Source: Candidatus Roizmanbacteria bacterium RIFCSPHIGHO2_02_FULL_38_11 (GTDB lineage: Bacteria > Patescibacteriota > Microgenomatia > UBA1406 > GWC2-37-13). From it: a DNA stretch of 32,460 nt. Numbering within the stretch: the first letter of the stretch is position 1; each line of letters opens with the position of its first letter. The notes under the pieces are model-generated. The model was not told where the DNA came from and made no database searches. It saw only the letters and a program-made list of their open reading frames with translations. Made by a program: the position numbers and the translations under genes. Below are positions 1 to 32,460 of this stretch, in pieces. The stretch lies in NCBI GenBank assembly GCA_001788015.1, contig MFZO01000047.1, forward strand, positions 68,266-100,725. The letters run 5' to 3'.

Positions 1-24
1 ATTCCCGCTTTCGCGGGAATGACA
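1..24. repeat. Palindromic intergenic repeat arm (ATTCCCGCTTTCGCGGGAATGACA)
   Basis: ATTCCCGC-TTTC-GCGGGAAT hairpin; near-identical unit at 21054-21078 and related units elsewhere in the window. Confidence 0.7.
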
Positions 25-34
25 TAGTGAAAAA

Positions 35-820
35 ATGTCAATTATTCAGGCGATCATACTTGGACTAGTGGAGGGGGTTACGGAGTTTTTGCCAATTTCT
101 TCAACCTTTCACCTTATTTTTACAGCGAAAATTTTAGGAATAACCCAAAACAATTTCACAAAATTATTCGAGGTTTTCATTCAGTCGGGGGCAATTTTAT
201 CCGTTGCTCTACTCTACTTTACCAACGTCGTTAAATATAGAGAACTTACAAAAAGGGTAATTTTTTCTTTTTTGCCGACGGCTTTCGTAGGATTTATTCT
301 TTATAAATTCATAAAAAATGTACTTTTTGAAAGTCAGATTTTCCTGGTTGGAATTTTTGTAGCAACCGGAGCAGTTTTCATTATTGTTGAATCGTTGATT
401 AGAAAAGATAAAGTGAAGTTAAAAAAAGGTGTTGCTGATTTAACCTATAAGGAAGCCTTGATTATTGGGTTGGCGCAATCACTTGCAGTCATACCGGGCG
501 TGTCGCGGGCCGGAGCTGTCATCGTTGGCATGATGCTATTTGGATTCAAACGAAGTGAATCTGCCTATTATTCATTTTTACTATCGATTCCAACGATTTT
601 TTCTGCATCACTTTTCGACTTGTATAAGATGAAAGATTTAGTTAACTCCAATTATTTAAATAATTGGAGTTTGTTAGCTGTTGGGTTTTTGTCTGCATTT
701 ATTTCTTCTTATTTTGTTATTAAGTGGTTTATCGATTTTCTCAAAAAAAATTCTCTGGTTATCTTCGGATATTACCGCCTCATAGTTGCTATAATATTGT
801 TGTCAATTTTGCTTAAATGA
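35..820 (+). CDS. uppP: Undecaprenyl-diphosphatase (UppP/BacA family)
   Basis: N-terminal LGLVEGVTEFLPISSTFHL and internal PGVSRAGAVIVGMMLFGFKRSESAYYSFLLSIP motifs; polytopic membrane protein. Confidence 0.96.
   Translation: MSIIQAIILGLVEGVTEFLPISSTFHLIFTAKILGITQNNFTKLFEVFIQSGAILSVALLYFTNVVKYRELTKRVIFSFLPTAFVGFILYKFIKNVLFESQIFLVGIFVATGAVFIIVESLIRKDKVKLKKGVADLTYKEALIIGLAQSLAVIPGVSRAGAVIVGMMLFGFKRSESAYYSFLLSIPTIFSASLFDLYKMKDLVNSNYLNNWSLLAVGFLSAFISSYFVIKWFIDFLKKNSLVIFGYYRLIVAIILLSILLK
644..671. repeat. 28-bp perfect palindrome inside uppP (AACTCCAATTATTT/AAATAATTGGAGTT)
   Basis: Direct reading; same arms recur at 827-852. Confidence 0.85.
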
Positions 821-826
821 AAGTTT

Positions 827-852
827 ACTCCAATTAATCAATTAATTGGAGT
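827..852. repeat. 26-bp inverted repeat ACTCCAATTAAT-CA-ATTAATTGGAGT between uppP and tRNA-Arg
   Basis: 12-bp perfect arms, 2-nt spacer. Confidence 0.85.
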
Positions 853-855
853 GAA

Positions 856-927
856 GTCTCCGTAGTTCAACGGATAGAATGAGGGCTTCCGGAGCCTTTG
901 ATGGGAGTTCAATTCTCCCCGGGGACA
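856..927 (+). tRNA. tRNA-Arg (anticodon CCG)
   Basis: Cloverleaf: acceptor GTCTCCG/CGGGGAC, D arm GTTC/GAAT, anticodon loop TTCCGGA, T arm GGGAG-TTCAATT-CTCCC; no encoded CCA. Confidence 0.93.
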
Positions 928-1000
928 GGGCTCGTAGTTCAATTGGTAGAACGCCGCATTCGCATTGCGGAAATCAGGGGTTCGACTCCCCTCGAGTCCA
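928..1000 (+). tRNA. tRNA-Ala (anticodon CGC)
   Basis: Cloverleaf: acceptor GGGCTCG/CGAGTCC, anticodon stem CCGCA/TGCGG with loop TTCGCAT, T arm AGGGG-TTCGACT-CCCCT; no encoded CCA. Confidence 0.93.
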
Positions 1001-1127
1001 CAGTTTTGGAGAAAAAGGATCGTCGGGGATGTCGCTTTTTCTTAGATTTTTTAGAAGCGTAATAGATAAAAGTAATCATCGCTCCCATTAGCAATAATCC
1101 TGCTAATAATTAAGCCCAAAAAATCTT

Positions 1128-1697
1128 ATGGAGTTTATTCAAAAATTAATCAGAAGGAAGGACAGATCTAAACCACAAGATAAGATAAATACACTTAAAG
1201 AATTGGAGGTTTTTAAAAGATTACAGGTTAAATTTACAGGAGTTGGTATGGGTGTCAGGAGTGGTTTAAATGAGGATCAATTATCTGTGGGAGATTTGGT
1301 AGATATATTAGATTTGTATTTAAGGGCTGCAGAGTCAGATACCAGAGGAAAGTGTTCAACTATTGCTAGAATTGTCGAGGTTAGTTTTCCTGTTGAGCAA
1401 CTAACTTTGGTGGCTGAAGAATTGAAAAAACTTAAAGATAACTCACTGAAACCCAGCGATTTGAATAGAACATATTCTTTATATTCATTACCAATTAATT
1501 TAAGACGGGTTACAGAGGAAGATTTGGGTGAGTTAAGTCACTATCCTGGCGGAATAATGATTACTGAACTAAAAGATGAATCATATAAACCTACCGGGAA
1601 GTATACTTTGTTATTAACAAATAGGCAGCAAGCGGACAACGAAAATCTAACACGAATAAAACAGATTTTTGGAGAGGTTGGTCTTCCGGTAAAGTAA
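1128..1697 (+). CDS. Hypothetical protein, 189 aa
   Basis: Long uninterrupted ORF with plausible soluble-protein composition; family not recognised. Confidence 0.75.
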   Translation: MEFIQKLIRRKDRSKPQDKINTLKELEVFKRLQVKFTGVGMGVRSGLNEDQLSVGDLVDILDLYLRAAESDTRGKCSTIARIVEVSFPVEQLTLVAEELKKLKDNSLKPSDLNRTYSLYSLPINLRRVTEEDLGELSHYPGGIMITELKDESYKPTGKYTLLLTNRQQADNENLTRIKQIFGEVGLPVK

Positions 1698-1853
1698 TAT
1701 TAGTAAATGAATTTAGAGCCGATTTAAAATCGCGCGCGGGAAACACAAGCGATGCCGAAGGCGGAGCGTGAAGATGGCGCTGCGAGTGGGGTGAGGGCAC
1801 TCACCGCGCTACCTTTGAAATTCAATCCGAATTTTTTCGTAAAGAGTCCACTT

Positions 1854-2366
1854 ATGAAAGACGAATATGTAGATATTGTTGATGAAAATAATAAGGTTTT
1901 GTATAAGACAAGCAAACTGGATGCTCATAAAAAGGGATTGCTTCACCGGACGGTAATTTCTGAAGTAATAGATTCTAAAGGACGGTGGTTGCTTTTTGAC
2001 CCTTCAGATCATAAACAAGATGCCGGTCAGTATGTTTCTCCAATTGGCGGTCATGTAAGGTCAGGGGAAACAATCGAAGAAGGGCTAAAACGAGAGGCGT
2101 TTGAAGAGACGGGGTTAAAAGGTTTTAAGTTTAAATTCATTGGAAAAAAGATATTCAATCGATTCGTAATCGGAAGACAGGAGAATCACTTTTTTACAGT
2201 ATATGAAATTTATTCTGATGAAAAACCGGTTTTGAGCTATGAAACAAGCGATTATAAATACTTTACGAGAAAAGAAATAAAAGATAAAATGCGAACTAAT
2301 CCTAAAATATTTGGCGGTACGTTTCATTTCGTCTACAAACATATTTATAATGAATTTAACCCATAA
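1854..2366 (+). CDS. NUDIX hydrolase
   Basis: NUDIX box GGHVRSGETIEEGLKREAFEETGLKG; the ATG at 1854 (MKDEYVDIVDENN) is a more likely start than 1752. Confidence 0.9.
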   Translation: MKDEYVDIVDENNKVLYKTSKLDAHKKGLLHRTVISEVIDSKGRWLLFDPSDHKQDAGQYVSPIGGHVRSGETIEEGLKREAFEETGLKGFKFKFIGKKIFNRFVIGRQENHFFTVYEIYSDEKPVLSYETSDYKYFTRKEIKDKMRTNPKIFGGTFHFVYKHIYNEFNP

Positions 2367-2391
2367 GCAAAATTTATAAATGTAAATGTGG

Positions 2392-2421
2392 TTGACAAGT
2401 AGAATATTACTTTAGTATGAT
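2392..2421 (+). promoter_or_regulatory. sigma70-type promoter TTGACA-18nt-TATGAT upstream of the 624-aa CDS
   Basis: Consensus -35 at 2392-2397 and -10 at 2416-2421; the ATG is at 2430. Confidence 0.75.
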
Positions 2422-2429
2422 AAGCCTCA

Positions 2430-4304
2430 ATGCCGACTAGATTGAAAAAACGCTCCAGAAAGTATGTAAAAAAAACTTCTACACTCCGTTTACTATTGCT
2501 CATCTCTTCATTTCTCGTTGTGATTATTATTGGTTTTGTCTTGTATCACAATAGAGCTAATAATTTTTTGGCTAGGGCTGTAAGTTTACCTATCGATGAT
2601 ACGTCTATTGAGCGCAGTATTTACCTTCTGAATTTTAATCCAATCATCGAAAGTGCCGGCGGCGTGAAGCTTACGGAGTATAAACAGTGGAACGATCCTG
2701 ATCAGATAACAAATGCTCTCATCCCATTATTTCCCCAGGTGAGCAACTCATATGTTTCCTATCGTATCCAAGAACGTCAGGAGGTAGACGGTATTTATGT
2801 AAAACCAGATGGATACCAATATACCGATGAGTCGTATCTCGCCTGTATTGACCGCACTGGACCATGTCACAGCCCAGACATTATTGATTACCAACGGCTT
2901 TTTAACGACTATAATATTTGCTCAAAAAATGTTGACGAGGTATGGCTATGGGGCGGTCCGTACTTCGGATACTTTGAATACAACCCCGTAGCGTATTGTG
3001 GAAGAACCACATTTGTCATGGGTTTTAATTACGAGCGGGGCATGGGTGAAGCGCTTCATAATTTTGGCCATCGTATGGAGTTCGTTGGAATAAACCGTGT
3101 TGGCGATGGAAATTGGCAACAAAATGAAGCGAATGAGTGGAATAAATTCAGTTTGATCGACGGACACTGCGGCAATATCCATTACCCGCCCGGGACAATA
3201 GTCGGGAGCGAAGAATATATGTATAACAAGGCAACTTCCGTGAACTCCGACTGCGAGGGATATCTCTCATATCCCACAGGACCATTTCCGGTCCAGTCTC
3301 TCACATGCAATTCATGGGGGTGCTCACAGGAAGGATATGTTCAGTGGTGGCTCAACCACATTCCACACAATACAAGCACAACCGTGATAAATGGCAAAAC
3401 ACTGTATAACAATTGGTGGAAGTACTATGTCTATTTTGATGAAACCTTTGAACCTGTTCCGACGGCCATTCCCGGCACCTTTTCCAACCTTTCTGCGACG
3501 CTGCCAATACCGGGGAGCGCGGTATTTAACTTCGACTACTCCAGCACATCACCAAATTATATTATTGATATTTCTACCTACCCCGATATGTCTTGGGATA
3601 CGTATTTAACTTTTGCTCAAGGACCAAGTAGCCCCGTAACAGAATCTAATCCGACCAAGTGGGATAAGTACAGTTGCGGCAGAACACTCTATTGGCGCGT
3701 CAAGACAACAACGGGCGTCCAAAGCGATATCCAGTCTGCTACGGTGACCTGCATCACGCCTGAGTCCTCTCCAACACCAACTTCCAGTATAACTACTACT
3801 CCAACTTTTACGCCTACACCCCTTCCTTCACCAACACCTACCCCAGTGGAGCTTCTGCAAAATCCTGGATTTGAGATAGACGGGAATGGAGATGGACGGC
3901 CGGATAATTGGACAACCAACAATAAATTCACAAGAAACGCAACAAGCGTCCATAGTGGAGCATTCGCTGGCCGTCACTATTCTGCGTCGAATACAACCTA
4001 CAATGTTAACCAAACAGTTGGAAACATCATTGGTAACGCGTCTTACAGCTTCTCAGCCTGGACTAATATTCCTGCCACTTCCGACTCATTCACCTACAAA
4101 CTTCAACTTCGTTGGAGGAATGCAGGCGGTAGTGTGATCCGAACCGAAACGGTAAAGACTTATTCTAGCGCAACTGGTGGTTGGGATCAAGTAATATCCA
4201 CGCGCGTTGCTCCCAGCGATGCCCGCTCGGTTGTGGTACGCATGTCATTTTCAAGCCTTAAAGCGACCATTTACGTTGACGACTTCAGCCTCATTAAATT
4301 GTAA
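2430..4304 (+). CDS. Secreted/surface-anchored protein with Thr/Pro linker and C-terminal carbohydrate-binding-like beta-sandwich domain
   Basis: N-terminal basic region plus TM helix; STPTPTP-type linker; C-terminal NPGFEIDGNGDGRPDNWTT...VDDFSL typical of CBM4/9-like modules; HNFGHRMEFVG motif in the main domain. Confidence 0.8.
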   Translation: MPTRLKKRSRKYVKKTSTLRLLLLISSFLVVIIIGFVLYHNRANNFLARAVSLPIDDTSIERSIYLLNFNPIIESAGGVKLTEYKQWNDPDQITNALIPLFPQVSNSYVSYRIQERQEVDGIYVKPDGYQYTDESYLACIDRTGPCHSPDIIDYQRLFNDYNICSKNVDEVWLWGGPYFGYFEYNPVAYCGRTTFVMGFNYERGMGEALHNFGHRMEFVGINRVGDGNWQQNEANEWNKFSLIDGHCGNIHYPPGTIVGSEEYMYNKATSVNSDCEGYLSYPTGPFPVQSLTCNSWGCSQEGYVQWWLNHIPHNTSTTVINGKTLYNNWWKYYVYFDETFEPVPTAIPGTFSNLSATLPIPGSAVFNFDYSSTSPNYIIDISTYPDMSWDTYLTFAQGPSSPVTESNPTKWDKYSCGRTLYWRVKTTTGVQSDIQSATVTCITPESSPTPTSSITTTPTFTPTPLPSPTPTPVELLQNPGFEIDGNGDGRPDNWTTNNKFTRNATSVHSGAFAGRHYSASNTTYNVNQTVGNIIGNASYSFSAWTNIPATSDSFTYKLQLRWRNAGGSVIRTETVKTYSSATGGWDQVISTRVAPSDARSVVVRMSFSSLKATIYVDDFSLIKL

Positions 4305-4321
4305 AAAAGCAATCTCTACTC

Positions 4322-4876
4322 ATGAAAAAATATAAGGCAGATCTGTTGCAAATAGCTCAACTTGGACATCGTGTTTTGCGAAGAAAAGCAAAGAAAGTCA
4401 AAGAGATAAATAATTCAGAGGTGCAAAAGTTAATTGAAGACTTGATAAAAACGGTCATGGATGTTGATGGGGTTGGAATTGCGGCACCTCAAGTTTATAA
4501 ATCTTTAAGAATCTTTATTCTTGCTTCTCATCCCAATCCTCGCTATCCAAAGGCACCTAAAATGAATCCAACGGCAATAATTAATCCAAAAATTATATCT
4601 TATTCAAAAGAAAAGAAAAAAGATTGGGAAGGGTGCTTGAGCATTCCTGGTATAAGAGGATTAATTCCTAGACACTACTCAATCAATGTTGAATTTACAA
4701 ATCGAGATGGAGCAAGACTGAAAAAAACTTACAAAGATTTTGTTGCGAGAATTTTTCAGCACGAGCATGATCATCTTGAAGGAATAATGTTTGTGGATCG
4801 AGTTGAATCTTCGAAAGACTTAATAAGTGAAAAAGAGTATCAAAAGATGATGAAGAAAATCAAATCAAAAACTTGA
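4322..4876 (+). CDS. def: Peptide deformylase
   Basis: All three motifs: GVGIAAPQ, EGCLSIPG, QHEHDHLEG. Confidence 0.97.
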   Translation: MKKYKADLLQIAQLGHRVLRRKAKKVKEINNSEVQKLIEDLIKTVMDVDGVGIAAPQVYKSLRIFILASHPNPRYPKAPKMNPTAIINPKIISYSKEKKKDWEGCLSIPGIRGLIPRHYSINVEFTNRDGARLKKTYKDFVARIFQHEHDHLEGIMFVDRVESSKDLISEKEYQKMMKKIKSKT

Positions 4877-4884
4877 GTTTTTGA
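4865..4884. terminator. Possible hairpin TCAAAAACT-TG-AGTTTTTGA at the end of def
   Basis: 9-bp perfect arms; AT-rich, so termination is uncertain. Confidence 0.4.
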
Positions 4885-4927
4885 CTTCACAATTTCTTCT
4901 TTTGTATTATAATGTAGTTTATATTTA

Positions 4928-4999
4928 GCGCTCGTAACTCAGCGGTAGAGTGCCATCCTTATAAGATGGAAGTCCTTGGTTCGATCCCAAGCGAGCGCA
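4928..4999 (+). tRNA. tRNA-Ile candidate (anticodon UAU)
   Basis: Cloverleaf: acceptor GCGCTCG/CGAGCGC, D arm ACTC/GAGT, anticodon arm CCATC-CTTATAA-GATGG, T arm CTTGG-TTCGATC-CCAAG. Confidence 0.88.
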
Positions 5000-5004
5000 C
5001 ATTA

Positions 5005-5077
5005 GCTGGGGTAGCCAAGGCGGTCACGGCGCGGGTCTGAAAAACCTGAGATCTCAGTTCGATTCTGAGCCCCAGCA
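5005..5077 (+). tRNA. tRNA-Phe (anticodon GAA)
   Basis: Cloverleaf: acceptor GCTGGGG/CCCCAGC, anticodon loop CTGAAAA, T arm CTCAG-TTCGATT-CTGAG. Confidence 0.93.
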
Positions 5078-5080
5078 CAT
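5060..5080 (+). repeat. att-like direct repeat, copy 1 (CGATTCTGAGCCCCAGCACAT), tRNA-Phe 3' end
   Basis: 21-bp exact match to 5384-5404. Confidence 0.92.
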
Positions 5081-5345
5081 GTTTTATTATGCGTACGTTC
5101 TTTTATCATTAAAAGATAAAAATCTTTATATTGGTTCAACTGACAACTTACGATTGCGTTTTAAACAACACGTCAACGGAAAAACAGTTTCATTGAAAAA
5201 TAGAAGACCCTTAAAACTTATTTATTATGAAGCTTTTCTAACTAAAAAGGAAGCATTGCTCAAAGAAAAATTCTACAAGTCAGGCAGAGGTCACGAAGTT
5301 TTATACAAAATGTTAGCTGATACATTCAAGTTATTAGGAAAATAG
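5079..5345 (+). CDS. GIY-YIG nuclease superfamily small protein (YhbQ/UPF0213-like)
   Basis: MFYYAYVLLSLKDKNLYIGSTDNLRLRFKQHVNG...RRPLKLIYYEAF...ALLKEKFYKSGRG, typical single-domain GIY-YIG protein. Confidence 0.93.
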   Translation: MFYYAYVLLSLKDKNLYIGSTDNLRLRFKQHVNGKTVSLKNRRPLKLIYYEAFLTKKEALLKEKFYKSGRGHEVLYKMLADTFKLLGK

Positions 5346-5404
5346 ATTTATGGTAGTGGGCTGAAATCCTCCGATTCGGAGGACGATTCTGAGCCCCAGC
5401 ACAT
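5081..5404 (+). mobile_element. Putative 324-bp tRNA-Phe-targeted insertion carrying only the GIY-YIG ORF
   Basis: ORF lies between 21-bp exact direct repeats, one of which is the tRNA-Phe 3' end. Confidence 0.65.
5384..5404 (+). repeat. att-like direct repeat, copy 2
   Basis: Identical to 5060-5080. Confidence 0.92.
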
Positions 5405-5451
5405 TTCAAAACTTCCAACGAAATTTTCTTTCATTTAACTTGAGTTTTACA

Positions 5452-5579
5452 CGAGTTTCGCAGTTGTCATTCTGATCCCGAGTACTCGGGAGAAGAATCT
5501 CTTGCGAATGCAAAACTGAAACAAGTTCAGAGATTCTTCGTCGTTTCACTCCTCAGGATGACAGGAAGTGCGAAACTCG
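5452..5579. repeat. MITE-like intergenic element with 11-bp perfect terminal inverted repeats (CGAGTTTCGCA/TGCGAAACTCG)
   Basis: Outer IR plus internal GTCATTCTGA.../...TCAGGATGAC arms. Confidence 0.7.
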
Positions 5580-5616
5580 AGTTTTATTTCAATACCCATA
5601 ATATAATGTCCAATAA

Positions 5617-5793
5617 TTAACAATTCCTACCGTCTTGATAGCATTTCATACATAAACCATCATTACTGCAACTGTAATTGGGTAATTGTTTATACAATTT
5701 AGTCATTATGATATTTTTGATGGAGTTGCCAAAAAAAAGCATAATAAAAATTATTAACAATAATACTCCACAAATAATAAATTTTATTTTCAT
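5617..5793 (-). CDS. Small Cys-rich membrane-anchored protein (58 aa), absent from the ORF track
   Basis: Translates as MKIKFIICGVLLLIIFIMLFFGNSIKNIIMTKLYKQLPNYSCSNDGLCMKCYQDGRNC*; start overlaps the stop of the upstream CcdA-like gene (ATGA). Confidence 0.6.
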   Translation of the reverse strand: MKIKFIICGVLLLIIFIMLFFGNSIKNIIMTKLYKQLPNYSCSNDGLCMKCYQDGRNC

Positions 5794-6398
5794 ATTAATC
5801 CCTGCACCGAGAAATATAATAAATAACTGGCAGCACCCGTCAGCAATGCTCCGCCAACCTTCTGAATAATATTTGCATGTTTCATAATCCCTGTTTGGAC
5901 AGACGGATCCGTAATTAAAATACCGAAGATGAAAAACGGCAAAATAAAACCCATGCCAAAAAAAAGAGTCATTAAAATACCATTAACAAGATTTCTTTGT
6001 GCGATGATGAAAGACAAAGTTGCAGCCAACTGCGGTCCAATACATCCGAGTATCACTCCCCCGTGTAAAATTCCGGCAAAAAAAGACCGGGGAGTTTTTT
6101 TGCGTTCTTCTAAATGAGGATAATCTATCTTTACCGCACCCAGCATTTTTAAGGCCGATATAAAGGTAACAATTCCGGCAGCAAAGTAGAGATAACGGCT
6201 GATACTGCTTGTAAAGACGATCCCTGTAACCGATGCCATAATTCCTAATAAAACGAATACCAGAAGTATGCCTGAAAAGAAGTAGACAACTTGAGAAATA
6301 GACTCTTTAATTTTGTTTAAAATCACCGGGACCATAATAAAAGTACAAGGTCCAAGAATTGAAAGTATGCCTAAAACGAAGACATAAAAATAATTCAT
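5790..6398 (-). CDS. CcdA/DsbD-like cytochrome c biogenesis transmembrane protein
   Basis: LGILSILGPCTFIMVPVIL and GGVILGCIGPQLAATLSFI: paired Cys TM motifs, ~6 TM. Confidence 0.85.
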   Translation of the reverse strand: MNYFYVFVLGILSILGPCTFIMVPVILNKIKESISQVVYFFSGILLVFVLLGIMASVTGIVFTSSISRYLYFAAGIVTFISALKMLGAVKIDYPHLEERKKTPRSFFAGILHGGVILGCIGPQLAATLSFIIAQRNLVNGILMTLFFGMGFILPFFIFGILITDPSVQTGIMKHANIIQKVGGALLTGAASYLLYFSVQGLI

Positions 6399-6404
6399 TG
6401 TTTA

Positions 6405-6989
6405 TTATTTGAAATTAATTTCTATTTTTTGACTTTCCGGAGCAATTTTATCCTTTAAGGACGGTTCGCTTTTTAGACAACTCCCTGTGACATCACAAAT
6501 CACCTTTACTAAATTTTCCTTCGATATATAACCGTCAACAGTGTATTCCTGCGAGTCGTTAATACTTGAGAAAACAAAACTTGGTGTCAAACTTAATTTG
6601 TGTTTTTGCATAATATCAGCACATTTCTCCCGACTATACTTTTCCAACTTAAAAGCCTGACCCTCTTTTTGTAAAAGTTCATCAAAATGCTGATCCTCCA
6701 AAATACACCAAAAACAAACAGGCGAATAAAAATATTTTATGGTTAAGGTTGCGTCGGGATTACCGGATCGCTCATCAGGACAGTCGCTTTCCAGTCGAAT
6801 TTTTTGGCTAAATTTTACTTTCTTTACCGCTAATTGATTTTCAGAAATAATTAGTTGTTCTTTATTTTTGCTGATAGTCTTACGTAAAAAAATATTGGCA
6901 GCAACAAAAAAAAGAACGGTTATTAAACCGATTTTAGCCAACGCCTGCCGATTCTTATCGTTTTCAATGACAAATTTAGGCCAATGCAT
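6405..6989 (-). CDS. Membrane-anchored thioredoxin-fold protein (DsbA-like)
   Basis: N-terminal TM; FYSPVCFWCILEDQHF active-site-like CxxC; SLTPSFVF cis-Pro-like segment. Confidence 0.7.
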   Translation of the reverse strand: MHWPKFVIENDKNRQALAKIGLITVLFFVAANIFLRKTISKNKEQLIISENQLAVKKVKFSQKIRLESDCPDERSGNPDATLTIKYFYSPVCFWCILEDQHFDELLQKEGQAFKLEKYSREKCADIMQKHKLSLTPSFVFSSINDSQEYTVDGYISKENLVKVICDVTGSCLKSEPSLKDKIAPESQKIEINFK

Positions 6990-6990
6990 G

Positions 6991-7248
6991 TTAACAACCT
7001 CCTACCTGTTGCGGAACTTGTTGTAGAGCTGCCGGTAAGCTTGACTTGCCGGCGGTAGTGTCAGACGATGTGCCATCCGTAGACGAAGTTTTATTTTTTC
7101 CGATAAGTTTAGTTAAAGTTATCGTCTGTACGACAGAAACAAAAACCAAGACCGTCAAAATCCCGACAATTAACATATTGAGATTAAAGCGTACGGTGAA
7201 CTGTTTGTTATTTTTTCCGGTTTCAATATTATTAGGCATAAATTTCAC
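6991..7248 (-). CDS. Small single-TM protein, 85 aa
   Basis: ORF between redox genes with one TM and C-terminal QQVGGC; upstream GGGGGTGAAATTT-like SD. Confidence 0.6.
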   Translation of the reverse strand: MKFMPNNIETGKNNKQFTVRFNLNMLIVGILTVLVFVSVVQTITLTKLIGKNKTSSTDGTSSDTTAGKSSLPAALQQVPQQVGGC

Positions 7249-7304
7249 CCCCTTAGTTTTTAAAAGAACTATTTAACTGAACGTGCGACATAATCCCCAC
7301 GTTC

Positions 7305-7377
7305 ATCCTGAGCGAGCGAAGTGAGTCGAAGGATCCCAGCGATTAAAGATCCCTCGCCTATAGCTTCGGGATGAAGG
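7305..7377. repeat. Palindromic intergenic repeat (TTCATCCTGAGCGAGCG...GCTTCGGGATGAA)
   Basis: Terminal IR TTCATCC/GGATGAA with GAGCGAAGTGAGTCGAAGGATC core. Confidence 0.6.
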
Positions 7378-7568
7378 TGAATTAATGATCCACCTTCATT
7401 TAACCGATTCAAACTCCTGCATCATTAATTGTTCTGACCGGACGGTAGACAGACTTTCGCTCAGCCAATCGTCTACCGATACTTTAAGCGGATCTGTCCC
7501 TTTTGCCTGTAGGTAAGCCGCAGCAAAGCAGATCCGTGATGGCAAAAGTAATTGTTTTCATAAATTTA

Positions 7569-8033
7569 TTATAACTCCCATTTGAATCCTCTCTCTGGTA
7601 CTTGCGCGATATTGGTCATTACAAGTTCCACATATTTTGTTTCGGTTAATGGATTATTAAAGGTGAGAACGCCACTTCGATGATGGCCGCCTGGAGGGTT
7701 ACCGTTCCATACAGATTTGTCAAAAACATTTCCTTTGTCATCAGCGAGAATAATTACTTGAGGTATGTCAAAGGTTAGATCGACAGAGTGAGTATTAAAC
7801 TCTATATCAAATATAGGTTTTTCTCCGACTTTTAAGATTTTTGGTTTAACGGTAACCGTAACATTTCCGCCCTTGTTTTCTTGATAAGCCAACTTATTTT
7901 GTTGAGGTTGTACGGTGACATCGCTAGATTTTGTTTGTGAAATCTCGTTAGAACTTTTTCCCATCAGATTTATTCCAATCAATAAGACAATAACTATTAA
8001 AACTAAAAATAAAAATTTATTTATACTAGACAT
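7569..8033 (-). CDS. Membrane-anchored extracytoplasmic protein, 154 aa
   Basis: N-terminal TM followed by a beta-rich domain (KVGEKPIFDIEFNTHSVDLTFDIPQVIILADDKGN). Confidence 0.7.
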   Translation of the reverse strand: MSSINKFLFLVLIVIVLLIGINLMGKSSNEISQTKSSDVTVQPQQNKLAYQENKGGNVTVTVKPKILKVGEKPIFDIEFNTHSVDLTFDIPQVIILADDKGNVFDKSVWNGNPPGGHHRSGVLTFNNPLTETKYVELVMTNIAQVPERGFKWEL

Positions 8034-8042
8034 AATAGATTG

Positions 8043-8516
8043 TTAAATTTTTAGACTTACGTGACTTTTAATCTTTTGAATTTGTTTCAACATATAAAAT
8101 ATGCCAAATCCATTCATAATAACGCCAAGCATGATTAAAGGAATTTGATAACGGGTTAAGAATGCCGCAGCTCCGGAAAGCCCGATAATCGGCAACACTT
8201 CGCTCAAATGATGAGCACAACAAGCCACCATAGAGATGCTTGAAGCAGTCCCTGATGTTGTTGCAATTGTTTTTCCCGATTTTATCAGTTTTGAATTTTG
8301 AGTTGTGGTTTTGAGTTTTGACATTTGACTTTTGAGTTTAGTATATAAGCCAATCTGTGTTCCAAATCCAACAGAAAGCAGCATCATCCAATACCACAGA
8401 TCTTGAAACTGCGAGATAGTAGCAGACCAGCTTTTGGAAGAAATTCCCATCACTATAAAATAAAAAAGAATCAGTCCTCCCGCCGCAATGACTCCATTTC
8501 TTATTGGCTTTCCCAT
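8043..8516 (-). CDS. Polytopic membrane protein with Cys/His motif (MVACCAHHLSEVLPIIGLSGAAAFL)
   Basis: ~4 TM helices and a CCAHH motif reminiscent of metal-resistance membrane proteins. Confidence 0.75.
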   Translation of the reverse strand: MGKPIRNGVIAAGGLILFYFIVMGISSKSWSATISQFQDLWYWMMLLSVGFGTQIGLYTKLKSQMSKLKTTTQNSKLIKSGKTIATTSGTASSISMVACCAHHLSEVLPIIGLSGAAAFLTRYQIPLIMLGVIMNGFGIFYMLKQIQKIKSHVSLKI

Positions 8517-8547
8517 GTTTTCATTATATGAAGGTAAGATTAAAATT

Positions 8548-9210
8548 TTATGAAGATAAATCTACTAAGTTTAATACGTTTTTACTAAGAATTCTCAAAG
8601 ACGGGAAAAAACCTGGCGTTGTTTTTTTATAATCTACGTAGATGTTGCCAAATTTTTTAACCATCTCTTTTTCTTCTTGTTTTGCTAATAAGATATAGCG
8701 AATGATAAGAACCGGCGCCATGACAAGTGTGATAAGCGTTGGCCACTGGAGAAGAAACCCGATGATGATCAGGATAAAGGCAAAATATTGCGGATGACGT
8801 AAATATCTGTATGTTCCTGTAACAGCAAGCGCTCCCTTACTCGATGATTGATACAAAGTTTTCCAGGCATTACCTAAAAGCATTAATCCTCCGATGATAA
8901 AAACACTGCTCACGATGTGAAGAACATTAAAGTGAGGGTCACCCTTGAGTCCAAGCAACGTATTAAGAAGATGACCGTTATTGTGGGACAGATCAAGACC
9001 TAAAAACTGATTTCCAAAGTAGGAGGTAAGAAGATAAATGGTTAGAGGAAATCCATACATTTCAACGAATAAAGCAACTATAAATGCTCCAAAAATTTTG
9101 TATGTTCTCCAATCGGTTTTTGTCCTCGGTTTAAACGCAGTTTTGACAAAGAAGAGAAAAAGAATAATGTTAAACAAAACCATTAGCCAGTTGCCGTATT
9201 CATATTTCAT
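8548..9210 (-). CDS. Isoprenylcysteine carboxyl methyltransferase (ICMT)/NnrU-like membrane protein
   Basis: GTYRYLRHPQYFAFILIIIGF...EEKEMVKKFGNIYVDYKKTTPGFFP. Confidence 0.85.
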   Translation of the reverse strand: MKYEYGNWLMVLFNIILFLFFVKTAFKPRTKTDWRTYKIFGAFIVALFVEMYGFPLTIYLLTSYFGNQFLGLDLSHNNGHLLNTLLGLKGDPHFNVLHIVSSVFIIGGLMLLGNAWKTLYQSSSKGALAVTGTYRYLRHPQYFAFILIIIGFLLQWPTLITLVMAPVLIIRYILLAKQEEKEMVKKFGNIYVDYKKTTPGFFPSLRILSKNVLNLVDLSS

Positions 9211-9482
9211 AGAGTTCGATGTTGAAAGGTTATCAAACTGGAAATTTTTTCAAACAATTTTTCTTTATCGAGATTCCCGACTGAGAAAAGTTCATCATTG
9301 ATGATGATTCCGGGATTTGCCATAATTCCATATTTAACAGCAAGCTCCAGTCCCTTCAAACTCATCACGTCATATTCTTCAATCTTAAGCTTTGGATATT
9401 GAATTTTTGCTTCATCAAGAATTTGTTTTGCCTGAACGCATTCGCTACAGCTTTGTGATGTCAGAAACTGAATCGTGATCAT
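9207..9482 (-). CDS. Small thioredoxin/glutaredoxin-fold protein
   Basis: MITIQFLTSQSCSECVQAKQIL CxxC and VKYGIMANPGIIINDEL. Confidence 0.85.
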   Translation of the reverse strand: MITIQFLTSQSCSECVQAKQILDEAKIQYPKLKIEEYDVMSLKGLELAVKYGIMANPGIIINDELFSVGNLDKEKLFEKISSLITFQHRTL

Positions 9483-10225
9483 GATTGGGATTGTTTTATA
9501 TGTTCGATAAGTTCATTGGTAGGAGCATTCATATTAGGAAAGTCAGAAGAAGAGTGTACTTTTCCTTCTGGATTGATATGTACATAAGTGTGGCCGGGTC
9601 GATCATCATGCATAGAAGAAGGTGTTCCCAATACTTTATAAGCAGCTGCCACCTTTCGTTCTGAATCAATCAGAATTGGCGTGACAATTTTTTCCTCTTT
9701 CAGGATCGGGTCCCAGGTTTGTTGGTCGTCTACGCTTATGGGTATTATAACGGTGTTGAGATTTTCAAATTCAGCCTTATAGCGTTCAAGCCGGGAAACT
9801 TCCTGCCAGCAGGGACTGCACATCACGCCTTCGTTAAAAAAGAGTAAAATGTCTTTTCCTTTGTAGTTCGCCAAAGAGATTGTTGTTCCGGAAGTCGATG
9901 GTAAGCTAAAGTCTGGAGCATCGGCTCCTTCTGCAAGCGGTTCAAATTTTTTATTTCCTGCTCCTCCTCCGTGATGTGACGACATGTCATCCGCTTGATT
10001 GGTTGGAGAGTTATTTTGAGCAGAAGCACCCTGCACATCGGATTTGGTTTTATTTCTGCTGCTCACAACAGTGTAGCCTACGACAATTGTTCCAATAACA
10101 AGGGTAATCAATACATAAGTAAGAAATTTATCAATTGAGAGGGTGACCGTAAACTGACCCGTTGGTTTTTTTTCGCTATCTGATTCCTGTTTATTATGGT
10201 TCTTGTCTTCATTACAACAATCCAT
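9479..10225 (-). CDS. Membrane-anchored redoxin / AhpC-TSA-family protein
   Basis: N-terminal TM; APDFSLPSTSGTTISLANYKGKDILLFFNEGVMCSPCWQEVSRLE. Confidence 0.88.
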   Translation of the reverse strand: MDCCNEDKNHNKQESDSEKKPTGQFTVTLSIDKFLTYVLITLVIGTIVVGYTVVSSRNKTKSDVQGASAQNNSPTNQADDMSSHHGGGAGNKKFEPLAEGADAPDFSLPSTSGTTISLANYKGKDILLFFNEGVMCSPCWQEVSRLERYKAEFENLNTVIIPISVDDQQTWDPILKEEKIVTPILIDSERKVAAAYKVLGTPSSMHDDRPGHTYVHINPEGKVHSSSDFPNMNAPTNELIEHIKQSQS

Positions 10226-10268
10226 GTTCTATTTATACTTAATCAAGTATTAAGATTTAATGAATAAT

Positions 10269-11111
10269 TCATTTTGTTTTTGCTTTTTTCAAAAATAAAA
10301 ATATGACAACTAATAAAATAGTTAAAGCGGCCCAATCCGGAATAGATTGGGTCAATGTAAGTATCTTTTTTTGGGCAATTGTCAGATAGGCGATGAGTTG
10401 AGATTGTGAAGGCGAGATCGAAGTAATTTTATTGCTAAAAGCAAGATAGAGAATATACAATCCTATGACCAGAAAAATAATTCCGGTTATCAGGTTGGTC
10501 GAGTGAATATGATAAGTTCGTTTAAATAATGAGAAACGAATCATTACTCCTCTAACTAATTTGCTTTCCGACCAGTTGAAACTGTCCCAAAAGTAGGCAA
10601 TGACAAACATCGGAAAGACCATACCGAATACGTAAGTCAAAGATAAAATGAGAGCTTGAAAAAGACTGGCTGAAAGCGCATTTAATGTCAGAACTCCGGC
10701 TAAAACCGGCGCACAACAGGAAGACGCCAGGCCGGAAAATAAACCTAATACATAGATCGACAGAACATCATGTTTTTTGAGAAGCGGAAGTTGTTTAAAA
10801 GGCATCGACAGCTTCTTACCGGAGAAAGATAAGAATGCAATAAGTAGCATTAATATTCCGCCTAAATAAAATACCTGCGTATGGTATCCCTTGAAAAATT
10901 GTGTTAAATAGGCGACTCCCAGCCCTATTGGAACAAGAATCGTTGCCACGCCAAAAAAGAAAACAAAAGTCATAAGGATAATCGCTTTTTTTTGTTTGAA
11001 TGTGTAGGCAAAATAAGCCGGCAGCATAAACGTGATACAGCAGGGTGCGAAAAGAGCAACAATGCCAGCTAGAAATGAAGCGATGATCGAGGCTTCAAAT
11101 AATATATTCAA
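10269..11111 (-). CDS. CcdA/DsbD-like transmembrane protein with double CC motifs (TTG start)
   Basis: ALFAPCCITFMLPAYFAYTFKQKKA and GLASSCCAPVLAGVLTLNAL; ~6 TM. Confidence 0.85.
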   Translation of the reverse strand: MNILFEASIIASFLAGIVALFAPCCITFMLPAYFAYTFKQKKAIILMTFVFFFGVATILVPIGLGVAYLTQFFKGYHTQVFYLGGILMLLIAFLSFSGKKLSMPFKQLPLLKKHDVLSIYVLGLFSGLASSCCAPVLAGVLTLNALSASLFQALILSLTYVFGMVFPMFVIAYFWDSFNWSESKLVRGVMIRFSLFKRTYHIHSTNLITGIIFLVIGLYILYLAFSNKITSISPSQSQLIAYLTIAQKKILTLTQSIPDWAALTILLVVIFLFLKKAKTK

Positions 11112-11287
11112 TGGTGACTATGTTTTGAATTTTTATCATGCTCCCCGCGCATCATAAAGATATGCATAAGAGGGCAAACAAGCAAAAATCCGTAAAATAA
11201 TACAGAATTGACCGGCAACTTAAATATAAATATTGCCGTGGCTGCAACACTAACTCCGATTAAACAGATCGCCAAAAGATTTTTCAT
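11108..11287 (-). CDS. Small DUF2933-like membrane protein (59 aa), absent from the ORF track
   Basis: Translates as MKNLLAICLIGVSVAATAIFIFKLPVNSVLFYGFLLVCPLMHIFMMRGEHDKNSKHSHH*; CPLMHxFMxxG plus His-rich tail; overlaps the start of the CcdA-like gene. Confidence 0.72.
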   Translation of the reverse strand: MKNLLAICLIGVSVAATAIFIFKLPVNSVLFYGFLLVCPLMHIFMMRGEHDKNSKHSHH

Positions 11288-11354
11288 AACAACCTGAATA
11301 AATTTATAACTGCTGTCAGTATAAAAAAACAGTCATTAAGAAAATATGAAGAGC

Positions 11355-12347
11355 TTAAGTTAAAGGAAGAATGATTGTGAAAATAGTTCCCTGCCCGATC
11401 TTACTTTTAACTTTGATTTCTCCCCGATGTGAAAGAATAATCGCTTTGGCGATTGCCAAACCCAAGCCTGAACCGAAGACTTTTTCTGATGATGAACCGC
11501 GATAAAAACGGTCAAAAATATGCACAGTGTCTTTTTGGGAAATACCACGGCCGGTATCTTTAATTGTTACAGCAGCCATCGTGTCAGTTTTTTTCATCAC
11601 CATCTCAATTTTTCCCTTTTGAGAAGTGTATTTAATTGCATTATCAATGATATTTAAAATCGCCCTTCCCAGCTTATCTTTAAATCCATAAACTGTAACG
11701 TCTTTAACAAAAGAACCTGAAACGCCTATTTTTTTCTGTACGGCCATTTTCTGCGCGGTTTCCAAAAGATCAGCCATAAGTTCAGTGAGATTAAAAGACT
11801 TGGCGTTTTTTTGCTCTTGAGGTGTCTCTGACCAAGCTAAATCTAAGACGTTCTTTAACGTGGATGATAGTCGGTGAGTTTCGGAAAGAGATTCTTGCAG
11901 AGCTTTTTGATAATCAATATTCTCTCTTTTTTGTTGCAGGGCTACTTCGATTGTGCTTCTCAAAGTCGCAAGAGGAGTTTTAAGTTCGTGTGCTACATCG
12001 GCGATAAACTGTTGTTCCCGTTTAAAGGCATTGTGCAATCTGTCAAGAAGCTCGTTAAACGAATATGCAAGTTCTTCTATCTCATCTTCACTTTGAATAT
12101 CTTTTATACGCTCGTCAAGATTTTTACTCGAGATCATTTTCATTTTTGAAGATAAATAAGTGAGAGATTTTGTGATTTTATAAATGATGGTAAAACCAAA
12201 AACTGCTAGAGTTAGAAAAAGCAGGGTCAGAAAAAAAGCTCCGTTTTCTAATTCGAATACATGAACTATCAGAATTATAAATATAGTCATCAAAAGGAGG
12301 CTACCTATATACCATATAAAAAGCCGGCTCTTTAGACTTTTAAACAT
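11355..12347 (-). CDS. Sensor histidine kinase (HAMP-HisKA-HATPase)
   Basis: VAHELKTPLATLRS, NIIDNAIKYT, DTGRGIS, GSGLGLAIAKAI. Confidence 0.96.
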   Translation of the reverse strand: MFKSLKSRLFIWYIGSLLLMTIFIILIVHVFELENGAFFLTLLFLTLAVFGFTIIYKITKSLTYLSSKMKMISSKNLDERIKDIQSEDEIEELAYSFNELLDRLHNAFKREQQFIADVAHELKTPLATLRSTIEVALQQKRENIDYQKALQESLSETHRLSSTLKNVLDLAWSETPQEQKNAKSFNLTELMADLLETAQKMAVQKKIGVSGSFVKDVTVYGFKDKLGRAILNIIDNAIKYTSQKGKIEMVMKKTDTMAAVTIKDTGRGISQKDTVHIFDRFYRGSSSEKVFGSGLGLAIAKAIILSHRGEIKVKSKIGQGTIFTIILPLT

Positions 12348-12405
12348 ATTTTGTTACTTTTATTAAATAAAGAGTTTAGAATTTTTTTAAAATACTGCAA
12401 AATTA

Positions 12406-14082
12406 CTAGTTCTGTAATGTGTCTCTTACAAGTTTTTTATTCTCCATTGTTGGCGAAAGTTGATACAGATATTTAGCTAATTCAAGTGCTTTTTCTTTAT
12501 TATTGTTTTGATAATAAGTAATGACTAAAGCCTTAATGAGTCTAATATTATTTGGAAAATAAGAAAGGCCTTTTTCTGAAAGTTCAATCGTTTCATTATA
12601 TTTCTTTTGTGAAAGAAGCAGATAAGCTAAATTTTCATAAGCGTTATAATAATTTCCTTTAGCAATAGATATTCTATATAATTTCTCTGCTTTCTTTGTA
12701 TTTCTTTCATATAAAGCGTAATAAACTGCTAAATTATTATAGGCAGGCCACCATTCGGGAGCCAATTTAATTGATTTTTCAAAGTGCCGTTTTGATTCTT
12801 CCCACTGTTTTACTTTTCCCAGCTCCACCCCAACATTATTTTCCAAGTCAAACGCATTCTTTGAAATTTGCACATCATGGCTATAAAGCGTATAACCATC
12901 CTTCCAATCCATATTCCGAATTATAGTTCTTGCAGATAAAACTAAGACAATCAAGATCGGAAAAAATATTACCTTTTTTATATTGATTCTGTCTAAATAA
13001 AATAAATAAATAGTTCCGAATACTCCCAATAATCCAAGATGAGGTGAATAAAACCAACGATCAGCAACAGTCATATCTAATGGCAGTATTTGAAGATGAA
13101 ATCCCAATCCAAGTAAGAATATCGAAACGAAAAATAAATATATGCTAAATAGCTTTCTTTTTTGTAGAAAAAGTTTACTACCAAAGTAAATCAAGCAAAA
13201 AAAGAATATTAAATCTAAGACAAGAGGTAAAAAGAAACCAGAAAAACTAAAGTTTTTTACAATCCAATGTTGACTGACCGCGATATGCTGAGGCCATAGA
13301 TAGAGTTTTAAATAATAAAGAATAATTTTCGGCATATTTATCATCCGTTCCCAAAAAGATAAATTTGCAATAGGAGCTACATTAAATTTAGTAAAGTAAA
13401 TGCGAGCTATTAAGAAACGCAAGGCGCTATATATAGTTAAAAATGGAACAAGTGAAATTAAAAAAGAATAAGGTTTCTCTTTTTTAACTAACAAGATATA
13501 TACAAAAATTATTGGTATAAAAAGTGCCGTAGTTTCTTTTGTTAATAAACCTAATAAAATATAGATAGCTGCAATTAAATAATTAACCATTCTTGAATTT
13601 TTAATCACCAAGAGAAGTGCAAAAGAGCCAAAAAAGAATGAAAGCACATCCTGAAGTGCGGCAGAATATACAACCGCCTCCGTATTTATGGGATGAACCA
13701 AAAATAGGGTGGCTAAAAAAAACGAAAGCCAATCTCTTTTTAGAAAGTGCTGCAATATAAAAAATACAATTACAGTATTCGCTATATGAATGAGAAGCTG
13801 AGATAGGTGAAAAGGGAAAGGATTAGGACCAAAAACAGTATAAAGAATAGAAAAGAAACTTGTCATCAAAGGCCTATAATAGATACCTGTTAATTTGGGA
13901 GAGCCTGATACATTGAATGTCCCACCCTTAAAAAATGAGGGGATATTGCTTATCGAGTGAACCAGCGAGTTATTAAGTATTTGTTCCTCATCATCCCAAA
14001 CAAAACGGTTAAATAAGGAATTCGCATAAACAATAAAACCAATTAAGGTTATTAGCAGAATAAACCTATATTTCTTCATCAT
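12406..14082 (-). CDS. Polytopic membrane glycosyltransferase-like protein with C-terminal TPR repeats (TMTC/GT-C-like)
   Basis: N-terminal NSLFNRFVWDDEEQILNNSLVHS and multiple TMs; C-terminal LAPEWWPAYNNLAVYYALYERNTKKAEKLY TPR pattern. Confidence 0.82.
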   Translation of the reverse strand: MMKKYRFILLITLIGFIVYANSLFNRFVWDDEEQILNNSLVHSISNIPSFFKGGTFNVSGSPKLTGIYYRPLMTSFFSILYTVFGPNPFPFHLSQLLIHIANTVIVFFILQHFLKRDWLSFFLATLFLVHPINTEAVVYSAALQDVLSFFFGSFALLLVIKNSRMVNYLIAAIYILLGLLTKETTALFIPIIFVYILLVKKEKPYSFLISLVPFLTIYSALRFLIARIYFTKFNVAPIANLSFWERMINMPKIILYYLKLYLWPQHIAVSQHWIVKNFSFSGFFLPLVLDLIFFFCLIYFGSKLFLQKRKLFSIYLFFVSIFLLGLGFHLQILPLDMTVADRWFYSPHLGLLGVFGTIYLFYLDRINIKKVIFFPILIVLVLSARTIIRNMDWKDGYTLYSHDVQISKNAFDLENNVGVELGKVKQWEESKRHFEKSIKLAPEWWPAYNNLAVYYALYERNTKKAEKLYRISIAKGNYYNAYENLAYLLLSQKKYNETIELSEKGLSYFPNNIRLIKALVITYYQNNNKEKALELAKYLYQLSPTMENKKLVRDTLQN

Positions 14083-14187
14083 GTTAAATTAATTCTAGCA
14101 TGGTTTACAAACCATCTCTCTAACAATTCATAAGGATTTATAAAGAAGCAGAAACGTAAGATCAGAACAACTTAGAGAGCTAAAGAA

Positions 14188-14859
14188 TTATCGCTCAGTC
14201 ATTTTATAACCTACTCCGTGAATTGTTTGAATAAGTTTGTTTTTAAAACCGGTATTGATTTTTCTTCGTAATGTTGTAATAAATACATCAACCACATTTG
14301 ATAATGCATCAAAGTTATAATCCCAAACGTGTTCCGTAACTTGAGTCCGCGTCACTATGGTATTTTTATGACGGAGAAGATATTCAAGAATCGCAAATTC
14401 TTTGGGAGTTAACGGAATGATTTTCTTACTCCTTTTAACGATATGTTTTGCCGGATCAAGTTCAAGATCTTCCAGTTTTAAGATGGGATCTGGCTCATTA
14501 TGACTTCTGCGGATAAGTGCCTGAATACGGGCTTTGAGTTCTGAAAAGGCAAAAGGCTTGGCGAGATAATCATCAGCTCCGCTTTCCAGTCCTTTTACTT
14601 TATCTTCAATTTTACTTTTTGCAGTAAGCATAAGAATTGGAATTTTAATTTTTTTCTTGCGAAGTTGGCGACATACCTCAAGGCCATCAATCTTTGGTAA
14701 CATCAAATCCAGGATTATAAGATCATATGATTCCGATTCGGCAAGATACAGTCCTTCCTCTCCGTCAAACGCCTGATCGACGGCAAATCCCTCTTCTACT
14801 AAGCCTTTTTTCACCACGTTTGACAATCTACGTTCATCCTCGACAATTAAGATTCTCAT
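14188..14859 (-). CDS. OmpR/PhoB-family response regulator
   Basis: MRILIVEDERRLSNVVKKGL, DLIILDLMLPKIDGLEV, winged-helix LTPKEFAILEYLLRH...VVDVFITTLRRKI...IHGVGYKM. Confidence 0.97.
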   Translation of the reverse strand: MRILIVEDERRLSNVVKKGLVEEGFAVDQAFDGEEGLYLAESESYDLIILDLMLPKIDGLEVCRQLRKKKIKIPILMLTAKSKIEDKVKGLESGADDYLAKPFAFSELKARIQALIRRSHNEPDPILKLEDLELDPAKHIVKRSKKIIPLTPKEFAILEYLLRHKNTIVTRTQVTEHVWDYNFDALSNVVDVFITTLRRKINTGFKNKLIQTIHGVGYKMTER

Positions 14860-14873
14860 CTAAAATACTTTTG

Positions 14874-15045
14874 TCATGCTGAACTTGATTCAGCATCCAA
14901 GTCATCCCCGACCTGATCCCCGCCTACGCGGGGACGGATCCAGCATTGTATCTGGATTTCCCTAAAGGGACTATAGCCCGCTTTCTTGCTTGCGCAAGCA
15001 AGCGCGGGAATGACAATCAGATCCTGAAATAAATTCAGGATGACT
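14874..15045. repeat. Nested palindromic repeat cluster
   Basis: Consecutive hairpins: ATGCTGAA...TTCAGCAT, CCCCGCCTACGCGGGG, CTTGCTTGCGCAAGCAAG, ATCCTGAAATAAATTCAGGAT. Confidence 0.75.
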
Positions 15046-15179
15046 TTGTGCTTATATTATACTTTCAAAGATTAAGATTTTATTAAGCTTGTCCTGAGCA
15101 CTTCGACTTCGCTCAGTATAAACTCCGTCGAAGGATCTCTTCATACTTTTTTAATATTTAATTTGTTAACCTTTGATCA

Positions 15180-15335
15180 ATGAACGACAGATTTTCAAGA
15201 TTCTCCTTTTATGTTCTGATGCTCGGTATTATTGTTGCTTTCTTTATGATTGTGAGCGGTATTCTTCACACGAGCCTAAGCTCAAAAATCCAGAATAAGC
15301 CAGCAGATATGATGGGGCCAAATGCAAAGTTTTAA
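15180..15335 (+). CDS. Small single-TM protein (51 aa), absent from the ORF track
   Basis: Translates as MNDRFSRFSFYVLMLGIIVAFFMIVSGILHTSLSSKIQNKPADMMGPNAKF*. Confidence 0.45.
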   Translation: MNDRFSRFSFYVLMLGIIVAFFMIVSGILHTSLSSKIQNKPADMMGPNAKF

Positions 15336-15336
15336 G

Positions 15337-15684
15337 TCATGGAAGAAGAAAACCGCCTTTATAATTTGGAATCCACCAGGGGATAAAAATATAGATCATA
15401 AATGCAACTCCTAAAAGTAAAGAAAAAGAAATATAGAGCATAAGTAGAATCATTTGGTCTACCCAAGTTTTATGATCTTTTTTGTCACAGCATTTCCCAT
15501 AATACGAATAAAGGGAAAAGAAAAAACCTCCTATTAACAAAAGAGGGAGAAGGAATGTCTTATTCCTTCCCTCCTCCCGAATCAATAAAAGATAACCCGA
15601 TGTGGTTAAGAAAATAAGAAACGCTCCACAACAAACAAGATGGAAAAAGAAAAAAGGAATTGTCGTGCCGATAAATTTTCTCAT
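15337..15684 (-). CDS. Cys-containing polytopic membrane protein, 115 aa
   Basis: ~4 TM; HLVCCGAF and GKCCDKKDHK motifs. Confidence 0.7.
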   Translation of the reverse strand: MRKFIGTTIPFFFFHLVCCGAFLIFLTTSGYLLLIREEGRNKTFLLPLLLIGGFFFSLYSYYGKCCDKKDHKTWVDQMILLMLYISFSLLLGVAFMIYIFIPWWIPNYKGGFLLP

Positions 15685-15687
15685 CTT

Positions 15688-15957
15688 CTATTTAGTCTTT
15701 CTGAAATACTCAATGCTCCAACCCAATAAGTATCCAAAAAGCCAGGCGGAAACAACCGAGCTTATCAAGCCCATGACAAAAAGACCCGGACTAAGATCAT
15801 TCCCGTTTATTTTGGTCAAATCAATAAGATGGAACCAAGATTTTGTAATCTGCATAGAGAGTTCAGGTAACAACATGACCAAAAGACGACAGACGATGTA
15901 TGTCACTCCGATAGTCAGGGCAAACGCATTTGCTAAAACCATTTTAGTAGTCTTCAT
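15688..15957 (-). CDS. DUF5676-like membrane protein
   Basis: MKTTKMVLANAFALTIGVTYIVCRLLVMLLPELSMQITKSWFHLIDL...VVSAWLFGYLLGWSIEYF; the start at 15957 is preceded by strong SD AGGAGGTGAT (rc of 15962-15971). Confidence 0.72.
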   Translation of the reverse strand: MKTTKMVLANAFALTIGVTYIVCRLLVMLLPELSMQITKSWFHLIDLTKINGNDLSPGLFVMGLISSVVSAWLFGYLLGWSIEYFRKTK

Positions 15958-15999
15958 TATCATCACCTCCTTTTCGATATGGGACAAAACCTAGCGGTT

Positions 16000-16019
16000 T
16001 TTTCCCAACGATTTTCCCT
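16000..16019. repeat. Direct repeat copy 1 (TTTTCCCAACGATTTTCCCT) with degenerate downstream extension
   Basis: 20-bp exact match to 16268-16287. Confidence 0.85.
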
Positions 16020-16083
16020 AAGTTGTGTCACGAGCTATTTACTCTCAATCTCACGCTCACGACAAATTATTAAATCCTTCTTA

Positions 16084-16247
16084 GAGCCTGTTTGAAAACT
16101 CCTAACAGTGTCATTCCGAGCGAGTGAAACGAGTCGAGGAATCTCTTACAGGCTTTTGTAGAGAGATTTCTCCACTTCGCTCCTCTTCGACTCCGCTCAG
16201 AGTCGCTTCGGTCGAAATGACAAAAAAGCTAGTTTTCGAACAGGCTC
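16084..16247. mobile_element. 164-bp MITE-like element, 17-bp terminal inverted repeats (16/17), flanked by TTA on both sides
   Basis: GAGCCTGTTTGAAAACT...AGTTTTCGAACAGGCTC; TTA at 16081-16083 and 16248-16250; no ORF. Confidence 0.78.
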
Positions 16248-16267
16248 TTAAGGTTAAAACTACATTC

Positions 16268-16287
16268 TTTTCCCAACGATTTTCCCT
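16268..16287. repeat. Direct repeat copy 2 (TTTTCCCAACGATTTTCCCT)
   Basis: Identical to 16000-16019. Confidence 0.85.
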
Positions 16288-16364
16288 TTATTGTATCGCA
16301 ACCTATCTACTTTAATAATAACGAAGAAAAATTAATTTTTTATGAAGAGATTAATTTTTATTAA

Positions 16365-17864
16365 TCATACTCCGCAGCCGCCGCCTTGGGCGGGAGGTTT
16401 TTCCTGGACGCCTTTATCGACGAGCCACTTTTTCACATTTTGAGCTCCAGTTGCTGAAAAAACGTCATTGCTCAGGAAGACTTTCGGATCTATGTCTTCG
16501 AATTCTTTTCCATCTTTATTTTTAAAATAAAGAGCTGTATCAAAAGCGTTTGCGGGAAACCAATACGAGTTTATATATTTTCCTGCTTCATACATCTCGG
16601 ATTGGGTTGCACCTTGAGCAGCCATAAGTTCAAATATTCCAAGCAGAGCCATACCGTGGTTGCAATCCGGGAAGGCTGTAGAATTTCCACAACATGGTCG
16701 ATAGACGTTTGAGGCGACTTCGTTGACCAATTTTTCTTGGTCTTGGGTCAGAGGAATGATTGCCTTTTTTGAATAATAATCAGTGGCGTTTCCGCTTTTT
16801 GTCAGAGTCCAACCTCCGGTTGAGGCAAAATTGCCTATCTGCCCTTCTCCGTATTTGACCATGTCACCCTCAGTTAATATTTTAGACTGATTTGCTAAGC
16901 CGAAAGCCCAGAAAAAATTTAAGAGAAAGTAAGAGTTTTCCGGATTTATTTTTATTTTTTTATCCGAGCCTTTGGTTATAATATCAAGTTGTTCTTCGCT
17001 TAACGGCTGATTTGAGTTTTTGTAGGCATCTTTAAATTTTTCCAGATCTATAACTCCCATCTGGATCATCTGTGGTCCGATATCAGCGTATCTGGCATTA
17101 AGCTCGTAACCTTCGGGAGGATTTATCTTGGCAAAAATGTCTGCGGTTTGAGCCGAGTTTGTCTCGGTTTGACCGTCTTGGCTCTGATTTGCTGATGCCA
17201 AACTTTTTTGGGTCTGTAGCCTCCATTTTATGGGAAGCCGCGGCAAAGCATAGACTAAAAGGATAAATAAAAGAAGGACAACTAAAGGTTTAAGTTGGGG
17301 TAGCGTACTTTTGCTGATATTGAGCTCGAGTCTGCCTTTTTTGGTTGAGACTATTGATTCTTTTGGCAGAGGACAAAGCCCGCTTATAGGTTTGGCGTAT
17401 TCATACATCGCATAAAGCAAAACAAGAAGAGACATGAACTTAATTTCAAGCCCGCCAAAGGGAAGCGCGGTAAGAGAGGCGGCGATCCCCAGAGTCGGCA
17501 AAAGAAAAGCGCTGCAGACCGAGCAGCCGGTTGCCGCAGCAGAAAAAAGAAGCGAACCTGTAGTCTGAAGGACTGACGATTTTGTTGTTTTCTTTTTTTC
17601 CTCGATGACATTGAGGAGCATTGATAGCGAGGCGCCGATAAAAAGAGCGTTGACGATGCTTAGAGCTATCTGCATAAAGCTGTAAAAACTCGTATTTGAC
17701 TGCAAAAAAGAGTCCCAGGTTGTTTTTTGGGTTAGGATAAAGTAGTAGAGGAAAACCACATTTACAGCGATGGCAAGCGTAATAATCCAGTAATGCAGTT
17801 TAGAGAAAGTTTTTTTAAGACCTGCCTGGAGGATAAAAAGAGGAAAATAATTATTTGTTTTCAT
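16365..17864 (-). CDS. Polytopic membrane protein with Cys-rich TM motif and C-terminal Cys/His domain, 499 aa
   Basis: TM region AATGCSVCSAFLLPTLG; C-terminal YRPCCGNSTAFPDCNHGMALLGIFELMAAQGATQSEMYEAGKYIN and tail GGGCGV. Confidence 0.8.
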   Translation of the reverse strand: MKTNNYFPLFILQAGLKKTFSKLHYWIITLAIAVNVVFLYYFILTQKTTWDSFLQSNTSFYSFMQIALSIVNALFIGASLSMLLNVIEEKKKTTKSSVLQTTGSLLFSAAATGCSVCSAFLLPTLGIAASLTALPFGGLEIKFMSLLVLLYAMYEYAKPISGLCPLPKESIVSTKKGRLELNISKSTLPQLKPLVVLLLFILLVYALPRLPIKWRLQTQKSLASANQSQDGQTETNSAQTADIFAKINPPEGYELNARYADIGPQMIQMGVIDLEKFKDAYKNSNQPLSEEQLDIITKGSDKKIKINPENSYFLLNFFWAFGLANQSKILTEGDMVKYGEGQIGNFASTGGWTLTKSGNATDYYSKKAIIPLTQDQEKLVNEVASNVYRPCCGNSTAFPDCNHGMALLGIFELMAAQGATQSEMYEAGKYINSYWFPANAFDTALYFKNKDGKEFEDIDPKVFLSNDVFSATGAQNVKKWLVDKGVQEKPPAQGGGCGV

Positions 17865-17914
17865 AATTAAGAAAAAATTCTAACAGAGTTATTTTATCAA
17901 TTCAAGCACAGTTT

Positions 17915-18916
17915 TTAATTCCCTGGTGTTGGAGGATTACGATCAACCCAATCCGAGGCGGCGTCGGTGTCAAAACCGGGAGTTTGTCTTTCGGTTGAGT
18001 GACCCAAGGCTGCTTTTGGATTGACTGCGGGTGGGGTAAATCCTGAAATGTCATTCCCCCAGCTCATCCGATCGACCTCTATCCCACTGCTGTTTTTTAA
18101 TACTACATGGTCGCCATCAACATCCAATCCATTGCCAAATTTTTTTACAACTTTAATTTTTAGGGAATTTTTAGGCTCGTTCCAAAGTTTCCAAACCGTC
18201 CCGTCATCCGACAAAAGCGCAAAACCGCCAGCTTTTATTTTTTTGTCTGAACGAATTACGGTCGTTCTGGAATTATCAGTAATAGTCCAGTTTTTTAGCC
18301 GAATATCCTGCCGGGTAGGATTATAAAGCTCAATCCACTGATACTTAAATCTTGTTTTTTTCTTTGTATCTATATAATACACTTCATTGAAGACAACATT
18401 GTTGCCAGTTATTGTGCCAAAGCTAAGATCGGCAGTGACGGATTTTGCTTGATACAAATTATTTGCAGAAGTAGGGAATTCAACCAAAAAGTTGTAGGTT
18501 TTATGGTCGCCGGCATTAATTGTATTTAAGAGAATTCCGTCTTGGGATAAACTATCGCTAAAAAAATCAGTCATTGATTTTGGCCCATATAAAGCAGTTG
18601 ATCCATCCTTGATGGTTACATTCAACACGGTTTCAATCTTTGGATCTAATCCTATTCCACCGGTTCGAGTGCCTCTGGCTGCGATAATCCGACTTACACT
18701 CCCGTTGTTGGTTACATCAATTGGTTTTGTTTCACTATCTCCCGGTTTCATGTTGGTAAGATTGAAAATTGGACCGACTGTATGAAAATCAACAATTAGA
18801 TCGCCAAAGGCTTGAACGGTCGGACTTTTAAGCAATTTCTCGAAACCGCCGTTAAAATAAAAAACCGCACCGACAAGCAAAAGCAAAATTATTATCCGCA
18901 AAATTCGTTTTTTCAT
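17915..18916 (-). CDS. Secreted lamin-tail-domain (LTD) protein with TasA-like N-terminal region
   Basis: N-terminal TM; VVFNEVYYID...YQWIELYNPTRQDIRLKNWTITDNS...FALLSDDGTVW, LTD signature. Confidence 0.83.
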   Translation of the reverse strand: MKKRILRIIILLLLVGAVFYFNGGFEKLLKSPTVQAFGDLIVDFHTVGPIFNLTNMKPGDSETKPIDVTNNGSVSRIIAARGTRTGGIGLDPKIETVLNVTIKDGSTALYGPKSMTDFFSDSLSQDGILLNTINAGDHKTYNFLVEFPTSANNLYQAKSVTADLSFGTITGNNVVFNEVYYIDTKKKTRFKYQWIELYNPTRQDIRLKNWTITDNSRTTVIRSDKKIKAGGFALLSDDGTVWKLWNEPKNSLKIKVVKKFGNGLDVDGDHVVLKNSSGIEVDRMSWGNDISGFTPPAVNPKAALGHSTERQTPGFDTDAASDWVDRNPPTPGN

Positions 18917-19692
18917 GGTATTTCCGCAGAACTGGTGCTATATTGTGGTTGAGACAAAGTTCGTAATATAAAATCTGTTGAATTATTATCAGAGTCGTAT
19001 CCATTGCCTTTAAATTCATCGACTCCTCCTGAGTTCATTGAACTTACTGTTGATGTTGAATTTGCTTTTCGTTCCGCGCTTTGATTTGCCGATGGATTAG
19101 GAGAGAATTCTGTTTCTTCCTTTAAAGATAAAGAGGAAGAATCCCAACTAAGAGCGTCAACAATTGCTCCAGTTGCTACGTTTTTAAGAGCTATGCTGTT
19201 ATTTACAGCCAAAGTGTCAGCTGACGATACATCAGCAAAAATTATATCTGCAAAATTGTTATTTGAAGATTTATGTCCCCATAGGAAGTAGCCATGAGCA
19301 TTTATATTATGAGAAGATGTGAAATTATATATTGTTGTATCATTCCCAGAACTTGCGGTTCTTTTAATCAGTCTTAATCCGTTAAGTGGTATCGAAGAAG
19401 ACGTTGGGTTATAAAGTTCTATGAAATCATTTTTGTTTGCGTCTCCTGTACCTCCATCAATTTGTACTTCACTTATTACAACATGATTTACTAGTTGAGG
19501 TGTTGGGGTTGGAGTTTGAGTGACTGTGGGCGTCGGTGTATTAGTCGGCGTTGCGGTTGGAAAAGCGTTTGAAGCGGTTAAAGAATTGTTGTCATTTGAT
19601 GCGGCGCTTGTAAAAAGACCATAAGTATATTTGTAGGTCGCAAAACCTACTATTAAAAAAAATAAAATAAGAATTATCTTTTTGATATTCAT
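18913..19692 (-). CDS. Secreted lamin-tail-domain protein with SipW-type signal peptide and Pro/Thr linker
   Basis: YTYGLFTSAASNDNNSLTASNAF signal region; TPTNTPTPTVTQTPTPTP; HVVISEVQIDGGTGDANKNDFIELYNPTSSSIPLNGLRL. Confidence 0.85.
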   Translation of the reverse strand: MNIKKIILILFFLIVGFATYKYTYGLFTSAASNDNNSLTASNAFPTATPTNTPTPTVTQTPTPTPQLVNHVVISEVQIDGGTGDANKNDFIELYNPTSSSIPLNGLRLIKRTASSGNDTTIYNFTSSHNINAHGYFLWGHKSSNNNFADIIFADVSSADTLAVNNSIALKNVATGAIVDALSWDSSSLSLKEETEFSPNPSANQSAERKANSTSTVSSMNSGGVDEFKGNGYDSDNNSTDFILRTLSQPQYSTSSAEIP

Positions 19693-20231
19693 ATCATCTG
19701 CATTTGTTGTAATAACTTTTTCTCAGTTTCTTTTTTCATTTCGTTATTGATACTGATAAGTTCAAAAATGATAAAAATACCAGCTGGAAAAACTATTAAA
19801 GCTAGATAACCAGGTACAGTATTGATAAAAAAGACTATCCGACCAGCATAAGGTATCGCAAAAAATACATTTCCCAACACATTACTTTGCGGGACAAGAT
19901 CCGAATCACTTATATTATTAGCGTCACCCATGGTTTTGTAATACAAAAGACTTCTCTTATCCTCCACGTCGATGATTCTGTGAGTAACGGTTCTGTCTTC
20001 TTTTTTGAAGGCGATGACATCGTTTAGCTTATAAACATCAAGAGGATGAGTAAAGACGATTGTGCTAACCGGTATGGTCGGCTCCATGCTTCCGGTTAAG
20101 ACGACAAAAGATCTAATTCCTCCCAACAAGTCTGTCTTGGAAGTAATCAGAATAAAAACAAGAAACGGTAAGATACCAAAAACTACTCCCTTTAGCACCT
20201 CTTCCGTTATTAGGTATATTGTTTTTCCCAT
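19689..20231 (-). CDS. sipW: Signal peptidase I, SipW/archaeal-ER type
   Basis: VVLTGSMEPTIPVSTIVFTHP...LNDVIAFKKEDRTVTHRIIDV...YKTMGDANNISDSDLV; Ser/His-type motifs. Confidence 0.9.
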   Translation of the reverse strand: MGKTIYLITEEVLKGVVFGILPFLVFILITSKTDLLGGIRSFVVLTGSMEPTIPVSTIVFTHPLDVYKLNDVIAFKKEDRTVTHRIIDVEDKRSLLYYKTMGDANNISDSDLVPQSNVLGNVFFAIPYAGRIVFFINTVPGYLALIVFPAGIFIIFELISINNEMKKETEKKLLQQMQMI

Positions 20232-20258
20232 GTTTTTTCACCCTTACTACGTTATCCT

Positions 20259-20302
20259 CACCCTCAGGGTGGGCAAGTCAAAAAACGCTCTCCCTGAGGG
20301 TG
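20259..20302. promoter_or_regulatory. Intercistronic hairpin between tasA-like and sipW-like genes (possible attenuator or mRNA stabiliser)
   Basis: 11-bp perfect stem CACCCTCAGGG/CCCTGAGGGTG with 22-nt loop. Confidence 0.65.
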
Positions 20303-20340
20303 TAATGATAAGAAGCCAAAAACTAAAAACAGCCCAAAAA

Positions 20341-20901
20341 TTACTGATCGGCCTGGAAATTCAGATTAAAAGTCACACCTGCGCTTTGATAAGAGTCATC
20401 ATTTGTGTCGTCAAAAGTTATCCTGGCAATTATTTGGTGTGATCCTCCGAGTGCAGCGAGACTAAATCCTAGAGAAATATTAGACCAAGACGGATCTGTA
20501 AGATGAGCGCTACCACGTAAAATATCTCCTCCATCTATAATTCCATTTCCATTTTGGTCGTCATAGATATCTAAAGTTAACAAGTCTCCGAGATTAACCG
20601 GTGGAATGGGATTAGGCGTAACATTTATACTGGTTAACAAAACATTGGAAGCGGCAATCGATCCGGTATTAGACAATATGATTACTTGGTCTATAACATC
20701 TGTTGGCTTCGCATTTGTAACCGAGAACACAGGTGATGATGTACTATCTTCGTTACCGTTAATTCGTAACTCCATAGTGCCTGCTCCAAATGTGTTTCCG
20801 TTGTTGCTAGCCTGTGAGGAAAACAGAGCAAAAGTAACTCCTCCGACCAATCCTACTACTGCAAATATAGAAATTATTCCCATCAATATCTGTCTATTCA
20901 T
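20341..20901 (-). CDS. TasA/CalY-family (camelysin-like) SipW-dependent secreted protein
   Basis: IFAVVGLVGGVTFALFSSQASNNGNTFGAGTMELRING...LSNTGSIAASNVLL; strong SD AAAGGGGGTGAGA upstream. Confidence 0.85.
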   Translation of the reverse strand: MNRQILMGIISIFAVVGLVGGVTFALFSSQASNNGNTFGAGTMELRINGNEDSTSSPVFSVTNAKPTDVIDQVIILSNTGSIAASNVLLTSINVTPNPIPPVNLGDLLTLDIYDDQNGNGIIDGGDILRGSAHLTDPSWSNISLGFSLAALGGSHQIIARITFDDTNDDSYQSAGVTFNLNFQADQ

Positions 20902-20918
20902 CTTTTCTCACCCCCTTT

Positions 20919-20959
20919 AGATTTTGTTTCCGAATTTATAATGAGGAAATACAAAATCT
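20919..20959 (-). promoter_or_regulatory. 5'-leader hairpin upstream of the tasA-like gene
   Basis: AGATTTTGTTTCC...GGAAATACAAAATCT inverted repeat. Confidence 0.5.
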
Positions 20960-20962
20960 TAA

Positions 20963-21035
20963 GTCCACCCAAGAACGCTCCTCAAGACGCCGAGCGAATA
21001 GCGAAGAGTTTAGTCTTGAGGTAAGTTCAGGTGGA
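20963..21035 (-). promoter_or_regulatory. Second long hairpin in the tasA-like leader region
   Basis: GTCCACC...CCTCAAGAC.....GTCTTGAGG...GGTGGAC nested arms. Confidence 0.5.
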
Positions 21036-21053
21036 CACACATTATTTAATTCT

Positions 21054-21078
21054 GGATTCCCGCTTTCGCGGGAATGAC
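21054..21078. repeat. Palindromic repeat unit (GATTCCCGCTTTCGCGGGAATGACA)
   Basis: Near-identical to positions 1-24. Confidence 0.75.
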
Positions 21079-21111
21079 AAAAACAAAATGTGACCGAAAT
21101 CACACTATAAA

Positions 21112-21143
21112 AAAAGCCAGCTCTAACTGTGAGCTGGTTTTTG
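21112..21143. terminator. Bidirectional rho-independent terminator-like hairpin
   Basis: A-tract, CCAGCTC-TAACTGT-GAGCTGG stem, T-tract. Confidence 0.75.
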
Positions 21144-21387
21144 TATCAACCCGAAAGGGTTTTAGCCTAATTTGAGGCTCCATTTTATCAACTAAACTTT
21201 CTACTTAATTCGAGTCTAGACCCCTAAAAAAATTGTGTCAAGATGTCATAGTAGATAGAACAATATGTAAACGCCTCATATTTTTAAAATAATATAAAAC
21301 CTATAAAAAAACGAAATATTTTTTAATTTGTTTATAATTTTCTAGTTTAGATGATAATGAAAAATACTATATAAAAAAACTTAAAAT

Positions 21388-21416
21388 TTGACTTGAAATT
21401 ATTTATATGATATAAT
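21388..21416 (+). promoter_or_regulatory. sigma70-type promoter TTGACT-17nt-TATAAT
   Basis: Optimal spacing, 27 nt upstream of the ATG at 21444. Confidence 0.75.
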
Positions 21417-21443
21417 CCCCTAGTAAATTGTTATAAGAACTTT

Positions 21444-21989
21444 ATGTCGAGAAAAACTTTTTACCTTCAAATCTTTATTTTCTTCTTTCTTTTTTTAACG
21501 ATTTTAGTATCTTCTGTGTTTGGAATAGTCAATCCGCCTGATTTTCCCTCGTGTGTTAATCCTCAAGGTTCTGTTGTGACAAGCTATAGTACGGGAACGC
21601 ATGGAGTGCCCGGGGTTGCAACTGCGTATCAAGGGTCTGATACGGTTTATAAAGTATCAAATGAAAATCTCTCCCAATGTTTGTGTACGGAAAATAACGA
21701 GGGTATTCAAACCAACTGGTGGAAAGTTTCGTCTCTAACTTCCCAAGAGATCGAGAGTTTAAAAACCCAAGGATGGATTTTTATCCCCGATGGTTCAGCT
21801 TGGGGATTAGATTCCTCTGCTTATCTGGCTAAAAACTCCAATTATTCCTGCCGGGGCAGAGGCGGAATTGGAGGAGGGGAAGTTTTAGGATTGGCTGCAA
21901 CAGGAAATATAAAGACAATCTATGCGTTGTTTTCATTAGGTTTTCTTTCTTTAACGATTGGATATCTACTTAGACAAAAACAGACTTAA
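21444..21989 (+). CDS. Secreted protein with C-terminal sortase-type sorting signal
   Basis: N-terminal signal; C-terminal GGGEVLGLAATGN-IKTIYALFSLGFLSLTIGYLL-RQKQT (LAATG-like motif, TM, basic tail). Confidence 0.75.
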   Translation: MSRKTFYLQIFIFFFLFLTILVSSVFGIVNPPDFPSCVNPQGSVVTSYSTGTHGVPGVATAYQGSDTVYKVSNENLSQCLCTENNEGIQTNWWKVSSLTSQEIESLKTQGWIFIPDGSAWGLDSSAYLAKNSNYSCRGRGGIGGGEVLGLAATGNIKTIYALFSLGFLSLTIGYLLRQKQT

Positions 21990-22043
21990 ATGTCTAATTT
22001 CTAATTACTAATTTCTAATAAAATCTCAATTTTCAAATTACAA

Positions 22044-22592
22044 ATGATGTCAGCAAAATTATTCACTTATTTCGGCGCGGTATGCTTAATTTCAGCACTC
22101 TTTCTTCTTTGGCAGAGGAGTAACCCGAAAAGGTTAATGTTTTCTTCATTTTTTCCAAGCAAAGTAGAAACTTTGTCGCTCAAAGACAGCCAGCCAACCC
22201 GCTTGATAATAAGGAATTCAAACATCGATCTGCCAATCATACCGGCAAAAGTTAAAGGTCAAAACTGGGAGACAACCACGCAGGGTGTTTCCTGGCTGAT
22301 TAATTCCTCACTGCCTGGAGAAGAAGGCAATAGCGTTATCTATGGGCATAATTGGGAAAATCTTTTAGGAAATCTAATCTCTGTCAAGCCGGGTTATCAA
22401 ATAGAAATAGCTTATAAGGACGGGTCAAAGAAAATCTTCACAGTCGACAGCACGGCAATAGTTTCACCCAAGAACATTTCAGTTTTAAAGCAATCAAAAG
22501 ACAAGAAGATCACCCTTTATACCTGTATCGGCCTATTTGATGAAAAAAGATTTGTGGTTGTGGCTAAAATCGATAAAAAACTTGCCAATTAA
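22044..22592 (+). CDS. Sortase family protein
   Basis: SLPGEEGNSVIYGHNWENLLGNL and KITLYTCIGLFDEKRFVVVAKI: catalytic His, Cys and Arg motifs. Confidence 0.92.
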   Translation: MMSAKLFTYFGAVCLISALFLLWQRSNPKRLMFSSFFPSKVETLSLKDSQPTRLIIRNSNIDLPIIPAKVKGQNWETTTQGVSWLINSSLPGEEGNSVIYGHNWENLLGNLISVKPGYQIEIAYKDGSKKIFTVDSTAIVSPKNISVLKQSKDKKITLYTCIGLFDEKRFVVVAKIDKKLAN

Positions 22593-22635
22593 TTTGTAAC
22601 AGGTTACGCAGTGACTTTGTCTTTAGTTTGTCATT

Positions 22636-22713
22636 CCGAGCGAAGTCGAGGAATCTCTTTCAATCGCCCTTGAGAGAGATTTCTCCACTCGCTACGCTCG
22701 GTCGAAATGACAA
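22636..22713. repeat. Palindromic repeat (TTTGTCATTCCGAGCG...CGGTCGAAATGACAAA)
   Basis: Terminal inverted repeats, same core as the insertion at 16084-16247. Confidence 0.75.
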
Positions 22714-22751
22714 AATGAGTAATATCAGATCCGCTTAATTTCTAAACGTAT

Positions 22752-22820
22752 GTCATGCTGAATTAATTTCAGCATCTAATTTTAGAAAACCAGATCCTGA
22801 AACGAGTTCAGGATGACAGT
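22752..22820. repeat. Palindromic repeat (GTCATGCTGAATTAATTTCAGCAT...ATCCTGAAACGAGTTCAGGATGACA)
   Basis: Two hairpins within an outer inverted repeat; related to 14874-15045. Confidence 0.7.
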
Positions 22821-22921
22821 TGAGTGTTCAACAGGATTTGATATAAGTCCTATTTGTAATTAAAATCACATATCGTTACATAATCAAAAAACTACATACT
22901 ACATAAAACTATTACAAAAGC

Positions 22922-22950
22922 TTGATTTATTACCTCATATCTTGTATAAT
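22922..22950 (+). promoter_or_regulatory. sigma70-type promoter TTGATT-17nt-TATAAT for the glycosyltransferase locus
   Basis: Consensus -10 with optimal spacing, 31 nt upstream of the ATG at 22982. Confidence 0.7.
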
Positions 22951-22981
22951 ATCACCTCAAGTTTATTGACTTATAGTATTA

Positions 22982-25900
22982 ATGAAAAATAATCAAAACT
23001 TATCAAATACAGGCAAAAAAGCGCTTTCTATCGTTATTCCTGTAGTAAACGAACAAAGGAACATAAAACCACTCATCGAACGCATCATTTCTGCGTGCTC
23101 AAAAAGAGGTTTGAGTTTCGAAATTATAGTTATCGACGATCACTCAACAGATAACACATATCAAGTCGTTAAAGCTTTAACAAAGCTTTATCCTTTTATC
23201 AGTCTCTATAGTAAAAAAGGAAAAAAAGGCAAAGCTTTTTCGCTACTCGAGGGATTCGGCTATGCAAAATACGATCTTCTTACCATGATTGACGCAGACC
23301 TCCAGTACCCACCCGAAGCAATCCCGGAGATGGCAGATAAAATCAGCGACTCGGTCGGAGTTGTGGTCGCAGAGAGGAAAATCCACAAGTCGTCCCTTCT
23401 GCGCAAAATTTTAAGCCATGGATTTTCACTTTTTTTTGCAAGATTCCTACATGGTTTAGATCACGATGTTCAGTCCGGACTAAAGGTCTTCAAGAAGGAA
23501 ATCATCGAAAGAATAACGCTAGCCCCGGGGCCGTGGTCTTTTGATCTTGAGTTTTTGATAAAAGCAAAACACGCCGGCTATAACATCGAAAACCATCAGA
23601 TAACATTTGAAAAACGCTATCAGGAAAAACCCAAAATATCTCTTTTGCCGGCAATTTTGGAGATCGGAGCATCAGCGTTAAAACTTGCGTTTTTATCTCA
23701 TGAAGTTATTCCTTTTCATCCAAAAAGGGAAAAGGCAGACGGCAAGGGTTTTCATTTTAAGGGTGTTGAGTTCGTCCATCACAGCGATGTTCCTTTTCTT
23801 GAGAGCGCCTTTAAGACGCTGATTTTTAATCATAAAATAATTTTATTGGATATTGTTTTGGCCATTGTGATAGGTTTTATTGCTGATTGGCGTATCACCG
23901 CAATTATCCTTGTTGGCCTCATCACCGTTATCTACTTTATCGATCTTCTCTTGAATCTGTTTCTGATCATGAGAGGCTTTACAAAAAAGCCGGAAATCCA
24001 TGTCTCAAGACAAGAAGTTGACGAATTGAGCGGGAACAAACTTCCGAAATACACAATTCTTTGTCCTCTCTATAACGAATGGGAAGTCTTACCCCAATTC
24101 ATTACCGCAATGTCTCGGATCGATTACCCCAAAGATAAGCTGCAGGTTTTACTCCTTTTGGAAGAGGACGATAAGGAAACGATAAAACATGTGCAAAGCT
24201 ATCGGCTGCCAAGCTATTTTGAAGTTGCCATAGTCCCGGATTCGCTGCCTAAGACTAAGCCTAAGGCTTTAAACTATGGATTGCGCAAAGCGGAAGGTAA
24301 ATATGTAGTCATCTATGACGCAGAGGATGTTCCGGATCCAAAACAGCTCAAAAAAGTCATTGTTGCTTTTGAAAAAAGTGACTCAAAAACAGTCTGCATT
24401 CAGGCAAAGCTTAATTTTTACAACCCTCATCACAATATCTTAACCAGGATTTTTACAGCCGAGTACTCACTCTGGTTTGATTTGGTCTTGACCGGTCTGC
24501 AATCAATTTTTGCACCGATTCCGCTGGGTGGGACCTCAAATCACTTCAAACTGATAGATCTCAAAAGTCTCAACGGCTGGGATTCTTTTAACGTCACGGA
24601 AGACTGCGATCTCGGCATGCGCTTGGTAAAGCGCGGTTATCAGACAGCGCTTATTAACTCGGTAACCCTCGAGGAGGCCAATAGCGATCTTAATAACTGG
24701 TTTCTACAGCGGACTCGCTGGATCAAAGGATATATACAGACTTACTTGGTCCACATGAGAAATCCACGAGAATTTGTCAAAAATAATTCAAATTCGCAGC
24801 TTTTTATATTTCAGCTGATAGTCGGAGGTAAGGTTTTATCGATGTTTATCAATCCCTTGATGTGGATAACTACTATTTCCTACTTTGCTTTCCGACCGAT
24901 CGCAGGTCCCTTTATACAACAATTCTTTCCCGCGCCGGTTCTCTATATGGGGGTATTTTCCCTGGTTTTCGGCAACTTTCTTTACATGTACTATTACATG
25001 ATCGGCTGTGTCAAGCGAGGACACTACGATCTCGTGAAGTATGTATTCTTGGTTCCTTTTTACTGGCTTTGCATGAGCATTGCCGCTTGGAAAGCTCTGA
25101 TTCAGCTCATTCAGCGGCCTCACTTTTGGCCAAAGACTATCCACGGATTCCATCTGGACAGCGATAAAGTCATTAAGCAGGCGACAGAAGCCATCGGGAA
25201 AAAATTGGTTGATACGCGATTTGTCACCTATCCGGTGGACTTCAACCCTGCCTATGCAAAGGTAGCCAAATCAGTCGTGCCCGAAACCTGGTCAAAAAAC
25301 ACTTTATCGTCGGGGACTCTGCTTCTGGGAGCGATGATGGTCGGAAACTTTTTAAATTTTCTTTTTAATGCCTATCTTGGGAGATCGATATCATTTGAGG
25401 ATTTCGGGCTTACAACTCTAATCAATACCTTCTGGTATCTTTTGAGCGTTTTTATATCATCGCTAGGGACAACCGTAAATCATAGGATAGCCTATATTTC
25501 GGCGAAGTCGGGAAAAGAAGCCGCAGTAGGCTTTCTCTTGATGATGGCCCACAAGGCGACAAAGATATTCCTGGTGATTTCCATAGCCTGGTTGGCCCTT
25601 TCACCTCTTTTGGCAAATTTTTTCAGGCTGGAGTCAATATTGCCGTTGGTTTCGTTTACGCCGGTCATTTTGCTTAGCGCAATTTCAAGTTTAGGGACCG
25701 GCTTTCTCCACGGAAATTTTTATTTCTTGCTGATCGGCGCCGCCCTCATACTGGGAGCTTTGACGAAATTTGCAGGCGCATACTTATTTGTGTTTTTTAA
25801 GCTTAATTCGTATGCCTATTTAGCCATTCCAATCTCGTCAGCCGTCTCGTTCGTAGTAGTAACCGCTTTCGTACTTCTGAAAATAAGAAAGATTAAGTCG

Positions 25901-27733
25901 ATCCCGAAGATGCATTTTGGTTTTCCCAAAAAGTTTTTCTTCGCTTCGGTGGTAACCGGATTTTCAACCAGCGCTTTTTTGACCTTGGATATCGTCTTGA
26001 CGAAACATTTTTTATCGAGCAAACTGGCAGGAGAATATGCCTTCTTGTCACTGGTCGGAAAAATGATCTATTACTTCGGATCGATTCTTAATGTTTTCAT
26101 GACGCCGTTTGTCAGCCGCGATCTTGGGGCGAATCGAGACCCGAACAAAACTTTCTATAGGATTTTAGCAGGAACAATAATCTTTACGAGCATGATGTAT
26201 TTTGCTATCGGGATCTTTGGAAACATTACTATTCCATTGCTTTTTGGCGAAAAAGCCTTTCCGATATTAAAGTATTTACCAGTCTACTCGCTGGCGATAA
26301 GTTTTTACGTCATCAGCAACAGCATTATTTCCTATCACCTGTTACGACACCACTATTCCTTTCCGATTACCGGGCTTATCCTTTCCTTGGTCATGTCAAC
26401 GGGGATAATACTTTTTCATAACAATATCGGAGAGATCAGCAATGTCATCTTGGCTACGAGCATCATAAGTTTGATTGTCTTTATTTTGCTTCATCTTTTG
26501 CAGAGAGAGGGAAGATTTTTTCTCAAAAATCTTATCGACCTTTTCGGATTATTTTTGCCATTGCCAAAAGCCTCTCCGGTGGCGTCTGCCGGGAAAAGAA
26601 TTCTTGTCTTTAACTGGCGCGATACCAAGCATAAATTTGCCGGCGGAGCAGAGGTATATATCCATGAACTCGCCAAACGCTGGGTTAAAGCCGGCCACAG
26701 CGTCACCCTTTTTTGCGGAAACGACGGGCATTGTTTAAGAAATGAGGTTATTGACGGAGTCCAGGTCATTCGAAGAGGCGGATTTTATTTTGTCTATGTC
26801 TGGGCTTTCCTTTACTACCTTCTTAGATTTAGAGGTCAATATGATCTCATCATCGACAGCGAAAACGGCATTCCGTTTTTTACCCCCTTCTATTCCGGCG
26901 AAAAGAAATATTTACTCATCCACCACGTACATCAGGATGTCTTCAGAAAGAGCTTGGTTCCACCCCTTTCCTGGCTGGCGACTTTTTTAGAGTTATATAT
27001 AATGCCGTCTGTTTATAAAAATATTCAGACAATTACGGTGTCTCCTTCTTCCAAAAAAGAAATTCTGGATAAGGAGCTGACAAGCGTCGAACCGATTGTA
27101 ATCTACAATGGAGTCGACCTTTCGTCGTATAAACCTGCGCAAAAAAGCCACATGCCTCTTGTTTTATATCTTGGAAGGCTCAAATATTATAAGAGTCTGC
27201 ATATTTTTCTTCACGCGGCCAAAAAAATACTTGATAAGATGCCGCACGTGAAATTTGTCATCGCGGGAGACGGAGAGGAAAAAGATAATTTAATCAGGCT
27301 GGCAAAAAAATTAAATATATTTGACAAGGTCAACTTTGCAGGAAAAGTTTCGGAAGAAGAAAAAATACGTCTCTATCAGAAAGCCTGGGTTTTTGTCAAT
27401 CCGTCATATATGGAGGGCTGGGGAATCACGACAATTGAGGCAAATGCCTGTGGTACCCCCGTGGTTGCATCAGACGTTCCCGGCCTCCGTGACTCTGTCA
27501 ATAATCCTCACAACGGATTCCTCGTTCCCTACGGTAGTATTAATGAGTTTACTGCTTCCATTATCAAACTGCTCAAAGACGACTCGCTCCGGGCAAAAAT
27601 GTCAATAGAAGCTATGTATTGGGCAAAACAGTTCGAGTGGAAAAAAAGCGTCGAAGCAAGCCTGAAATTATTCGAAAAAGAGCAAGAGGCTCTCCCAACC
27701 TATAATAAATTATTAAACAAAAAATATGCTTAA
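22982..27733 (+). CDS. Four-module fusion: GT2 (polyprenol-phosphate glycosyltransferase-like), GT2 (processive/cellulose-synthase-like), MOP-type polysaccharide flippase, GT4
   Basis: GT2-A: SIVIPVVNEQRNI, MIDADLQYPPE. GT2-B: YTILCPLYNEWEVL, YDAEDVPDP, TEDCDLG, QRTRW plus TMs. Flippase-like polytopic region ~aa 770-1185. GT4: GGAEVYIHELAKRW, YNGVDLSSY, YLGRLKYYK, EGWGITTIEANACGTPVVAS. Confidence 0.9.
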   Translation: MKNNQNLSNTGKKALSIVIPVVNEQRNIKPLIERIISACSKRGLSFEIIVIDDHSTDNTYQVVKALTKLYPFISLYSKKGKKGKAFSLLEGFGYAKYDLLTMIDADLQYPPEAIPEMADKISDSVGVVVAERKIHKSSLLRKILSHGFSLFFARFLHGLDHDVQSGLKVFKKEIIERITLAPGPWSFDLEFLIKAKHAGYNIENHQITFEKRYQEKPKISLLPAILEIGASALKLAFLSHEVIPFHPKREKADGKGFHFKGVEFVHHSDVPFLESAFKTLIFNHKIILLDIVLAIVIGFIADWRITAIILVGLITVIYFIDLLLNLFLIMRGFTKKPEIHVSRQEVDELSGNKLPKYTILCPLYNEWEVLPQFITAMSRIDYPKDKLQVLLLLEEDDKETIKHVQSYRLPSYFEVAIVPDSLPKTKPKALNYGLRKAEGKYVVIYDAEDVPDPKQLKKVIVAFEKSDSKTVCIQAKLNFYNPHHNILTRIFTAEYSLWFDLVLTGLQSIFAPIPLGGTSNHFKLIDLKSLNGWDSFNVTEDCDLGMRLVKRGYQTALINSVTLEEANSDLNNWFLQRTRWIKGYIQTYLVHMRNPREFVKNNSNSQLFIFQLIVGGKVLSMFINPLMWITTISYFAFRPIAGPFIQQFFPAPVLYMGVFSLVFGNFLYMYYYMIGCVKRGHYDLVKYVFLVPFYWLCMSIAAWKALIQLIQRPHFWPKTIHGFHLDSDKVIKQATEAIGKKLVDTRFVTYPVDFNPAYAKVAKSVVPETWSKNTLSSGTLLLGAMMVGNFLNFLFNAYLGRSISFEDFGLTTLINTFWYLLSVFISSLGTTVNHRIAYISAKSGKEAAVGFLLMMAHKATKIFLVISIAWLALSPLLANFFRLESILPLVSFTPVILLSAISSLGTGFLHGNFYFLLIGAALILGALTKFAGAYLFVFFKLNSYAYLAIPISSAVSFVVVTAFVLLKIRKIKSIPKMHFGFPKKFFFASVVTGFSTSAFLTLDIVLTKHFLSSKLAGEYAFLSLVGKMIYYFGSILNVFMTPFVSRDLGANRDPNKTFYRILAGTIIFTSMMYFAIGIFGNITIPLLFGEKAFPILKYLPVYSLAISFYVISNSIISYHLLRHHYSFPITGLILSLVMSTGIILFHNNIGEISNVILATSIISLIVFILLHLLQREGRFFLKNLIDLFGLFLPLPKASPVASAGKRILVFNWRDTKHKFAGGAEVYIHELAKRWVKAGHSVTLFCGNDGHCLRNEVIDGVQVIRRGGFYFVYVWAFLYYLLRFRGQYDLIIDSENGIPFFTPFYSGEKKYLLIHHVHQDVFRKSLVPPLSWLATFLELYIMPSVYKNIQTITVSPSSKKEILDKELTSVEPIVIYNGVDLSSYKPAQKSHMPLVLYLGRLKYYKSLHIFLHAAKKILDKMPHVKFVIAGDGEEKDNLIRLAKKLNIFDKVNFAGKVSEEEKIRLYQKAWVFVNPSYMEGWGITTIEANACGTPVVASDVPGLRDSVNNPHNGFLVPYGSINEFTASIIKLLKDDSLRAKMSIEAMYWAKQFEWKKSVEASLKLFEKEQEALPTYNKLLNKKYA

Positions 27734-28649
27734 AGTTGCCGTAACAGTTGGAATACCAGCCTATAATGAAGAAAAAAATATAAAAAATCTTCTTTTGTCA
27801 ATCCTTAGCCAAGAAGAAAAAGGTTACTTTATTAAAAAAATTATCGTTGTGTCCGACGGGAGTACCGACGAAACGGTCAAAAGAGCTAAAGAAATCAAAG
27901 ATGAGCGGCTGGAAGTAATTTCCAAAAAGAAAAGAGTCGGCAAGTCAACCCATCTAAACTATCTATTTAGGAATCTCGATACGGACATACTTGTTCTTTT
28001 TGACGCCGATGTAACCCTGGCAGACAGATTTACCTTACAATATCTGATTCAACCCATGCTAGAAGACGAAAATGTTGGTTTGGTAGGAGGATGCCCGGTT
28101 CAATTCAGAGCCAAAAACTTTTTAGAAAAGGCTATAAATGTTGGCTACGAGACCTATAAAGAAATGCGGCTCAAGATTAAGCAAGGAAATAATCTGTATT
28201 GCTGCATCGGTCAGATATTAGCTTTATCAAAAACGTTTGCCAAGCAGACAGTTGTACCTAAAGACGTTATGTGTAATGACACTTTCCTCTACCTGGCATG
28301 CCTGGCTAATAAATTTAAATTTATGCATATTGATGAGGCCCGTGTCTGGTATCGAGCTCCAAAGAAACTAGACGACCATATAAAACAGAGCGAAAGGTTT
28401 GCTATTGCAAGAGCAAGGCTCACAGAACTATTTGGGAAGTTGGCAAAAGAGGAGTACAAAATACCCAAAAAACTTTACTATATTTATTTGATTAAGGGAT
28501 TTCTTAGAGCACCTCTTCATTCTTCGTTGCTTTTTATATTAAATTCTTATTCCGGTCTTCTTGCAGCTAAAGAAAGTTACAAATTTAATGCCGCCTGGCC
28601 CATTGCCTGGAGTACAAAGCTGGGGATTAAACCGTCATATGAAAACTAA
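27726..28649 (+). CDS. GT2 glycosyltransferase
   Basis: VTVGIPAYNEEKNIKNLLLSIL, VVSDGSTDETV, LFDADVTL. Confidence 0.92.
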   Translation: MLKVAVTVGIPAYNEEKNIKNLLLSILSQEEKGYFIKKIIVVSDGSTDETVKRAKEIKDERLEVISKKKRVGKSTHLNYLFRNLDTDILVLFDADVTLADRFTLQYLIQPMLEDENVGLVGGCPVQFRAKNFLEKAINVGYETYKEMRLKIKQGNNLYCCIGQILALSKTFAKQTVVPKDVMCNDTFLYLACLANKFKFMHIDEARVWYRAPKKLDDHIKQSERFAIARARLTELFGKLAKEEYKIPKKLYYIYLIKGFLRAPLHSSLLFILNSYSGLLAAKESYKFNAAWPIAWSTKLGIKPSYEN

Positions 28650-30666
28650 ACCCACAGTAACAGTCGGAATTCCCGCTTATAACGAGGAAAAAAATATAGG
28701 CAATCTTTTGCTTGAGCTTCTCAATCAAAAGCAATCTATATTTGAGTTAGAAAAAGTTATTGTGGTTTCCGATGGCAGTACAGATGGGACCGTAGCCAAA
28801 GTAAAAATTATCAAAAATCCCCAAGTTATGGTGATCGATAATTTGGAAAGAAAAGGCAAACCATACAGGCTGAATCAATTATTCGAGAATTCAAAATCAG
28901 ATACACTCGTCATTTTGGATGCTGACACCCTCCTCCAGGACAAACTTTTCTTGGAAAAGCTGATGAAGCCTGTTATAAAGCAAAAGGCTGATCTGACTTC
29001 GGCAGGGATTGAAGAACTAGAACCTAAAACATTTATCCAAAAAATGCTTAAGGCAAGTATGGCTTTTAAAAAATATATTTTTGAGAGGTACAGAGAGGGG
29101 AATAATCTCTATACCTGTCACGGAAGGGCTCGGGCATTTTCCAGAAGGCTATACAGCTCAATTCAGTTTACCGATACGATAGCCGACGATGCTTTCTCAT
29201 ACCTTTTTTGCAAAGCTAAAAAATATAAATATTATTTTGCCAAAGAGGCGAAAGTATATTATCAATTACCAGAGAATCTGGTTGATCATGAGAAACAGAG
29301 CATCCGCTTTTTTCAGTCGAAGAAAGACTTAGTAAGAACATTTGGTGAAGAGTTAGTTCAATCAGAATACCGCCTTCCATTTATACTTAGCATACAGTCT
29401 TTTGCGAAGACACTTGTTTCTTATCCCTTTATTGTGCCTTATTTTACTACGGTCTCATGGCTAAAAATTAAATCGAGTTTATCGACACAGCGTACCTCCA
29501 AATGGGACGTAGCTGAATCATCCAAAAACTTGAAAAAAGAAAAAATTTCTATCTGCCTTTTTGGGACCTACGACAGAAACTACACTTCTAACAAACTGAT
29601 CCTGCAAGGCTTGAAGGAAAACAATATTGACGTGGTCGAGATCAATGCTCATACGCCAGTTACCAGGCTTGACAGCCAGAAGGAGATGACTTGGATAAAA
29701 CTAATAGTCCGAATCGCCAGGAAATACAGGATTATTACGGAGATTGTCAAAAATTACAAAGCATTTAAAAAAGTCGACGCCATCTATGTAGGTTATCCCG
29801 GCCACTTCGACGTTTTGATCGCCTATCCGATCGCCAAGATTTTTGGCAAAAAGCTGGTCTTCAATCCGCTTCTTATCTTTTATACCGGATTTAGCGAAGA
29901 GCAGGGAATTTTAAAAAAGACAACGCTCATGGGAAAAGTTTTAAAAGGCGGGGAAACATTGATCTATAACCTTTGCGACATGGTATTCGCCGATACTCCC
30001 TTCCAAGAGAAATATCTGATCCGTGATTACAAAGTAGCAAAGGAAAAGCTTCGCGTTCTGCCAATCGGCGCCGATGACAGATATTACAAATACACTCCCT
30101 ACACGAATCTTGGCAAAAAAATAAATGTCGTCTACTATGGCTTGTACAGCCCGGTTCACGGCGTAGAACACATAATCGAAGCGGCTAGAATATTAAGGAA
30201 CAACAAAGACGTCAAATTTACGTTTGTTGGAATAGGGCAGACATTTAAGGCCAATTACGAAAGAGCAAAAAAATTGAAGTTGCCAAATGTCGAGTTTTTT
30301 CACGATGTGCCGATGGAGAAACATCCGGCAATCATCCAGAAAGCAGATATCTTCTTAGGTTTCCTGCAGAAGCATCCGACAGTTGACCGAGTCATACCAA
30401 ATAAGATCTATCAAGGACAAGCGTTGGGAAAAGTTGTTTTAACCGCAGATGCACCGGTTACCCGCAGCATATTCACCCATAAACAAAACATGTATTTTTG
30501 CCAACCTTCAAATCCCAAAGATCTGGTTAAGGCCATATTGGATCTCCAATCAAATCCCAAACTGAGAAAAGAAATAGCAGACAACGGTTACGCTTTGTAT
30601 AAAAAAGAGTTCACTCCCAAAGCGGTCGGTAAAAAACTCATAGAATTTGTTCAAGAAATTTTATGA
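28639..30666 (+). CDS. GT2-GT4 bifunctional glycosyltransferase fusion
   Basis: Start at the ATG at 28639 (MKTKPTVTVGIPAYNEEKNI); GT2 domain followed by GT4-like KISICLFGTYDRNYTSNKLI...VVYYGLYSPVHGVEHIIEAARIL...KADIFLGFL. Confidence 0.88.
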   Translation: MKTKPTVTVGIPAYNEEKNIGNLLLELLNQKQSIFELEKVIVVSDGSTDGTVAKVKIIKNPQVMVIDNLERKGKPYRLNQLFENSKSDTLVILDADTLLQDKLFLEKLMKPVIKQKADLTSAGIEELEPKTFIQKMLKASMAFKKYIFERYREGNNLYTCHGRARAFSRRLYSSIQFTDTIADDAFSYLFCKAKKYKYYFAKEAKVYYQLPENLVDHEKQSIRFFQSKKDLVRTFGEELVQSEYRLPFILSIQSFAKTLVSYPFIVPYFTTVSWLKIKSSLSTQRTSKWDVAESSKNLKKEKISICLFGTYDRNYTSNKLILQGLKENNIDVVEINAHTPVTRLDSQKEMTWIKLIVRIARKYRIITEIVKNYKAFKKVDAIYVGYPGHFDVLIAYPIAKIFGKKLVFNPLLIFYTGFSEEQGILKKTTLMGKVLKGGETLIYNLCDMVFADTPFQEKYLIRDYKVAKEKLRVLPIGADDRYYKYTPYTNLGKKINVVYYGLYSPVHGVEHIIEAARILRNNKDVKFTFVGIGQTFKANYERAKKLKLPNVEFFHDVPMEKHPAIIQKADIFLGFLQKHPTVDRVIPNKIYQGQALGKVVLTADAPVTRSIFTHKQNMYFCQPSNPKDLVKAILDLQSNPKLRKEIADNGYALYKKEFTPKAVGKKLIEFVQEIL

Positions 30667-31580
30667 ACAAGAAAAAATTTACTGTCACAATCGGTATTCC
30701 AGTCTATAATGAGGAGAACAATATAAAATACCTACTTGAATCCCTTTTAAAACAAAGCGAAAAGAACGTTTTTATCGAGAAAATCATCGTTATTTCCGAT
30801 GCAAGCACGGATAAAACAAATGAAATAATCTCTTCTATAAATAATCCTAGTGTCCAAATAATTGTAAATAAAATTAGAGAGGGTCAAATTAATATTCAGA
30901 ATAAAATTTTTTCATTAGTAAATTCAGATGTAGTAGTGCTTTTTGAGGCTGATACGTGTCCAAAGGACGACATGTTTTTAGAAGAACTTCTAAAACCTTT
31001 AATGTTTAATAAGCAGCTTGAGTTTCTTCAAGGTAATCCACAACCGTTGCCGCCGATGAATTTTTTTGAAAAGATATTATACGCTCAAGATGCTTCATTC
31101 TATAAATTCGTTAAAGATCTGGGACACCCGGAAGAAATATTCATTTCGGGTGGTGCAGGAAGAGCATTCAGCAAAAAAGTATACAAAAATCTAGTCTGGC
31201 CAAAGAATGTTCCGGAGGATAGTTTTGCCTTCTTTTGGCTTAAAAAAAATAATATAAAAATGGCTTTTAGACAAAATGCAATTTGTTATTATAGATTACC
31301 CCAGTCTCTTGAAGACTATTTAATAAAAAAGCAAAAAGTAATTGCGGGTCAGATTACATTAAATAAAAATTTCTCAAACCTGCTTAACAATCAGCAGAAT
31401 TCTTTTTCAAAATTCCTCTTACTTAAGGTTGCTTTATATTTTTTATTTACACACCCCATTCTATTTTTTAGCTATTTGTTGATTAAGTTAATCGAAAAAA
31501 TGAGGATTAAAAAAGAAAAATTCTCTGATTTATGGAAATATCCATATTCAACAAAAGCATTATTTCAAATTAAAACGTAA
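30663..31580 (+). CDS. GT2 glycosyltransferase
   Basis: VTIGIPVYNEENNIKYLLESLL, VISDASTDKTNE, LFEADTCPKD. Confidence 0.9.
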   Translation: MNKKKFTVTIGIPVYNEENNIKYLLESLLKQSEKNVFIEKIIVISDASTDKTNEIISSINNPSVQIIVNKIREGQINIQNKIFSLVNSDVVVLFEADTCPKDDMFLEELLKPLMFNKQLEFLQGNPQPLPPMNFFEKILYAQDASFYKFVKDLGHPEEIFISGGAGRAFSKKVYKNLVWPKNVPEDSFAFFWLKKNNIKMAFRQNAICYYRLPQSLEDYLIKKQKVIAGQITLNKNFSNLLNNQQNSFSKFLLLKVALYFLFTHPILFFSYLLIKLIEKMRIKKEKFSDLWKYPYSTKALFQIKT

Positions 31581-31584
31581 AAAA

Positions 31585-31692
31585 ATGAAAAATAAAATTT
31601 TAACAGTCAGCATAGGAATTCCTGCTTATTACGAGGAAGAAAATATTGCCAATTTATTGGAGATCTCCTTGAACAGTAAACGACTACGTTAA
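31585..31692 (+). pseudogene. Truncated GT2 N-terminus (35 codons)
   Basis: MKNKILTVSIGIPAYYEEENIANLLEISLNSKRLR*: same N-terminal motif as the neighbouring GT2 genes, then immediate stop. Confidence 0.8.
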
Positions 31693-31802
31693 ACAAATGA
31701 TTTGCTATGTGGATGGAGGCATTCAACTTCAAAGATATTTCGATAAAGAAATGGTGGTTGATGCAATCAAACTGCCTAAAGAGATTAGTTTTAAAGTAAG
31801 AT

Positions 31803-31949
31803 TTCACAATTCTTGACAAAACTGTATCAATGTAGCATATGTTGTCATTCCCGTGGAAACGGGAATCTATATAATTTAGTCCTTTAAATCAGTGCAACTC
31901 TGGATTCCTGCCTTCGCAGGAATGACAGGTGTGTGTCAAGAATCGTGAA
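31803..31949. mobile_element. MITE-like element with 16-bp terminal inverted repeats (15/16) enclosing a palindromic repeat
   Basis: TTCACAATTCTTGACA...TGTCAAGAATCGTGAA; inside: GTCATTCCCGTGGAAACGGGAAT...GGATTCCTGCCTTCGCAGGAATGACA. Confidence 0.7.
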
Positions 31950-32100
31950 TAGTTACAAGAATAACTATCGGTTAAATTTTTGTTTAACAAAGCAATAAAA
32001 GTATCCTATAAGTAAATTCATATTCTAACTCTCGTCTTATCAATATAGCTCGCATTTGATGAGTATTTTTGGTATAATCTATACCTATAGTAAATATTAT

Positions 32101-32460
32101 ATGATAAAAACCACTCGTAACTTTACCGTCACCATAGGTATTCCCGCATATAATGAAGAACAAGGTATTAAAAAGATGCTTAAGTCAGTGTGTAAACAAA
32201 AAGAAAAAGGATTTAAGATTAAAGAAATTTTAGTAATCTCTGACGGAAGCACCGATCGCACAGTTGAAATCGTCAAAAGTATAAGAGATCCAAGGATAGT
32301 TCTGATTGACAATAAAAAAAGATTGGGACAATCTACACGCATTCAAGAGTTATTGCACAGATTTAATAGCGATTACCTTGTGCTTATGGATGCTGACTTG
32401 ATAATAAAAGACGAAGATGGAATTCAACGCTTGATTAAAAAAATCTCGTCAGATAAAAAC
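32101..32460 (+). CDS. GT2 glycosyltransferase, truncated by the window end
   Basis: Translates as MIKTTRNFTVTIGIPAYNEEQGIKKMLKSVCKQKEKGFKIKEILVISDGSTDRTVEIVKS...LVLMDADLIIKDED, open at 32460; absent from the ORF track. Confidence 0.9.
   Translation, partial: MIKTTRNFTVTIGIPAYNEEQGIKKMLKSVCKQKEKGFKIKEILVISDGSTDRTVEIVKSIRDPRIVLIDNKKRLGQSTRIQELLHRFNSDYLVLMDADLIIKDEDGIQRLIKKISSDKN

Follow-up and report, generated by a model that had tools for sequence, protein, structure and literature searches.

The 32,460-nt stretch of DNA analyzed here (the window, to which coordinates refer) is from a Microgenomates (CPR) genome, Candidatus Roizmanbacteria, and contains an intact tRNA-Phe gene, a small GIY-YIG nuclease gene directly at its end, and a displaced, degenerate piece of the same tRNA farther downstream. 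Comparison of this locus with its relatives indicates that it probably represents a minimal element of the free-standing GIY-YIG homing type, resident in tRNA genes and carrying a replacement tRNA end. The features of the locus are as follows.

4322..4876, + strand: def, a peptide deformylase-like gene and the synteny anchor 5' of the tRNAs (ORF; tblastn match in the congeneric genome G003)
4928..5000, + strand: tRNA-Ile(tat), a member of a conserved tRNA cluster (ARAGORN; Rfam)
5005..5078, + strand: tRNA-Phe(gaa), intact, the host or target gene (ARAGORN; Rfam; genome match)
5060..5080, + strand: duplication copy 1, 21 bp, from T-loop nt 56 to the 3' end plus 2 nt
5079..5345, + strand: GIY-YIG nuclease gene, 88 aa (ORF; PF01541, E 2.3e-15; catalytic residues conserved)
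5352..5366, + strand: degenerate piece of the displaced tRNA-Phe (GGTAGTGGGCTGAAA), tRNA nt 5-38 with deletions (alignment)
5367..5383, + strand: perfect 17-bp palindrome TCCTCCGATTCGGAGGA inside the displaced tRNA-Phe, its core common to all other tRNA-Phe-linked GIY-YIG loci found
5384..5404, + strand: duplication copy 2, the displaced tRNA-Phe 3' end

A sequence-only reading of this DNA had reported an exact 21-bp duplication of the tRNA-Phe 3' end, and CGATTCTGAGCCCCAGCACAT is indeed present without mismatch at 5060-5080 and 5384-5404, with no third match in the window at up to 3 mismatches and 0 in 100 shuffles. The tRNA, which had been taken as intact, is recognized as such by ARAGORN and Rfam and is the only full match in the genome (5005-5078), the second match being the 21-nt copy. 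The GIY-YIG ORF, whose ATG is the first nucleotide past the ARAGORN end of tRNA-Phe, is the sole gene between the two copies and, as had also been described, no integrase is found there. The suggestion that copy 2 could be part of a longer tRNA remnant was borne out as well, since 5352-5366 aligns with tRNA nt 5-38 and copy 2 is thus the end of a degenerate tRNA-Phe broken at the T-loop. Missed earlier was the palindrome at 5367-5383, immediately 5' of copy 2, at the T-loop break of the remnant. The two copies match the same host tRNA exactly or almost exactly, and no donor is distinguishable; the left boundary is seamless, so that the imported half cannot be told from the native one. With Rfam, only the two tRNAs reach the gathering score between 4800 and 5700, and a group I intron was rejected with no intron family match there. 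A plasmid or phage origin was likewise rejected, the plasmid and phage sequences searched giving no plasmid match and one weak phage match.

In the proposed mechanism, the nuclease would target one isotype, in this case tRNA-Phe, and cut the DNA of a loop in a tRNA gene that is still uninterrupted; repair from an occupied copy would then insert the element, with the tRNA pieces at the element ends providing the homology arms. The tRNA gene would stay whole because the element brings a replacement for the end that it displaces. For the window, the replacement would be a 3' end that completes tRNA-Phe, if this is the half that came with the element, and the original 3' end at 5384-5404 would have been left downstream as a decaying remnant that gained a palindrome. 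In most relatives the arrangement is the mirror image of this: the gene is preceded by a displaced 5' piece, and the tRNA downstream would be completed by a replacement 5' piece. That the GIY-YIG protein itself drives mobility, as had been suggested, is the best inference from these sequences.

The association of such genes with tRNAs recurs widely. Loci were collected by protein similarity alone, giving 155 distinct GIY-YIG genes. Among relatives, a tRNA or tmRNA lies within 250 nt on the same strand for 74 of 101 genes and on the opposite strand for none, with about 1% expected by chance from 39 tRNAs per 1.238 Mb; the relatives are non-independent samples, and these counts overstate the number of separate events. 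The 27 of 101 genes with no tRNA link count against the homing interpretation. In GTDB genomes at large, 29 of 54 genes are tRNA-linked, including some in records labelled Omnitrophota, Victivallales and Croceitalea. The order seen in the window (tRNA, gene, displaced 3' end) is found in five other loci (L009, L010, L069, L112 and L142). In two of these, L009 (Roizmanbacteria) and L010, a tRNA-Phe is followed by a GIY-YIG gene directly at its end and then by a piece of that same tRNA-Phe; the two tRNA-Phe sequences differ from that of the window and each displaced copy matches its local tRNA, with the anticodon arm of the remnant replaced by a palindrome of the same kind (core TCCGANTCGGA). 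Close protein relatives in L011-L013 lie between tRNA-Ile and tRNA-Phe, again with displaced tRNA-Phe pieces and palindromes. Similar duplications at other tRNAs, which the sequence-only reading had proposed looking for, are numerous. GIY-YIG genes are also found downstream of tmRNA (L006, L014, L034, L124, L133, L152), several of these loci having palindromes centred on GTC.GAC or GTT.GAC between tmRNA and gene; no duplicated tmRNA end was detected in the three checked (L006, L014, L034).

The elements occur in two mirror forms. At 59 loci the 3' end of the gene abuts the 5' end of the tRNA, with the stop codon inside the tRNA in 25 of the 59, and in 39 of these 59 the region upstream of the gene carries a 5' part of that tRNA, compared with 4 of 590 control pairings. 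In the form seen in the window, a 3' part of the same tRNA lies downstream in 6 of 35 3'-side loci, compared with 0 of 350 controls. In both forms, the duplicated host-gene end restores the tRNA and the displaced end is left behind. A displaced piece at every 3'-side locus was rejected as a rule, none being detected in 29 of 35 non-tmRNA 3'-side loci, which also counts against homing. One end of a fragment is usually the exact tRNA terminus, nt 1 or the 3' end, and the other mostly falls in a loop: for 33 5' pieces the break is in the D-arm or D-loop in 28 and in the anticodon loop in 5, and for 14 3' pieces it is in the T-loop in 8. A split tRNA encloses the gene and an intact tRNA in L076 and L097, and the D-loops of its two parts contain the same hairpin. 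These features are most simply read as entry of the element into a tRNA loop, with the displaced end made good by a copy that the element supplies. A D-loop site, GGTA^GAG, can be seen on inspection of L017, L048 and L108, and L076 has a near match to it; a regular-expression search returned one case only, as the hairpins vary. Separately, a tRNA-Arg in L035 (G003:C36) is interrupted at its anticodon by an inverted repeat, inside which lies a further complete tRNA-Arg(tcg).

Uninterrupted tRNA-Phe sites, which the sequence-only reading had proposed looking for in sister strains, were found in congeneric and other related genomes. With these sites and the duplications at other tRNAs, the outcome it had named as refuting, one arrangement in all sister genomes with neither empty sites nor duplications elsewhere, did not occur. 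Most tRNA-Phe loci in about 50 genomes of relatives have no GIY-YIG gene. The congeneric G003 (L169) has def (88% identical protein, tblastn), tRNA-Ile and tRNA-Phe at the same spacing as in the window, with the gene absent; its downstream flank has no resemblance to the sequence after copy 2, and the exact empty joint is not seen in this comparison. The ancestral setting appears to be a cluster of tRNAs in the order Arg-Ala-Ile-Phe-Gly, entered by GIY-YIG genes at different points. A decayed GIY-YIG reading frame is present directly after tRNA-Phe in L167. In the same locus, at -122 to -60 from tRNA-Phe, the 3' half of a tRNA-Ile is repeated exactly over 38 nt, 17 nt beyond the tRNA itself, and no GIY-YIG gene separates the two.

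Across 147 proteins, the catalytic residues Y6, Y17, G19, R27, H31 and E63 of the nuclease show conservation of at least 95%, and dN/dS within the Phe-linked clade is 0.09-0.21 where computable, dS being saturated in most pairs; the sequences show purifying selection on the nuclease. Proteins group by tRNA isotype: on a tree of 147 rows and 88 columns with many weak forks, isotype changes number 51, whereas 200 shuffles average 75 and never fall below 70, and orientation changes number 12, compared with at least 23 in shuffles. The six Phe-linked proteins, from six different host genomes and with three in each orientation, form a single clade (SH-aLRT 90). The best relatives of solved structure, by sequence, are the small GIY-YIG proteins of UPF0213 (PDB 1zg2 and 1ywl, E 3e-5 and 7e-4), which likewise consist of a single small domain but have no tie to tRNA genes known here. 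The window protein has little beyond the catalytic domain with which to recognise a tRNA gene, a further point against homing.

Among known systems, two bear closely on this interpretation. In phages T4 and T6, SegB is a free-standing GIY-YIG homing endonuclease of the tRNA region, reported to cut within tRNA genes (PMC13096335, with Brok-Volchanskaya 2008 cited there). As in the elements described here, a GIY-YIG nuclease lies beside tRNA genes and, as in an array in genome G009 considered below, recombination of a tRNA 5' region with the gene 3' end gives tandem units. SegB belongs to a phage, whereas these elements are chromosomal and the window protein, at only 88 aa, is little more than a catalytic domain; displaced tRNA halves, replacement ends, isotype clades and palindromes are not described for SegB in the passages of that source consulted. 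The mobile ORFs (mORFs) in atp6, atp9, cox2 and nad3 of fungal mitochondria (PMC3630166, where a precedent from Allomyces is cited) pair an endonuclease gene with a substitute end for the essential gene that they invade, whose native end is then displaced downstream, and one atp9 case has a GIY-YIG enzyme (PMC3630166). The mORFs replace the 3' end of mitochondrial protein genes, whereas here it may be either end of a bacterial tRNA gene. By analogy, the best explanation is that the element would work like the mORFs with a nuclease of the SegB kind, the host, the targeting of either end, the isotype clades and the palindromes being different. As for CPR bacteria themselves, a survey of insertions in rRNA genes judged that their GIY-YIG proteins fall outside homing-mediated spread (PMC11270868). 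Those insertions are in the same bacteria, some encode GIY-YIG proteins and many short ones are at stem-loops, but tRNA is unmentioned in the main text of the survey (PMC11270868). Among open papers, none was found that ties GIY-YIG genes to CPR tRNA genes, although absence there is not proof.

Tight hairpins are concentrated around the GIY-YIG genes, their density being 2.06 per kb up to 250 nt from a gene, 0.37 farther away and 0.05 in shuffled sequence. Palindrome cores tend to be clade-specific, with centres of CGA.TCG for the Phe clade, GTC.GAC for the tmRNA/Ala/Gly clade and GCT.AGC for the Glu/Leu/Arg/Val clade. A centre is shared between different genomes in 57 of 88 pairs at 55-80% protein identity compared with 5 of 1197 pairs below 45%, and two GIY-YIG types within one genome rarely share one; by pair counts and permutation, palindrome type tracks protein type and not host. 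The Phe-type palindrome is not exclusive to tRNA-Phe and is an interspersed repeat with about 150 sites in 29 of 96 genomes, compared with 1 for the reversed control. It occurs within apparent 23S rRNA gene sequence (L222, L209, L206 and, in the same genome as the window, L043 at G000:C48:826-836) and in loops of REP-like hairpins (L040, L214, L216). Judged from these sequences, the palindrome may be a cognate satellite or nuclease binding site, or a separate element that favours loops.

Other explanations fit parts of these findings. A duplicated tRNA 3' end is the classic footprint of integrase-type integration, and the exact 21-bp repeat could be the attL and attR of an island at tRNA-Phe from which the integrase was lost. 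This is very improbable, however, with the GIY-YIG gene alone between the copies in the window, L009 and L010, with the 5' part of the tRNA duplicated in most relatives, and with protein clades that follow isotype. Coincidence, in the form of an ordinary tandem tRNA duplication beside an unrelated gene, is hardly credible and is refuted by the comparative counts: although tRNA remnants with no gene do exist, such as the tRNA-Ile 3' half in L167, linkage is 73% where about 1% is expected, pieces of the linked tRNA are far above control, and the proteins form isotype clades. The sequence-only reading had named plain tandem duplication as one thing that would overturn it, and this was not upheld given the isotype clades and fragments that start exactly at nt 1 or reach the 3' end and break in loops.

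A SegB-like nuclease that drives local duplication or amplification of tRNAs by unequal exchange, possibly to the use of the host and with no homing, is unlikely, though the array in G009 favours it. There, 13 perfect 357-bp tandem units of a tRNA-Ser piece, whose anticodon loop contains two hairpins, and a GIY-YIG gene occupy L038:1-4646 (G009:C2), as unequal exchange between repeated tRNA pieces would give; across a contig gap the array faces L204, at the end of G009:C3, in which the gene is followed by an intact tRNA-Ser, and in a sister species L039 (G039:C1) begins in the same array. Such amplification is driven by SegB in phage T6 (PMC13096335). However, arrays are rare and a single copy is usual, this one lies at contig ends where copy number may be an assembly effect, and patchy presence at one tRNA across genera together with isotype clades fits spread better. 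Another reading is a DNA-hairpin nuclease with its own palindromic repeats, like REP/RAYT or the Neisseria Ssn/NTS system, for which tRNA genes would be hairpin-rich collecting sites. It would suit the hairpin density near the genes, the palindrome core that follows GIY-YIG type, the same palindrome in apparent 23S rRNA sequence and REP-like hairpins, and two unlinked genes of the window genome that lie between REP-like repeats (L002, L004). Alone it is nonetheless improbable, as it leaves unexplained both the duplicated ends that restore one complete tRNA and the abutment to nt 1.

Taken as a homing-type element, the locus bears on a wider question. tRNA genes are classic integration sites, but for integrases, and an 88-aa nuclease that invades tRNA genes yet keeps them whole would, if confirmed, rank with the smallest known mobile elements and be the bacterial equivalent of cleave-and-rescue drives. 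Such a nuclease would also explain the abundance of small GIY-YIG genes beside tRNAs in CPR genomes, and links these genes to the unexplained short insertions that rRNA stem-loops of these bacteria carry. A wider reading, less likely than not, is that CPR bacteria host a broad family of one-gene selfish elements of about 300 bp, in many lineages and each specific for one isotype. In this reading the nuclease would attack an essential tRNA gene for which the element brings the repair, as in a natural cleave-and-rescue system, and each lineage would mobilise short palindromes of its own into loops of tRNA and rRNA genes.

REP-like repeats are present near several of the genes. At 5460-5590 the window has one (GTCATTCTGA...GAAGAATCTC) with the palindrome TCCCGAGTACTCGGGA at 5476-5491, and a hairpin of the same kind is near the GIY-YIG gene of L014. 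The tRNA-unlinked GIY-YIG genes of the window genome, L002 (G000:C19) and L004 (C2), are flanked by the repeats ATTCCCGCGAAAGCGGGAAT and ATTGCGAGG...CCTCGCAAT, which suggests that other nuclease types are tied to other repeats.

Follow-up and report, generated by a model that had tools for sequence, protein, structure and literature searches.

A four-domain glycosyltransferase–flippase fusion protein in Patescibacteria and its possible role in glycan assembly and export

Can the enzymes that build a lipid-linked glycan and the flippase that moves it across the membrane operate as a single polypeptide? The question is raised by a gene (P0001) from an uncultured member of the Patescibacteria with a genome of 1.24 Mb (98% complete), whose named relatives are Roizmanbacteria, Levybacteria and Gottesmanbacteria. 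The gene lies in a stretch of 32,460 nucleotides, the whole of which is referred to here as “the window”. A preliminary description of this DNA proposed that one continuous ORF encodes two GT2 glycosyltransferases, a MOP/Wzx-like flippase region and a GT4, and that a lipid-linked intermediate is channelled through them from priming to translocation and later transfer.

Domains of the fusion protein

The reading frame is open throughout, with no internal stops, and the order and identities of the four domains proposed in the preliminary description are correct (Table 1). The protein is confirmed as a fusion of a DPM/ArnC-type GT2, a membrane GT2 related to BcsA and PgaC, a 12-helix MOP flippase and a GT4. 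Pfam assigns GT2 (aa 16–178, 6e-43), Glyco_tranf_2_3 (aa 355–583, 2e-26) and, in the C-terminal part, Glyco_transf_4 (aa 1221–1381) and Glycos_transf_1 (aa 1389–1544, 6e-45) in the protein itself; the flippase region is matched only through relatives. Assembly artefact, a concern raised beforehand, is ruled out because full-length relatives with 44–73% identity are encoded in 15 other genomes, which a joining of contigs would not produce. Catalytic motifs are retained in 14 of 14 four-domain forms checked in the alignment. For each domain, pN is much lower than pS in the most closely related pairs, a comparison that replaces dN/dS since synonymous sites are saturated.

Table 1. Positions of the fusion gene, its domains and the glycosyltransferase genes that follow it in the window (aa, residues of the fusion protein)
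Feature	Position	Strand	Basis or remark
Four-domain fusion gene P0001	22982..27733	+	1583 aa; 15 full-length relatives
DPM/ArnC/GtrB-like GT2 (Und-P-sugar synthase type), aa 14-240	23021..23701	+	PDB matches, motif conservation
Membrane GT2 (BcsA/PgaC-like), aa 281-735	23822..25186	+	N-terminal TM hairpin, motifs, W716xKTxHG
GT2-flippase linker, aa 738-773	25193..25300	+	Low-confidence, length-variable; pLDDT <50, alignment
12-helix MOP-superfamily (Wzx-like) flippase, aa 772-1189	25295..26548	+	AlphaFold2, Foldseek, Pfam matches of relatives
GT4 (GT-B) glycosyltransferase, aa 1205-1565	26594..27676	+	Pfam, structural relatives, EX7E at aa 1478
GT2	27726..28649	+	Pfam; 8-bp overlap with the stop of the fusion, same operon
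GT2-GT4 fusion, 701 aa	28561..30666	+	Pfam; same operon
GT2	30663..31580	+	Pfam; same operon
GT2	32056..32460	+	Clipped by the window end; continues in L075

The first GT2 belongs with the DPM/ArnC/GtrB class. Its nearest PDB matches are archaeal DPMS (4e-25) and ArnC (3e-21), and it has the GT-A fold, the DxD and SGxK motifs and a GxSK-type motif, the last being degenerate (EKPK) in the window protein, degenerate also in the nearest relative, and kept as GxSK in most relatives. The DxD motif is DAD at aa 104 in the window protein, and D[AG]D is common to every aligned four-domain fusion. A role for this domain in “priming”, as originally suggested, is doubtful: the domain resembles Und-P-sugar synthases (ArnC, GtrB, DPMS), not phosphoglycosyltransferases. 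The latter are encoded elsewhere in the genome.

The second GT2 matches BcsA, PgaC and HAS and carries the motifs DAED446, TEDCD539 and QRTRW576, together with an invariant W-x-K-T-x-H-G (W716) that we take to resemble the gating-loop region of BcsA. BcsA-like motifs can also occur in non-processive GT2s, so the processive type named in the preliminary description is putative. Both a hydropathy scan and the modelled helices place about two TM helices before the catalytic domain and two or three after it. We rejected an identity as the cellulose synthase BcsA, as the fusion protein has no Pfam match to PilZ and a search of the genome found no BcsB. A relative of the membrane GT2 on a Geobacillus plasmid (L115:5422-7314) is flanked by BcsB and a PMT_2 gene, and relatives adjoin BcsB or GH8. 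The BcsB-adjoining relative outside the phylum hints that the domain may synthesize a polymer instead of transferring a single sugar.

The flippase region (aa ~765–1192) has no Pfam match in the window protein. Among 28 aligned relatives, however, 14 match PF01943 (Polysacc_synt; best 8e-8) and four match PF13440 (best 3e-11). Searching the PDB with a sequence profile of the region (A1) gave only spurious matches to orexin receptors, so structure was used instead. An AlphaFold2 model of the region (pLDDT 89.6, pTM 0.86; pTM for aa 1–1200 was 0.59) retrieved MATE, MurJ and WzxE with Foldseek, with a best E of 2e-7 and a TM score to the query of ~0.7. Twelve helices and a MATE/MurJ/Wzx fold thus place the domain in the MOP superfamily, bearing out the MOP/Wzx-like region first proposed. 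The domain is not MurJ, which is encoded by a separate gene in the genome and whose Pfam family matches neither the domain nor its relatives. The 12 helices and the operon context are consistent with a putative Wzx function. Among near relatives, the flippase is the fastest-changing domain, with 57% identity vs ~80% for the others. The C-terminal domain is a GT4 by its GT-B family match and EX7E motif, and it resembles PimA, PglA and TarM.

Distribution and genomic context

Conservation was assessed in 185 relatives and 380 genomes drawn evenly from the phylum, together with local ORF analysis. In the sample, 16 Patescibacteria genomes encode the four-domain form, and the order of domains is constant across two large clades and other families of the phylum, at 44–73% identity. 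A strong match of any kind was found in only 20 of the 380 evenly drawn genomes; hence, the system is scattered through the phylum, not universal. At L119:4621-10338, a relative of 1905 aa has a fifth, C-terminal APH-like kinase domain; in the window genome, this kinase has a gene of its own (L075:3865-4809).

The fusion is not essential: individual domains can be encoded separately, be lost or be supplied in trans. Nine proteins have three domains and lack the DPM domain (one of them start-clipped by a contig end), three fusions lack the flippase, and there are several split forms. In a two-gene form, found at L044, L046, L093 and L051, GT2-GT2 and flippase-GT4 are encoded at a single locus. 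The flippase-less protein at L049 (genome G001) nests with high support among four-domain proteins in the GT2 tree and retains a segment resembling the last helix of the flippase, indicating that domain loss has occurred; a flippase orthologue lies two genes downstream. In genomes G104 and G137, a flippase-less fusion is accompanied only by a distant MOP gene elsewhere in the genome. On the GT2 tree, in which many branches are weak, the fused-flippase state requires ~10 changes. In two relatives, L017 and L025, the flippase domain is broken into overlapping frames, either by MAG error or by a real frameshift.

The fusion gene is the first gene of a glycan operon (Table 1). In relatives, the operon includes PMT_2 GT-C, PIG-L deacetylase, GNAT, an APH-like kinase and a secreted GH-like protein. 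Elsewhere, the window genome encodes four other Polysacc_synt flippases. Just upstream of the fusion, positions 17915–22592 of the window encode a Camelysin-family protein (−) and a sortase-domain protein (+), with two lamin-tail-domain proteins at 17915–19692. The same genome has a second, unrelated GT2-MOP flippase fusion of 658 aa (L156:1078-3051, equivalent to G000:C14:4869-6842; Polysacc_synt 2e-14), which is near full-length in 13 relatives of the family; a 12-residue N gap lies away from the junction, within the flippase.

Possible mechanism and alternatives

We consider it probable that the fusion protein is a glycan assembly and export module on one polypeptide, with a polyprenyl-linked glycan built at the cytoplasmic face and then flipped in a Wzx-like manner. 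The DPM-like GT2 would make a polyprenyl-phosphate sugar. At the cytoplasmic face, the membrane GT2, the C-terminal GT4 and other glycosyltransferases of the operon would lengthen a polyprenyl-linked saccharide, which the fused MOP domain would flip to the outer face. There, PMT_2-type GT-C enzymes and the secreted glycosidase-like protein seen in the operon of relatives may finish or attach the glycan. The fused flippase need not be the sole exporter, given the four others in the genome. The BcsB-adjoining relative of the membrane GT2 and the distant MOP genes of G104 and G137 also speak against this reading. In 12-helix MOP proteins, both termini are inside. With both ends of the MOP domain cytosolic, all three glycosyltransferases would share the cytosol and the GT4 should act before flipping; on this family topology, the earlier proposal of transfer by the GT4 after translocation is probably wrong. 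The proposed functional link between synthesis and flipping fares better: in one type of operon, the domains occur fused, split within a locus or in trans.

A stronger version of this link is a channelling machine, in which cytosolic glycosyl transfer is mechanically coupled to MOP flipping such that only the finished lipid-linked glycan is exported. We hold this to be rather unlikely, and about as likely as a fusion that merely keeps the partners together. A more serious contender, with a chance a little below even, is that the genes fused in a compact genome and that the domains are not mechanistically coupled: four activities of one pathway would then have no advantage from sharing a chain. 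The overlapping genes of the operon, the split and lost forms and the ~10 changes in flippase fusion favor this explanation, as do the 658-aa GT2-flippase fusion and the GT2-GT4 fusion in the same genome; the constant domain order across clades and families argues against it. It is compatible with the assembly and export module in all but coupling.

A different cargo is also conceivable. The MOP domain might flip an Und-P-monosaccharide that the DPM-like domain makes and thereby provide donors for outer PMT_2-type GT-C enzymes, with the other glycosyltransferases merely co-fused. The class of the first GT2, the PMT_2-type GT-C enzymes in the operon of relatives, the 22 PMT_2 matches in the window genome and the presence there of just one GtrA-type protein, encoded elsewhere, are in keeping with this. 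Nevertheless, we judge it improbable: the DPM domain is absent from nine proteins that retain flippase and GT4, a nearby flippase is lacking for many DPM-GT2 proteins, and, to our knowledge, none of the known Und-P-sugar flippases is a MOP protein. Moreover, the presence of the flippase agrees with that of the GT4 at 44 of 48 loci and with that of the DPM domain at 28 of 48, although these loci offer few independent contrasts, and a tree-based test of the flippase-GT4 association, with only three independent pairs, was underpowered. Because the flippase follows the GT4 more closely than it follows the DPM domain, these patterns favor a lipid-linked oligosaccharide over an Und-P-monosaccharide as the putative cargo. 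Equally improbable is a rival in which the membrane GT2, as a BcsA-like processive synthase, exports its own polymer and the MOP domain serves a separate lipid-linked decoration. The BcsA/PgaC/HAS matches of this GT2 and the BcsB or GH8 neighbors of its relatives speak for this reading; the lack of BcsB in the window genome and a TM helix count below that of BcsA speak against it.

Related systems and significance

The nearest precedents for a synthase and a flippase on one chain are AglD and MprF, neither of which has a MOP domain or several glycosyltransferases. Members of the AglD family of Haloferax volcanii combine a GT2 with a UPF0104 flippase-like membrane domain in one polypeptide; in contrast to the fusion described here, they have only two domains, their flippase is of the UPF0104/MprF type rather than MOP, and they act in archaeal N-glycosylation (PMC5898192). 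An AglD-type fusion was rejected for our protein, whose flippase is MOP by structure and which has no UPF0104 Pfam match. MprF likewise joins a synthase and a flippase for one lipid, but that lipid is lysyl-phosphatidylglycerol, there is no glycosyltransferase, and the flippase fold differs.

Individual domains have closer counterparts. Wzx/WzxE and MurJ share the MOP fold and flip polyprenyl-linked glycans but are stand-alone proteins. Pyrococcus furiosus DPMS, ArnC and GtrB, the nearest relatives of the N-terminal GT2 with solved structures, lack a second GT2, a MOP domain and a GT4. BcsA, PgaC and TIGR03111 GT2s share motifs and fold with the second GT2 but have no fused flippase, and BcsA additionally has BcsB as a partner and a larger number of TM helices. 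The open-access literature that we searched contained no description of the four-domain architecture.

The existence of the fusion protein suggests that synthesis of a surface sugar chain may be physically coupled to its export. In Wzx pathways, the parts are separate proteins, which makes direct hand-off of a product to the flippase hard to test. Hand-off becomes directly testable with a conserved natural fusion, which also fixes stoichiometry for structural work, and with its natural variants that are split or lack the flippase or the DPM domain.
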